DNA of 55,147 nt. It comes from Verrucomicrobiota bacterium (GTDB lineage Bacteria; Verrucomicrobiota; Verrucomicrobiia; Limisphaerales; UBA9464). Under the pieces are notes generated by a model. It saw nothing but the letters and a program-made list of their open reading frames with translations. It ran no database searches and had not been told where the DNA came from. The position numbers were made by a program, and so were the translations under genes. The stretch lies in assembly GCA_029865985.1 (NCBI GenBank), contig JARXAF010000074.1, forward strand, positions 1-55,147. Reading direction: 5' to 3'. Positions 1 to 55,147 of this stretch are shown here, piece by piece (positions within the stretch are counted from its first letter, which is position 1; each line of letters begins with the position of its first letter).

Positions 1-4
1 GGGT

Positions 5-2743
5 TCATCGGAGCGTCACGAAATCACCATGGTTGACCAGCGACCAGACGAGTCGGGCTCGGGCTGGCATGGGGGCGTCCTGCTGCGACTGGGCTGGAGT
101 TTTCTCAGCTTTTGCGGCCGATGTGCCCGTCGCCGGACCGACTTTGACGCCCGCCTCTCCGGTAGATCCTGCGAAGGGCTCACGCAGCGCCTCGAGGGCT
201 GTCTGGAGTTCGGCGGGGCTGGGTTCGAAACCCAGGAGTTGCTCGAAGGCGTGGCGCACGAAGGCTTCATCACCCGGGTCCGGGGCCGAAGCCGTCAGGT
301 TGCGAGCGATGTCCGGGGCGCAGTCGCCGACGAGTCGGCCATTGAGCAGGGCCAGCGCTTGCTGGGGCACGATGCTGGTCTCGCGCCGGTAGCACTCCTT
401 GACCAAGGCCTCGTCGAAGGTGGTGAGGAAGAGGTTTCGGTCGTTGTTGGAATGTTGGAAATACAGGCTGCGCCGGCGGGATTGCGCCTGATCCGACGAG
501 CCGACCGTAGGCCCGCCTCGGGTCGTATCGAGGCGTCCCGCGTGGGCCAGCAGTGCATCCCGGATGACCTGCGATTCGAGGCGGATGGGCGTGCGTCGCC
601 ACCCTAGTCGGTTGTCGGGATCGCGGGTGAGTTCCGCCCCGGCGCCGGCCAGCGTGGAGTCCATGCGGTAGGCCGCCGAGGTGACGATGAGCCGGTGGAG
701 GTGCTTGAGGCTCCAGCGAGTGTCCACGAGTTCGCAGGCCAGCCAGTCGATCAAGTCGGTGTGTTCAGGCGTGCCGCCCTTGCGACCGAAATCAAACAGC
801 GCCGGGGCCAGGGCCGCGCCGAAATGCCGGTTCCACACCTGATTCACCGCCACCCGTGCAGTCAGGGGATTAGCCGGGTCAGTGATCCAGCGGGCCAGGG
901 CTGTGCGGCGTCCGGTGCTGTGATGCTGGGCCGGCACTGCGGGGTCGTCTTTGGTTGAGTCGAGGAATCGAGTCGGGACCCACGCCGCCCCGGACAGGAC
1001 TGAGAAGGTTTCCGAGGGCGCCGGCTCCTGGGTAGCTTCCTTCTCGAGGGCGGCGAGTCGCTCGGTTTGCGTCGCCACCTCCTTCGCTAGGGTGTCTTTT
1101 TTGCCAGCCTCGGCGGTGGCCAGCTTTTGCTCGGTCTCGGCCAGGGTCAGTCGATGGCGCGCGAGCTTTTCGCGACGCTCGGCCGTCACGGCGGCGCGTC
1201 GGGCAGCGTCGGTGGCGGTGGCCGAAGCCGGGCCGTCATTCCAAGAAGCACGCTGAGCTTCGGCGCGTCGGACAACGCTCTCCAACCGCGCCGCGGCCAC
1301 GGCGATCTTTGCGGACGCAATCACCGAAGCGGCGGCGTTTGTCGAGGCTCGGGCCGCTTCGGTTCGCACCGTCTCCAGTTCCTGCTGTGCGATACGAACC
1401 TGCGTCTCAAACACCCATGGCCGCCGCTCGGGCTGCCAGGCTGACGGTGGCAGGTGGACGGGCCGGATATCCGGAAGCCCAACCCCCAGCACCGCGGGCA
1501 CGCCCGGCGTCATCACGCGCGAGCGGTCCGGCTGGGTTTCCTGACCTCGGACGAAGCGGTAGGTCGGTGTCTCGGGATCGCGATCGTAGGCCCTCGGGAT
1601 GGCATCGCGGGCCATGTCGGCCTCGCCGGGCACCAGGTCCATGCGCACTTGATAGGGTTCGAAGAAGGCCCGCATCCGGTAGTAGTCGGTCTGGGGCAGG
1701 GGATCGTACTTGTGGTCGTGGCATTTGGCGCAATTGAGCGTCAGGCCCAGGAAGGCCTTGCCGACATGCTCCACGGTCTCGTCGAGCCATTGGTTGCGAT
1801 TGAAGAGGAAGTAGTTCCGGGCCAGGAAACCGGTGGCTCGCAGCTGCTCAAGGTCGTCCGGGTGCGTCTCGTCGGCGGCGAGCATGAGGCGGATCATCTC
1901 GTCGTAGGGCAGGTCGGCATTGAGCGATTCGACGATCCAGTCGCGCCAGTGCCATAGATGCTTGGCGCTGTTGCGGTGCTGGTCGCCCAGGCCCCACGGG
2001 TCGCTGTAGCGCCACACGTCCATCCAGTGCCGAGCCCAGCGTTCCCCGTGGCGCGGGTCGTCGAGCAAGCGGTCCACGGTGCGCCGGTAACCCTCTTCGG
2101 AGGTATCACTCAGGGCCTGCCGCATCTCGGTCTCAGTAGGCGGCAACCCGATCAGGTCGAGGTACAGGCGGCGAATTTGTAGCCGTCGTGGAGCTTCGGG
2201 TCGCGGGGTCAGCCCGGCCTTTTCAAGTCCCTGCGCCAAGAAGGCATCGATCGGGTTTCGCACCCGGTCGGCCTGTTTCACCGCGGGCACGGTCGGTCGT
2301 TGGCGTGGGCGGAAGGCCCAGTGGTCGCGCGGATCTGGTTCGGGGAGTTCGCCCACGGGAGCGCTTGCGCCCTCGGCGATCCAACGGGTCAGGAGTGCGA
2401 TTTGCTCGGAGCTGAACGGTTGCCCCTCGTGTTCGGGCGGCATGCGCTCTTCCAGATCCGTGCTGGTCACGCGAGAAAGCAGGGGCGATTCGCCGGGTTT
2501 CCCGGGCATCACAACGGGCCCGTGTTTTCCACCACGCAGCATGGCAGCGAGGGTATCCAGTCGAAGGCCAGCCTTCTGTTGGAGCGCGCCATGACAGGAG
2601 AAGCAACGTTCCCGCAGCAGGGGCTTCAAAGTACTTTCATACACCCCGGCTGCCGACAGGCAAGGGCCCAACCAGAGCCCCACGAAGGCCAATATCCCCC
2701 CGAGGAAGCGCCGAATGCCATGTGCTACGAGTTGGGTGAGCAT
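5..2743 (-). CDS. PSD1 domain protein (planctomycete cytochrome c, DUF1549, DUF1553)
   Basis: A 912-residue exported protein. Residues 1-32 look like a signal peptide. A planctomycete-type cytochrome c domain follows, with a CFSCH heme-binding motif at 47-51. DUF1549 spans roughly residues 160-365 and carries a second CxxCH (CAKCH). An Ala-rich coiled stretch covers about 450-560, and DUF1553 fills the C-terminal third. The length is usual for the family. In Verrucomicrobiota and Planctomycetes such genes normally sit beside a DUF1501 gene, which here would lie off the left edge because the stop is 5 bases from the end. The molecular role is not firmly established; links to periplasmic c-type heme and polysaccharide breakdown are family-level inference. 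ATG start at 2743. Confidence 0.9.
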   Translation of the reverse strand: MLTQLVAHGIRRFLGGILAFVGLWLGPCLSAAGVYESTLKPLLRERCFSCHGALQQKAGLRLDTLAAMLRGGKHGPVVMPGKPGESPLLSRVTSTDLEERMPPEHEGQPFSSEQIALLTRWIAEGASAPVGELPEPDPRDHWAFRPRQRPTVPAVKQADRVRNPIDAFLAQGLEKAGLTPRPEAPRRLQIRRLYLDLIGLPPTETEMRQALSDTSEEGYRRTVDRLLDDPRHGERWARHWMDVWRYSDPWGLGDQHRNSAKHLWHWRDWIVESLNADLPYDEMIRLMLAADETHPDDLEQLRATGFLARNYFLFNRNQWLDETVEHVGKAFLGLTLNCAKCHDHKYDPLPQTDYYRMRAFFEPYQVRMDLVPGEADMARDAIPRAYDRDPETPTYRFVRGQETQPDRSRVMTPGVPAVLGVGLPDIRPVHLPPSAWQPERRPWVFETQVRIAQQELETVRTEAARASTNAAASVIASAKIAVAAARLESVVRRAEAQRASWNDGPASATATDAARRAAVTAERREKLARHRLTLAETEQKLATAEAGKKDTLAKEVATQTERLAALEKEATQEPAPSETFSVLSGAAWVPTRFLDSTKDDPAVPAQHHSTGRRTALARWITDPANPLTARVAVNQVWNRHFGAALAPALFDFGRKGGTPEHTDLIDWLACELVDTRWSLKHLHRLIVTSAAYRMDSTLAGAGAELTRDPDNRLGWRRTPIRLESQVIRDALLAHAGRLDTTRGGPTVGSSDQAQSRRRSLYFQHSNNDRNLFLTTFDEALVKECYRRETSIVPQQALALLNGRLVGDCAPDIARNLTASAPDPGDEAFVRHAFEQLLGFEPSPAELQTALEALREPFAGSTGEAGVKVGPATGTSAAKAEKTPAQSQQDAPMPARARLVWSLVNHGDFVTLR

Positions 2744-3026
2744 GCGTCGGCCCGGGTGAGGCTCTCCGGACGACCACCCTGCGGGTCGAGGTCCAAAGCG
2801 AGGCCGAAGCGGGCGATGCCATTAGGCTACAACCTCGGCGCGCTTCGAGGCCAGAGGACTCTGTCCGAACTCTGCCCTGCGTGCCTTGGCCTCTGTCACC
2901 GGCTCTCACACCGTTGCCGGGCGAGATCCAAGGATTTTGGGCCGTTGACCTGTCGGGTCCAATCAGACGCCGGGACCGCGGTGCGCTCTTGGATTCCCAG
3001 CGTCGATCCGCTAGCGTCCCGTTGCT

Positions 3027-3638
3027 ATGTCCGAAATGCAGGAAGATTCACCGTTGGACCGACTCTGGAAAGAGTACGCGCGGACCTTCCGGCAGTTCGA
3101 CGACCTGACGCTGGCTCGCTGGTGTTCTCAAACCTTGGGCCAACTCCATGGTCAGGTGTGGCGACTCTCGCATCCGCTGGTGGGAGCCTACCGTCTGGGT
3201 TCCCAACTCGCCCACGATCGGCAGATCTGGCTCAAGCGCTTGGTCAGCATTCCCGCTGGCTACATCGAGGCCCCCTGTTGCCGGGCTCCGTTGTTGCCGC
3301 TCTTTACCCGCGATGTCATCGCCAACGGCCTGCGATGCCACCATTGCGGCGAGACGTGCGTGCCCTTCGAAGAAATCCCGGAAGCCTTCCGAACCCGGTT
3401 TGAGCGCTGGGCTAATCAATATGAAGAGGCCCACCAGGTGGCTCATTGGGACGACAAGCAACGGCGCAAATCCAAGGACTACGACGCCGCCTTCGAAGAC
3501 GCTGCGCAGGACGCCGAGAAGCTGCTCATCGAGGCGGCCACCGAATTGATGCCACCGCTTCTGGAGTCGTACCCGGCCGTGATTTGGGAAGATCAGGATG
3601 AGTGCTTGGAGGTCCGTCCGGAGGATGTGGTCTTGTGA
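3027..3638 (+). CDS. hypothetical protein with zinc-ribbon-like cysteines
   Basis: A 203-residue soluble protein that I do not recognise. The N-terminal 75 residues are helical and rich in Trp and Arg. Paired cysteines at 84-85, then 104, 107 and 111 (RCHHCGETC), look like a small treble-clef or zinc-ribbon site. The C-terminal half is acidic and helical (WDDKQRRKSKDYDAAFED). It has no signal peptide and no membrane segment. Its stop codon overlaps the likely GTG start of the AsmA-like gene, so the two are probably co-transcribed. It is divergent from the PSD1 gene across a 283-bp gap that should hold both promoters. Function unknown. Confidence 0.7.
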   Translation: MSEMQEDSPLDRLWKEYARTFRQFDDLTLARWCSQTLGQLHGQVWRLSHPLVGAYRLGSQLAHDRQIWLKRLVSIPAGYIEAPCCRAPLLPLFTRDVIANGLRCHHCGETCVPFEEIPEAFRTRFERWANQYEEAHQVAHWDDKQRRKSKDYDAAFEDAAQDAEKLLIEAATELMPPLLESYPAVIWEDQDECLEVRPEDVVL

Positions 3639-4372
3639 GTCAGAATGCGGAGATGCCCTTGCCTCCGGCCGCTCCGGGGCTTCCGAAATGGCTGCGGATC
3701 GCGCTCAAGATTCTCCTCGGTGGCTTGGCGGTGCTCATCACGTTGCTGGTGGTGGGTTTGTTGAGTTTTGATTGGATCGTCAAGCGCACGATCCAGTCCC
3801 GAGTCAATGCCAGCGGAGTGGCTGAAGTGGAGATCGGAAGCCTGAATATCGGATTGCTCCGCCCTCATCTGGAAGTCCGCAATCTCAAGGTCTTTGGCCA
3901 GTCCCAGTTCGGTGGCGTTCAAATACTCGATCTGCCGGAATTGCGCGTGGAGTACGATCGCGACGCCTTCAAGGCGCAGGAGTTGAAGCTGCGACTGCTC
4001 CGCATCCGACTCAATGAACTCACCTTGGTGGATGGGTTTGCCGGGGGAGACACCAACATGTTCCAACGCCTCCAAGGCTATTCGGAACTCATCGTCGCCT
4101 ACACCAATCGCTTGAGCGAAGTCACCAACCGACTCGACCTCGCCAGCGCCCAGCGTATTGGCAATGCGACCTTCACCGGTTTGGATCGATTGGAACTCAC
4201 CGTGGGGCGGGTCCGCTTTTTGGATATGAAAGACCCGCTCTCCGAAAAGGTGGCGACGTTGAACATCAACCGGCGGGTGATGACCAACATCACAGACCTT
4301 TCCGGGATGGCACCCTTGGCCATGGAGCTGTTGGTGCGCACAACCCTCGGGGCCAAGCCGGTCAACCGTTGA
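3635..4372 (+). CDS. AsmA-like membrane-anchored protein
   Basis: About 245 residues. A cytoplasmic Pro-rich start is followed by one strong membrane segment (ILLGGLAVLITLLVVGLLSF), then a periplasmic part with the beta pattern seen at the N-terminus of AsmA/TamB-type proteins (EIGSLNIGLLRPHLEVRNLKV, then LPELRVEYD). It is far shorter than AsmA, so it keeps only the opening module. I prefer the GTG at 3635, which overlaps the upstream stop as GTGA; an ATG at 3653 is possible. AsmA-like proteins act in outer-membrane lipid and protein homeostasis; that role is inferred here from fold resemblance only. Confidence 0.6.
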   Translation: MSQNAEMPLPPAAPGLPKWLRIALKILLGGLAVLITLLVVGLLSFDWIVKRTIQSRVNASGVAEVEIGSLNIGLLRPHLEVRNLKVFGQSQFGGVQILDLPELRVEYDRDAFKAQELKLRLLRIRLNELTLVDGFAGGDTNMFQRLQGYSELIVAYTNRLSEVTNRLDLASAQRIGNATFTGLDRLELTVGRVRFLDMKDPLSEKVATLNINRRVMTNITDLSGMAPLAMELLVRTTLGAKPVNR

Positions 4373-4387
4373 ATTTGGCCTAGCCTC

Positions 4388-4404
4388 GGTTCCGGCAGGG
4401 AACC
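4388..4404. terminator. hairpin between convergent genes
   Basis: A 6-bp perfect stem (GGTTCC/GGAACC) with a 5-base loop lies in the 54-bp gap between the convergent AsmA-like gene and lutC. There is no T tract, so it is only a weak terminator candidate. Confidence 0.25.
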
Positions 4405-4426
4405 TCTCCAGAGGCCGGTCATTTCC

Positions 4427-5143
4427 TCACCACATCAAGACCGTGAGCTTCTTCGGGCCATGCGCGCCGAGCACGAGAATGCGCTCGATGTCGCCGGTCC
4501 GGCTCGGGCCGGTCACCAGCGAGATCATCGAGGGCCAGTTGCGACCGTGCAGTTCCTCCAACCGTTGGAACGCGGCCGTCAGGTCGCAGACCAATTGATC
4601 GCGTCGGGCCAACACCACGTGGTGTGGCGGCAACACACTCAGGGCCCGGCCTCCAGAGGTCCGACTATTAACCACCAGCGACCCGGTCTGCGCCACCAGC
4701 ACATCGCAAGTGGTGATGCCGGCTTCGCAGGCTTCCAAGTCGTCGGGCACGTAGCCGCCATCGGTGAACAGGGTGGGTCGTCCCAACGCGGTCGTTGCGG
4801 CGTCGGTCAGTGCCGAATGGTGGCTGGCGACTCGTTTCCAGCCTTCGCTGTCGGCGATGCCGCGCAGTTGCTGATGGGCTTCGGCCTCCGACGCCACGCA
4901 GCGGAAGTCGGTCTTCAATTCGGCCGAGGCGGCGGAGAAGCGGGTCAATTGTTCCTCCGGTGTGGTGCCGCCCGGAGGCAACCACGCGCGGGCCACATGA
5001 ACCGGTCGGCCCTGGAATGCGAAGACTGGAGCGGGGACTTCTACGCGACCCTGGTCGTGTCCGTGTCCGTGGGATCCGGGCATGGGGGCCGGGACGGTGA
5101 GGGCCTCGCGGATGCGGGCCAGGATGCGTTCTTGGGCGTTCAT
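4427..5143 (-). CDS. lutC: LutC/YkgG family protein (LUD domain)
   Basis: About 238 residues with a C-terminal LUD domain: CDVLVAQTGSLVV, then SGGRALSVLPPHHVVLA, matching the LutC/YkgG core. In Bacillus, LutABC together oxidise L-lactate to pyruvate. The start is the ATG at 5143, which overlaps the lutB stop as ATGA; an in-frame upstream extension runs into lutB and is rejected. Residues 40-50 contain a His/Gly-rich linker (GSHGHGHDQG). It is the last gene of a three-gene operon that runs leftwards. Confidence 0.92.
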   Translation of the reverse strand: MNAQERILARIREALTVPAPMPGSHGHGHDQGRVEVPAPVFAFQGRPVHVARAWLPPGGTTPEEQLTRFSAASAELKTDFRCVASEAEAHQQLRGIADSEGWKRVASHHSALTDAATTALGRPTLFTDGGYVPDDLEACEAGITTCDVLVAQTGSLVVNSRTSGGRALSVLPPHHVVLARRDQLVCDLTAAFQRLEELHGRNWPSMISLVTGPSRTGDIERILVLGAHGPKKLTVLMW

Positions 5144-6534
5144 CGGCGATTCCTCCACCATTCCTTGAAACTTTCCGGGGCCACGGGCGGCAGGTCCCGC
5201 GTGCTGGTCCATGTCTTTACCGGATCCAACGGGGTTCCCTGCAGGCGCTGGCGCAACGGTTCCACGATGCGGGCGACCTCTTGGCCGAACTGGTACAGGG
5301 CGGGCGTATTGACTGCGAAGGCATGCGCCCGCCAGGCCAGGCGTTCGATCCACGACGGGGTCTCACCGACCGCGTTGCGGCGGTTCTGCAACAAGTGGTG
5401 GTGCAGGTCGATCTTCACGGGGCAGGCCTCGGTGCAGGCCCCGCACAACGACGACGCGTTGCTGAGGTGCTTCCAGTCCTGAAGGCCCCGCAGGTGCGGC
5501 GTGATGACGCTGCCGACCGGGCCGCTGTAGGTGGTGCCGTAGGTGTGACCGCCCACGTTGCGGAAAATTGGGCACACATTGAGGCAGGCTCCACAGCGGA
5601 TGCAGTGCAGGGCGTCGCGCTGCTCGGGATCGGCCAGCAGCTCGGTGCGTCGGTTGTCGAGCAGCACCACATGCCATTCGACCGGTCCGTCGGACTCGCC
5701 GGGTTGGCGGGGCCCACCATAAAGCGTGTTGTAGCCGGTGACCGTCTGGCCCGCGCCGGCCGTGGCCAAAAGCGGCAGGAAGAGCGCAAGGTCTTCCATC
5801 TTGGGAAGCACCTTTTCGATACCCAGGAGCGTGATCATCACCCGGGGCAATGCGGCCGTGAGGCGGGCATTCCCTTCGTTTTCGGTGATGGACACCATGC
5901 CCGTTTCGGCGATGGCGAAATTGGCCCCGGTGATGCCCACATCGGCCTGGATGTACTTCCGACGTAGGGCCCGCCGGGCGATCATCGTCAACTCCTCGGG
6001 TTCCCGCGTGGGCGCACTGCCCAACTCGCGCTCGAAGAGGTCGCTGATTTCATCCCGGGTCAGGTGCATGGCCGGGAAGACGATGTGGTAAGGCGGCTCC
6101 TTGCGGAGTTGGACGATGTATTCGCCCAAGTCGGATTCCACGACTTCGAAGCCGTCTTTTTCGAGGGCCTCGTTGAGGTGGATTTCCTCGGCCGTCATTG
6201 CCTTGGACTTCACCACGCACTTGGCCTTTGCGTCCCGGATGATCCCACGAATCGTATCGCGCGCCTCCGGGCCGGTGGGGCACCAGTGCACCTTCGTACC
6301 GCGGGCCTCGATCTTCGAGGTGAACTCGGTGAGGTAGGTGTCGAGGTGGTTGATGGCATCCCACTTGGTTTCGGCGGCCGACTGGCGGGCCGATGACCAG
6401 TCGTTGAACGCCGACTTCTTGCGGTCCCGGGCCACCTCGTACTTGCGCAAGGCGGTTTGGATCAAGCCGCGGTGGCGCAGGTTGCGGGTGATGGTCCCGG
6501 CGGCCTCGAGGAACTGTTGGGCGGCGTTGCTCAT
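5140..6534 (-). CDS. lutB: iron-sulfur protein LutB (LUD domain plus two 4Fe-4S clusters)
   Basis: About 464 residues. The N-terminal LUD domain contains ADVGITGANFAIAETGMVS, typical of LutB/YkgF. The C-terminal ferredoxin module has two cluster motifs: CIRCGACLNVCPIF, and CGACTEACPVKIDLHHHL. It is the probable electron-transfer subunit of the lactate-oxidising LutABC complex. The start at 6534 overlaps the lutA stop (ATGA) and its own stop overlaps the lutC start, so translation is likely coupled across all three genes. Length is normal for the family. Confidence 0.95.
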   Translation of the reverse strand: MSNAAQQFLEAAGTITRNLRHRGLIQTALRKYEVARDRKKSAFNDWSSARQSAAETKWDAINHLDTYLTEFTSKIEARGTKVHWCPTGPEARDTIRGIIRDAKAKCVVKSKAMTAEEIHLNEALEKDGFEVVESDLGEYIVQLRKEPPYHIVFPAMHLTRDEISDLFERELGSAPTREPEELTMIARRALRRKYIQADVGITGANFAIAETGMVSITENEGNARLTAALPRVMITLLGIEKVLPKMEDLALFLPLLATAGAGQTVTGYNTLYGGPRQPGESDGPVEWHVVLLDNRRTELLADPEQRDALHCIRCGACLNVCPIFRNVGGHTYGTTYSGPVGSVITPHLRGLQDWKHLSNASSLCGACTEACPVKIDLHHHLLQNRRNAVGETPSWIERLAWRAHAFAVNTPALYQFGQEVARIVEPLRQRLQGTPLDPVKTWTSTRDLPPVAPESFKEWWRNRR

Positions 6535-7247
6535 TGCGAGTCGAGGATTTGGGCCAGGTGGAGGGTCTTCAGCGGTTTGCCTTGGCGGCTCAGCAGCCCT
6601 TGCAGGTGCATGAGGCAGCTGGAGTCGTTGGACACCATGTACTCGGCCCCGGTGTCGGCGGCGCTGGCGCACTTCACCTCACCCATGGCCGTGGAAATCA
6701 TCGGGAACTTGGCCGCGAACGTGCCGCCGAATCCGCAGCAAGTTTCGGCATCGCTCATCTCGACGAGTTCGAGGTCGCGCACTTTTTCGAGGAGTTTTCG
6801 CGGGCCCGATTTGATGCCCAATTCGCGCAGGCCGTGGCAGCCGTCGTGGAAGGTGACCTTGGCCGGGAAGCGGGCGCCGAGGTCGGTGACACCGAGCTTG
6901 CTCACCAAGAAGTCGGAGAATTCCCAAGTGTGTTCGGAAAGACGCTGTGCGGCCGCTTCTTCCGGGCGACCGGCGTAAAGTTGGGGATAAAACACTTTGA
7001 GCATGGCCCCGCAGGAACCGGAGGCGATGACCACCGCTTCGGCATCGCGCAAGTGATGGAGGGTTTTGCCGGCGACTTGTCGGGCTTCGTCCCAGTAGCC
7101 GGAGTTGAAGGCGGGTTGTCCGCAGCAGGCGATCGCCTCGGGACAAGTGACCCGGTGGCCCAGCCGTTCCAGGATGCGGACCATGTGCATGCCGACCTGC
7201 GGGAAGCAGGTGTCAACAAAGCAGGGGATGAAGAGCGTGACGTTCAT
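6531..7247 (-). CDS. lutA: LutA/YkgE family protein (two CCG domains)
   Basis: 238 residues with two cysteine-rich (CCG) domains: CCGQPAFNSGY in the first half and CCGFGGTFAAKFP in the second. These motifs also occur in heterodisulfide reductase subunit B and the glycolate oxidase iron-sulfur subunit, and normally bind an iron-sulfur cofactor. It starts with MNVTLFIPCFVDT at the ATG at 7247, as expected for LutA. First gene of lutABC; its promoter should lie in the 274-bp gap upstream. No regulator gene of the GntR/LutR type is adjacent. Confidence 0.94.
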   Translation of the reverse strand: MNVTLFIPCFVDTCFPQVGMHMVRILERLGHRVTCPEAIACCGQPAFNSGYWDEARQVAGKTLHHLRDAEAVVIASGSCGAMLKVFYPQLYAGRPEEAAAQRLSEHTWEFSDFLVSKLGVTDLGARFPAKVTFHDGCHGLRELGIKSGPRKLLEKVRDLELVEMSDAETCCGFGGTFAAKFPMISTAMGEVKCASAADTGAEYMVSNDSSCLMHLQGLLSRQGKPLKTLHLAQILDSQ

Positions 7248-7429
7248 TCGTAGGTTCCGGAGTGGGGACGCAGGTTCAAAAAGTCAGGAGTCTACTCAAC
7301 GATCGACGGGTCGGTTATGGTAGTGACCGTCTGGGCTGAGGCTGTTTGGGGCGAGACAGTGGTGTCCCCAGGGCTTGGATGGTTCCATTCCGCCGGAGCC
7401 GAAAAGGCTGAGTCGAAAGGTGTACCCCC

Positions 7430-7445
7430 GCAGATGTTCATCTGC
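7430..7445. promoter_or_regulatory. inverted repeat upstream of lutA
   Basis: GCAGATG-TT-CATCTGC is a perfect 7-bp dyad about 183 bp upstream of the lutA start and 77 bp after the end of the ROK-like gene. It could be an operator for lutABC or a weak transcript end for the ROK gene; it has no T tract. I see nothing else recognisable in 7248-7521. Confidence 0.2.
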
Positions 7446-7521
7446 AAACGGTGGACGAGACTCGCGCAGGGTCAATGGCAATGGGCTCCGGATCTGTGGA
7501 ATGGGACGCGGATGAACGGCA

Positions 7522-8904
7522 TCATCCGAGGGCCGGCAGGCTGGCGGCGGCGATGGCCTGGCCGTGGCGTTTGTCCTTTTCGTCGGGCATGTGGAAGCGG
7601 ATCTGGGCGGCGAGGGTCGGGAATTCAGCCGCCAGCACCGACTGGGCTTCGCGCAAGATCACTTCGCCTCCCGCACCGCTGGTGACGCGGCCGAGGATGA
7701 GCACGTGGCGCAAGTCATAGAAGTCAGACCAATGGGCCACGGCATAGCCGAAGCAGGTGCCGATGGTTTGGTAGAGGCGTGCGGCCCGTTCATCGCCGGC
7801 GGCCATGCGTTCCTGAACTTTCACGAGGCGCTCGGGCAGCGGGAGGGTGGAGGCGATGTCGAGGCCTGCGGCCGGGATGAGGCGTCCGACGGCTTGTTGG
7901 CTGAAGAATTGGACGCCGCAACCGCGGTCGCCGCTCCATTCGTCGGCCGGGCCGTCAGGTCGGTAATCGACCGGTGCGAAGGCCAGTTCATTGAGCCAGC
8001 TGGTGATATTGCCCTCGGCGGTGACCAGGCCTCCCGCGGTGCTGGTGCCCATGGAGACGCCGAGCACGGAGTTGACGCCGAGCGACATGGACGCGGCCAG
8101 CGCGGTGACTTCGCCGTCATTCACCACGTCGAAGGGGATGCCATTCCACTGCTTGCGGAGGGTGAGGAAGAGGTCTTGGACGTGGGTGGCGAAGTCTTCC
8201 TTGGAGACGCCGCGGAAGAGGGAGGCGACCTTGACCCGGTTGTTGACGTACACGCCGGCGGCGCTGCCTCCGATGGCATCGACGCGGGGCAGGTGGGCGG
8301 CGGCGCGGCGAAGCGAATCCTGGATGCCGTCGAGGTGGTACTGGGGATTGGACTGGAAGTACGGGTCCCAGACGATTTCTTCGCTGAAGACGACCTTGCC
8401 GTCTTGCACTGCGGCGACTTTGCGGTCGGAGCCACCGAGGTCGAAGCCGATGCGGCAGCCGTCGAGGTGGCGTCCGAGCGGAGCCGAAGTGGCCTTGGCC
8501 GGGGGCGGGTTGGTGGTGTGGACGACTTCGATGGGGCCGCCGTAGATGCGCTCTCCGATGATTTCGGAGTCGAAGCGTCCGACGGCGGTGTCGCGGTAAT
8601 GGGACTGGAGTCCGGCGGCGATGGCGGCGGGGCCATCGATCCAGAGGCGTCGGCCGCCATAGGCCCACAGCAGTGTCTTGCAGAGGCGTTCGATGAAGAA
8701 CCCGTTGGCTGGTGCTTGGGGATGGGAATCTTCGAGGACGGCGGTGCGGTGGTGAAAGACGGAGCCGTCGGCCTGTTCGAGGGCGATGAGCACGGGGATC
8801 TTGGCCTCGGCGGCAAAAGCGCGGCGAGCGAGGGCGGCGGGCCGGAATCCCGGATCGAGAACGGGCGACAGTTTAGGGGCTGGCAACAACGAGGCGGCGA
8901 TCAC
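7522..8904 (-). CDS. ROK-like sugar kinase / ASKHA ATPase
   Basis: About 460 residues from the GTG at 8904, which has an AGGA about 10 bases upstream. The phosphate-1 motif IGFDLGGSDRKVAAV lies near the middle, followed by GGSAAGVYVNNRV, FDVVNDGEVTALAAS (the usual ROK catalytic Asp region) and VLGVSMGTSTAGGLV. These fit the actin-like ASKHA/ROK fold. The roughly 170 residues before the phosphate-1 motif are an extra N-terminal domain not found in simple ROK glucokinases. The classical ROK zinc motif is not evident. Substrate unknown. An open frame extends upstream to 9000 but crosses a REP-like palindrome, so I did not use it. Confidence 0.65.
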   Translation of the reverse strand: MIAASLLPAPKLSPVLDPGFRPAALARRAFAAEAKIPVLIALEQADGSVFHHRTAVLEDSHPQAPANGFFIERLCKTLLWAYGGRRLWIDGPAAIAAGLQSHYRDTAVGRFDSEIIGERIYGGPIEVVHTTNPPPAKATSAPLGRHLDGCRIGFDLGGSDRKVAAVQDGKVVFSEEIVWDPYFQSNPQYHLDGIQDSLRRAAAHLPRVDAIGGSAAGVYVNNRVKVASLFRGVSKEDFATHVQDLFLTLRKQWNGIPFDVVNDGEVTALAASMSLGVNSVLGVSMGTSTAGGLVTAEGNITSWLNELAFAPVDYRPDGPADEWSGDRGCGVQFFSQQAVGRLIPAAGLDIASTLPLPERLVKVQERMAAGDERAARLYQTIGTCFGYAVAHWSDFYDLRHVLILGRVTSGAGGEVILREAQSVLAAEFPTLAAQIRFHMPDEKDKRHGQAIAAASLPALG

Positions 8905-9301
8905 GCCCCAAATCCTGCCGAGAGCGCGGTCATTCCCGCAAGCGTGGGAGTGCTTGTGCTTCGGGGACAGCCGTGGGGTCGGTCCCTCACTTTTACACAA
9001 AAGGTGTCAGTTCATACTCTCTTCATTGGGTGACTGACTGAGGCGTCTTGATGGTTGTGGTCGCCGGTTGTGTGCGGGGCTCCGCGGGGCCGGTCCTGCG
9101 CGCGCAGGGAAGCTCGGGGGAGGTTGCGGCTTTTCGCGCTGTGCGCGAGGGAGAGGTGTGATCGCTTCCAGTGCTTGCTCCGGCCCGGCCCCGCCGCTGC
9201 CTCGGCCGGGTGTGTGCCGTGGATTATTTGGGGGGACAGGCTGCGGGGGGCGGATCGGGTGGGGCTGCCGATTTCCAGTGGGAGGCCAGTGATCCGAACG
9301 A
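8905..9301. other. 397-bp intergenic region with palindromes
   Basis: GC-rich gap between the end of the hydrolase-glycosyltransferase gene and the start of the ROK-like gene, both on the minus strand. It holds a REP-like imperfect palindrome (8931-8952) and a perfect 14-bp palindrome CCTGCGCGCGCAGG (9095-9108). Several short open frames overlap here in all directions, but none has a start, composition or domain that supports a gene. The ROK promoter should be here. Confidence 0.5.
8931..8952. repeat. REP-like imperfect palindrome
   Basis: CATTCCCGC paired with GCGTGGGAGTG forms a stem of about nine pairs, including two G-T pairs, around an AA centre. The form resembles the short GC-rich extragenic palindromes (REP type) common in bacterial genomes. 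Only one copy is seen in this window, so repetitiveness is untested. Confidence 0.3.
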
Positions 9302-12121
9302 TCAATCGCGGGTTTTTGGGACGCGGATGAAGCGGAATTCCTTGGCGCAGTCGTCCAGGAAGGAAACCACCAACCGATGAAGGTCGCGTTTGGCGGAGTT
9401 GAGCTTCCAGGCGAGGGGCCACAGGGCCAAGAGGCTCAACCAAGGCCAGAACCTCAGAGGATTGGTGGCGACGGACTCGGGGAAGGGGAGGCGGCTGAGG
9501 ACACCGATGAAAACCAGCAAAGTCCCGGCGACGGTGGCGAAAATGACGCGGGCAAAGGAACTCCATTCGGAATGCAATCGGCAGCGAAGCATGTGACGCC
9601 CACCGGTGTGGAATTCGACCGCGGTGAGCAACTGAAGTCGGGACCACCGGGACCCGTAGATCTCAACGTCGAATCGGCTCCACCCAGCATCCGGTTTGTT
9701 CTGCCAGCCCAGGGAATCCAAGCGCTCGAGGATGTGCGCCAGGAAGGTCATTCGATCCAAGCCTTGTTCAGCCCAATAAAGGAGGTGATCCAGTTCTCCG
9801 GTACGATCGGCGAGGCTGAGGGAATCGAGCGTTTCCCGGGCGCTCAAGGGTGTTTGGTTGCCGAGAAGATTGCCTCGATGCCGAGCCCATCCGCGCACAA
9901 TGGGTTGCAGCAGGAAGAGGAGGGTCACCAGAGGCCGCGACCAGAACCGCGATTTGCAGGACGGTATCTCCGCCTGAAGTGCTGCTGTCACGCAAAGTCC
10001 CAACGAAAAAAGCAGGCTGGCCAGACCCAGTGTCCAGACGAAGGGCACCACGGCGCTAACCACAAGCAAGGGCAAGGTGACCAAGACGTGGAACTCCAGA
10101 CTCGTGCCCACCACCAAAGTCAGACTCGCATCCCGGGTGTAAATGCTTTGGAAAGGGGCACTGCCGAAGATGCCGTGGTAGATCACCGGCCTGCGGGTCT
10201 CGACGCCAATCTTGGCCGCCGTGTAAATGCGGCCATGCCACATGGATCCACCGAAGCGGTTGAAATTCTCCGGGTGACGGCGCTCCAGGAGTGATTCGGC
10301 TTCGCCGTAGCCGGTTTGCTGCTTGAGGTAGGCGGCGATGGTGTTGCGGCGGTAGTGCCAGACGAACCCAGCCGAACTGAAACCAATCTGGTAGCCGCGC
10401 TGCTGGAGCCTCCAGCAAATGTCCACATCGTCGCCCGCCTTGCGGTAAATGGGATTGAAGCCGCCGATCTCCCGCAATGCCCACCGATAAAACGCCATGT
10501 TGCAACCGGGGATGTGCTCGGCAATGCGGTCATTGAGCATCACGTGGGCAGGTCCACCGGGTGACACCATCACTGCTGCGGCCGTGGGCGAATCGTCGGC
10601 CGGCAGCAAGTTGTGGCCGCCGATGCCCGTGAACCGGGATCGCAACAGGTCACCCACGAGGAAGAACAGCCAATCCTCATCGGCTCGGCAGTCGGAGTCG
10701 GTGAAGGCGACGATGGTTCCGGTGGCTGCTTCGATGCCGGTGTTGCGGGCGGCACTGAGACCGAGGTTTTTGGGGTGCCTCAGGCTGACGATTCCCGGGA
10801 ACAGGGCCGCGATGGACGGGGTCGCGTCGGTCGAACCGTCGTCCACCAGAATGACTTCGTAATCCGGGTAATTCAGGTGCTCCAAAGACTGCAGGCAGGT
10901 CTTGAGCGTGGTGGCTCCGTTGTAACTGGCGATGACCACCGAGACCCGGGGAGTTGTGGGTAACGCGAAATAAGGGGCGATGGCAAACTGCTGGCGAACC
11001 GTCTCGAACGCGGGTTTCGGGGTGCGGTCGGAACGGGTCAGGCCGAAAGCCCAATCTTCAATGAGCTTCCCGCCATTCCACCATTCATCGGTGTAGGCGT
11101 AGACCACCACGCCGGCGCATCCGTTGCGAAAGGCGCTCTCGATCTTCCAATGGAGCACTTCCGACTGGCGCGTCTCTCCCTCACGGACCGTGTCGATCCC
11201 GATCTCTCCCAGGATGAGCGGCCGGGTATCGGACAGCATTTGCAGCCGCGCCAGGTAGTTTTCGAACGGTTGGCGATCGTGCAGGTAAACATTGAAGCAC
11301 AGGAAATCGGCAGCCTCCGCCTGCAGGAACTCGGTGGTAGGGAAGTTGCCGAAGGTGCACAGCAACTCGGGATCTTCGGCCTTGGCGAATCGGATCAACT
11401 CATCGAGGAACGCAGCGACGGCCGCGGCTCCGCTCCAACGGACGATATCGGCGGGGATTTCATTGGCCACGCTCAGGGCGAAGACCGCCGGGTGCCCGGC
11501 ACACCGACGAGCCGCTTCGCGGACCAAGTCGACCAATTCCTGTCGCGCTTCGGTGGAATCCAGAAAGCATTGCTGACGGTTCCAAGGCACATCCACCAGC
11601 AGCTTCAGTGAATGCTCATGGGCCAGGTCGAGAAACCATCGGGGCGGCACATGGTACACCCGCAGCAAGTTGGCTCCGAGTGACAGAATGTGGGTGAAGT
11701 CGTGCCGGGTGGTGTCGGGTGTTCCAAAGGGCAGGCCATCAGCGCCCGGGGTCAAGGGACCGTAGGTGACTCCCTTGGCGTGGAACTTCGAGGGGCCTAG
11801 ACGGAAACCCTTTCCGTCAACCGTGACCCGAATTCGAGATGGTGCAGTGGCGACGTTCACCGTAGCCGTACCCAACTGACGCAGGGGTGACGGAACTGCC
11901 GGAGAGGATTGCCAGGCCGCTTGGGGAACGGAAGCCCCAAACCGAAGGCCCGATTCCGGACTCCAGGCTGAGGCGTCTGGATGGCAAAGACCGGTATCTG
12001 AGTTGGCGCCCGTGTTGGTGATCAGCCGGAATGATCCCGTTGAATCATTCTGCACCAGCCTGCCTGGTCCCGACTGCGAGAATGGCAAGCCGGTCTCCAA
12101 TTCCAGATCAGGGGGTTTCAT
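9302..12121 (-). CDS. glycoside-hydrolase-like / GT2 glycosyltransferase fusion, membrane protein
   Basis: 939 residues from the ATG at 12121 (GTG at 12190 possible). Residues about 90-380 form a TIM-barrel hydrolase-like domain related to GH2/GH5: FHAKGVTYGP, then two expected catalytic glutamates in SVANEIP (E221) and LILGEIGID (E306). Residues about 390-640 are a GT2 domain: VSVVIASYNG, VDDGSTD (D427-D428), TDSD (about 475-477), GDDVDICWR, and a downstream QQTGYGE. Membrane segments follow at about 680-715, with two more near the C-terminus. No membrane segment separates hydrolase and transferase, so both probably lie on the same side. It may synthesise or edit a surface glycan; that is inference. 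No glycan cluster surrounds it. Confidence 0.8.
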   Translation of the reverse strand: MKPPDLELETGLPFSQSGPGRLVQNDSTGSFRLITNTGANSDTGLCHPDASAWSPESGLRFGASVPQAAWQSSPAVPSPLRQLGTATVNVATAPSRIRVTVDGKGFRLGPSKFHAKGVTYGPLTPGADGLPFGTPDTTRHDFTHILSLGANLLRVYHVPPRWFLDLAHEHSLKLLVDVPWNRQQCFLDSTEARQELVDLVREAARRCAGHPAVFALSVANEIPADIVRWSGAAAVAAFLDELIRFAKAEDPELLCTFGNFPTTEFLQAEAADFLCFNVYLHDRQPFENYLARLQMLSDTRPLILGEIGIDTVREGETRQSEVLHWKIESAFRNGCAGVVVYAYTDEWWNGGKLIEDWAFGLTRSDRTPKPAFETVRQQFAIAPYFALPTTPRVSVVIASYNGATTLKTCLQSLEHLNYPDYEVILVDDGSTDATPSIAALFPGIVSLRHPKNLGLSAARNTGIEAATGTIVAFTDSDCRADEDWLFFLVGDLLRSRFTGIGGHNLLPADDSPTAAAVMVSPGGPAHVMLNDRIAEHIPGCNMAFYRWALREIGGFNPIYRKAGDDVDICWRLQQRGYQIGFSSAGFVWHYRRNTIAAYLKQQTGYGEAESLLERRHPENFNRFGGSMWHGRIYTAAKIGVETRRPVIYHGIFGSAPFQSIYTRDASLTLVVGTSLEFHVLVTLPLLVVSAVVPFVWTLGLASLLFSLGLCVTAALQAEIPSCKSRFWSRPLVTLLFLLQPIVRGWARHRGNLLGNQTPLSARETLDSLSLADRTGELDHLLYWAEQGLDRMTFLAHILERLDSLGWQNKPDAGWSRFDVEIYGSRWSRLQLLTAVEFHTGGRHMLRCRLHSEWSSFARVIFATVAGTLLVFIGVLSRLPFPESVATNPLRFWPWLSLLALWPLAWKLNSAKRDLHRLVVSFLDDCAKEFRFIRVPKTRD

Positions 12122-12373
12122 GGCTCTTTCAAGGCGGCGGAACCCACGCAGGTCCGTTCTTATCACCGACGGCCTCAGCCTGCCTTTCATTCACATCACC
12201 CTGCAAATCCCCCGGATACGGCCCCGTCCTCGGTGAAGCCGAATCCAGGTCGGGTCCGCTTAAACCCGCCATCTCGTTGCGTTACTATTCCTCGCCATTT
12301 ACCCCGACAGCCTCTTCTGCCGCCATCTCTGCCGTTGCCTCAGGGGGCTGGCGCTGCTTCCTTGAGCCCTGTG

Positions 12374-14137
12374 ATGGCGATGACGAAGAGGTTAGCAGCA
12401 CAGGGCCGGGGCTTTTTGGCGGCGATCGTTGCGGTCGGTATCGCCGGGGCCTCTCAAGGGCAGGAGATTCCAGTCAACGAGAAGACCCTCCCCAATGGCA
12501 TGAAGTTGCTGATGGTGGAGCGTTCCGGAGAACCGCGCATCTCGGGCGGTTGGGTGGCCCACGTGGGGTCCTCGAATGAAAAGCCTGGGATGACCGGCAT
12601 CGCCCATCTCTTTGAACACATGATGTTCAAGGGCACCCCGACCTTGGGCACCAAGAATGCCGTCAAGGACCGCGAGATCATGGAGCAGCAGGAGCGCCTG
12701 CGTGACGAAATCCGTCTCGAGGAGTCCAAGCTCCGGGCCGCGCTGCGCCGAGGGGATGTCACCGACATCACCAGCCCTGAATCCAAGAGCCCCCGTCACC
12801 GCGAACTCGAGGCTCAGTTCAAGAAACTCATCGATGCTCAGCGCGAGGTGCTGGTGAAGAACGAGTTCGACCGCGTGTACACCACTGCCGGTGCCTCGGG
12901 AATGAACGCCTTCACCTCCGAGGACATGACGGCCTACTTCATCACTGTCCCGGCCAACAAGCTCGAGTTGTGGATGTGGATGGAAAGCGAGCGCCTCCTC
13001 AGGCCTGTCTTCCGCGAGTTCTACGCCGAACGCGACGTCGTTTTCGAAGAGCGGCGGATGCGCACCGAATCGACCCCCATCGGCAAGTTCGCTGAACAGT
13101 TCAACGCCCTCTTCTGGGATGCTCACCCGTACCACTGGCCGGTGATCGGATGGCCCAGCGACATCCCGGCCATTTCCAAGAAACAGGCCGACGAATTCTA
13201 CGCCCTCTACTACCAGCCGCAGAACCTGACGCTCATCCTCGTGGGCGACTTCAAGGCCAGCCAAGCGGTGCCCATGGCCGAGCGTTATTTCGGGCGCATC
13301 CCCCGGGGCAGCCAACCTCCGCCCGAGGTCACCACCCTCGAGATTCCCTCCCTAGGCGAGAAACGCTATTACGCCGAAGCCGAGACTAATCCCCAGGTGG
13401 ACATTCTTTGGCGCACCGTGGGCTTCGGTCACAAAGACAGCTACCCGCTCGAGGTCGTTCAGCAACTCCTCCTCGGGCGCACGGGTCGTCTCCACAAGGG
13501 GCTGGTCTTGGGCTCTCAGGTATCCACCGACGTTTCAGCCCAGCAAGATTCCCGCAAATGGGCCGGGGCCTTCAACATCTCCGCCGAAGTGAAGGACGGG
13601 CACACCACGGATGAAGTTGAGAAGGCCATCGAGAAAGAACTCGACCGCCTCAAGACCGAAGACGTGCCTGCGGACGAATTGCAAAAGGTGAAGAACAACT
13701 TCGCCGCTGCCGAGTACCGCAAGCTCTCCGCCAACACGCCGATCCTGTTCCAGCTCATCTTCAATGAAGGCCTGGGCGATTGGCGCGAGGTGAATACCGG
13801 CGGAGCGAAGATCCAGGCTGTGAGCGTCGGCGACGTGAAGCGGGTGATGGGGCAGTATTTCAAGAAGGAGAATCGGGCCGTGGCGGTTTATACCCGCAAG
13901 CCCGGCTCCGGATCGTCGGCCGAGGATCCCGACATGACCGGTCTCTCGCCGGAACAGAAGCCCGTGGCTCGGCAAATCACCGCGGCCATCCAAGGCGAGA
14001 AAGATGCGGCTGGACTGAAAGCGCAACTGGCCAAGATCGAGGCGGCGCTTGCCTCGGCGGACCCGAAAAAGCAGCCCCTCCAGAAGTTCATGATCCGCAA
14101 GATCACGGCCCGGATCAGCGAATTGGAGAAGCACTGA
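12374..14137 (+). CDS. M16 family zinc metallopeptidase, exported
   Basis: About 587 residues. A signal peptide follows the ATG at 12374 (FLAAIVAVGIAGASQGQ); the open frame extends to 12233 but its start is Pro/Arg-rich and improbable. The inverted zinc motif HLFEH is at residues 78-82, inside GIAHLFEHMMFKGT. Between it and the downstream conserved region is a charged helical insertion of about 70 residues (REIMEQQERLRDEIRLEES). An M16 C-terminal domain follows, then a charged C-terminal helix. This long form with a coiled insert is known among M16 proteins from several phyla. Predicted periplasmic peptide degradation or processing. Divergent from the fusion gene. Confidence 0.9.
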   Translation: MAMTKRLAAQGRGFLAAIVAVGIAGASQGQEIPVNEKTLPNGMKLLMVERSGEPRISGGWVAHVGSSNEKPGMTGIAHLFEHMMFKGTPTLGTKNAVKDREIMEQQERLRDEIRLEESKLRAALRRGDVTDITSPESKSPRHRELEAQFKKLIDAQREVLVKNEFDRVYTTAGASGMNAFTSEDMTAYFITVPANKLELWMWMESERLLRPVFREFYAERDVVFEERRMRTESTPIGKFAEQFNALFWDAHPYHWPVIGWPSDIPAISKKQADEFYALYYQPQNLTLILVGDFKASQAVPMAERYFGRIPRGSQPPPEVTTLEIPSLGEKRYYAEAETNPQVDILWRTVGFGHKDSYPLEVVQQLLLGRTGRLHKGLVLGSQVSTDVSAQQDSRKWAGAFNISAEVKDGHTTDEVEKAIEKELDRLKTEDVPADELQKVKNNFAAAEYRKLSANTPILFQLIFNEGLGDWREVNTGGAKIQAVSVGDVKRVMGQYFKKENRAVAVYTRKPGSGSSAEDPDMTGLSPEQKPVARQITAAIQGEKDAAGLKAQLAKIEAALASADPKKQPLQKFMIRKITARISELEKH

Positions 14138-14202
14138 ACTCCAGGGTTTGAAGGGCAACCGGGTCTCCAGCGTCGGGTCCGGGTTGGTACGAAGAGTCTT
14201 CG

Positions 14203-14775
14203 ATGAGCATGGCCTCCACAGAGTCGGATTTGCTGCAACCGCTGAGGGAAATCTACGGTGATGCCAACCATGCGCTACCCCGCCTGGAGGTCTTGGCGGG
14301 CACCGAGATCCCGGAGCCTTATCGCAGCTTGCTGGTCCATGACCGCGACATGACCCGCACCCTCGAGGCCCACCATGGCGATGGAATCCGCCTTCGAACT
14401 CTGACTTGTGGAACTCAGGACGGCATCTATCGGCGGATGGTCGCCTTGGAGTTGGAGCACTCCGGGCAAGCCGTCGAGTTCGGAGCGACCCGGGTTCACC
14501 TGGAGCGTTTTCCAGAACCGTGGCGGGGTCTGATTCTCGCAGGACAGCGTCCGCTCGGCGGGATTCTCAATGCCTGGGGAATCGCCTATCGCAGCCGTCC
14601 CTCGGCCTTTTTCCGCACCGACGCCGATGAGCGCATCCGCGAAGCTCTCGGTTTGACCGCTCCGGTGCTCCTCTACGGGCGCCGCAACACCCTCTTCGAT
14701 GCGGAGGGACTTCCGTTGGCCGACATTCTGGAAATCCTCCCTCCGATCCCTCTCAGTCCCGCCGACACTCCTTAG
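14203..14775 (+). CDS. chorismate lyase-like (UbiC/UTRA-fold) protein
   Basis: 190 residues, soluble. The pattern LLVHDRDMTRTLEAHHG, GATRVHLERFPEPWR and RPLGGILNAWGIAYRSRPSAFF resembles the chorismate pyruvate-lyase fold, which is shared by UbiC and the UTRA ligand domain. The enzyme family makes 4-hydroxybenzoate from chorismate, but related proteins have other roles, and no ubiquinone or menaquinone gene is adjacent. An alternative ATG at 14209 exists (MASTESD). The TAG stop is formed by the TTA target site plus the first G of the downstream MITE-like element. Confidence 0.65.
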   Translation: MSMASTESDLLQPLREIYGDANHALPRLEVLAGTEIPEPYRSLLVHDRDMTRTLEAHHGDGIRLRTLTCGTQDGIYRRMVALELEHSGQAVEFGATRVHLERFPEPWRGLILAGQRPLGGILNAWGIAYRSRPSAFFRTDADERIREALGLTAPVLLYGRRNTLFDAEGLPLADILEILPPIPLSPADTP

Positions 14776-14933
14776 AGCCTGTCTGAAAATGGGGAGGGGT
14801 TCTGCGGCGGGGCTTTCCGGCTTGGACTGCGTTGGTTCGGGCGGAACAGACCGTAGGAGGTCTGCCCCGCCGCTCACCGCCTTGCCCAAACCAGAATTCC
14901 CCAGCCGCAGGCCCCCCATTTTCAGACAGACTC
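14775..14933. mobile_element. MITE-like element with IS5-type terminal inverted repeats
   Basis: A 159-bp element bounded by near-perfect inverted repeats: left GAGCCTGTCTGAAAATGGGG (from 14775) and right, read on the other strand, GAGTCTGTCTGAAAATGGGG (from 14933). These differ at one position over 20. It is flanked by a TTA direct repeat (14772-14774 and 14934-14936), a target duplication typical of IS5-related elements. It has no coding capacity, so it would need a transposase supplied elsewhere. Removing the element and one TTA restores a site where the two neighbouring genes overlap at their stop codons. Confidence 0.85.
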
Positions 14934-15422
14934 TTAGGATCTGCGATGGCGGTCAAACAGCACGGCGGCCTGGGTACGCGAGTTCACGCCGAGTTTTTCA
15001 AAGACCCGTTCGAGATAGTTGCGAACTGTTTTCGGCTGAAGGCCCAGTGCGACGGCGATTTCCTTGTCGGTCTTTCCGTCGGCAACTGCGGCAAGCACGC
15101 GGCGTTCTTGCTCTGAAAGTTCCCCGAGGGGATTCGTGGGCGGGTTCGGGAGGACGTTCTTCAGTTCTCGGTCTACGGCGCGCGCCACGATCGGATCAAA
15201 CATCATGCCGCCGCTGAGCACGGTGCGAATGGCCGCCACGATGTCGCGCGGTTCGTTGTCTTTGAGCAAGTATCCGTCGCCCCCCCCCGCCTGACGAAAG
15301 AATTCACCAATCCATGATGAGCCTCCCGACGGCTTGGTTCGGCCCTGCCAAGCATGGCCGGAGAAATGGCTAAAAACGTGGTTTAATAGCGAATATGGGC
15401 TGGCTCTTAAAAGCAATAGCAT
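14934..15422 (-). pseudogene. LuxR/NarL-type response regulator, 5'-truncated
   Basis: The C-terminal half is an intact NarL-type helix-turn-helix: LSEQERRVLAAVADGKTDKEIA, then LGLQPKTVRNYLERVFEKLGV. Before it is only the end of a receiver domain (GDGYLLKDNEPRDIVAAIRTV). The first 85-90 residues of the receiver, including the phospho-acceptor Asp, are missing. The codons upstream of about 15315 encode nothing receiver-like in any minus frame, so this is a real 5' loss rather than a single frameshift. A run of nine C at 15280-15288 lies close to the break. Called a pseudogene; a constitutive HTH protein from an internal start is possible. Confidence 0.75.
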
Positions 15423-15451
15423 GAACTATTTAACTACAAAATCCCTGATCA

Positions 15452-17869
15452 ATGAAATCCTCTCTTTGGTTGCCGATCCGCATCGGATCGTTTGCGGCCC
15501 TTGCACTGTCCTCCGGACACTGGGCCATGGCTCAGACTCCCGGGTCCACCAACGTCCTCGATAAAGTCGTTGTCGAGGGGCTCTCCATTGAGGAGACCGT
15601 GTTGCCGACGGCTCGTCCGGTCGAGTCCGTCATGGGGGATGACCGCAGCGTTCTGGAGACTCCCCGCTCGGTGTCGCTGGTGACTAAGGCTCAGATGGAA
15701 GCCCGTGCGATTTCCCGCGCCACGGATTTCAATCAGTACTCGCCGGGCGTTTACACCCCGTCACGTTACGGTCTGGCCAATGTGCCGGTCATCCGCGGTG
15801 ACCTTTCGGAAATCTACCAGAACGGACAACGCACCATCTACAGCCGTAACGCGGTGCTCGCGAGTTTCAACGGCGTGGAGGCCATGGACATCGTCAAGGG
15901 ACCGGGATCCGCGGTCTACGGACCACAAGGACAAGGTCCGGGCGGCTACGTGAACTTCGTCACCAAGCTGCCGTACTTCGACGGATTCCACGGAGAAGTT
16001 CTGAGCCGCTGGGGAACCTACGTTCCCGGTGGTCAAAGCTACTTCAATCCGGAGTGGGGCATCGATTTCGGCGGACCCATCAATGACAAGCTCGCCTTCC
16101 GGGTGAGCTATCTGGGTCGTGAGGCCGAGGGCTACTACCGGAACGTCAAGGACAACACGCAGGACATCTTCACGGCGCTGACGTGGCGTCCCAACGAGAA
16201 GCTGACGGTCGACTGGAACGCGCAGTTCTACACCTCCCGCTTCAACGAGGTCATCGGCATCAACCGTGTCACCCAGGAGTTGATCGATGACTGGACTTAC
16301 ATCGCCGGCCCCGTCTTGCCGAACAACCGCTTCGGTGACGCGCTGATCTCCATCGGTCCATACGGTCAGAACGCCAACTTCGCCCTGCTCAACACCAATC
16401 TTGCCACCCGGGTGAAGGTGTATCCGTGGCAGACGATCAACGCCCCGTTCGACAGCGCGGCGGGCCAGAAGTTCTCCTCGCAGCTCATCGCCAATTATCA
16501 GATCAACGACTTCGGGAAAATCGTCAACCGGACCTATGGCGAGACCATGGAGTCCCGCAAGGCTTCCGGTTATGGCTACACCGAATGGGTGCCGGAAAAC
16601 TGGATGGCCAACAACCGTTCGGAGTTGCACTACGAAATCACCCCGGCTGTCGCCAATTACGAGTTGCCCATCAAGACCATCAGTGGCGTGGACTTGCGCT
16701 ACCAGTCGATGGTCTCGTACCTGGACTTCTCGGTGGAGCCGTTCTTCCTGTACGACGTCACCCAGCCGCCTTCGACCTTCCGGCTGCCGCCCACGCCCTT
16801 GGTGAACACCTACGGCGGCAGTTCCCTGCTGATCCCCGGCGCCCCAGGCTATGGATCGAACGGGTTCGCTGTCGGCGACCAGAACTCGGAGATCGCCCAG
16901 AGCGGATTCTTTACCCAGTGGGACATGAAGCTGCATGACAAGTTCTCCATCATCGCTGGCGGCCGCGGCGACCTCATCGGGGCCCAAGCCAAGAGTCCCG
17001 AGTACGTGGGCAAGGCCGCGGGGTCGAACTACAACGTGAGCACCGATGTGTTCAACACCTCGGTCTTCATCAGCGGCATCTACAAGTGGACTCCGGTCCT
17101 GAGCAGCTACGCCACCTACAATGTGGTCAACGCCATCCAGGGCAGCTCCAACTTCGGCGGCGTCAACGGCACCGGCAACACCGAGGATTCCCTGAAGCAG
17201 TCGCTCTCGACGGAGAGCGAGTTGGTCGAGTTCGGACAGAAGGCCAGCCTCCTCGACAACAAGGTGTTCCTCAGCGGATCGGTCTTCCAGCAGACCCGGC
17301 AGGTCCCGCAGTTGGTCGGCAACCCGGTCGGCGTCAGGACGATGGGCTTCGAATTCGAGTCGTTCTACCAACCGAACCGGAACTTCAACGCCAGCGCCAA
17401 CTTCACCTACCAGAACGCGGAGCAGGATGACTTCGGCTACCAGCAGACGGGCAGTTACCTGGATGGCTACCCGGTGGGCTTCCTTGTGGATGGCGTTTCG
17501 GGCACCGGCCTTGGCTCTCCGAACTACACTACGGTTAAACGCGGTAAGACCCGAGCTGCGAGTGTGCCTCAGGTGATGTTCAACTCCTACGTCACCTATC
17601 AGTTGGACAACGGCTTTGGCGCCAGCTTCGGCCCGCAAGTCACCGGTGAACAGTGGCAGAACCAAGAGGGATCGCTGCGCATCCCCATGCAGTACGTCAT
17701 CAACGCGTTCGTGTTCTACCGCCAGCCGAAGTGGGACGTGCAAATCAACTTCCTCAACATCACCGACCAACGGAACTGGACCTCCATCGATCCGAGTTTC
17801 GCGGGCAATGACGTGATTTATCCGGAACAGCCGTTCCGAATCAGTGGTCAGCTCCGTTTCCGGTTCTGA
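15452..17869 (+). CDS. TonB-dependent outer-membrane receptor
   Basis: 805 residues. Signal peptide ends near WAMAQ (residue 28). A TonB-box-like DKVVVEG follows, then a plug domain (about 60-170: ETPRSVSLVTKAQM, VPVIRGDLSEIYQNG, IVKGPGSAVYGPQGQGPGGYVNFVTK). The rest is a 22-strand-type barrel ending in FRISGQLRFRF with the terminal Phe typical of outer-membrane proteins. The plug resembles siderophore receptors (FhuA/FepA class), but the ligand cannot be read from sequence. The roughly 130-bp upstream region is AT-rich and probably holds the promoter. It stands alone: no TonB, ExbB, ABC importer or Fur gene is nearby. Confidence 0.93.
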   Translation: MKSSLWLPIRIGSFAALALSSGHWAMAQTPGSTNVLDKVVVEGLSIEETVLPTARPVESVMGDDRSVLETPRSVSLVTKAQMEARAISRATDFNQYSPGVYTPSRYGLANVPVIRGDLSEIYQNGQRTIYSRNAVLASFNGVEAMDIVKGPGSAVYGPQGQGPGGYVNFVTKLPYFDGFHGEVLSRWGTYVPGGQSYFNPEWGIDFGGPINDKLAFRVSYLGREAEGYYRNVKDNTQDIFTALTWRPNEKLTVDWNAQFYTSRFNEVIGINRVTQELIDDWTYIAGPVLPNNRFGDALISIGPYGQNANFALLNTNLATRVKVYPWQTINAPFDSAAGQKFSSQLIANYQINDFGKIVNRTYGETMESRKASGYGYTEWVPENWMANNRSELHYEITPAVANYELPIKTISGVDLRYQSMVSYLDFSVEPFFLYDVTQPPSTFRLPPTPLVNTYGGSSLLIPGAPGYGSNGFAVGDQNSEIAQSGFFTQWDMKLHDKFSIIAGGRGDLIGAQAKSPEYVGKAAGSNYNVSTDVFNTSVFISGIYKWTPVLSSYATYNVVNAIQGSSNFGGVNGTGNTEDSLKQSLSTESELVEFGQKASLLDNKVFLSGSVFQQTRQVPQLVGNPVGVRTMGFEFESFYQPNRNFNASANFTYQNAEQDDFGYQQTGSYLDGYPVGFLVDGVSGTGLGSPNYTTVKRGKTRAASVPQVMFNSYVTYQLDNGFGASFGPQVTGEQWQNQEGSLRIPMQYVINAFVFYRQPKWDVQINFLNITDQRNWTSIDPSFAGNDVIYPEQPFRISGQLRFRF

Positions 17870-17881
17870 TCCTGTGCTGAG

Positions 17882-17925
17882 TGCCGGGGCCCCGGTCGGC
17901 GGACCAGGCCCCGGCAACCGGTTTT
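17882..17925 (+). terminator. rho-independent-like terminator after the TonB receptor
   Basis: A perfect 10-bp stem TGCCGGGGCC/GGCCCCGGCA (17882-17891 and 17907-17916) with a 15-base loop is followed shortly by TTTT (17922-17925). It sits 13 bases after the receptor stop, between convergent genes. Confidence 0.55.
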
Positions 17926-17999
17926 CGCGAGGGCCCGACTTTTGAGCATTTGCAGTGGGGCACCTCGATCACGAGGCGCGCTTGGGGCGTGCCCATTGG

Positions 18000-19895
18000 C
18001 TAGTGAGCGGGATTGAAAACCACGCTCGCCGAAGGTGACAGGGGTAGGTGAGGGGTGAAGGTGGTTCCACGGCCTGGCTCGCTCTCCACAGACATCCACC
18101 CCCCGTGTTCATTGAGCTGTCGGCGTGCGGTGCTCAGGCCCAGACCCGTGCCCTTGCCGGGAGCCTTGGTGGTGAAAAACGGTTCCTGAATTCGAGCGAG
18201 GGTTTCTTTCGACATGCCGACGCCGGTGTCGCTGATGCGGATTTGGATGAACTGGCGCCCCGGCCGCGACCCATCGCCCGGCGCCTGCGTCGCCGACTCG
18301 GCGATGCGTGTCTCGACCGTCAAGATGCCACCGTCGGGCATCGCGTCCCGGGCGTTGACTAAGAGGTTCATGAACACCTGGTCCATGATGGATCGATCGG
18401 CGTTCACCAGGAGTTTTGAAGCGGATCGGATGCGGCGAATCTCAATCCGGTCTCCCAGGATTCGCTGGCTGATCTTAATGAGATCGTCCAGTGCTTCGTC
18501 CAAGAGGAACTCCTCGACCTTGGATCGTTCCTTGCGGCTGATGTGGAGCAAGCGATGCGTGAGGCTTGTGCCTCGATCCACCATTCCAGACAGGGATGTG
18601 ACCAACTCCTTCAACTCCTCGGGAGCCGGCGGCTTCATCTTGGCCAGATCGAGGTGCAGCCGCATGACAGCGAGGATGTTGTTGAAGTCATGGGCGACCC
18701 CTCCGGCTACCTGGCCCATGAGATCCATCTTCTGCGCCTGGCGGAGTTCCGCCTCGATGGCCATGCGCTCGGTCACGTCCTGCCAGACGGCTGCGAGGTA
18801 GGTGCGCCCCTGAACGCGGATTGGCCGGGAGTGGAGGCGGACCTCGCGCACCGAGCCATCTTTCGCGCGGTGCCGGGTGACCAAATCACGCTTCTCGACC
18901 TGCTGAAGGTCTTGCAGTTGCGTGGCGATCTCTTCGCGGCTCTGCTGACAGTCGATGTCGTAGAAAGTCTTGGTTGAGAACTCCTCCTGGGAGTAACCGA
19001 GGGACTGGTGCGCCGTGGAGTTGAACTCAAGGAAGCGCCCCCCATTGGGGTCGATCACCCCGATCGACTCAGCGGACTGGTCTACCAGCGCTGTGAAGAG
19101 ACGCTGGCGCTCGATCATCGATTGGCGCTCGGTGACATCCGACATCGCCCCGATCACGCGCACTGCACGGTCCTCCTCCCGAATAATGAAACATCGGGTC
19201 ATCAGGAGCGCCCAAGTGCCATCACCGCGGAGGAAACGGAATGTTCCCGACCAGTGGCTCTCGCTGGAGGCGATGGTCGACTCGATGCCTGTGACCACGT
19301 CCTCGCGGTCCTCCGGGTGGAGACGGTCCCGCCAAGTATTGATCGTCGACGAAGGTGAGATGCCGTCTCCGCAGAGGGCGAGAAAGGTTTCGCTCCAAAC
19401 CAAATCGTCCGTTGCCAGATCCCACTCCCAGAAGCTGTCACCGGAAAGCTCGACCACGAAGCGGAGCAGAGCCTCGCTGCGTGTGCGTCGTTCCGTGGCC
19501 TCGCGCAGATGACGACGGCTCGCGGCCTCCCGGAGTTCCCTTTGCAGTGCCGGCACCAGGCGCGCGAGATTGTCCTTCCGGACGAAGTCAACGGCCCCCT
19601 GCCGCATCAACGCGGCCGCGCGGTCTTCGCCCACGGCTCCCGAGACCACCAGAACCGGGATGTCCAACCGCCGGCTGGTAACCTCTGCCAACACCTCGGA
19701 TGCGGTGAACCCAGCCAACTGGTGGTCGGTCAGGATCGCTTCGAACATCCCTTCTGAGACGAGTTGGCCGATCTCCTGGATGTCATCGGAGACGATCGGT
19801 ACAAAATCTAAGCCCGAGCGCCCAAGTTGGCGCAGCAGCAGGTCGAGGTCGCTCGGGTTGTCCTCGACGACAAGCAGCTTGACCGGCTTGTTCAT
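18000..19895 (-). CDS. hybrid sensor: REC-PAS-PAS-HisKA-HATPase histidine kinase
   Basis: 631 residues, no membrane segment. An N-terminal receiver domain (residues 1-125) has the acidic pair in VVEDN, phospho-acceptor D57 in LTDHQL and the conserved Lys in RKDN. Two PAS domains follow (about 150-255 and 265-378; each ends in DVTER). HisKA has the phosphorylated H402 in [11 protein letters not shown], and the ATPase has DTGVGM and GTGLGLS. The order suggests that an upstream kinase controls this one through its receiver. Its ATG overlaps the stop of the Rcp1-like regulator (ATGA), so the two are translationally coupled. Confidence 0.93.
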
Positions 19896-20335
19896 CCGAC
19901 AGGTTTAGGGCAGCCAATGTTGGTCAGCGTCCAGTAGTTGGTGACGCTGACGTAGAGGGATTGAAGCGCGCGAATGTCAATGGGTTTGGTGACGTAGCTG
20001 TTGCAGCCCCGGTCGTAGGCTTTCCGGATGTCCCGCTCCTCGGTCGAGGAACTGACCATGACGACAGCGACGTCGCGGAGATCGGGATTGCTTCGGATGC
20101 GGGTGAGGAGTTCGATGCCATCAAGGCCCGGAAGGTTGATGTCGATCATCATCAGCCTCGGGCGGGCGCAGGGCGGTTGTCCCGGCGTGCCCATGAGCAT
20201 ATCCGCTGCGGAGAGGCCATCCCCAACCACCACCAGCGTGCTTGCAGGGTTACTCTTTTCGATGGCACGACGTGCGACTTCGGCGTCTGACTCGTTGTCC
20301 TCGACCAGAATGATGGGACCACTGTTAGGATTCAT
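19892..20335 (-). CDS. single-domain response regulator, Rcp1-like
   Basis: 147 residues; a receiver domain only. It has the acidic pair VEDNESDAE, phospho-acceptor D65 in MMIDINLPG, MVSSSTEERD and the conserved Lys in VTKPID. The VEDNESDAE start and loop pattern match the Rcp1 group, which usually partners phytochrome-like or other HisKA kinases. There is no output domain, so it acts by protein contact, perhaps as a phosphate shuttle between the two flanking kinases. It overlaps the MASE1 kinase by 11 bases and the REC-PAS kinase by 4. Confidence 0.92.
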   Translation of the reverse strand: MNPNSGPIILVEDNESDAEVARRAIEKSNPASTLVVVGDGLSAADMLMGTPGQPPCARPRLMMIDINLPGLDGIELLTRIRSNPDLRDVAVVMVSSSTEERDIRKAYDRGCNSYVTKPIDIRALQSLYVSVTNYWTLTNIGCPKPVG

Positions 20336-22025
20336 GGTTTTCCTTGACCGATTTCTCTGAGATTGAGGACTTTTTTGGGTAAATCAACATCATGGTGACC
20401 GTAGTGCCGACGCCCGGTGTGGATTCCACCTCTACCGAACCGCCGTGGCGCCGGGCGATGCGATGAACCGTGGCCAGACCAATGCCAGTGCCCGGGAATT
20501 CGGAGGCGCGGTGAAACCGTTGGAAAGGGATGAACAGACGGTCCCGGTTGGAGGGGGCAAACCCCGCACCGTTGTCGCGTACCCGGAATCCCCGTCCAGT
20601 CGGGCTCTCCACGGCTTCGATCCCGATGCAGGCCTCGGGGCGTTTTGAGGTGAACTTCCAAGCGTTTTCCAGGAGGTTCATGAGGGCGATCTCGCAGAGA
20701 GCCGCATCTCCGTCGACCAGGATCCCGGGTGGGACTTCCGTTCGGACGGCCCGATCCGGATGGGCCTCGGCGAGCCGGTTCAGGATCGACATTCCGAGGC
20801 ATGAGACATCGATGGTTTCGACCCGGATCTCTTGGGGGCTGATCCGCGACAGCGAGAGTAGTCCCTCGATGAGCATGCTCATGCGCTGTGCTTCGTTTCG
20901 GATGCGCTCGAGGTGTCGATGGCCGGTGGCGTCCAGTTGGGAGCCGCAGTCTTCCTCAAGGGCGAAGATCCATCCGGAGACCCCCCGAAGCGGAGCCCGG
21001 AGGTCGTGGGAAACTGCGTAGGAAAACGATTGCAACTCTTGGGTTCGTTCTTCGAGTTCCCGGGTTCGGGATTGGACTGTTGCTTCGAGGTGTTCCTGGT
21101 GTTTCGCCAGGGCCCGGGCCCCCCGGTTGCGCTCCGCGGCGAGGGTGGACAGCCACAGGGTGGATGTGCCGGTCACCAAATTGAAGAGGCACGCCGCATC
21201 GTAAGAAGCCACCGGGTCATGGGTTGCGAAGGGGCCCCTGCCCATGTTGGTTGCCAGCGAGATGACGACTCCCACGATGGCCCCGCCGAAGGCGACCGAT
21301 CGCGCGCCCAGCGAAAGGCTCACCCAGTGAATGAGCAGGTATGGGAGGAAGGCTAGGGTCGGGCGCCACATGGGCGTAGGGCCCTCGGGCATCGGCAGAA
21401 AACTTAGGGCCAAACCCATCGCGACTCCGACGTATAACACGATTCGCCGGTTCACGCGACTGCCCTCGCCGTGGAGCTCGACTTCCCGGCCCCAAAGCCA
21501 GATTGGGGCTATGAGGATCACGGCTCCGGCATTGCCTGACCACCAACTCCACCAGTTCCGCAGAATTTCGGCGCTGGAGAACTTCCCGATGTACGCCTGC
21601 GTGGCTGTGCCGATGATCGCGCCGATGTTGGTGATCATCGCCAGTGTGAGCACCAGTTCGGGAACCTCCTGGGTCGTGAGCCGTCGTTTCGGGAGGCCGA
21701 AGTGTTTGCCGAGCAACAGGCTGCCGATGTAGGCCTCGAGGACGTTGGGGACGAAGCTGTTCAGCAGGGACACCAGAGACGGATCTTTGATCGAGCGCAT
21801 CAATAGTGCGCCCAGCCCGACACCAATCGCTGCGCTCGGCCCCCAGAAGGTGACTGCGGTGAGCCCAATGGCCGACGGGAACCACAAGGTGGGCCAGAGC
21901 ACTCGCTCCTGAGCCGACCAGAGTCCAAATTGCCCAGAGAGCGAATACGCGATCGCGATAATCACCGTCCTGACGATGAGCGTCAGTACCGGCGACTTCC
22001 TGATCGTATCGACAATTGCCTTCAT
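20325..22025 (-). CDS. MASE1-type membrane sensor histidine kinase
   Basis: 566 residues. Residues 1-295 are a MASE1-like integral membrane sensor with about eight hydrophobic segments (WPTLWFPSAIGLTAVTFWGP, then NWWSWWSGNAGAVILIAPIW). A coiled linker covers about 305-332. HisKA has H340 in SYAVSHDLRAPLRG. The ATPase has NLLENAWKFT, RDNGAGF and GTGIGLATVHRI. The HisKA/ATPase part is of the type usually paired with Rcp1-like regulators. First gene of a three-gene signalling operon running leftwards. The signal is unknown, as for most MASE1 proteins. Confidence 0.92.
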   Translation of the reverse strand: MKAIVDTIRKSPVLTLIVRTVIIAIAYSLSGQFGLWSAQERVLWPTLWFPSAIGLTAVTFWGPSAAIGVGLGALLMRSIKDPSLVSLLNSFVPNVLEAYIGSLLLGKHFGLPKRRLTTQEVPELVLTLAMITNIGAIIGTATQAYIGKFSSAEILRNWWSWWSGNAGAVILIAPIWLWGREVELHGEGSRVNRRIVLYVGVAMGLALSFLPMPEGPTPMWRPTLAFLPYLLIHWVSLSLGARSVAFGGAIVGVVISLATNMGRGPFATHDPVASYDAACLFNLVTGTSTLWLSTLAAERNRGARALAKHQEHLEATVQSRTRELEERTQELQSFSYAVSHDLRAPLRGVSGWIFALEEDCGSQLDATGHRHLERIRNEAQRMSMLIEGLLSLSRISPQEIRVETIDVSCLGMSILNRLAEAHPDRAVRTEVPPGILVDGDAALCEIALMNLLENAWKFTSKRPEACIGIEAVESPTGRGFRVRDNGAGFAPSNRDRLFIPFQRFHRASEFPGTGIGLATVHRIARRHGGSVEVESTPGVGTTVTMMLIYPKKSSISEKSVKENHES

Positions 22026-22115
22026 GGGGTTGGCCGGTGCGCGGCATTCGCCCCGGCCGCTAGATTGCGGTGAAGAGGAGATGAGTTTTTTAGGCGTTTT
22101 TCGGCAAACGAGTCA

Positions 22116-23033
22116 TCAGCGCGGTTTTCGGGCAGTGACCTTTTCGGTGAAAGTGCCAGATCGCCATTCTTTGTCTACCTTCGAAGCGAGCATTTGCCAT
22201 CCGGCCTGCTCAAAGGCCTTGCGAACCAGGTTGAACTGGGTCTCCAGGATTCCGGCCAGAACCAGCGATCCACCGGGGGCCACGCGGGCCAGAAGGCGAT
22301 CGCGTTCAGCGATCAGCAAATCATAGATCAAATTGGCGCAGACGACCGAATAGCGTTGTTTGGGTTTCTTGGGAACTTGCGTGATGTCGTCCTGGGTCAC
22401 CTTCAGGATCTCCGCAACGCCGTTGAATTCGGTGTTCTCGTTGGAGACTCGCACGCAGTCGGGATCGAAATCAAAGGCGCTGACCGGTTGGTAGCCCAGC
22501 TTGACCGCCGCGATGGCCAGGATTCCGGATCCGGTGCCGACATCGAGCATGGACTGCGCCGACTGGGGATCCCGGAGGGCGACGAGTTGCTCGAGGCAGA
22601 ATCGGGTGGTTGCATGCTGGCCTGTGCCGAAGCTCAGTCCCGGGTCGAGAACCACCAGAGCTTGGCTCTTTTTCGGTGCGCGGCGGCTCCAGGTGGGTTT
22701 GACCAGCAATCGCGGGCCGAGATCCAGCGGCTTGAAATGGCGCTTCCACGATTCAGACCAGTCGCGGGCGGGCACCTTTTTGACCTGGATTCGCGCCGGC
22801 GCGATCTCGATCCCATCGGCTGCCAAAGCTTGCAGGCCCTCACGGAGTCGCCGTTTGATGCCGGCCACATCGCGGGTGGCGATCTCCCCGTAAACACTCA
22901 CGGTGGCCAGTCGGGTGACGGCGTCGGCGAAGGAGGAGGGGGTTTGACCGCGTTCCAGTTCCAGCAGGACGCCCACGGCGTCTTCAGCAGACAGGGAAGT
23001 GGTGATGGAAATGGATCGGAGGAGTTTGCTCAT
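22116..23033 (-). CDS. prmA: ribosomal protein L11 methyltransferase
   Basis: About 305 residues. The SAM-binding motif LDVGTGSGILAIAAVKLG and the PrmA-specific DPGLSFGTGQHATTRFCLE are both clear, and ANLIYDLL is the motif-IV region. The N-terminal domain includes WSESWKRHFKPL, which in PrmA orients L11. It trimethylates lysines and the N-terminus of ribosomal protein L11. The start at 23033 overlaps the phosphatase stop (ATGA); an open frame continuing upstream to 23114 is only the other reading of that gene. Last gene of an rph-phosphatase-prmA operon. Confidence 0.93.
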   Translation of the reverse strand: MSKLLRSISITTSLSAEDAVGVLLELERGQTPSSFADAVTRLATVSVYGEIATRDVAGIKRRLREGLQALAADGIEIAPARIQVKKVPARDWSESWKRHFKPLDLGPRLLVKPTWSRRAPKKSQALVVLDPGLSFGTGQHATTRFCLEQLVALRDPQSAQSMLDVGTGSGILAIAAVKLGYQPVSAFDFDPDCVRVSNENTEFNGVAEILKVTQDDITQVPKKPKQRYSVVCANLIYDLLIAERDRLLARVAPGGSLVLAGILETQFNLVRKAFEQAGWQMLASKVDKEWRSGTFTEKVTARKPR

Positions 23034-23653
23034 GCGTCTCGCCAAGGGGTGAAATTGAGGAGTTGGACTTCGGTGCGTGGGCGGCCGGCCTTGATTTCGC
23101 CGATGTCCAGCCAAGTCACTGAAGCATAGTCGATCTCGAAGTGTTCGAACTTGCTCAACGGCAGGTCCAGCAAGATGGCCAGCGCCATCCGAATCACGCC
23201 GCCGTGCGCGTACAGGGCCACACGTTGGCCTGCCGATGCGCGGAGGATTTGTTCGATGGCCTGCCCAACTCGGCCTTGGAATTGGGCGAGGGTTTCACCT
23301 TCCGGGATGGCGTCTGTTTCGAGGTGCTTCAGCCAATCGTAGGCGCTCATCCCGAAGCGGTGCTCGACTTCATCCCAGCCGCAGCCCGTCCAGGCGCCGA
23401 AGTCCACTTCGCGCAATCCGTCCATGAGCACGGGTGTTCCGGGAAACTGGCGGCGGAAGGGTTCCAGCGTCAATTGGACCCGCTGCATGGGGCTGGCGTA
23501 CACCGCATCGAAGGAGTGGCGGCTCAGCCATGAGGCCAGAGCTTGGGCCTGGGTATGCCCTCGGGCAGACAGGGCCATGTCGATCGTGCCGCCGAATTTC
23601 TTGTGGTAGAGATCCTCCACCTCGGCGTGCCGGCACAGGAAGAGTTGGGTCAT
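23030..23653 (-). CDS. histidine phosphatase family protein (phosphoglycerate mutase-like)
   Basis: 207 residues with the catalytic LCRHAE near the N-terminus (phospho-histidine H9 in RHA), the second Arg in SPMQRVQLT, the acid in REVDFGAWTG, and the second His in YAHGGVIRM. These mark the branch-2-like small-molecule phosphatase group that includes CobC and GpmB. The true substrate is uncertain; alpha-ribazole phosphate or a sugar phosphate is possible. It is joined to rph and prmA by ATGA overlaps on both sides. Confidence 0.88.
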   Translation of the reverse strand: MTQLFLCRHAEVEDLYHKKFGGTIDMALSARGHTQAQALASWLSRHSFDAVYASPMQRVQLTLEPFRRQFPGTPVLMDGLREVDFGAWTGCGWDEVEHRFGMSAYDWLKHLETDAIPEGETLAQFQGRVGQAIEQILRASAGQRVALYAHGGVIRMALAILLDLPLSKFEHFEIDYASVTWLDIGEIKAGRPRTEVQLLNFTPWRDA

Positions 23654-24387
23654 GGCGTGATCAGGGCCTGGCGCTGGGCGACGATCAATTCCTGGATTCC
23701 TTTTCGTCCGAGAGCCAGCAAGGCAGCCAGTTCGGAATCCGAGAAGGTGGCTTCTTCACCGGCAGCTTGAAGTTCGATGAATTGGCCTCGGTCATTCATG
23801 ACCAAATTCATGTCGACCGATGCATCCTTGTCTTCGGGGTAGTTCAGGTCGAGGAGCGGTACTCCGTTGAAAACCCCCATGCTGACGGCCGCCACCGAAC
23901 CCGTGATGGGATTGTCGTTGAGCAAACCGGCCGATTGGAGCTTGGCAATGGCCAGGCTGACGGCCACGAAGGCGCCGGTGATCGAGGCGGTCCGCGTGCC
24001 CCCGTCGGCTTGCAGCACGTCGCAGTCGATGCACAGCGTCCGCGCGCCGAGGCGTTCCAAGTCCACCACGGCCCGGAGCGACCGTCCGATGAGGCGTTGG
24101 ATTTCCTGGGAGCGCCCGTCGAGCTTGAGCTTGGAGATGTCCCGGGCTTTTCGGTCCAGAGTGGAGTACGGGAGCATGGAGTACTCCGCCGAGAGCCAAC
24201 CGCCTGGAACCTTTTGATCCTTCATCCACCGGGGCACTGATTCCTCGACGGTGGCAGCACAGATGACCCGGGTGTTTCCCCATTCAATCAGCGTCGAACC
24301 CGCAGCGTGCGGGGCGATGTGGTTCTGGAAGCGGATCGGTCGGAGTTGGTCGCAGCGGCGCCCATCGGTACGAACTGTGTCAGTCAT
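23650..24387 (-). CDS. rph: ribonuclease PH
   Basis: 245 residues from the ATG at 24387 (MTDTVRTDGRRCDQLRPI). Family signatures: GNTRVICAATVEE, GWLSAEYSMLPYST, the RNase PH signature GRSQEIQRLIGRSLRAVVD, and CDVLQADGGTRTASITGA. It is a phosphorolytic 3'-5' exonuclease that trims tRNA 3' ends. Length is normal. Longer in-frame extension to 24612 would run across the divergent TPR gene and is rejected. First gene of the operon; the promoter should lie in the 109-bp gap shared with the TPR gene. Confidence 0.95.
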   Translation of the reverse strand: MTDTVRTDGRRCDQLRPIRFQNHIAPHAAGSTLIEWGNTRVICAATVEESVPRWMKDQKVPGGWLSAEYSMLPYSTLDRKARDISKLKLDGRSQEIQRLIGRSLRAVVDLERLGARTLCIDCDVLQADGGTRTASITGAFVAVSLAIAKLQSAGLLNDNPITGSVAAVSMGVFNGVPLLDLNYPEDKDASVDMNLVMNDRGQFIELQAAGEEATFSDSELAALLALGRKGIQELIVAQRQALITP

Positions 24388-24496
24388 CGGGCCGGTGAGG
24401 CTGGGTGATTTTGGCCAAAAAGCAACGGGGACGGCGGCTGATTGATCCATTTTGACCTTTACGCTGGTGCGCTGGGTTCCGTAAAGCCATCCGTAC

Positions 24497-24994
24497 ATGG
24501 AAGAGTTGGGCTTTCCGGACCGCCACCACCTCCTGGCCGCGGAGGGTTGGCTGGGTTTGGGAGATGCCATGGAGGCGGAGAGTGAGTTGGCGCGCTTGAG
24601 CCCCGAGTGCATGGGTCACCCCACCGTCTTGGAAATCGAATGGCGCATCCATTCCCATCGACTGGACTGGGAAAAAGCTCTCGATGCGGCTCGGTGTTGC
24701 ATTGAGGCAGCTCCTCACTTACCGGCCGGATGGATTCACCAAAGTTACAGCCTCCACGAATTGGGTCGCACAAAGGAAGCATTCCAATCGTTGCATGCCA
24801 TTGTGCTTAAATTTCCAGACGAAAGCGTGATTCCGTACAATTTGGCCTGTTACTCCTGCCAGATGGGGGATTTGGAGGCCGCCCGACGCTGGTTTGATCA
24901 GGCGGTCCGGATCGGAGGCAAGGCGACGATCAAAGAAATGGCCGAGGATGACCCGGATTTGGAACCGCTGCTTCCGTACATCGAGTCGCTTTAG
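24497..24994 (+). CDS. TPR-repeat protein
   Basis: 165 residues of helical repeats. Three TPR-like units are visible (HHLLAAEGWLGLGDAMEAES; WIHQSYSLHELGRTKEAFQS; IPYNLACYSCQMGDLEAARR), ending with DPDLEPLLPYIESL. This C-terminal form is common in small bacterial TPR proteins that work as adaptors. No signal peptide. Divergent from rph across 109 bp; function unknown. Confidence 0.85.
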   Translation: MEELGFPDRHHLLAAEGWLGLGDAMEAESELARLSPECMGHPTVLEIEWRIHSHRLDWEKALDAARCCIEAAPHLPAGWIHQSYSLHELGRTKEAFQSLHAIVLKFPDESVIPYNLACYSCQMGDLEAARRWFDQAVRIGGKATIKEMAEDDPDLEPLLPYIESL

Positions 24995-25114
24995 CCACGC
25001 CATCACTGTCTTACCGCCGGAATTAGCAGCGCCAAGAATTCAGCCGGGCCTTTCCGGGATGGGCACAGCCTTGTTCGAATAACTAACCTGCTGAATCGTC
25101 CAGAATGATAGCTT

Positions 25115-25128
25115 GTGAAAAATTTCAC
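25115..25128. promoter_or_regulatory. dyad upstream of the cupredoxin-like gene
   Basis: GTGAAA-AA-TTTCAC is a 6-bp inverted repeat with a 2-base centre, 71 bp before the ATG at 25199. Its position suits an operator or promoter overlap for the cupredoxin and oxidase locus. No convincing -35/-10 pair could be fixed by eye. Confidence 0.3.
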
Positions 25129-25198
25129 GAACTCACTTGACCCCCAATTCGCGAAGATTAGCGTCCGACCGGATCGAAGGTCCAAACGGGAAAACGAA

Positions 25199-25903
25199 AT
25201 GAACAACACACTGAAGGTTGCCGCTATGGTTGCGGCTTTTGCAGCTTCCAGCGCTTTTGCTGGCGAGATCACCGGCAAAATCAAGGTCACCGGCGAGGTT
25301 CCCCCTGCCCGGGAAATCACCCCGATCAAGGGCGACAAGATGTGCGGCGCCCTGCACACCAAGCCGGTCATGACCCGCACCTACGTCGTGGGTGCTGATC
25401 ACGGATTGGCCAATGTGGCTGTCTACATCAAGGCCGGTCTCCCGGCGGGCAAGACCTACACCGCTCCGGCGAACAAGCCCTTGATTGATCAAGTGGGCTG
25501 CGTTTACGAGCCGTTGGTCACCGTGGCCATGGTTGGACAGACCGTGGACATCAAGAATTCCGACGCGTTCATGCACAACGTGAATTGCCAGGCCAAGGTG
25601 AACAAGCCCTTCAACTTTGCCCAGACCACCCAGGGTGCCGTGAATCCCCGCGTGTTCGACAAGGCGGAATTGGCCATCAAGCTGATTTGCAACGTCCATC
25701 CCTGGATGTCCGGGTACGTCCACGTGTTCGATCACCCGTTCTTCGCGGTGTCCGACAAGGATGGCAATTTCACCATCAAGGGCGACCTACCGGACGGTAA
25801 GTACACCGTCGAGGCCAACCACCTGAAGTCCGGCATCGTCACCGGTGAGGTCGAGGTCAAGGGTGGCAAGGCCACGCTGAATTTGGAATTGGCCGTCAAG
25901 TAA
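25199..25903 (+). CDS. predicted periplasmic cupredoxin-like protein with carboxypeptidase-regulatory-like tail
   Basis: 234 residues. The signal peptide is MNNTLKVAAMVAAFAASSAFA, so the ATG at 25199 is preferred to the upstream frame opening at 25115. The core has a full type-1 copper ligand pattern: H126 (FMHNVNCQ), then C164, H167 and M170 (ICNVHPWM). Three further cysteines (49, 101, 130) could form disulfides. The C-terminal 45 residues (DGNFTIKGDLPDGKYTVEA) form a beta-sandwich of the carboxypeptidase-regulatory type. It lies 63 bp before ctaA, so it may be an electron carrier or copper-handling partner of the oxidase; that link is by position only. Confidence 0.78.
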   Translation: MNNTLKVAAMVAAFAASSAFAGEITGKIKVTGEVPPAREITPIKGDKMCGALHTKPVMTRTYVVGADHGLANVAVYIKAGLPAGKTYTAPANKPLIDQVGCVYEPLVTVAMVGQTVDIKNSDAFMHNVNCQAKVNKPFNFAQTTQGAVNPRVFDKAELAIKLICNVHPWMSGYVHVFDHPFFAVSDKDGNFTIKGDLPDGKYTVEANHLKSGIVTGEVEVKGGKATLNLELAVK

Positions 25904-25934
25904 GCTCGATATCGCTGCAATGCAGCGCATGAAA

Positions 25935-25963
25935 GGCCGCGGCGTCAACCGCCGCGGCCGTTT
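25935..25963 (+). terminator. GC-rich hairpin between cupredoxin gene and ctaA
   Basis: A 10-bp perfect stem GGCCGCGGCG/CGCCGCGGCC with a 5-base loop, followed by GTTT. A smaller 6-bp dyad (CGCTGC-AAT-GCAGCG, 25913-25927) precedes it. Likely partial terminator or mRNA 3' stabiliser that makes the cupredoxin message more abundant than the oxidase genes. The ctaA ATG is only 3 bases further on. Confidence 0.6.
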
Positions 25964-25966
25964 CAT

Positions 25967-27196
25967 ATGGCACCAACGATCCCAACCTCTTCATCCCAGC
26001 GCCCCGTCTGGTTGTTCCGGTTCGCCTGTCTCGTGGCATTGGCGACGCTGGGATTGGTGTGCATTGGGGGGTTGGTCACCAGCAAGGGCGTGGGTATGTC
26101 CGTTCCGGACTGGCCCACCAGTTTTGGCTACAGCATGTTTGCGCTGCCCATCTCCATGTGGATGACCGGGGGGGTGTTTCATGAGCATACTCACCGGGTC
26201 TGGGCCTCCGGTGTGGGGCTTTTGGTGGTGTTTTTGGCTCGATGGACCGCGGGCTCTGGTTCCCGCAAAACCCTGGCCGGGGTGGGATTGGTGGAGGTGG
26301 TGGCTGGTTTGCTTCTGATGCGGGTGAACCCGCTCTGGAAAGGGGAAGCCCACTTCCTGCTCGGGATCGGTGGGGTGGTTCTCGCGGCGGCTGCGGTGGG
26401 TTTCAAGAACTCTCCGGCTTCGCCTTTGTCGGTCCGATTGGCTTGGGCCGCTTTCTGGTTGGTTCAAATCCAGGGCAGTTTGGGCGGGCTTCGCGTGGTG
26501 TTGGATTCGTGGGCCATTGGTGGGACCACCGGTGGCACGGTGTTCGGCATGATCCATGGGTGCTTGGGGCAGGTATTCTTCGTTCTGGTCACCTGCTTGG
26601 CTGTCTCGCTTTCGGGTTGGTATCCGCGGTGGCCCCGTCGGGCCGGTGATATTGGCGGCGCCCATTGGGTGTTCTTGGGTACCGCCTTGGTGTTTGGGCA
26701 ATTGATCCTCGGGCTTTGGATGCGTCACCAGCACGCGGGATTGGCCATTCCCGATTTGCCCTTGGCCTATGGTCAGTGGTGGCCAAAAACAGATCCTGAA
26801 TCGTTGTTGCGCTACGCGTCGCGTCGCGAGGGAGTCGATGCCATCACGTCCCTCCAGATCCACATGCACTTGTTCCACCGGATCAATGCGATACTGGCCT
26901 TTTCGACCATTCTCTTGGCGTTCCGATCTTCGCGAGTTCACGCCAAGGGCCACCCACTGAAAATCCTCGGAACCACTTGGTTGCATTTGGTCAGTGTCCA
27001 GTTTGCATTGGGGCTTTTCACGGTTTTCACGGACCGGGCCGCCGACGTGGCCACAGCCCATGTTGCAGTGGGATCCATGACGCTGGCCGTGGGTTGCTGG
27101 TTTTGTTGGGCGGTCGGATTGCATCAGGGTATCACCCTGAGTGACTCTCGGTCGCTCTCGGATTCTGGGCTACCGGAAACGCCTGTGGTCCCCTAA
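25967..27196 (+). CDS. ctaA: heme A synthase (CtaA/COX15)
   Basis: 409 residues with eight predicted membrane segments in two four-helix halves. Conserved histidines occur in FHEHTHR and RHQHAGLAIPDLPL in the first and middle parts, and in HLFHRINA and TAHVAVGS in the second half. The GMSVPDWPTSFGY motif after the first helix is typical. It oxidises the C8 methyl of heme O to the formyl group of heme A, using the product of the next gene, ctaB. Start ATG at 25967. Membrane protein of the oxidase assembly group. Confidence 0.93.
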   Translation: MAPTIPTSSSQRPVWLFRFACLVALATLGLVCIGGLVTSKGVGMSVPDWPTSFGYSMFALPISMWMTGGVFHEHTHRVWASGVGLLVVFLARWTAGSGSRKTLAGVGLVEVVAGLLLMRVNPLWKGEAHFLLGIGGVVLAAAAVGFKNSPASPLSVRLAWAAFWLVQIQGSLGGLRVVLDSWAIGGTTGGTVFGMIHGCLGQVFFVLVTCLAVSLSGWYPRWPRRAGDIGGAHWVFLGTALVFGQLILGLWMRHQHAGLAIPDLPLAYGQWWPKTDPESLLRYASRREGVDAITSLQIHMHLFHRINAILAFSTILLAFRSSRVHAKGHPLKILGTTWLHLVSVQFALGLFTVFTDRAADVATAHVAVGSMTLAVGCWFCWAVGLHQGITLSDSRSLSDSGLPETPVVP

Positions 27197-27206
27197 ATTG
27201 ATTTTT

Positions 27207-28220
27207 GTGAACGTTGCTGCACCACTCGAAACCTCGGTCCACTCGCGAAACCTGCGTGGGTGGGTGAAGGTCGCCAGCGACTTGGTCAAGGCCCGCTTGA
27301 CCTTGATGGTCGTGCTGACCACTTGGATGGGGTTTTCACTGGGTTCGCCGGAATCCTCGGATGGGATGAGTTGTGTACATGCCATCATCGGCACATCGCT
27401 GTTGGCGGCCGGGGCCTCGGCCCTCAACCAATGGTGGGAAAGTGATCTGGATGCTCGTATGCGGCGGACCGCTTCGAGGCCCATTCCGGCCGGCATCCTG
27501 ACACCCTTGACCGTGCTGGCTTTCGGGGTCGCCATTTCCATTGTGGGTTTGGCTTGGCTGGTGTTCGCCGTAAACCTCCTGACGGCCTTTTTGGGGGCGC
27601 TGACCTTGGCGACCTACGTTTTTCTCTACACCCCGCTGAAGCAAACGACGGAACTCAACACCTGGGTGGGTGCCATTCCGGGAGCTCTGCCTCCCCTCAT
27701 GGGTTGGACTGCGGCGACGGGCCAACTCGGGGCAGGGGGGTGGTCCTTGTTTGCCATCCTGTTTTTCTGGCAATTGCCTCATTTCATGGCGATCGCCTGG
27801 TTGTATCGGGATGAGTACGCCCAGGCCGGCTTCCGGATGCTTTCGGGTCGCGACCCCGATGGTCGACGTTCCGCATCGTCCGCCATCCGCAACACCATCG
27901 CCCTCATATTTGTGAGCATCGTGCCGTTTCTGCAGGGAATCAGTGGTCGCATCTACCTCTCGGTGGCGCTGGTGCTGGGTGGACTCTTCCTGATCCAGTC
28001 CATCCGCTTTGCACTCCTGCTCAACGTCATGTCGGCGCGGCGGTTGTTTTTCGCTTCAATTTTCTATCTTCCGATCATCTTGGCGGTCCTGGTCATGGAT
28101 CGAACTAAGGAAGTGTCTTCGAGAAGCTCATTACTTCGCGGAAGTTCAACAATTTCTGTACCACGCCCCGGAGTGTTTGTATTCAATCGGTGGTTCCGTC
28201 TTCCGGGAGACGGCGCCTGA
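27207..28220 (+). CDS. ctaB: protoheme IX farnesyltransferase (CtaB/COX10)
   Basis: About 337 residues. The UbiA-family motif NQWWESDLDARMRRTASRPIPAG gives the two Asp of NxxxDxxxD, and a second Asp-rich loop is YRDEYAQAGFRML. It converts protoheme to heme O. The GTG at 27207, ten bases after the ctaA stop, is the best start; a TTG at 27198 is possible, and the frame opening within ctaA is not. After the last helix (LPIILAVLVMD) comes a polar C-terminal tail of about 40 residues that is not usual for CtaB. Confidence 0.92.
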   Translation: MNVAAPLETSVHSRNLRGWVKVASDLVKARLTLMVVLTTWMGFSLGSPESSDGMSCVHAIIGTSLLAAGASALNQWWESDLDARMRRTASRPIPAGILTPLTVLAFGVAISIVGLAWLVFAVNLLTAFLGALTLATYVFLYTPLKQTTELNTWVGAIPGALPPLMGWTAATGQLGAGGWSLFAILFFWQLPHFMAIAWLYRDEYAQAGFRMLSGRDPDGRRSASSAIRNTIALIFVSIVPFLQGISGRIYLSVALVLGGLFLIQSIRFALLLNVMSARRLFFASIFYLPIILAVLVMDRTKEVSSRSSLLRGSSTISVPRPGVFVFNRWFRLPGDGA

Positions 28221-28231
28221 TTTTTCCATCT

Positions 28232-30052
28232 ATGCAATCCTCAGCATCCCACGCCCACACGAGCGCGACCGATTCATCGCACGGTCACGCACATCATGAG
28301 CCGGGTTTCTTCGGCAAGTACATCTTCAGCACCGACCACAAGGTGATCGGCATCCAGTACGGGGTGTCGTCGCTCCTGTTCCTGATGTTCGGGTTTTTGC
28401 TGATGCTGGTGATGCGCTTCCAATTGGCCAATCCGGGCAAAGCCATCCCGGTGGTTGGGGCTTTGCTCGAGAAGGTTCTCGGCGAAGACATGGCCAAGGG
28501 AGGCATCATGGGGGGTGACCTCTACAATTCCTTCGGTGCCATGCACGGCACCATCATGGTGTTCTTGGCCATCGTTCCCGTGCTCTTCGGCGCCTTCGGC
28601 AACTACGTCACGCCGCTGCAAATCGGCGCGCCCGACATGGCCTTCCCCCGGTTGAACATGGCGAGCTTCCACTGCTACTTCCTCGGTGGCGTGGTGATGT
28701 TCGCAAGCTTCTTCACCCCGGGTGGCGCTGCTCGCTCCGGCTGGACTTCCTACTCCCCTCTGGCTTCCGTGACGGATTTGGCCAACCGGTTTGATGGTCA
28801 GACCTACTGGCTGATGGGCATGGTGCTCCTGATCACCTCCTCGCTGTTGGGTTCGGTGAACTTCATCGCCACCATCATCCAGTTGCGTTGCCGCGGCATG
28901 AGTTGGATGCGGATGCCCTTCTTTGTGTGGGCGCAGTTTGTGACCGGATTCTTGCTGCTGTTGGCCTTCCCGCCGCTGGAAGCCGCTGGTTTGATGCAGT
29001 TGATGGACAACTTGTTTGGCAGCTCCTTCTTCCTGCCCCAAGGCCTGGTGGTGAACGGTACCGCTTTGCCGGTGTCGGGTGGCGGCAGCCCGCTGCTCTG
29101 GCAACACCTGTTCTGGTTCCTCGGTCACCCCGAGGTGTACGTTCTCATCCTTCCGGCCATTGGAATTGTGGCTGAAGTGATCTCCAACAACATCCGTAAG
29201 CCGCTCTGGGGCTACAAGAGCATGGTCTATGCGGCCATGAGCATTGGTTTCCTCTCGTTCATTGTCTGGGCCCACCACATGTACCTCACGGGCATGGGCA
29301 CGAAGGTGGCGACCTTCTTCCAGACCACCACCATGATGATTTCGATCCCGTCGGTCATCATCTTGACGGCCTTGTTCATCTCGCTCTGGGGTGGATCGAT
29401 CCGCTTCAATTCGGCCTCGCTTTTCGCCCTGTCGTTCCTGCCGATGTTCGGTATTGGTGGTCTGACGGGTCTTCCGCTCGGCTTCAATGCATCCGACATC
29501 TTCTTGCACGATTCATATTACGTGATCGGCCACTTCCACTACGTCGTGGCCCCGGGAACGATGTTCGCTGTCTTCGCAGGCATTTACTACTGGTTCCCGA
29601 AGATCACGGGACGCCACATGAATGAGTTGCTGGGTAAGATTCATTGGGCTGGCTCGCTCTTCTTCATGAACTGCGTGTTCGCCCCGATGTTCATTCAGGG
29701 CTTCAAGGGCATGTCTCGTCGTATGTCCGACGGTGGCACCACCTACTTCGGACCGGATGCCGGCATCGGTGCTGACCCCGGCGTGTTGGGCTTGAACAAG
29801 ATGATCTTCATGTGCGCCATCGGTCTTGGAATCGCCCAGATCCCGTTCATCATTAATTTCTTCTCCAGTATCTTCGCAGGCAAGCGAACCACCTCGGACA
29901 ATCCGTGGCAGGCGACCACGCTGGAATGGGCCACGCCGACCCCGCCCCCGCACGGCAACTTCCTCCAAGAGCCGGTGGCCTACCGCGGCCCGTATGAGTA
30001 CAGCGTCCCTGGAGCCAAGACCGACTTCACCCCTCAGGGCGACAAGAACTGA
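28232..30052 (+). CDS. ctaD: cytochrome c oxidase subunit I, A-type
   Basis: 606 residues, twelve membrane helices. CuB and the His-Tyr crosslink are in FLGHPEVYVLILP, CuB histidines are in WAHHMY, and the heme a3/a ligands are in DSYYVIGHFHYV. The glutamate at the end of the D-channel seems to be replaced by the A2/A1-variant region around FFLGHPEVY, which I could not resolve by eye. The ATG at 28232 is used; the N-terminus then carries six histidines in residues 7-22 (SHAHTSA and SHGHAHHEP). Catalytic subunit of a proton-pumping terminal oxidase. Confidence 0.96.
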   Translation: MQSSASHAHTSATDSSHGHAHHEPGFFGKYIFSTDHKVIGIQYGVSSLLFLMFGFLLMLVMRFQLANPGKAIPVVGALLEKVLGEDMAKGGIMGGDLYNSFGAMHGTIMVFLAIVPVLFGAFGNYVTPLQIGAPDMAFPRLNMASFHCYFLGGVVMFASFFTPGGAARSGWTSYSPLASVTDLANRFDGQTYWLMGMVLLITSSLLGSVNFIATIIQLRCRGMSWMRMPFFVWAQFVTGFLLLLAFPPLEAAGLMQLMDNLFGSSFFLPQGLVVNGTALPVSGGGSPLLWQHLFWFLGHPEVYVLILPAIGIVAEVISNNIRKPLWGYKSMVYAAMSIGFLSFIVWAHHMYLTGMGTKVATFFQTTTMMISIPSVIILTALFISLWGGSIRFNSASLFALSFLPMFGIGGLTGLPLGFNASDIFLHDSYYVIGHFHYVVAPGTMFAVFAGIYYWFPKITGRHMNELLGKIHWAGSLFFMNCVFAPMFIQGFKGMSRRMSDGGTTYFGPDAGIGADPGVLGLNKMIFMCAIGLGIAQIPFIINFFSSIFAGKRTTSDNPWQATTLEWATPTPPPHGNFLQEPVAYRGPYEYSVPGAKTDFTPQGDKN

Positions 30053-30091
30053 CCGGTTCCATTCCCGATCCAACTCTTCAACGATTAGACA

Positions 30092-30943
30092 ATGGAAATC
30101 CCTTACACGTACAAAGCCCGTCCTGATACGGGCCTCTACAACGCCAAGGTGGGCATTTGGTTGTTCCTCGCCTCGGAAATCATGCTCTTCGGCGCTTTGT
30201 TCTCGGCGTACATTCTTCTCCGAGTCAGTGCACCGGTTGGTTTCTGGCCGGACCTGGCGCTGGCTTGGCCGCGGGGTCTTTTGAACATTCCGATCGGTAC
30301 GTTCAATACGGCGGTGCTCATCACCTCTTCGGTGACGGTGGTTCTGGCTTGGGCGTCGCTCAAGATGAACAACTTCGCCCGCTTCCGCGTGTACATGGTC
30401 ATCACGGTGGTGTGCGCGTTTGCCTTCTTGGGTATCAAGTCCTTCGAGTACAACGACAAGTTCAGCCACTACGTGGTGCGCCTCAAGGACGGCAAGGCTT
30501 TGACCGGACATATCGAGGTCAATGGCAAGCACCCGGGCTTCTGGAACTTCCAGGACCAGTGGGATGTCGCCAAGTTGGCGGACCAGAAGGTGGATAAGAT
30601 CAAGGTGGAGGTAGATCCTGAACGCGATATCCACGGTCACGCCAAGAAGCACGCCGGCCATGACCACGAGGTCCGCGAAATCGCTGTTTCGGACATCCAG
30701 TTCCTGGGTTCCTACACGCCTTCCACCCACCCGTTCTTCGCGGTGTACTTCCTGATCACCGCTTTGCACGGCTTGCACGTGCTGGGTGGTGCGTTGGTTC
30801 TCGGCTACTTTGCTTTCCCAGGTGCCAAGATGTGGAAATCGAACCCGGAACAGTTCATCAACCGCATCGAGGTGGGTGGCTTGTTCTGGCACTTCGTTGA
30901 CCTGGTCTGGATCTTCTTGTTCCCGGTGGTGTACCTCCTCTGA
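30092..30943 (+). CDS. ctaE: cytochrome c oxidase subunit III with a large His-rich soluble insertion
   Basis: 283 residues, against about 200 for short bacterial subunit III. The helices match the family (KVGIWLFLASEIMLFGALFSAY, FNTAVLITSS, HPFFAVYFLITALHGLHVLGG, GLFWHFVDLVWIFLFPVVYL). Between the third and fourth helices, residues about 122-207 form an extra soluble segment that is highly charged and includes HGHAKKHAGHDH (181-192). Subunit III stabilises subunit I and proton uptake. Start ATG at 30092, 39 bp after ctaD. Confidence 0.93.
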   Translation: MEIPYTYKARPDTGLYNAKVGIWLFLASEIMLFGALFSAYILLRVSAPVGFWPDLALAWPRGLLNIPIGTFNTAVLITSSVTVVLAWASLKMNNFARFRVYMVITVVCAFAFLGIKSFEYNDKFSHYVVRLKDGKALTGHIEVNGKHPGFWNFQDQWDVAKLADQKVDKIKVEVDPERDIHGHAKKHAGHDHEVREIAVSDIQFLGSYTPSTHPFFAVYFLITALHGLHVLGGALVLGYFAFPGAKMWKSNPEQFINRIEVGGLFWHFVDLVWIFLFPVVYLL

Positions 30944-30951
30944 TTGAATTT

Positions 30952-31317
30952 ATGAGCCAACACAGCACTTCCTCTTCGGCCTCGCATGGCGACGATCACG
31001 ATCACGATATCGCCGCCCATGTCCGGACCTACATGATCATTTTCGGTGCATTGCTCGTCGGGACCATCCTGACGGTGGCGATGTATTACGTCGACTTCAG
31101 CAGCATGGCTTTGACCGTGGCTGTTGCCCTGTTCATCGCGTCGATCAAGGCGTTTCTGGTGGCCGGGTACTTCATGCATCTCCTTTCTGAAAAGAAACTG
31201 GTGTACGGAGTTCTGGTTCTTTCGGCGATTTTCTTCGTTGCACTGATGGGGTTGACCCTCTGGGGTAGCAATGATTTGCCCAGGAATTCGGTGACCAAGA
31301 CCTTGTATGTCCCTTAA
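30952..31317 (+). CDS. ctaF: cytochrome c oxidase subunit IV (CtaF-like)
   Basis: 121 residues with three membrane helices (MIIFGALLVGTILTVAMYYV, LTVAVALFIASIKAFLVAGYFMHL, VYGVLVLSAIFFVALMGLTLW). The IKAFLVAGYFMHL stretch is the signature of the bacterial subunit IV / COX4 prokaryotic family. The N-terminus is rich in His and Asp (HGDDHDHDIAAH). Its end overlaps the next small gene by 11 bases. Confidence 0.9.
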   Translation: MSQHSTSSSASHGDDHDHDIAAHVRTYMIIFGALLVGTILTVAMYYVDFSSMALTVAVALFIASIKAFLVAGYFMHLLSEKKLVYGVLVLSAIFFVALMGLTLWGSNDLPRNSVTKTLYVP

Positions 31318-31513
31318 GGCTTTCCACATCGTGTTCGTCGCAGCCTCGGTGGTCCTGATGGCATTCTTGAGCGGTTGGAGTTTCCTGTCTTATCAGGAGA
31401 CCCGCTCATCGGAATACCTCGTCTGGAGCCTGTGTGCGGCCTGCTCGGTGGTGGGCCTTATGGTCTACGGTCGTTTCTTTCTCAGGAAGCTTCGCAACAT
31501 TAGTTTTCTATGA
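31307..31513 (+). CDS. small two-helix membrane protein in the oxidase operon
   Basis: 68 residues with two membrane helices (HIVFVAASVVLMAFLSGWSF, YLVWSLCAACSVVGLMVYG) and a basic C-terminus (RFFLRKLRN). It overlaps ctaF by 11 bases and the next gene by 4 (ATGA), which argues that it is translated. I do not recognise it; it may be an extra oxidase subunit or an assembly factor. Composition matches its neighbours. Confidence 0.75.
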   Translation: MSLKAFHIVFVAASVVLMAFLSGWSFLSYQETRSSEYLVWSLCAACSVVGLMVYGRFFLRKLRNISFL

Positions 31514-31761
31514 AACTCCGTTCAGGAATGGCCGGTTTGTTGGGCGTCGCGCTGTTGTCAACGCCTTCCCTGAGTGCCTGTACGGCTTGCTTTGGCAAGA
31601 CGGATGAGGCTCTGGCTCAAGGGATGAATGCGGGCATCTACGTGATGCTGGCCTTCGTGGCGGCAGCTTGGGTTCTCTTTGGAAGTTTCTTTGTTTTTAT
31701 TGCCCGCCGCTCCAAGCGTGTGAACGCCGAGACGGATGCGGGTGAGTCTCGCTCGGTTTGA
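31510..31761 (+). CDS. small membrane protein with N-terminal Cys motif
   Basis: 83 residues. A signal-like N-terminus leads to STPSLSACTACFGK, a CxxC pair, followed by one membrane helix (IYVMLAFVAAAWVLFGSFFVF) and a basic then acidic tail. After export, the CxxC would sit in the periplasm near the membrane, a plausible copper or thiol-redox site. A lipobox reading at LSAC is possible. ATGA overlap with the upstream small gene. Family not recognised. Confidence 0.72.
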   Translation: MKLRSGMAGLLGVALLSTPSLSACTACFGKTDEALAQGMNAGIYVMLAFVAAAWVLFGSFFVFIARRSKRVNAETDAGESRSV

Positions 31762-31785
31762 TAGATTTCAATTTTTCGGAAATAC

Positions 31786-32559
31786 ATGACCTCTCTACTT
31801 CGATATTTTGGAATGCCTGAAGTGGCTTCGGCACATGGTAAGGGCATCGATGAGTTGATCCTTTATGTGCACTTGCTCATGGCGGCGCTGTTCGTGGGAT
31901 GGCTCGGTTACTTCCTGCTAGTCATGGTGCGCTTCAACAAGTCTGCTAATCCCAAGGCGGACTACGTGGGTGTCCGCAGCCACGCGTCGACCTACCTCGA
32001 AATCGGTGTGGCAATGGTGGAGGCCGTCTTGTTGATCGGCCTCGCTGTGCCTCTTTGGGCCAAGGCGGTCGACAATCCTCCTGGGGCCGATCAGAAGCCG
32101 GTAGAAATCCAGGTGATGGCTCAGCAGTTCGCGTGGGCGGCCCATTTTCCGGGTACTGATGGCAAGTGGGGCAAGCAAGACACCAAGTTTGCCGATCGTC
32201 TCAACCCGTTTGGTATCGACAACAATGATGCCGATGCCAAGGACGACATTTCCTTGGTGACCGAAGCCTTCTTGCTGCCGGTCAATCGTCCGGTGATTGC
32301 CAAGACTTCCAGCATGGATGTCATCCACTGCTTCAAGGTGCCGTCCATGCGCGTGACCCAAGACGTGATTCCGGGTCTGTCCATTCCTGTTCACTTCACG
32401 CCCACCAAGATCGGAGATTACACCATCACCTGTGCGCAGTTGTGCGGCAATGGACACTCTTCGATGAAGGGTGTCTTCAAGGTGGTTTCGCAGGCTGACT
32501 ACGACAAGTGGTTCGCTGAGAAATCCAAGGCGGGTGGCGGTGGCGGCAGCTTTGAATAA
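31786..32559 (+). CDS. ctaC: cytochrome c oxidase subunit II (CuA)
   Basis: 257 residues. Two N-terminal membrane helices (about 22-48 and 68-92), then a cupredoxin CuA domain. CuA ligands are H181 (DVIHCF), C216, C220, H224 and M227 in CAQLCGNGHSSMKG. Gln218 takes the place of the usual Glu, which contributes only a backbone carbonyl. There is no fused cytochrome c domain, so this is aa3- rather than caa3-type. There is no obvious cleavable signal. The gene comes after ctaF and the small genes rather than first. Confidence 0.94.
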   Translation: MTSLLRYFGMPEVASAHGKGIDELILYVHLLMAALFVGWLGYFLLVMVRFNKSANPKADYVGVRSHASTYLEIGVAMVEAVLLIGLAVPLWAKAVDNPPGADQKPVEIQVMAQQFAWAAHFPGTDGKWGKQDTKFADRLNPFGIDNNDADAKDDISLVTEAFLLPVNRPVIAKTSSMDVIHCFKVPSMRVTQDVIPGLSIPVHFTPTKIGDYTITCAQLCGNGHSSMKGVFKVVSQADYDKWFAEKSKAGGGGGSFE

Positions 32560-32585
32560 GCGGAGTGGTTGAGTTTGCCGTTTCG

Positions 32586-32617
32586 GCCGCTGGTTTGAGA
32601 CCGGCGGCCTTTTTTTT
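32586..32617 (+). terminator. rho-independent terminator after ctaC
   Basis: The stem GCCGCTGGT/ACCGGCGGC (one G-T pair) with loop TTGAG is followed by a C and then eight T (32610-32617). It starts 27 bp after the ctaC stop and ends 11 bp before the SCO ATG. It probably ends most oxidase transcripts and leaves SCO and DUF420 at lower expression, or they have their own promoter. Confidence 0.8.
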
Positions 32618-32627
32618 CGATCACCAA

Positions 32628-33227
32628 ATGGAGTCCATTATCCAAAGGGGTTTGTGGGGAGCCCTGATTGCCAGCCTGCTGGCAGTCTCGGTGGCCTATT
32701 TCCGATCCCTGGGTGCGCCACCCATTCTGAGTGAGCTTCATGATTTTTCTTTGACGAATCAGTTGGGGAATCCGGTCACCCGGGCTTCGTTGCGGGGTCG
32801 GATCAGCGTCGTGAATGTGGTGTTTTCTCGATGCCCCACCCAATGCCGGCGTTTGTCGGCCCAGATGCAGCGTATTCAGTCACGCATCCCATCCGGGGTG
32901 CGATTGCTCACGCTCACCGCCGACCCGGAACATGACACCCCTGAAGTCTTGAAGCGCTACGGTCTGGAGTATCAGGTGTCTTCGGACAAATGGTGGATGC
33001 TCACCGGTCGCAAATCCGAGGTGTATCGTGTGGCGGTCGCTGATCTGAAATTCGCGGTGGTCGAGTCGGGTGAGCCTTCTCCGAAGATTGAGGACTTGTT
33101 CATCCATTCGGCCGATTTCGGCGTGCTGGATTCCGAGGGGCGCTTGCGATTCGTCATCCACAGTGAAGATTCAGATGCCGAGGATCAGGTCCTCCGATCG
33201 GTGAAGCGTCTCAAAGGTATTCTATGA
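32628..33227 (+). CDS. SCO1/SenC family copper chaperone
   Basis: 199 residues. One N-terminal membrane anchor (about 8-24), then a thioredoxin-like fold with copper ligands C69 and C73 (FSRCPTQC) and H160 (LFIHSADF). It delivers copper to the CuA site of subunit II. I chose the ATG at 32628 because an extension to 32565 runs across the ctaC terminator. Its stop overlaps the next start (ATGA). Confidence 0.93.
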   Translation: MESIIQRGLWGALIASLLAVSVAYFRSLGAPPILSELHDFSLTNQLGNPVTRASLRGRISVVNVVFSRCPTQCRRLSAQMQRIQSRIPSGVRLLTLTADPEHDTPEVLKRYGLEYQVSSDKWWMLTGRKSEVYRVAVADLKFAVVESGEPSPKIEDLFIHSADFGVLDSEGRLRFVIHSEDSDAEDQVLRSVKRLKGIL

Positions 33228-33655
33228 ACCCCTCCTTGAACCTCTTACCTCTCATCAACGCTTCTTTGAATGGGTTGGCCGGCATCCTTCTGGTCGCGGG
33301 TCTGATCCACATCAAGGCCGGACGTCGCGAAGCCCATCGCAAGTGCATGGTGGCGGCATTCATCACCTCATGTGTCTTCCTGCTGCTGTACCTCGTGCAC
33401 AAGTACTTGCTGCAGTCGGTCCACACGCCGTTCAAGGGGCCCGATTTTCTGCGGCCGTGGTATTACGCGATGCTCTTCTCACACATCCTTCTCGCTGCCG
33501 CCGTTCCGGTGTTGGCCTGGATCACTCTGCGTCGGGGTAGTGCCGGCGATTTGGAACGCCACAAGAAGATCGCCCGCTGGACCTGGCCCATTTGGATGTA
33601 TGTCTCGATCACCGGGGTGTTGGTGTATCTGGTGCTCTATCAGATCTGGCCCTGA
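33224..33655 (+). CDS. DUF420 membrane protein (CtaM-like)
   Basis: 143 residues with four membrane helices: LNGLAGILLVAGLIHIKAGR, CMVAAFITSCVFLLLYLVHKY, WYYAMLFSHILLAAAVPVLAW and WPIWMYVSITGVLVYLVLYQ. Conserved polar sites are H-K in IHIKAGRREAHRKCM and LFSHI. DUF420 includes Bacillus CtaM, which is needed for aa3 oxidase function, and its place beside SCO fits. ATGA-coupled to SCO. Confidence 0.9.
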   Translation: MNPSLNLLPLINASLNGLAGILLVAGLIHIKAGRREAHRKCMVAAFITSCVFLLLYLVHKYLLQSVHTPFKGPDFLRPWYYAMLFSHILLAAAVPVLAWITLRRGSAGDLERHKKIARWTWPIWMYVSITGVLVYLVLYQIWP

Positions 33656-33784
33656 CTCAGGGTTGGAGGCAGGTGAGCGGTGGTCTGTTCAGGACTCTGT
33701 CCCTAGCCCCCCGCTGAAGACTCAGATGGCTGGATCCGCTATCCACCATCCGGGTCGATTGCTTCGCCATAAAATGAAGGATTT

Positions 33785-33825
33785 GGGTATCGGACGAAGG
33801 CAGTGATTCAGTCCGATACCCTTTT
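33785..33825 (+). terminator. strong rho-independent terminator after the oxidase locus
   Basis: A perfect 11-bp stem GGGTATCGGAC/GTCCGATACCC with a 15-base loop is followed directly by TTTT, 130 bp after the DUF420 stop. A second 6-bp hairpin (GCGGAG/CTCCGC, 33826-33841) follows, which could also stop ispG transcripts coming the other way. I see nothing recognisable in 33656-33780. Confidence 0.8.
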
Positions 33826-33880
33826 GCGGAGGGCGCTCCGCACCCAGTAGAGCAGGGTGGAACCCAGTGAGGCAGGGCAT

Positions 33881-33953
33881 CTAGCCGCCTCACGCGGTGT
33901 CTAGCCGCCTCACGCGGTGTCAGGCCGCCTCACGCGGTGTCAGGCCGCCTCAG
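33881..33953. repeat. 20-bp tandem repeat duplicating the ispG 3' end
   Basis: Three full 20-bp units and part of a fourth: CTAGCCGCCTCACGCGGTGT twice (33881, 33901), then CAGGCCGCCTCACGCGGTGT (33921), then CAGGCCGCCTCAG (33941). The partial copy is the end of ispG itself: on the minus strand it reads GAG GCG GCC TGA. Each unit also holds the small dyad CCGC-CTCAC-GCGG. The array looks like slippage expansion of the gene end into the intergenic region. Confidence 0.9.
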
Positions 33954-35709
33954 AATCCCGCCACTTGCCGTGCTCGCGGATGAGGTCCACCAATCGCTCG
34001 ACGGCTTCGTCTTCGGGAATGTTGAAGCGCACTGGCTTCTTGCCGACATAGAGGTTGATTTTGTTGGGAGCCCCGCCGACGTAGCCGAAATCGGCGTCGG
34101 CCATTTCACCAGGCCCATTCACGATGCAGCCCATGATGGCGATCTTCACCCCCTTGAGGTGGTCGGTGCGGGCCTTGATGCGTGCGGTGACCGTCTGAAG
34201 ATTGAAGAGCGTGCGACCGCAGCTGGGGCAGGCGACGTAGTCAGTCTTGAAGGATCGGCATCCGGCGGCTTGCAGAATGTTGAAGGCCAGTCGCAGGGAT
34301 TGTCCGGCACCGGGTTCCGAGCGCACCAGGATTGCGTCACCAATGCCATCGGCCAGCAGGGCTCCCAAATTCACAGCTGCCTGCAATTGGGCTGCCTCCG
34401 GGCTCAAAGCCTCGGATGGTGCAATCAGCCGGTCCTTGAGCAGGATGGGATTGCGGCTGCCGAGGTCTGCCAAGCGGACCGTCAGCAATCGGAATGCGGT
34501 GATTGGAGGGATGGAGAGTCCATCTTGGACGGTGATCCACTGGGTTTCGCAAGGGGGATGCGGAAAATCCGAAGTGGGGTCTACCTCCATCAGGTTGAGG
34601 TCTTCGAAGACAGCCTCTGGCTTCACATCCGCCTTGGCGGAGATCTTTGGAGCCACTGCGTCGAAGGTGGTGCGTTCAACCACCACTCGGACCAAATTCT
34701 CGGCACCGGCAGACACCTCGCCCAGTGGCGACGCCACCGATTCGCGACGTTTGAAATTGAAGGGGTCCCAGGGCAGGGAAGGGTTGCCCAAGGCCGGGTG
34801 GGTTCCGGTGAGTCGGGGGATTTGTGCCAGCAGGTCGTTGCAGACGGCGATCTCACGCGGGCTGTCCTCGGTCAGAGAGACACGGATGGTGTCACCGATG
34901 CCGTCGCACAGCAGCGAGCCGATGCCGATGGCCGATTTGATGCGGCCGTCTTCGCCTTCGCCTGCCTCGGTGACGCCCAGGTGCAGCGGGTAGTTCCAAT
35001 CGGAACCTTCCAATTCGAGGCGCGCGGCGAGCAATCGATAACACTCGATCATCACCTTCGGATTGGAGGACTTCATCGAGAAGACGAAGTTGTGGAAGTC
35101 GTGCTTGCGGCAAATGCGCGCGAACTCGAGGGCGCTCTCGACCATGCCCAGCGGAGAATCTCCGTACCGGTTCATGATGCGGTCGCTCAAGGATCCGTGA
35201 TTGGTGCCGATTCGCAGGGCGCGGCCGAGTCGCTTGGCCTCCAAGACCAGCGGAGTGAAGCGGGATTCGATGCGGGACAGTTCCTCGGCGTAGGCTTCGT
35301 CGGTGTATTCCTTGATCGCGAACTTCTTGCTGTCGGCGTAGTTGCCCGGATTAATGCGGACCTTTTCCACCCACTTGACCGCTTCCATGGCGGCTTCCGG
35401 CTTGAAATGGATATCGGCCACGATGGGGACATGGCAGCCCACTTGATGCAGTTCACGGACGATGTTTTCGAGGTTCGCCGCGTCCTTCACGGTGGGGGCC
35501 GTGATGCGGACAATCTGGCAACCCACGGCCACGAGCTCGAGTGTCTGTCGGACGCACTCGGCCGTGTCCATCGTGTCGCAGGTGAGCATCGACTGCTTGA
35601 CCACGGGGTGGTTTCCCCCGAGCACCACACCGCCGAGACTCGGGTTGCCCACGGTGACTTCACGGGCGGATCTGCGGCTGAAACTCCAAGGAGATGGGCA
35701 ATACTTCAT
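33940..35709 (-). CDS. ispG: 4-hydroxy-3-methylbut-2-enyl diphosphate synthase, long form
   Basis: 589 residues, against about 370 for the E. coli enzyme. The N-terminal TIM barrel is clear (VKQSMLTCDTMDT, VPIVADIHFKPEAA, VRINPGNY, GTNHGSLSDRIMNRYGD, LGVTEAGEGEDGRIKSAIG). The C-terminal iron-sulfur domain has the cysteines of ACPSCGRT and the MGCIVNGPGEMADADFGYVGG motif. Between them lies the extra domain (about 285-460) found in plant, chlamydial and some PVC/Bacteroidota enzymes. It reduces MEcPP to HMBPP in the MEP isoprenoid pathway. Its stop lies in the first copy of the tandem repeat. Confidence 0.96.
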   Translation of the reverse strand: MKYCPSPWSFSRRSAREVTVGNPSLGGVVLGGNHPVVKQSMLTCDTMDTAECVRQTLELVAVGCQIVRITAPTVKDAANLENIVRELHQVGCHVPIVADIHFKPEAAMEAVKWVEKVRINPGNYADSKKFAIKEYTDEAYAEELSRIESRFTPLVLEAKRLGRALRIGTNHGSLSDRIMNRYGDSPLGMVESALEFARICRKHDFHNFVFSMKSSNPKVMIECYRLLAARLELEGSDWNYPLHLGVTEAGEGEDGRIKSAIGIGSLLCDGIGDTIRVSLTEDSPREIAVCNDLLAQIPRLTGTHPALGNPSLPWDPFNFKRRESVASPLGEVSAGAENLVRVVVERTTFDAVAPKISAKADVKPEAVFEDLNLMEVDPTSDFPHPPCETQWITVQDGLSIPPITAFRLLTVRLADLGSRNPILLKDRLIAPSEALSPEAAQLQAAVNLGALLADGIGDAILVRSEPGAGQSLRLAFNILQAAGCRSFKTDYVACPSCGRTLFNLQTVTARIKARTDHLKGVKIAIMGCIVNGPGEMADADFGYVGGAPNKINLYVGKKPVRFNIPEDEAVERLVDLIREHGKWRDSEAA

Positions 35710-35780
35710 GAATCGCTGGGGGGAATAAACGGGAAGGCGGCCGGGCTCGTCAACGCTCTGAAACAGTGACGGGGTTGCTC

Positions 35781-37172
35781 TTATGGGGCTGGTGTCGGTT
35801 GTACAGGGCTCTCAATGACCGTCTCTTGGCGGAACATAGCCTTGAACAGAGGGCCTCGTTTCATGACGTCGAAGAATGAAACGTAGGCCATGAAACTCAG
35901 CAGCAGGACGGCAAATGCGGAGGTGGCTATCTCCTGGAAACGCGGGGCAACCCGCCGGCGGGTGATGATTTCATAAAGCGCCATGGTGATGTGCCCGCCA
36001 TCCAGCACCGGGATCGGTAGCAGGTTGATGATGGCCAAGTTGATGTTGAGCATCACCAAGAAGCTCATGGCCAGGCGGATGTCAGCGTTCACGTCGGCGG
36101 CCAGTTTGCCGAAAATGCCCACCGGGCCGCTCATGTCCTTGGCGCTCACACCCGTTTCCTTGGAGTGGACCAAGGCACCGATGAGTTCGCCCATTTGGAG
36201 GACCACCCCGGAAATCTGTTCCCACGGAGTCGGTCCCGGTCGCTGTAATTGGTAGGTGAGCACTCGGCTCGGTGCGATGGACACACCGATGCGGCTCACG
36301 CCGGTTGCGGGATCCACTCGAGGAGTCACGGTGATGGTCAGGCGTTGGCTGCCGCGTTTGACTTCGATCGGTGCGGGTTTGTCCTTTTGGCTTCGGATCA
36401 GGTCCACCAACTGGGCCTGACCCACCACCGGGACTCCGCCGAACGAGACAAACTCATCGTTGACCGCCAGACCCGCCGCCTGAGCCGCACCACCGGCAGT
36501 GAGATCCATGATGATGGGGTGGTCCTTGGGATCGAGGTTGAGAAGCTTCAGTCCGAAGGCGGGGTTCACGGTGGCCGTCAGCACATAGTTGGAGATGGAT
36601 TCTCCCCGAGCGATCTCGACTGGGATCGTTTGTGATCGGGCCAGCACGGTGAAGCGTTGGACATCTTGCCACCGCCGAACGGTCTTGCCATCGACTCGGA
36701 CGACGCGGTCGCCTTCGCGAATTCCCATTTTAGACTCGGCGGAATCGGGTTCGACGTAGCCGATGATGGGAGGGCTGACCGGGACGGGCAGCCCCACCCA
36801 CCAGATGATGCTGGCGATGGCGAAGGCGAAGACCAGGTTCATCAAAGGTCCGGCCAAGGCGACCCAAATTCGGGACATGGGTGACGCCGGGGCGATCTCC
36901 GGGTCGGCCGATCCTTCAATGGCTTCCGACGTGAGCATTTGGGGCAGCTTCACGAAGCCGCCGGCAGGGATCCATCGAACGGCCCACTCGACCCCATGGC
37001 GGTCCATCCATCCGAAGATCTTGGGGCCGAAACCAATGGAGAAACCCAGCACGACCATGCGGCGGAAACGAGCCATCCAGAAGTGCCCGTATTCGTGGAC
37101 GAACACCGAGGCGCCGAAGAAGAGCAGGACCGCAACCACCACGTAGGCTTTGTGAAACAAGTCTCCGATCAT
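35781..37172 (-). CDS. rseP: site-2 protease RseP (M50 zinc metalloprotease)
   Basis: About 463 residues from the ATG at 37172; a GTG at 37220 would add 16 residues. The active-site HEYGH is at 26-30 in the first helix and the second conserved motif is NLLPIPVLDGGH near the C-terminus. Two PDZ regions lie between (IIGYVEPDSAESKMGIREGDRV and ITDLTAGG-like IIMDLTAGGAAQAAGLAVNDE). It performs intramembrane proteolysis of anti-sigma factors in envelope stress. It lies directly before ispG on the same strand, an arrangement common in bacteria, but dxr, often the third partner, is absent. Confidence 0.95.
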   Translation of the reverse strand: MIGDLFHKAYVVVAVLLFFGASVFVHEYGHFWMARFRRMVVLGFSIGFGPKIFGWMDRHGVEWAVRWIPAGGFVKLPQMLTSEAIEGSADPEIAPASPMSRIWVALAGPLMNLVFAFAIASIIWWVGLPVPVSPPIIGYVEPDSAESKMGIREGDRVVRVDGKTVRRWQDVQRFTVLARSQTIPVEIARGESISNYVLTATVNPAFGLKLLNLDPKDHPIIMDLTAGGAAQAAGLAVNDEFVSFGGVPVVGQAQLVDLIRSQKDKPAPIEVKRGSQRLTITVTPRVDPATGVSRIGVSIAPSRVLTYQLQRPGPTPWEQISGVVLQMGELIGALVHSKETGVSAKDMSGPVGIFGKLAADVNADIRLAMSFLVMLNINLAIINLLPIPVLDGGHITMALYEIITRRRVAPRFQEIATSAFAVLLLSFMAYVSFFDVMKRGPLFKAMFRQETVIESPVQPTPAP

Positions 37173-37422
37173 GAAAGGTGACTCAAAGTAGGTAAGGACC
37201 CCGGTGTGGGCAATCGCCACTCTGGAAAAAAGAGGTCACGACGGGATGGGTTGCGGCGATCCTGATTCGTTTCAACCAATGCCGGTTTGACGCCTACCAA
37301 CTTGTCAGTGAAGGGTTGTCGCGTTGCTGGGGTGCTCTGGCCGCCTGAACCCAATGCTCGGACAAGGCTGACGGGATGGTGTGTAGGCTGGGGTGGTTGA
37401 CCGAGAGTCCGTGTATTGAACC

Positions 37423-38568
37423 ATGTTTCTTTTAGCGCTGAAAATGCTGCTCGGTGACCGCGCCAAGTACTGGATGCTGGTCGGTGGCTTGGCGTTCTCA
37501 TCGCTCCTGATGACCCAGCAGTACTCGGTCTTTCAGGGGTTGTTGTCGTGGACAACGAGCCACATGCGCAACATGAGGGCGTCGATTTGGATCGTTGAAG
37601 CCCGCGTGGATCAGGTGAATGAAACCAAGGCCATGCGGGATACCGATGTGAATCGGGTCCGGTCAGTGGAAGGGGTGGATTTTGCAGTTCCCTTGTTTCA
37701 GGGCGTTCTCAAGGCCCGCGCGCAGGATGGCTCCGACAAAATGATCCAGATGATCGGCCTGCATTCCGGGACTCTCTACGGGCGCCCGCCACGGATGATT
37801 GCCGGCGACATCACTCAGTTGCGTCTGCCCAACGCGGTCATCATCGATACCGTGGCCGCTGAAGTGAACCGGCTGGGAGCAGGCATGGGACGGCCGTTGC
37901 GCATCGGAGACGCTTTTGAAATCAATGATCGCGAGGCGCGCGTGGTGGGTATTTGCGAGACGGAGCGCCACTTCTTCGGCTATCCCTACGTCTTCTCCAG
38001 CTACGATCAAGCCCTCCAATATGCTCCGCGCCAGCGCAAGATGCTTTCGATGATCTTGGCCGAGCCCAAGCCCGGTTTGAACGAAGCCGACGTGGCTCAG
38101 CGAATCATGAAGGAAACAGGTCTTCGCGCTTTCACCGTTCCGCAATTGGAAAAATCCACCCTCAAATGGGTTTGGGCCAATACGGGCATTCCGATCTCGT
38201 TCCTGACCACGATCATCCTGGGGTTTGTCGTGGGGGTCGCTGTTTGTGGTCAGACCTTCTATTCCTTTGTCTTGGAGAACCTTCGGAATTTGGGGGCCCT
38301 CAAGGCCATGGGGGCCAGCAATATGCTGTTGGCCGGGATGCTTTTGCTGCAGTCCATGACCGTCGGTCTGATCGGATTTGGCATCGGCATCGGCATGACG
38401 GCCCTCTTCGGGTTGACGATCGCCAAGAGCGGCCAACCGCCCTTCCTGATGGATGCTGCCTTTGTTTTCGAAGCCTTGGCGGCGGTGCTTCTGATTTGTG
38501 CGTTGGCGGCTCTCTTCGGTATTCGACGCGTCGCCAAACTGGAGCCGGCCATCGTGTTCCGTGGTTGA
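37423..38568 (+). CDS. ABC transporter permease, DevC/MacB-like
   Basis: 381 residues. One N-terminal helix (about 17-35), a periplasmic domain (about 45-255) and three C-terminal helices (PISFLTTIILGFVVGVAVCG, MLLAGMLLLQSMTVGLIGFGIGIGM, FEALAAVLLICALAALFGI) in the FtsX/MacB arrangement. The final RRVAKLEPAIVFRG is typical of DevC. First gene of a four-gene exporter cluster (permease, ATPase, HlyD, TolC). The substrate is unknown; DevBCA exports heterocyst glycolipids in cyanobacteria, but relatives export other compounds. Confidence 0.92.
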   Translation: MFLLALKMLLGDRAKYWMLVGGLAFSSLLMTQQYSVFQGLLSWTTSHMRNMRASIWIVEARVDQVNETKAMRDTDVNRVRSVEGVDFAVPLFQGVLKARAQDGSDKMIQMIGLHSGTLYGRPPRMIAGDITQLRLPNAVIIDTVAAEVNRLGAGMGRPLRIGDAFEINDREARVVGICETERHFFGYPYVFSSYDQALQYAPRQRKMLSMILAEPKPGLNEADVAQRIMKETGLRAFTVPQLEKSTLKWVWANTGIPISFLTTIILGFVVGVAVCGQTFYSFVLENLRNLGALKAMGASNMLLAGMLLLQSMTVGLIGFGIGIGMTALFGLTIAKSGQPPFLMDAAFVFEALAAVLLICALAALFGIRRVAKLEPAIVFRG

Positions 38569-38598
38569 TCTTCGCCGATATCTTCAGTTTTTCGATTT

Positions 38599-39372
38599 GT
38601 GAATCCGACTGTTCCCTCTTCCAAGACGTCGCCTCAGGCCCAACCGGTGGGTCAGGCGGTGGGTGCACGAGGCATCGTCAAAGCCTTTGGTGTGGGGGAT
38701 GCACGGACCTTGGCCTTGAAAGGGGCGGATTTTGAAGCACGTGAAGGTGAGCTTCACCTCATCGTCGGTCCTTCCGGGTGCGGCAAAACAACCCTGTTGA
38801 GTGTGCTGGCCGGGACGTTGGCCAGTGATCAGGGAGAGGTTCACCTCTTCGGCACCCGCCTGACCGGTTTGTCGACGTCGGAGGTAACGCGGTTTCGGTG
38901 TCGGAACATCGGTTTCATTTTTCAGCAGTTCAACCTCATCCCGACACTGTCCTTGGTTGAGAATGTGAGTGTTCCGCTGTTGCTCAACGGGGCCGGACGC
39001 CGTGAGGCCGAGGCCAAGGCCGCTGAGCGGTTGCAGCAAGTGGGGCTTGGTGGACGGGAGCGCCAGTTGCCGACACAGCTTTCCGGAGGCCAGCAGCAGC
39101 GCGTTGCCATCGCCCGCGCCTTGGTTCATGAACCTCGCCTGGTGATTTGCGACGAACCTACCAGCGCTTTGGATTCGGTCACCGGTCACCAGATCATGGA
39201 CCTCCTGAGCGGTGCGGCCCAGGCACCCGGACGCTGCGTGCTCATTGTCACCCACGATCCACGCGTCTACGGCTATGCCGATCGCATCAGCGAGATGGAG
39301 GATGGCCGGGTCACCGGCGTCCATGCTGGAGAATCCCTTTCGTCCTTCATTCATTCGGAAAACCGTTCCTGA
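38599..39372 (+). CDS. ABC transporter ATPase, LolD/MacB/DevA-like
   Basis: 257 residues from the GTG at 38599. Walker A GPSGCGKTT, Q-loop FQQFNLIPTLSLVENV, signature LSGGQQQRVAIARAL, Walker B LVICDEPTSALD and H-loop THDPRVYGYADRI are all intact. The roughly 25-residue polar N-terminal extension (VPSSKTSPQAQPVG) is unusual but harmless. It powers the adjacent permease. Confidence 0.95.
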   Translation: MNPTVPSSKTSPQAQPVGQAVGARGIVKAFGVGDARTLALKGADFEAREGELHLIVGPSGCGKTTLLSVLAGTLASDQGEVHLFGTRLTGLSTSEVTRFRCRNIGFIFQQFNLIPTLSLVENVSVPLLLNGAGRREAEAKAAERLQQVGLGGRERQLPTQLSGGQQQRVAIARALVHEPRLVICDEPTSALDSVTGHQIMDLLSGAAQAPGRCVLIVTHDPRVYGYADRISEMEDGRVTGVHAGESLSSFIHSENRS

Positions 39373-39378
39373 TTGTCC

Positions 39379-40335
39379 ATGATCCTCTTCAAACGCATTT
39401 CAGTCTGGTTGGCCCTGTTGGGCGTGGGTGCAGTGGTCCTGCTCCTCCGGGGACAGAACGCGAAGGTCCCGAACCCGGGTCCGGTCTCCGAGCCGCCCCG
39501 CTCCCCCTACGCACGCACTGTGGCCTCGACCGGTCTCATCGAGGCCTCTCGAGAGAATGTGAAGATCGCCGCGCCCCGAGAGGGGTTGGTGAAGCGGGTC
39601 TTCGTGAAGGTGGGCACTGCAGTCAAGGCGGGAGACCCTCTGTTCCAGTTGGACGACCGGGAGGTCCAGGCACGGATTCGGCTGTTGCAGGCGCAGGTCC
39701 AGTCGCTGCGATCGCAATCCGCCGTGGATGAGGCCCTGATTGCCGACTTGGACGACCAGTCGAAGCGCTTCACCCGCCTGGGTCGGGAGCAGGTGGCCAC
39801 CGAGGATGAGGTCAAGCGGCGCGAGTACTCGCTGGCCACGGCCAAGGCCCGGGCCAAAGCCACTCTGTCAGCCACCGCCGCGGCCGAAGAGGCGGTGCGT
39901 CAGGCCAGCACGGATCTCGATATTCTCACGGTCCGGGCTCCCCGGGATGGCTACCTGTTGCAGGTGAATTTGCGAGAGGGGGAATCAGCGGCCAACAAGT
40001 CATCTTCCGAATCGCTGATGTTGCTGGGTGATGTGGACACCTATCAGGTGAGAGCCGAAGTGGACGAACAGGATGCGGTGCTCATTGGCGGGGAATCCCC
40101 GGCGGTGGCGTCCCTGAAGGGGCATTCGGATTTGCGCATGCCGTTGAGGTTTGTCCGCATCGAACCCTATGTGGTCCCCAAGCGCAGCTTGACGGGCGAC
40201 AGCCTCGAGCGCGTGGACACGCGCGTCCTTCAAATCGTGTACGCCTTCGATCGTCCGGCCTTTCCGGTCTACGTCGGACAACAGGTGGACGTGTTCATCC
40301 AACGCCCCCAGACGGAACCCGCGAAGAAACTTTAA
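39379..40335 (+). CDS. HlyD-family membrane fusion protein
   Basis: About 318 residues. One N-terminal anchor (ISVWLALLGVGAVVLLL), a lipoyl-like half (TGLIEASRENVKIAAPREGLVKRVFVKVGTAVKAGDPLFQLDDRE), a long helical hairpin (about 95-190) and the second lipoyl half with beta barrel. ATG at 39379 is used; a TTG two codons earlier is possible. It bridges the inner-membrane transporter and the TolC-type channel encoded next. Confidence 0.93.
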   Translation: MILFKRISVWLALLGVGAVVLLLRGQNAKVPNPGPVSEPPRSPYARTVASTGLIEASRENVKIAAPREGLVKRVFVKVGTAVKAGDPLFQLDDREVQARIRLLQAQVQSLRSQSAVDEALIADLDDQSKRFTRLGREQVATEDEVKRREYSLATAKARAKATLSATAAAEEAVRQASTDLDILTVRAPRDGYLLQVNLREGESAANKSSSESLMLLGDVDTYQVRAEVDEQDAVLIGGESPAVASLKGHSDLRMPLRFVRIEPYVVPKRSLTGDSLERVDTRVLQIVYAFDRPAFPVYVGQQVDVFIQRPQTEPAKKL

Positions 40336-40341
40336 GCCATC

Positions 40342-41712
40342 ATGAGATCCCTTGCCCTTGCTTCGCTGCTGCTGTGTTTCGGACTTCCAGCCACGGCGGC
40401 CAGTACCAATGCGGTGCCATTGCCGTCCGGGCCGATGACCCTCGATCAGGCCCTCGAGTACGCTCTCTCCCACAACGTGACCTTGCGGAAGGGACGACAA
40501 GACCTGGAGGAGGCTCAAGGTCTGTCCATTCAGCAACGGTCGGCTCGTTTGCCGCGCCTGGGCATGACCGGCAACTATCAACAGTTGGATGAGGGGCGGA
40601 TCGAGCGGGTCCAGTTTTCTGCGGCTCAGCCCGCCATGCCGTTCATGAACAACCAGAGTTGGAACGCCAATCTGGTGGTGACGCAGCCCATTTACGCGGG
40701 CGGCAAATACAATTCATTGGCTCGTTCATCGCGTTTGACCCGAGAGGCGTCACTCGCGGCCTACCAGGCGTTGGTGGCCAACACGCTATTGGAAGTGCGT
40801 GTCGCCTACAGCGATGTCCTCTTGTCCGTCGAACAAATCGCCGTTCAGGAAGCGTCCAAAAAGCTTTTGGAACGTGAATTGGAAACGGCGCGCCGGAGTT
40901 TGGAGGCGGGCTCCGTCCCCAAGTTCAATGTGCTCAGGGCGGAAGTGGAGTTGGCCAATGCCCTCCCGCCGCTGATTCGGGCCCGCAATCAGGAGCGGAT
41001 CGCCCGCAATACATTGGCCCTGCTGTTGGGGTGCGATATCCCGACTGACTCTGGAGTGGATATCCCGCTGCGAACAGCCGACAGCCTACGGGCTGAGCCC
41101 TTTGAGATATCGGTGGGGGCCGCCCTCAATGCGGCATGGATTCGCCGCCCGGAAATCAAAGCCGCCCAAGTGGCCTCTCAATTGCGTCACGAAGAGGTTC
41201 TCCAAACTCGCGCCGATTTGCTCCCCTCGCTGTCTGGCACGGCCGGTTACGGTGTGCAGAATCGAAATTTCATCCGAGACCTCGACCGCACGTTGGATGG
41301 TTGGACAGTGGGTGTGCAGGCCAATTGGCTGCTCTTCGATTTCGGAGGGACCCAAGCCAAGGTGAGCATGGCCAGAGCCCGGGAAGAACGGGCCCGTCTG
41401 GAGATCGAAGATGTTCGTCGGCGGATTGAGTTGGAAGTGCGTACGGCCTTTTCCTCGTTTCTCGAATCCAAGGAGGTGTTGGTGTCGCAAACCCGGGTCA
41501 TCGAGCAGGCGGAAGAAGCCGTCCGGTTGGTCACCGCACGAGCTGATGCAGGCAGCAGCACTCAGTTGGAAGTCTTGTCGGCCCAGACGGCCCTCAAGCT
41601 GTCTCGAACCCAATACAGCCAAGCGTTGCGCGACTACACGGTGGCCAAAGCAAAGCTGGAACGCGCCATGGGAGAGGGTGTGCGTTTGGTGATGGAATCG
41701 AGCAGCAAGTAG
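40342..41712 (+). CDS. TolC-family outer-membrane efflux protein
   Basis: 456 residues. A signal peptide (LALASLLLCFGLPATAA), then two repeats of the outer-membrane efflux domain beginning MTLDQALEYALSHNVTLR and AALNAAWIRRPEIKAAQ. Long amphipathic helices follow each, ending RDYTVAKAKLERAMGEGVRL. It completes a tripartite exporter with the three genes upstream and starts 7 bases after the HlyD stop, so it is in the same operon. Confidence 0.94.
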   Translation: MRSLALASLLLCFGLPATAASTNAVPLPSGPMTLDQALEYALSHNVTLRKGRQDLEEAQGLSIQQRSARLPRLGMTGNYQQLDEGRIERVQFSAAQPAMPFMNNQSWNANLVVTQPIYAGGKYNSLARSSRLTREASLAAYQALVANTLLEVRVAYSDVLLSVEQIAVQEASKKLLERELETARRSLEAGSVPKFNVLRAEVELANALPPLIRARNQERIARNTLALLLGCDIPTDSGVDIPLRTADSLRAEPFEISVGAALNAAWIRRPEIKAAQVASQLRHEEVLQTRADLLPSLSGTAGYGVQNRNFIRDLDRTLDGWTVGVQANWLLFDFGGTQAKVSMARAREERARLEIEDVRRRIELEVRTAFSSFLESKEVLVSQTRVIEQAEEAVRLVTARADAGSSTQLEVLSAQTALKLSRTQYSQALRDYTVAKAKLERAMGEGVRLVMESSSK

Positions 41713-41740
41713 TCTCTTCGGCGGAGCCTTGGGATTAAGC

Positions 41741-41770
41741 CCTTGGCCGAGGCCGGGGTTCCCGCCAAGG
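41741..41770. terminator. hairpin between convergent tolC-like and M16 genes
   Basis: A 7-bp stem CCTTGGC/GCCAAGG with a 16-base GC-rich loop lies in the 93-bp gap between the convergent genes. There is no T tract; possible weak bidirectional terminator. Confidence 0.3.
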
Positions 41771-41805
41771 AATGATCCGATGGCTCTTGAGTCGCTGCGG
41801 GTCGC

Positions 41806-43080
41806 TTACCTGCCAGTCCACGACTCGAGCAGGTTTCCGAGCCCTCGATCCGAAGTGCGCGGACTCACCAGAGCCAGAGATAGGCGCGACGGGATGAAGA
41901 AATCGCACGCCACTCGGCGGATATCGGCGGGTTCAACCGCAGCGATCCTGGCTCGGGTTTCTTCGGGAGGGACGACTCTGCCAAATCCCAGAACTTGTTC
42001 CCCCAGCCACATCATCATTTGCTCGGAACCTTCGAGCGAGAGGTCAGCCTGGCCCAGCGCATAATCCCGAGCCCGCGACAACTCGGCCTTGCCGGGAGCT
42101 CGATCTGCGAGGCGTTGGACCTCTTTGAGGATGAGCTTCAACGTCTTCTCTAGCTGCGCGTCTTCGAGGCCGGCGGAGATCACCAAATCACCACAGTCGC
42201 TCCACGAGGTGCCCGTGCTCTGGATGTTGTAGGCCAACCCGTGCTCCTCCCGGATGGATTGGAACAGTCGGGAACTCATGTTCTCACCCAGGAGGACATT
42301 GAGCAGTCGTAGGGCAAAACGGCGTTCGTCCTTCCGGGATGCGGTGCGAAAACCGAGGGCGATGTGGGTTTGCTCGGTTTTTTTGGAATGCAGGAGGTGG
42401 CGAGGTTTTTCTGGGGTCGCGGGTGCCGTCTCTGTGGGTGGGTGGACGCCGCCTCGGAATCGCCGTGACCACCGTTCGACTTCTTTGACCAACGTATCAT
42501 GACTGAGATTTCCGGCGGCGGCGATCACCGTGGAACCGGTGACGTACCGGCGTTCGAGGAATCCTAGGAGATCTTTGCGGCGAAGCCCGCGAACCGAGCG
42601 CGCTGAGCCAATCACCGGACGGCCCAGTGGATGATTCGGAAATTGAACCTGATTGAGAAGGTCATGCACCAGTTCGGCTGGTTGATCGCGGTACATGGCC
42701 TGTTCTTCCAAAATGACGTCCCGTTCCTTGGAAATCTCGGCGGGAGCGAAACGCGACTCGAGGAACATGTCGAAGAGTACGTCGATGAGTTCCGGTAAAC
42801 GGGAGGCCACCGCCCGGCTGTAAAAGCAGGTGTGCTCTTCATCGGTGAATGCATTGAGGTAACCACCGATGCCTTCAACATCCTGGGAAATGCGTGCGGC
42901 CGAACGCCGACGGGTTCCCTTGAAGAGCATGTGCTCGATGAAGTGGGCAGCCCCGTTTTCGCGGGCGGTCTCATGACGCCCACCGGTGTTGACCCAGATG
43001 CCCACTGCGACGCTGGCCAGGTGGGGCATGGTGGCCGTGACGACTCGGAGGCCACCAGGGAGTTCGGAAAGTCCGTACAT
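41806..43080 (-). CDS. M16 family processing peptidase-like zinc protease
   Basis: 424 residues without a signal peptide. The zinc motif HFIEH is at 46-50 in GAAHFIEHMLFKGT, the distal glutamate region is ERDVILEEQAMYRD and the C-terminal domain has the RxxY-like GLAYNIQS. It matches the short two-domain group that includes the mitochondrial processing peptidase beta subunit and bacterial YmxG/PqqF relatives. Likely cytoplasmic peptide cleavage. It is unlike the exported, insertion-bearing M16 gene at 12.4 kb. Confidence 0.93.
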   Translation of the reverse strand: MYGLSELPGGLRVVTATMPHLASVAVGIWVNTGGRHETARENGAAHFIEHMLFKGTRRRSAARISQDVEGIGGYLNAFTDEEHTCFYSRAVASRLPELIDVLFDMFLESRFAPAEISKERDVILEEQAMYRDQPAELVHDLLNQVQFPNHPLGRPVIGSARSVRGLRRKDLLGFLERRYVTGSTVIAAAGNLSHDTLVKEVERWSRRFRGGVHPPTETAPATPEKPRHLLHSKKTEQTHIALGFRTASRKDERRFALRLLNVLLGENMSSRLFQSIREEHGLAYNIQSTGTSWSDCGDLVISAGLEDAQLEKTLKLILKEVQRLADRAPGKAELSRARDYALGQADLSLEGSEQMMMWLGEQVLGFGRVVPPEETRARIAAVEPADIRRVACDFFIPSRLSLALVSPRTSDRGLGNLLESWTGR

Positions 43081-43214
43081 CAGTTGTCACGAACCTGATT
43101 GGACCGAGCAGCAACCGCAACCGGTAAGCGGTGAGCGGTGAGCCTTCAACAGCCCTGCCGGGCAACGGCTCGGATTCCTGGACCTGTTGATCTGGGCCCG
43201 AAAGGATCGTTGGC

Positions 43215-44174
43215 TCAGGGGGCCAATTGAAGCCAGGCCATGCCCCACTGGATCCATAGCGGAATGGTGATCAGGCTCAAGATTGTGGTTCCGGCCACGA
43301 TGCGGACAGCCGTGGCGGGATCACCTCCGTACAGTCGGGACAAGACGATGGGGAAAACTCCGGCGGGCATGGCCGCTTGGACGACCAGCACCCGCTTGAT
43401 CTCCACCGAGCAGGGTAGCACCCGCGCGATTCCGAGCATCAATGCCGGGATGATTCCCAGCCGGAAGAGGGCCGACCAGAACAGGACTCCGGCCGACCGT
43501 GCGGGATGCAATTGACGGATCTGGTCGGCAACCATGGCTCCGGTGAGCATGATCCCCAGCGGGAATGCGCAGGCACCCAGCATGGAGGCCGTGATCCCAA
43601 TGGGGCGTGGCATCCACCGAGCCGCACCACAGGCGTTGAGGAGCAGAGAAACGACAATCGCCACGAGTGGCGCGTTGATGAGTTTGCGCCATTCACCGGG
43701 GCCGGTGGCGTGGCCCAAGGTCATCAATCCCAGAGTCCACATCGCGATGTCGACACCCAGATTGTGCACGAAGAGGACGCCCGGAGTGTCGGGGTGGTTG
43801 GCGAACAGCACGAGGACCAACGGGAAGGGGACATACCCGTAGTTTTGCAAACCGGTGACGAGCGCAAAGGTTCGTTGCTCAGGATCGGTTTTGAGGCCGA
43901 CCTTTCGGCGGAAGAGCCAGCAGACACCGATGCCGAGAACGATGCCCCCGAATCCCATCAGTGGTGGAACCAACAAGTTCTCCGCACGTTGCAAGGCCTG
44001 ATTGCCGAGCACTTTGTCAAAGATCAGGCAGGGGGTCAGGACATTGACCACCAAGCGCAGCAGTGTCGCGTCGGCTTCCTCGGTCAACCAACGGATCCGA
44101 CGGAGTCCGATTCCGACCAGGGCCAAACAAAAAACCGGCAAGACTGCCGACAGCACATCACTCAGGGACATCAT
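43215..44174 (-). CDS. AEC family transporter (auxin efflux carrier-like)
   Basis: About 319 residues with ten predicted membrane helices in two five-helix halves. The first half has VLPVFCLALVGIGLRRI and LTPCLIFDKVL, the middle has ALVTGLQNYGYVPFPLVLVLF, and the second half has AGVFPIVLSRLYGGDPATAVRIV. AEC proteins carry small carboxylates such as malonate or malate; the substrate here is unknown. I used the ATG at 44174, 14 bases after the upstream stop; a longer GTG start at 44207 would overlap that gene. Confidence 0.88.
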   Translation of the reverse strand: MMSLSDVLSAVLPVFCLALVGIGLRRIRWLTEEADATLLRLVVNVLTPCLIFDKVLGNQALQRAENLLVPPLMGFGGIVLGIGVCWLFRRKVGLKTDPEQRTFALVTGLQNYGYVPFPLVLVLFANHPDTPGVLFVHNLGVDIAMWTLGLMTLGHATGPGEWRKLINAPLVAIVVSLLLNACGAARWMPRPIGITASMLGACAFPLGIMLTGAMVADQIRQLHPARSAGVLFWSALFRLGIIPALMLGIARVLPCSVEIKRVLVVQAAMPAGVFPIVLSRLYGGDPATAVRIVAGTTILSLITIPLWIQWGMAWLQLAP

Positions 44175-44187
44175 GATTGGGTCGCTG

Positions 44188-44751
44188 TCAGGCGAGGAGG
44201 TGCTCAACCAATGCCGCGAATTCCAAATGCTGAACCCTTCTCAGGTAGGCGATGGATTCGGTTGCCGGTCGCTCCGCCGCCCGTTCGCATTCTTGTACGA
44301 GGGCGAGGGGATCCAGGGTTCCAGAGAGGGTCAGTCGTTCCAGTACGGCCTGTGCCTCGGGAGTTTGTGCGGCCCGGATGGCTGCGGGCGTTGCGGCCCG
44401 ATAGATCGGGTGCCCAGAAACCCTGCGAAACCAGTACGCGGCATTCCAGTAGTCGGGTTCGCGCCGGTGCAGAAGGGCGTGAATCAGGCAGCCATCGCGA
44501 TCTCCGCGGTCCTCGACCAGATTGTGTGCAGGGTCATGGTGGTCGTGGTACAGCAATGCGGTTGCCGACAGCAGATCCGTTGTCGCTGCGGTCAGCTTCA
44601 ATTCGCGCGTCAGTTCCAGAAGTCGGATTTCAACGGTGTCTTCAGACAGCGTGCCCGCCCTGGGGCCGGGCCCCAGATCCGGGAGTTCCGGCGTGGCTAG
44701 GCGTTCCCAAAAACGGGTGGTGCGAGAAAGTATGTCGGTCGGACTGGACAT
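44188..44751 (-). CDS. conserved protein with HRREPDYWNAAYWFRRVSGHP motif
   Basis: 187 residues, soluble. The block LYHDHHDPAHNLVED, then LIHALLHRREPDYWNAAYWF, matches an uncharacterised family that I recall from bacteria and also from fungi and plants. The His, Asp and Glu residues suggest a metal-binding or hydrolytic site, but no function is known to me. The family match is from memory and was not searched. It lies just before the AEC gene, probably in one transcript, and divergent from the polyprenyl synthase gene. Confidence 0.7.
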   Translation of the reverse strand: MSSPTDILSRTTRFWERLATPELPDLGPGPRAGTLSEDTVEIRLLELTRELKLTAATTDLLSATALLYHDHHDPAHNLVEDRGDRDGCLIHALLHRREPDYWNAAYWFRRVSGHPIYRAATPAAIRAAQTPEAQAVLERLTLSGTLDPLALVQECERAAERPATESIAYLRRVQHLEFAALVEHLLA

Positions 44752-44880
44752 CGGGGCGGTGGGCAATGCTCGTGGTCGGGGGAGGGGGCGTCAAATCGGC
44801 AGGCATCTCATTCGATGTGATGCTCCGGACCAATCCCGCCTTGAAAGCCCGGTCGCTGGCAAGTTACTAGAGCGGGACCG

Positions 44881-45771
44881 ATGTCCCAATTCGACCTCGC
44901 TTCCTGGATCACCACGCAAACCCGTGAGGTGGACAAAGCCCTGGACCGTTTCCTGCCGAAGGCCACCGCCAAACCGGCCACGATCCACAAGGCCATGCGT
45001 TACTCCCTCTTTGCGGGTGGCAAGCGGATGCGCCCAGCGTTGGTGCTGGCTGCGGCGGAGGCCTGTGGTGGCACTCACGCAGCAGCGATGCCTTTGGCAT
45101 GCGCGGTGGAGTGCATTCACACCTACTCTCTGATCCATGACGACCTGCCCGGCATGGACAACGACGATTTGCGCCGCGGTAAACCCACGAATCACAAGGT
45201 CTTCGGTGAGGGCATCGCGATCCTGGCAGGCGATGCCTTGTTGACCCAGGCCTTTGAGATCGCCGCTTCCTGTTCAGGCTGGAAGCGCTACAGCACCAAA
45301 GACATCGTGATGGAAATCGCGAAGGCCTCCGGTTCTTTGCAGCTCATTGCCGGACAAGTGGCCGATTTGGAGGGGGAGGGTCAGAAGATTTCGCGCGCAC
45401 AACTCCGTTACATTCATGAGCGTAAGACCAGCGCCTTGTTGGCCTGTTCAGTGCGGCTCGGAGGCATGAGCGCCAACTGCACGCCCGCTCAGCTCGATGC
45501 GTTGACCGACTTTGGTTATCATGTGGGTTTGGCCTTTCAGGTGATCGACGACATCCTGGATGTTACTCAAACCTCTGAACAGTTGGGGAAAACCGCTGGC
45601 AAGGATGTGAAGGCTCAGAAAGCCACCTACCCGTCGATTGTGGGCCTGGAAAAATCCAAGGTCATTGCTGCGGAATTGACCGCCAAGGCCGAAGCGGCGC
45701 TGAAGCCGTTCCGGGGCAAGGCCGTCGCTTTGGGGGCCATTTCAGACTACCTCCTCAAGCGCCAGTCCTGA
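44881..45771 (+). CDS. ispA: short-chain polyprenyl diphosphate synthase (farnesyl diphosphate synthase type)
   Basis: 296 residues. The first Asp-rich motif DDLPGMDND has the two-residue insertion of bacterial (type II) farnesyl diphosphate synthases, and the second is DDILD. GGKRMRPALV and LQLIAGQVADLEGEG are also typical. It condenses isopentenyl and allylic diphosphates, using products of the MEP pathway to which ispG belongs. Whether the product is C15 or C20 depends on residues before the first motif and is not settled by eye. Confidence 0.93.
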   Translation: MSQFDLASWITTQTREVDKALDRFLPKATAKPATIHKAMRYSLFAGGKRMRPALVLAAAEACGGTHAAAMPLACAVECIHTYSLIHDDLPGMDNDDLRRGKPTNHKVFGEGIAILAGDALLTQAFEIAASCSGWKRYSTKDIVMEIAKASGSLQLIAGQVADLEGEGQKISRAQLRYIHERKTSALLACSVRLGGMSANCTPAQLDALTDFGYHVGLAFQVIDDILDVTQTSEQLGKTAGKDVKAQKATYPSIVGLEKSKVIAAELTAKAEAALKPFRGKAVALGAISDYLLKRQS

Positions 45772-45872
45772 CAAGCAATTGAGCTCCGACGGAAAATGCG
45801 CTTGCGATGGGGAGTCCGACTCCTTGAGCCTTCGGCGGCCCGAGGCGCCGTCGGTAGCGGTTGCATTCGGCC

Positions 45873-46820
45873 TTGTCTGACAAATCTGTGAAAGTCTTCA
45901 CCGGTAATTCCAATCCAAGTCTGGCCAAGGCAATCTGCGATTCCATCGGAATCCCCTTGGGCTGCTCCACGGTGAAGCCGTTCCCCAACGGCGAGACCTT
46001 CGTCAAGATCGACGAGAACGTCCGTGGGACGGATGTGTTTGTCATCCAGTCCACCAGCCCACCGGCTAACCAACATCTCATGGAGATGTTCATCATGATC
46101 GACGCGCTGCGGCGGGCGAGTGCTTCACGGATCACGGCCGTTTTGCCTTTCTACGGCTATGCCCGGCAGGATCGCAAGGATCAGCCGCGCGTGCCCATCA
46201 CGGCCAAATTGGTGGCCAATTTGTTGGTCGCGGCCGGTGCCAACCGGGTGCTGACCATGGATCTCCATGCCCAGCAAATTCAGGGTTTCTTCGATATTCC
46301 GGTCGATCACCTCTACGCAGCACCGGTGCTGCTGGAACACATTTCGCGTCAGCAGACTTCGAATCTCGTAGTGGTGAGCCCGGATCTCGGTGGTCTCAAG
46401 ATGGCGGCCGCCTACTCGCAGACCTTGGGTGCCGAATTGGCCATCGTCGCCAAGCGCCGCAAGAGCCCGACCGAAACGGAAGCCATTTCGGTGATCGGTG
46501 ACATCGAGGGCAAGAATGTCCTGCTGGTGGACGACTTGACCGAAACCGCTGGAACTCTGGTCAACGCTGCCTCTCTGCTCAAGCAGCGAGGGGCGAGGCG
46601 CATTCAGGCTTGTGTGTCGCATGCCTTGATCAACGAGCTTGGAATCGACCGGTTGCGAAAATCGGAGATTGACGAACTCATCACCACCGATAGTGTCCTC
46701 CGCCCGCCTATTGAGGGGGTCAATATAACGACCCTTTCGGTGGCTGGTTTGCTGGGAGAGGCGATCAAGCGGATTTACACGAATTCCTCGGTCACTTCCC
46801 TATTTGAGTTTAAGGGCTGA
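45873..46820 (+). CDS. prs: ribose-phosphate pyrophosphokinase
   Basis: 315 residues from a TTG at 45873 (LSDKSVKVFTGNSNPSLA), the usual length. Family blocks: FPNGETFVKIDENVRG, YGYARQDRKDQPRVPITAK, TMDLHAQQIQGFFDIPVDHL, the PRPP-binding loop LLVDDLTETAGTL, and a C-terminal LLGEAIKRIYTNSSVTSLF. It makes PRPP for nucleotides, histidine and tryptophan. The loop reads DDLTETAGT where most enzymes have a form like DDMIDTAGT, a mild variant. No strong ribosome-binding site is seen, so the start is not certain. Confidence 0.95.
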   Translation: MSDKSVKVFTGNSNPSLAKAICDSIGIPLGCSTVKPFPNGETFVKIDENVRGTDVFVIQSTSPPANQHLMEMFIMIDALRRASASRITAVLPFYGYARQDRKDQPRVPITAKLVANLLVAAGANRVLTMDLHAQQIQGFFDIPVDHLYAAPVLLEHISRQQTSNLVVVSPDLGGLKMAAAYSQTLGAELAIVAKRRKSPTETEAISVIGDIEGKNVLLVDDLTETAGTLVNAASLLKQRGARRIQACVSHALINELGIDRLRKSEIDELITTDSVLRPPIEGVNITTLSVAGLLGEAIKRIYTNSSVTSLFEFKG

Positions 46821-46860
46821 AGCCGTTTGCAAGTGCGGCTCGGCAGATACGACTAAAATT

Positions 46861-47532
46861 ATGAAATCATTGAAGCTGAAGGCGAACCCCCGCACCCAAA
46901 CGCGGCGCAAGGGTTCCAAGGCGCTCCGCTCTGCCGGACGCATCCCTGCAAACATCTACGGCAAGTCCATTGCCCCCCAGAATCTTGAGGTTGATTCCGA
47001 GGCTTTCGTCGAACTGATCCATTCGGCCCACTCCGAGATCGTTTTGGTGGATCTGGAGGTTTCCGGAGATGCCAATTCCCGTTTGGCCTTGGTTCAGGAC
47101 GTTCAGCACCATCCGCTCAGCGGCGAGGTGTTGCATGTTGATTTCCACGAGGTGAAGTCCGACGAGTTCATCACGATCCGCATCCCGGTGGAGGCCACTG
47201 GCGAAGCAGAAGGCGTGAAGGGCGGCGGCGGCACCTTGGAGCACGTTCTCCAGAAGCTCCGCGTGACTGCACTGCCCAAGGATCTGCCCGAGCAGATCTT
47301 GGTCGATGTTTCCGCTTTGGCTGTGGGTCAGGCGATCCAGATCGGTCAAATCCAGGCCCCGGCCGGCGTGACGATCTTGGGTGACAAGCACCTCCGCGTG
47401 TTCGCCGTGTCTGCGCCGGTGACCGAGGCTGAAGCGGCCCCGGCCGCTGAGGGCGCTGAAGCCAAGCAGCCTGAGATGATCAAGGAGAAGAAGGAAGAGG
47501 CTGCTCCGGCTGCCACTGCCAAGAAGAAGTAA
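46861..47532 (+). CDS. rplY: 50S ribosomal protein L25/general stress protein Ctc
   Basis: 223 residues. The N-terminal 5S-rRNA-binding domain (LKANPRTQTRRKGSKALRSAGRIPANIYG) and the C-terminal TL5 domain (VDFHEVKSDEFITIRIPVE) make it the long CTC form. The last 40 residues are Ala/Glu/Lys-rich. It is followed by pth, the conserved prs-rplY-pth order. Confidence 0.95.
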   Translation: MKSLKLKANPRTQTRRKGSKALRSAGRIPANIYGKSIAPQNLEVDSEAFVELIHSAHSEIVLVDLEVSGDANSRLALVQDVQHHPLSGEVLHVDFHEVKSDEFITIRIPVEATGEAEGVKGGGGTLEHVLQKLRVTALPKDLPEQILVDVSALAVGQAIQIGQIQAPAGVTILGDKHLRVFAVSAPVTEAEAAPAAEGAEAKQPEMIKEKKEEAAPAATAKKK

Positions 47533-47564
47533 TTTGACGCGTCGTCGCCTCGGGGCCTGTGATC

Positions 47565-48146
47565 ATGACCCCTCCCGTTTTGATTGTGGGTCTGGGAAAC
47601 CCGGGCGACGAATATCGACACACCCGACACAATGCGGGTGCCATGGTGGTAGATCGCTTCGCCGCCAGCCGGTGTTCCGGTTGGCGGAGGGAGCGGAAGT
47701 TCTTTTCAGAAGTGGCGACGGGTGAATGCGGCGGCCGAAAAGTGGTCTGCGTGAAACCCCAAACCTACATGAATCTGAGCGGTGAAGCGGTGGCGGCTTT
47801 AAGTCGATTCTACCGTGTCACTCCCGATCAGATCATGGTGGTGGCCGATGATGCGGACCTGCCAATTGGGGCGGTTCGGATGCGGCCATCGGGAGGTTCG
47901 GGGGGGCACAATGGCTTGGCATCGGTCAAACAGCACCTGGGGACTCAGGATTTTCCGCGGCAACGCATCGGTGTTGCCCGGCCGGTTCAGGCAGTTCGGG
48001 ACATCGCATCGCACGTCTTGGGAGTGTTTGAACCTGACGAGCAGGTGAGGTTGAACGAGGTCCTGCAGCAGGCGGATCGGCAAATTCAGTGCTGGCTCGA
48101 GGAAAGTCTCGGGAAAGCCATGAGTCTCTACAACCGAAACCACTGA
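47565..48146 (+). CDS. pth: peptidyl-tRNA hydrolase
   Basis: 193 residues. LIVGLGNPGDEYRHTRHNAGAM holds the catalytic His of the HNAG motif and the tRNA-binding Asn. PQTYMNLSGEAV, VADDADLPIGAVRMRPSGGSGGHNGLASV and RQRIGVARP complete the signature. It frees peptidyl-tRNAs stalled after drop-off. The ATG at 47565 is preferred to the GTG two codons earlier. It ends the prs-rplY-pth run. Confidence 0.95.
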   Translation: MTPPVLIVGLGNPGDEYRHTRHNAGAMVVDRFAASRCSGWRRERKFFSEVATGECGGRKVVCVKPQTYMNLSGEAVAALSRFYRVTPDQIMVVADDADLPIGAVRMRPSGGSGGHNGLASVKQHLGTQDFPRQRIGVARPVQAVRDIASHVLGVFEPDEQVRLNEVLQQADRQIQCWLEESLGKAMSLYNRNH

Positions 48147-48694
48147 CAAACCATGGGGCCTTTGCAGGCTTCAAGGAATGGAGAGACTGCTTGGGGTGTT
48201 CGGTGTTCGAGTCCAAGTCTTGAAGGAGATTGTCTGACGATTGACTGTTGAATCTGAGGATAAGAACCAACGGACTCAGTATCGAATATTTGAAATCGTC
48301 TGATTTTTTGAAAGAAGTTGCCCGAGAGGTTCGAAGAATACGGTGTCAACGCGAGTTGTAGCCTGAAATTAGAACCTGAAATTGGAGAACCAGTGGAACT
48401 GAGATGGAACGAAGGCCTAGAGCGTCGCTTCACTCAAGACACTGAAAAATCCAAGGACAACAAAACGATGTCGGTTAAAAACGATATCGGTCAAAAATCG
48501 CCAATGCGGGTCGCAGGCAGGTGCCTTAAAAACGAAGATCAAACGAAAAGTAAACGAAGAAAAAACGAAGAAAAATTGAGCAGAAAAGAATCCATCACGG
48601 GTGAGGTCAGGGAAACTCAAGGTGGTAAATTCGATGCGGTACAAATTTTGCAGTTTTGAGTGAGTCGAAGTATTGAGCGAAAAAGGCAACATAG
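48147..48694. other. A-rich non-coding region upstream of rpsF
   Basis: About 550 bp whose plus strand is markedly purine- and A-rich, unlike the GC-rich genes around it. It contains several short direct repeats: CCTGAAATT at 48362 and 48375; a 14-bp pair AAAACGATGTCGGT/AAAACGATATCGGT at 48462 and 48478; and a four-copy 11-bp array. Short open frames cross it on both strands but have no ribosome-binding site or recognisable product. Likely promoter and 5' leader of the rpsF operon. Confidence 0.6.
48531..48574 (+). repeat. four 11-bp tandem units, helically phased
   Basis: AACGAAGATCA, AACGAAAAGTA, AACGAAGAAAA, AACGAAGAAAA at 48531, 48542, 48553 and 48564. The AACGAA core recurs every 11 bp exactly, close to one helical turn. 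Phased A-rich tracts of this type can bend DNA or act as UP-like promoter elements. Confidence 0.7.
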
Positions 48695-48735
48695 TCTCCG
48701 GTTGGGTCTCCGATGACGAGAACCCACCTTGGAGA
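48695..48735 (+). promoter_or_regulatory. leader hairpin before rpsF, candidate S6:S18 autoregulatory element
   Basis: A two-part stem: TCTCC (48695-48699) pairs with GGAGA (48731-48735), TGGGT (48703-48707) with ACCCA (48722-48726), then CTC with GAG around a CGATGAC loop. An asymmetric internal loop (GGT against CCTT) lies between. The helix ends 41 bases before the rpsF ATG. Many bacteria regulate rpsF through an RNA leader that binds S6:S18 and has a CCG-bearing loop; here CCG is at 48710-48712. The assignment is by position and shape only. Confidence 0.45.
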
Positions 48736-48776
48736 AGACAATTTTCAACCAGCGAATTAGAACCTATTTAAAGACC

Positions 48777-49085
48777 ATGAAACGCTACGAAGGACTGTTT
48801 ATTCTGGATCTCTCCGGCAAGGAAGAAGGCATCAAGGAAGTCGTCGACAAGTTGTCGGCGGAGATCACCTCTGTGGGTGGCAAGATCGAGACCGTGCAGA
48901 AGCTCGACAAGAAGTCCTTCGCTCGCAACGCCCGCAGCGGCGAGAGCGCTGGCCATTTCGTGAACATCATTTTCGAGGCTCAGGGTAAGGCGGTCGCCGA
49001 GTTGCGTTCGCGCTTCAAGCTGGCTTCCGATGTGATCCGAGTCCTCTTCACCGAGGCTCCGGCTCCGGTGGTTGCCAAGGCCTAA
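48777..49085 (+). CDS. rpsF: 30S ribosomal protein S6
   Basis: 102 residues, MKRYEGLFILDLSGKEEG at the ATG at 48777. The S6 fold is clear (GGKIETVQKLDKKSFA, GHFVNIIFEAQG, RSRFKLASDVIRVLF). It binds 16S rRNA together with S18 in the platform of the small subunit. First gene of rpsF-ssb-rplI. A longer open frame starting at 48729 would enter the leader hairpin and is rejected. Confidence 0.95.
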   Translation: MKRYEGLFILDLSGKEEGIKEVVDKLSAEITSVGGKIETVQKLDKKSFARNARSGESAGHFVNIIFEAQGKAVAELRSRFKLASDVIRVLFTEAPAPVVAKA

Positions 49086-49142
49086 TCTTTAGCAACCAAC
49101 GGTTCATCCGAACCCACCGTCCACCACTAACGCCACTCGTTT

Positions 49143-49625
49143 ATGGCCAGTTTCAACAAGGTCATCTTGGCCGGGAACCTTACCCGGGACCCGGAGTTGC
49201 GCTATACCCCGAAGGGTACGGCCATCGCCAAGCTTTCGATGGCGGTGAACCGCAAGTGGACCGGTGAAGATGGCCAGACCCGTGAGGAAGTCACCTACGT
49301 CGACATCGACGCTTTCGGCAAGCAGGCCGAGGTGATCTCCCAGTACCTCCGCAAGGGGGGTGGTCTGCTGGCCGAGGGACGGCTTAAGCTGGATCAGTGG
49401 GACGACAAACAAACCGGTCAGAAACGCTCCCGTCTGGGTGTGGTTCTCGAGAGCTTCACCTTCATTGGTGGCCGTCCGGATGGTTCTGCAGGTTCCGGGC
49501 CGATGTCTCCTCCGTCCTCCGGTTCCGTTCCGGGACGGGTGACAGGCAATCGCCCCGCGCCTGCTGCTCCGGCTCCGGCCGATGCCGAGGGTGGCCCTCC
49601 GGACGACGATGATGTCCCGTTCTGA
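49143..49625 (+). CDS. ssb: single-stranded DNA-binding protein
   Basis: 160 residues. An N-terminal OB fold (FNKVILAGNLTRDPELRYTPKGTAIAKLSMAVNRKW, then YVDIDAFGKQAEVISQYLRKGG), a Gly/Pro/Ala-rich linker (about 112-150) and the acidic tip DDDDVPF, which recruits replication and repair partners. Placed between rpsF and rplI, as is usual when it is in this operon. Confidence 0.96.
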   Translation: MASFNKVILAGNLTRDPELRYTPKGTAIAKLSMAVNRKWTGEDGQTREEVTYVDIDAFGKQAEVISQYLRKGGGLLAEGRLKLDQWDDKQTGQKRSRLGVVLESFTFIGGRPDGSAGSGPMSPPSSGSVPGRVTGNRPAPAAPAPADAEGGPPDDDDVPF

Positions 49626-49673
49626 TCCCCGACGATTCCATTTCAACTGATAATTTTTTAACTCCTATTTCCC

Positions 49674-50228
49674 ATGCCAAAGACAGAAGTCCTCCTCATC
49701 CAAAACGTGGTCGGTCTGGGCGGTGAGTCCGATCTGGTCAAGATCGCCTCCGGCTACGCACGCAACTATTTGATCCCTCAGGGACTGGCTGTGCCGGTTT
49801 CCTTGGGCAACAAGCGCCGGGTCGAAGCCCTGCGTCAGCGCCGTGCGGAGCGCGAAGCCAAGGAACTCAGCTCCATGTCTGAGTTGGGCAAGAGCTTGAG
49901 CAAGGTGACGCTGACCATCGCCGTGAAGACGGGCGATGATGGCAAGATGTTCGGCAGCGTGACCTCCGGGTCCATTGCTGACGCACTCAAGACCCAGTTG
50001 GAGGTCGCCCTCGACAAGCGTAAGATCCACCTCGAGAAGCCCATCCAGGCTCTCGGAGAATACGAGATCGAATTGCGCCTGCACTCCGAGGTTCGCTCGG
50101 CCTTCAAGTTGGTCGTGAAGAGCGCCAATCCGTTGCCCGAACCCGTGGCGGCTCCCGTGGCTGAGACCCCGAAGACCGAGAAACGCTCCTTCCGTGGCGG
50201 ACCTCGCTCGGGTGGTGACTCCAAGTAA
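49674..50228 (+). CDS. rplI: 50S ribosomal protein L9
   Basis: 184 residues; the family is usually about 150. The N-terminal domain is LLIQNVVGLGGESDLVKIASGYARNYLIPQGLA, then the connecting helix (RVEALRQRRAEREAKEL) and the C-terminal domain (KMFGSVTSGSIADAL). About 35 extra residues form a Pro/Ala- then Arg/Gly-rich tail (EKRSFRGGPRSGGDSK), which may bind RNA. rpsR, which normally sits between ssb and rplI, is absent from the 48-bp gap. Confidence 0.95.
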   Translation: MPKTEVLLIQNVVGLGGESDLVKIASGYARNYLIPQGLAVPVSLGNKRRVEALRQRRAEREAKELSSMSELGKSLSKVTLTIAVKTGDDGKMFGSVTSGSIADALKTQLEVALDKRKIHLEKPIQALGEYEIELRLHSEVRSAFKLVVKSANPLPEPVAAPVAETPKTEKRSFRGGPRSGGDSK

Positions 50229-50288
50229 AACTTCAGTGGACGGGCGGGAAGAGTCTTGAGAGAGACTAGTCGCCGACCCGATTCAGAC

Positions 50289-50315
50289 AAACGGCGGACC
50301 TTGGTCCGCCGTTTT
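50289..50315. terminator. bidirectional rho-independent terminator after rplI
   Basis: A perfect 12-bp stem AAACGGCGGACC/GGTCCGCCGTTT (50289-50300 and 50303-50314), with TTTT on the plus side and AAA on the other. It lies 60 bp after rplI and 60 bp after the convergent acetyltransferase, so it can serve both. Confidence 0.85.
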
Positions 50316-50374
50316 ACCGTTTATGGGAGCTTGCGATCCGGCGATTGGGGCGATTTTACCCAGCATCGCTGGCC

Positions 50375-50860
50375 CTAGGGTGACAAAGCCAGTCGTTCCA
50401 AGGCCTTGCCGCTCACTCGGCAAATGCGCCAATCTGGAAGGACATCGGCCCCCTGACGACGATAGAACTCGATGGCGGGTGTGTTCCAGTCGAGAACGGT
50501 CCACTCGAATCGGCCACAACCGCGTTCCATGGCCAATTTTGCCAGATGCTTGAGCAAGGCTCTGCCGTGGCCGCGACCCCGGAATTCTGGGCGTACATAC
50601 AGATCCTCGAGGTGTATGCCCGGTTTTCCGAGAAACGAAGAGAAGTTGTGGAAGAAGATGGCCAAACCCACGGCACAATCGCCCTCAAAAGCCAGGACCA
50701 CTTCGGCAGCTGGTCGGGTGCCAAATAACGTTGTCTGAAGTTGTTCCCGAGTTGCCTGGACTTCATGGCTTAGTTTTTCGAAGGCGGCCAGTCCCTGAAT
50801 CAGTTCTAGAATCAAATCGACGTCTTCCACCGAGGCTTGCCGCAACGTGGTGTGGTTCAT
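50375..50860 (-). CDS. GNAT N-acetyltransferase, SSAT/thialysine acetyltransferase-like
   Basis: 161 residues from the ATG at 50860. Strongly patterned on spermidine/spermine N1-acetyltransferase relatives: LIQGLAAFEKLSHEVQATRE, FFHNFSSFLGKPGIHLEDLYVRPEFRGRGHGRALL (acetyl-CoA site) and CGRFEWTVLDWNTPAIEFYRRQGA. It probably acetylates a polyamine or a lysine-like amine. A longer open frame to 51076 overlaps the divergent methyltransferase and is rejected. Confidence 0.9.
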   Translation of the reverse strand: MNHTTLRQASVEDVDLILELIQGLAAFEKLSHEVQATREQLQTTLFGTRPAAEVVLAFEGDCAVGLAIFFHNFSSFLGKPGIHLEDLYVRPEFRGRGHGRALLKHLAKLAMERGCGRFEWTVLDWNTPAIEFYRRQGADVLPDWRICRVSGKALERLALSP

Positions 50861-50963
50861 GGGGTGACTTTTGGTGTCGGCCGTTGGGTCGGCAATGGTC
50901 AACTCGAGAGGGATGCAATGAATCATTGAGCCCGGAAGTGCAGAGTCTGAGACTGAAACGCAC

Positions 50964-51818
50964 ATGGCAATGAGTGTGGCCGCACAATTCAAGGGTTGGA
51001 CCAAACCAGGTCCGATTCCACCGGGAGCCTTGGGGGCGGGGCCTGAGTTGGAACCGGGGGAAAGCCTCGATGCCATCAGTGGTCACTTCCGCTTGTTTCA
51101 GGCCATCGATGGCCACCGGTTTTCCTCCGACGATGTGTTGACCGCCTGGTACGGAACGCAGGGGTGTCCATCGGCGGGATCCGTCCTCGATTTGGGCAGC
51201 GGCATCGGTACTGTGGGGATGATTGCGGCTTGGCGGTTGCCGCTGGCGCGATTTGTCACGGTGGAAGCCCAGACCGAAAGCGTTCGTCTCGCGCGTAAAT
51301 CGGCCGCTTGGAACGGGTTGGTGGATCGCTATGACATCCGCTGTGGTGACTTGCGTGATCCTGCGGTGCTGCGTGAGGAGGAACGATTCGATTTGATTCT
51401 CGGTAGTCCTCCCTATTTCCCGCTCGGTACCGGGGTGGAAAGCACTCATCCACAAAAGCTGGCTTGTCGCTTTGAGGTGCGCGGAACGGTGGCCGATTAC
51501 TGTCGGACCGCCGTGCGTCATCTGGCTCCGGGAGGGGTCTTCGCCTGTGTGTTTCCGATCCGCCCGGACGACCAGCATCAGCGGGTTCGTGATGGGGCGC
51601 AGGCGGCGGGGTTGACCATTTTGCGAATGCGGTCCGTTGTCTTGCGGGAAGGGGATGAACCCTTGCTGGGACTATTCCTGATGAACCGGGCCGATGATTT
51701 GCCCGAGGGGATGCGGAGTCGCACCTGGACCGAGCCTCCACTGGTGATCCGTCGCGCCGACGGGTCCATTCACCCGGAGTATTCGGTGGTGAAACTGAGT
51801 TTTGGTTTTCCGCCGTGA
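50964..51818 (+). CDS. class I SAM methyltransferase, TrmN6-like
   Basis: 284 residues. FRLFQAIDGHRFSSDDVLTAWY is the TrmN6 substrate-domain start. Motif I is VLDLGSGIGTVGMIAAW, and the catalytic motif is GSPPYF, where N6-adenine methyltransferases normally have NPPY/F. TrmN6 methylates A37 of tRNA-Val; the Ser in place of Asn weakens a confident transfer of that activity. It also resembles generic small-molecule methyltransferases. ATG at 50964, or 50970 two codons later. Divergent from the acetyltransferase. Confidence 0.75.
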   Translation: MAMSVAAQFKGWTKPGPIPPGALGAGPELEPGESLDAISGHFRLFQAIDGHRFSSDDVLTAWYGTQGCPSAGSVLDLGSGIGTVGMIAAWRLPLARFVTVEAQTESVRLARKSAAWNGLVDRYDIRCGDLRDPAVLREEERFDLILGSPPYFPLGTGVESTHPQKLACRFEVRGTVADYCRTAVRHLAPGGVFACVFPIRPDDQHQRVRDGAQAAGLTILRMRSVVLREGDEPLLGLFLMNRADDLPEGMRSRTWTEPPLVIRRADGSIHPEYSVVKLSFGFPP

Positions 51819-51878
51819 TGAGGTGAGGGCCCAGACGTTCGTCGAGGCCCACAGATAGACGAATCTCGAGGCCGATCG

Positions 51879-53741
51879 TCAGTGCCCTTCTTGGTCCCGG
51901 ATATACTCCTGTCGCAATCCAAGCGCCTCCGGGGCGTGCAGCACGAGCATCTTCATGCGGATGTCGGCTGGTACCGTGGCCGCAGTGGCTTTCGAGACCA
52001 CTACCATCAAACCGATGGCCAGCGGCACGCACCAGATGGCCGGTTGTTCACACAAGATGCGCAGCAGGGGATGGGCGGCCCAGAAGTCGCCGAGCGGCAA
52101 CCACTTGAGGTCGGAGAAGTTGGTGAGCGCCACTGTCAGGAGAGCGCAGACGCCGCCGGTGAGCATGCCGGTGGCGGCACCCTTCATGGTCATGCCGCGC
52201 CACCACACGCTCATGAACAGCAGCGGGAAGTAACTGGCGGCCGCGATGGCGAAGGCTTGCCCGACCATGAAGTTGATTTGCAACTGCTCCACGAAACAGC
52301 CCAGCAATGTGGAAACAGCTCCCAGAAGCACTGCGCACCACTTGAACATTTGCATCCGCTCTTGAGCGGTGGACTCCGGGCGGAGGATGCGTCCGTAGAC
52401 GTCATGCGCCAAAGCGCCTGTCATGGAAACCAACAAGCCGCTGAAGGTGCTCATGAAGGCTGCAAAGGCCCCCGCGCACGTCATGCCCGAGAGGATGGAA
52501 CCCCAAGGAATCGATCCGGAATTGCCGATGGCCGCATCCAGCACCTTGGGCAATTCGAGAACGATCTTGTCCGTTCCCTTGGCGCCGGTGCCTTCGTAGA
52601 GCGCGGGCAACAAATTGCGCCCCATCACGCCAAAGACCGGTGGGAAGACGTAGAAGATGCCAATCAGGATCATGACCCACATGGTGGTTCGCTTGGCGGC
52701 AGCCCCGTCGGGATTGGTGTAGAAGCGCACCAGGATGTGCGGCAGACCCGCAGTGCCGCACACCAGCGCAATGATCAATGAGTAGGTGTAGAGCAACGCA
52801 TACGGCTTCGATTCCTCAGCACCCAGTTTGGCGGCCTTGGCGGATTTGCTGGTCAGCGGCCCGAACGGATTGAGCCAGGTGGAGTCCGTTGGCGCTTTGG
52901 CGGACAGCGGTGCCCGCTTCAATGCGACCGCCATCTCGGTGCTCTCGCGGGTATCGGTTGACACGGATTGGGCCGACACGGATTGGGCCGGCAGGGACTG
53001 GAGTTGGTTGGCCTGCAGGTGCTGGCCGTAATGGCCTTGGACGGCCATCAGAACAAAGACCGGCACCGAGATGGCGAACATCTTGGCCCAGTACTGGAAG
53101 GCCTGCACCAGTGTGATGCCCTTCATGCCCCCGAGGGCCACGTTCAGCGTGATCACAGCTCCCACCACGACGACCCCGGCCCAATAGGGGAACCCTTTCA
53201 AGACCGATCCGTCGGCACCGTGAGGCGCCAGGAACTCCAGAAAAGTTCCGCGGAAATCCACCTCCTGGAAGACGTAGGCGAGGGTGGTGCCAGCGCCCTT
53301 CATTTGCGGCATCGTGTAGAAGAATCCGATGAAGAGAACGAACACCACGGCGATCTTCCGGAAGAGCGGAGAGTCGTAGCGTCCTTCGGCAAAGTCGGGG
53401 ATGGTGTAGGCCCCGAAACGGCGGAGGGGCCCTGCGATGAATAGCAGCAAGAACAGATACCCACAGGCATAGCACACCGGGTACCACAAGGCGTCATAGC
53501 CGCTGGACATCACCATGCCGGCCACGCCCATGAAGGAAGCGGCCGAAAGGTATTCGCCGGAAATGGCCGAAGCATTCCAACCAACGGAGACGCCGCGACC
53601 GGCCACGAAGAAGTCGGAGGCGCTCTTGGCACGACCCGCCGCCCAGAACCCCATGCCCACGGTCACCAAGACCGTCAGGGCGCTCAAGGACACGATCCAG
53701 GGATCGACCGCGGCAAGCAGGGAGGAAAACATGGTGGGCAA
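51879..53741 (-). CDS. sodium:solute symporter, ActP (acetate permease)-like
   Basis: 620 residues, about thirteen helices. GEYLSAASFMGVAGMVMSSGYDALWYP and PLRRFGAYTIPDFAEGRYDS match the ActP group, and GTAGLPHILVRFYTNPDGAAAKRT is its sodium-solute signature. A hydrophilic insertion of about 70 residues (about 245-315) contains a duplicated AQSVS. A C-terminal cytoplasmic tail follows the last helix. It imports acetate or a similar monocarboxylate with sodium; substrate not proven. It may supply the lutABC pathway in spirit, but the genes are 45 kb apart. Confidence 0.9.
   Translation of the reverse strand: MPTMFSSLLAAVDPWIVSLSALTVLVTVGMGFWAAGRAKSASDFFVAGRGVSVGWNASAISGEYLSAASFMGVAGMVMSSGYDALWYPVCYACGYLFLLLFIAGPLRRFGAYTIPDFAEGRYDSPLFRKIAVVFVLFIGFFYTMPQMKGAGTTLAYVFQEVDFRGTFLEFLAPHGADGSVLKGFPYWAGVVVVGAVITLNVALGGMKGITLVQAFQYWAKMFAISVPVFVLMAVQGHYGQHLQANQLQSLPAQSVSAQSVSTDTRESTEMAVALKRAPLSAKAPTDSTWLNPFGPLTSKSAKAAKLGAEESKPYALLYTYSLIIALVCGTAGLPHILVRFYTNPDGAAAKRTTMWVMILIGIFYVFPPVFGVMGRNLLPALYEGTGAKGTDKIVLELPKVLDAAIGNSGSIPWGSILSGMTCAGAFAAFMSTFSGLLVSMTGALAHDVYGRILRPESTAQERMQMFKWCAVLLGAVSTLLGCFVEQLQINFMVGQAFAIAAASYFPLLFMSVWWRGMTMKGAATGMLTGGVCALLTVALTNFSDLKWLPLGDFWAAHPLLRILCEQPAIWCVPLAIGLMVVVSKATAATVPADIRMKMLVLHAPEALGLRQEYIRDQEGH
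52961..52990. repeat. perfect 15-bp tandem duplication in the symporter gene
   Basis: ACACGGATTGGGCCG is repeated twice head to tail (52961-52975 and 52976-52990). In frame on the minus strand it gives AQSVS-AQSVS within the hydrophilic insertion, a recent in-frame slippage event that the protein tolerates. Confidence 0.8.
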
Positions 53742-53845
53742 TAGGGAACCAGCCCTGAGGCTACGAGGGGTGGACGGATCGGGTCAACCGGCCATCCCAT
53801 CCCAGGGCGGTGAACTTCCTGTTCCGGAGCGTCCCCACTTCCGGA

Positions 53846-55147
53846 TTAGGCCAGAATGGGGCGTATCACCTCGCCGTGCACATCGGTCAGACGGCGGTCG
53901 ACCCCGTTGTGACGGAAGGTCAGTCGGGTGTGGTCGATCCCGAGGAGGTGCAGGATGGTGGCATGGATGTCATACACCTCGGTGGTGTTGGATCGGTCCG
54001 CTGGCTTGTAGCCCCACTGGTCGCTCTCGCCATGTGTGATCCCGCCGCGGATGCCGCCGCCGCACAGCCAGTTGGTGAACACGAAGGGGTTGTGATCGCG
54101 ACCCTTACCGCCTTGGGCACACGGCATCCGGCCGAACTCGGTGGTCCACAAAATGATCGTGTCATCCAAGAGACCACGCTGCTTGAGGTCTTCGATGAGG
54201 GCGGCGATGGGTTTGGCCATGCCCATGGCGAGCGGGCCGTGGTCTTGGGCGATGTTCTCGTGAGAATCCCAATTGCGGCGGGGGAAGCTGTTGTCGTTGC
54301 CGGACCAGATTTGGACGAACCGGACACCTCGCTCGATGAGGCGACGGGCGGTGAGGCACTTCCGGCCCATGATGTCGGTCTCTTCCGGGGCGTTGATTTC
54401 GGACGGCCACTTCTTGGTGGTGTTGTCGATGCCGTAAGCCTCTTGGATCCAAGCGGGTTCCTTCGACAGGTCCAACGCATCCGGCGCCGCCAATTGCATG
54501 CGGGCGGCGAGTTCGTAGGAGCGGATGCGGGCCTCCAGGCGCTGATCTCCGGGACGTGCTGCGGCGTGGATCCGGTTCAACCGTTCCAAGGCGGCCAGTC
54601 CATCGGTTTCGGATTGAGGCGTGATATAGCCGCTGTCGGCCGGAGGAAAGAGGGCTTCAATAGGGTTCTCAGACCCGACGCGAATCAACGTTCCCTGGTG
54701 TTCAGCGGGCAGGAACGCCGAGTCCCAGTTCTTCGCGCCGTTGGAGGGCATTCCGCGCAAGTCGGGCATCACCACGAAGGTAGGCAGGTTTTCGTTCATG
54801 GACCCCAGTCCGTAGCTGGTCCAGCAACCCACACCTGGGAATCCCGGAGTCAGGAATCCGGTGGCCTGAAGCAAGGTCGCCTGCGAATGGACGCCACTCT
54901 TGCCCACGAGGTTGTGGATGAAGGCCATGTCGTCGACACAACGACCCAACGGAGCCACCACTTCGCTGAGGTGTTTTCCACTTTGCCCGTAAGGTTTGAA
55001 CTTCCAGGGGGAAGCGAAGGTCGAGCCCAGTCCATCTTGAAAGAGTTCCACGGCCTCGCCGGGGTCCCATTTCTCCCCATGGTGTTTTTCCAGGAAGGGT
55101 TTGTAGTCCCACAAATCCACATGGCTGGCGGCACCGGCCATGAAGAG
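53846..55147 (-). CDS. DUF1501 protein, 5' end cut by the window edge
   Basis: About 433 residues are present and the start lies beyond 55147; the first ATG visible (55141) is the Met of LFMAGAASHVDLWDYKP, which in the family is about 60 residues in. Blocks VDLWDYKPFLEKHHG, LGRCVDDMAFIHNLVGKSGVH, SYGLGSMNENLPTFVVMPD, YGIDN and WTTEFGRMPCAQGGKGRDHNP fit DUF1501, a sulfatase-like metal-dependent fold. The missing start usually holds a Tat signal. It normally pairs with a PSD1-type gene, here probably just off the right edge. Confidence 0.92.
   Translation of the reverse strand, partial: LFMAGAASHVDLWDYKPFLEKHHGEKWDPGEAVELFQDGLGSTFASPWKFKPYGQSGKHLSEVVAPLGRCVDDMAFIHNLVGKSGVHSQATLLQATGFLTPGFPGVGCWTSYGLGSMNENLPTFVVMPDLRGMPSNGAKNWDSAFLPAEHQGTLIRVGSENPIEALFPPADSGYITPQSETDGLAALERLNRIHAAARPGDQRLEARIRSYELAARMQLAAPDALDLSKEPAWIQEAYGIDNTTKKWPSEINAPEETDIMGRKCLTARRLIERGVRFVQIWSGNDNSFPRRNWDSHENIAQDHGPLAMGMAKPIAALIEDLKQRGLLDDTIILWTTEFGRMPCAQGGKGRDHNPFVFTNWLCGGGIRGGITHGESDQWGYKPADRSNTTEVYDIHATILHLLGIDHTRLTFRHNGVDRRLTDVHGEVIRPILA

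Follow-up and report, generated by a model that had tools for sequence, protein, structure and literature searches.

A new IS1031-type MITE family in Verrucomicrobia, with one copy probably seated at the junction of two separate loci

The 159-bp segment at 14775-14933 of the window (the whole 55,147-nucleotide stretch of DNA that was analysed) is a genuine non-autonomous mobile element, and comparison with related genomes indicates that it probably lies where two loci, found apart in the nearest relative, have been joined, rather than at a neatly split single site. The element itself is of an ordinary kind and belongs to a new IS1031-type family of miniature inverted-repeat elements (MITEs). 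Bacterial MITEs are short, non-coding elements with terminal inverted repeats, target duplications and dispersed copies. For the window we favour, at slightly better than even chances, an origin in which two copies of an IS1031-type MITE inserted independently and recombination between them then joined the two loci. The ends of the element, its copy number, its TNA flanks and the IS5 elements of the same order that carry like ends and TNA duplications are all direct observations within this reading.

The element lies between two genes and is bounded by 20-bp terminal inverted repeats with one mismatch. The left repeat (14775-14794, plus strand, GAGCCTGTCTGAAAATGGGG) is the exact family end, and the right repeat (14914-14933, minus strand, CCCCATTTTCAGACAGACTC) carries the mismatch (GAGTCTG...). 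A TTA stands on each side, at 14772-14774 and 14934-14936. Its delimitation as a 159-bp MITE draws on the ends, on paired copies and on a consensus alignment, in which the element in reverse orientation corresponds to positions 1-134 and 245-274 of the 274-bp consensus with a further 4-bp gap; it is thus the 274-bp form with 110 bp (consensus positions 135-244) absent internally. Its last 20 bases together with the TTA recur exactly in another of the fetched sequences (L065). An inverted-repeat search at the element reported 26 nt at 92% complementarity rather than 20 because TCC-TTA on the left and TTA-GGA on the right form an inverted pair of their own, and the long inverted repeat also accounts for the strong predicted RNA fold of 14772-14936 (-96.5 against a shuffle mean of -62.6 kcal/mol, z -7.46). 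A structured RNA was considered and rejected, as all three Rfam matches (MIR1858 twice and VA RNA) fell under the gathering score. A conserved non-mobile spacer is ruled out by the copy number of the element and by the empty sites in the nearest relative, G018.

Mobility is evident from the distribution of the family. The source genome (G000; 3.6 Mb in 216 contigs, 92% complete) holds 20 matches to the family end at up to three mismatches, against none for a reversed control pattern, which confirms that the inverted ends with one mismatch and a TTA on both sides, as described in the initial annotation, are not a chance arrangement, and that further copies exist in this genome. These comprise five complete copies of 41, 61, 142, 159 and 274 bp, three more seemingly cut by contig ends (on contigs C131, C189 and C201) and seven single ends. 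An exact-match scan of the contigs of other genomes yielded 73 loci, 72 of them titled Verrucomicrobia, Verrucomicrobiales or Akkermansia and one Proteobacteria; the last, L109, carries one MITE end at 4324-4343 in a MAG that is perhaps mislabelled or a mixed bin. Family matches occur in 18 of the 39 genomes searched with the source genome included (17 of the 38 others), and a viral contig collection gave no exact match to the family end. With terminal inverted repeats, dispersed copies in 113 distinct flanks and target duplication across copies, the proposal of a MITE-like mobile element is borne out. A literature search by titles and abstract openings found no published description of the family.

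Paired copies span 41-288 bp, with a single 683-bp pairing (L060) that looks spurious, and fall into length classes of about 274, 142, 159 and 41 bp, which we read from the consensus fold as two hairpin modules that may be kept or lost. One insertion site in two species carries a 142-bp copy in one (L051, 7230-7371) and a 275-bp copy in the other (L077, 2813-3087), and the interior of the MITE can therefore be lost or exchanged in place. The shortest copy of the source genome (L022, 1501-1541 of contig C34) consists solely of the two 20-bp ends separated by a single base and is flanked by TAA left and right, and L055 carries the same 41-bp copy at the same site. Single ends at positions common to several species, with no second end recognised, were also seen at L060, L081 and L102 and at L066 and L078.

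We infer that the MITE is mobilised in trans by an IS5-family, IS1031-type transposase. Paired ends 750-1100 bp apart surround 18 of 30 PF13340 transposase loci from the same order, of which 16 have TNA on both sides and 13 an identical TNA, under a pairing that tolerated up to 5 of 15 mismatches and a script that preferred pairs with TNA. In the stricter subset of eight of these 18 loci, with at most two mismatches at each end, seven have TNA on both sides and four an identical TNA. Two ORFs from PF13340 loci were scanned, and both were recognised as NF033580 IS5 family transposases over the cut-off, with PF13340 and PF01609. The similar ends and TNA duplications of the same-order IS5 loci fit the IS1031 group, for which the available text of PMC12016507 describes a TNA preference with a 3-bp repeat, and a member, ISLrh, of 857 bp with ends GAACCTGTCTAGTATCT. 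The source genome has no PF13340 match, and the partner is therefore either absent or unassembled there; its two PF01609 loci carry no family-type ends, and a full insertion sequence with matching ends, for which the initial annotation had proposed a search, was not found in this genome. An autonomous copy with the exact 20-bp end was likewise not recognised behind the 20 unpaired ends, at the PF01609 loci of eight genomes or in the end contigs of G028. In the PF01609 search, L136 showed two weak end-like matches that were unconvincing. In G028, from another family of the same order, contigs L143-L146 and L153 stop some 100 bp into an element with like ends; these end contigs were traced to eight and six places, no body of the element was recovered from the assembly, and the element behind the breaks could be the active IS.

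The genes flanking the element are arranged such that both end at its borders. The left gene (14203-14775, plus strand, 190 aa) takes its TAG from the TA of the left TTA and the first G of the element. Searches of Pfam, NCBIfam and PDB sequences do not support its earlier label, chorismate-lyase-like, the one PDB match being an ATP synthase at E 0.72. On the other side, a LuxR/NarL-type response regulator ORF (14934-15422, minus strand) ends in TAA, and both genes do keep an in-frame stop, as had been stated. The regulator is truncated: only about 14932-15285, some 355 bp, is homologous to the response regulator of G018, and the start of the ORF lies outside that match. The homology breaks off near 15285, next to nine consecutive C, with the receiver start and the upstream kinase missing. 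A TonB-receptor block (15329-17869, plus strand; ORF 15452-17869) begins at 15329, where homology to contig C162 of G001 also begins, and a second copy of the receptor start, 87% identical to that of the window, is present in the same genome (G000:C99:11461-12512).

Comparison with G018 places these two genes at separate loci. The left protein is 100% identical there, and at the DNA level window 12703-14775 is matched at 97.4%, with identity ending exactly at 14775. The G018 gene ends CTCC-TTA-G-CCC, with the TTA found at 14772-14774 of the window lying inside an uninterrupted CTTAG; no element is present, and a different gene follows, which appears Nudix-like by reading of the DNA rather than by family search. 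G009 and G018 are collinear around the end of the left gene (77%), and the source genome contains no match to the G018 sequence downstream of that gene. The regulator lies on another G018 contig (C326, 94.6% over 355 bp), again without an element and with its own TGA stop, so that TCA on the window strand stands where the window has TTA at 14934-14936; judged by reading of the DNA, it adjoins genes that look RidA-like and racemase-like. The RidA-like region shares a contig with the window's TonB block in G001 and G010, and in G006 its neighbour is sequence that matches 22126-24521 of the window. Further to the right, window 20000-28809 matches G018 contig C82 at 94%, by which the right side belongs to the same lineage as G018, and the TonB part matches at only 85.6%.

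The wider genus agrees with this separation. A match to the left gene was found in 15 other genus genomes (in G017 only in part), and the right flank was matched in 14 of them, always on a different contig by comparison of contig names by hand, G008 being the one without a right-flank match; none of the genus genomes searched has both flanks on one contig. This is a weak test in G008, G010 and G011, where the contig ends no more than 0.5 kb from the left gene, and most right-flank matches cover the TonB part only, the regulator itself being found in G018 and partly in G009.

The left and right sites are thus each empty in G018, at separate loci, and not as one joined site. The initial annotation had joined the flanks of the element into an empty site at which two convergent genes shared stop bases, and had taken this as the target of a single insertion. 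No such joined site was seen in relatives, in which the left gene is intact and the regulator stands elsewhere with TGA (G018), and the joined empty site is probably not ancestral. A separate TNA overlapped the stop codon at each locus, TTA on the left and, at the G018 regulator, TCA (TGA on the minus strand). Of the claimed TTA target duplication, the TTA on both sides stands, and its origin from one target is disfavoured by the G018 comparison, in which each locus carries its own TNA. Matching TTAs are in any case weak evidence, because about 28% of random pairs of the family's TNA flanks are expected to match, by arithmetic from the flank counts. We accordingly regard one insertion into a pre-existing site of convergent genes with common stop bases as improbable: the TTA on both sides, the in-frame stops and the fit to CTNAG all accord with it, but the loci are apart in G018, the adjacency occurs in no other genus genome searched, and an earlier rearrangement must have broken at exactly the trinucleotide later targeted.

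In the origin that we favour, two insertions followed by recombination, an IS5-family transposase of the IS1031 type would insert the MITE at TNA, preferably CTNAG, and duplicate the TNA. Most likely, one copy inserted at the CTTAG that overlaps the left gene's stop codon, another inserted at a TNA that overlaps the regulator's stop codon, and the two copies then recombined, which joined the loci and left a single hybrid copy. Both frames still end at a stop because TNA can be TAA or TGA on either strand and the element begins with G, and the preserved stops would be a side effect of the choice of target and of selection against insertions within genes. Several observations speak against the recombination step. 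The TTAs of the window match, whereas the three other exchanged copies described below have mismatched repeats; among the genomes searched neither parental site was found with an element in it, and the reciprocal junction was not seen; and the regulator stop is TAA in the window versus TGA in G018. The rearrangement and the insertion could instead have been one step, in which the two ends of a transposing MITE joined the TNA sites of two loci, and for this both loci are unoccupied in G018 with a TNA of their own exactly at the junction. IS insertions with large rearrangements have been reported for other elements, but the events in the available text of PMC11708052 left no target repeats, unlike the window copy; a limited literature search found no IS1031-type precedent, and ordinary recombination gives the same end product. 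We hold this one-step origin to be very improbable.

Exchange of flanks between copies is also seen elsewhere in the family, which a comparison between genomes of 88 elements or ends (40 complete pairs) brought out. Among 23 flank matches between copies in different genomes, six were concordant, six discordant and 11 undecidable, the copy in these last being incomplete or the other flank too short. The concordant matches represent three sites (L041/L100, L051/L077 and L055/L022), and the discordant ones set L083 against L041 and L100, L073 against L041, L100 and L098, and L284 against L044, the discordance of L073 with L041 and L100 resting on a 100-bp flank. The exchanged member of each discordant pair is deduced from other copies and from the repeats. 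Those taken as exchanged have mismatched repeats (CAA/TTA in L083, TAA/TTA in L073, TTA/TAA in L284); among their counterparts, L044 and L098 have matching repeats, and L041 (CAA/TAA) and L100 (TTA/TTG) are mismatched. L284 is a MITE of the source genome itself (G000:C206, 2031-2304), with a flank exchanged relative to its G018 counterpart L044.

All these comparisons use draft assemblies, to which chimeras could contribute, and at the window itself two real MITE copies of different loci might have been misjoined through their shared interior during assembly. The contig comes from an assembly of 216 contigs and the genomes bearing on the junction are drafts of many contigs; the copies on C131, C189 and C201 appear cut off at contig ends, and the window copy has an identical run of 98 bases (from 14813) in common with the copy on C201 and one of 83 bases in common with that on C131. 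Both sides of the junction nevertheless belong to the same lineage, at 97.4% and 94% to G018, and the segments 14793-14816 and 14896-14925 are absent, at up to two mismatches, from all other sequences fetched. With the left junction and the right part unique in this way, a misjoin would have to run via the middle run alone, which weakens the case for a chimera, and we consider it unlikely.

The placement of insertions at stop codons can be understood from the target and from the loss of insertions inside genes. The family targets TNA, often as CTNAG: TNA precedes the end in 101 of 113 distinct flanks (a count in which one site in two species may enter twice), and C precedes TNA in 68 of these 101. 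A left TNA is present in 35 of 39 paired copies and missing from four; 24 of the 35 have the identical TNA on the right, and the remaining 11 include L070, which a contig end truncates. An ORF of 100 codons or more is closed by 16 of 101 TNA flanks and by 132 of 1742 CTNAG controls; with a minimum of 200 codons the figures are 12 of 101 and 55 of 1742. When the flanks of 35 insertions were joined, with gene calls made crudely by greedy longest ORF, six lay on a stop codon, 15 within an ORF and 14 in intergenic sequence. The six, which include one site in two species (L051/L077) and the window itself, exceed the 29 of 842 CTNAG controls (odds ratio 5.8, p=0.002). When only stop-codon and intergenic sites were compared, the odds ratio was 1.46 (p=0.57) for CTNAG controls and 2.18 (p=0.12) for any TNA. 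Special targeting of stop codons was therefore rejected, there being no enrichment over intergenic CTNAG sites, and we put the excess down to avoidance of gene interiors; stop-codon placement needs no special targeting because TNA is a stop on one strand and insertions inside genes are lost. A bolder reading, in which one transposition event joined unlinked loci at two stop codons and the family as a whole would serve as stop-seated exchange points at which genomes of the genus swap downstream content while leaving proteins unaltered, seems to us very improbable.

This work adds to the Verrucomicrobia MAGs an IS1031-type MITE family with several internal length forms. It also illustrates that joining the flanks of one mobile element is not proof of an ancestral empty site, an unsafe procedure because an element that targets TNA has a considerable chance of carrying equal repeats even where the junction is a hybrid. 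Provided that the flank exchanges are genuine rather than artefacts of assembly, these MITEs are active rearrangement points in the genus. Like bacterial MITEs, the family is short and non-coding, with inverted ends, target duplication, dispersed copies and a strong fold (z -7.46), and it is distinguished among bacterial MITEs in general by its length classes. Its ends of type GAGCCTGTCTGAAAA, TNA target and 3-bp duplication are those of the IS5 family and IS1031 group, from which it differs in having no transposase gene and in measuring 41-288 bp, compared with roughly 870-960 bp in the IS5 elements of order relatives and 857 bp for ISLrh in the available text of PMC12016507. Finally, although the copies involved are only 142-274 bp long and are known from draft assemblies, unlike the case presented in the accessible part of PMC11708052, the family resembles the IS-mediated rearrangement by recombination described there in that flanks are exchanged between copies and the repeats are mismatched on the exchanged copies.
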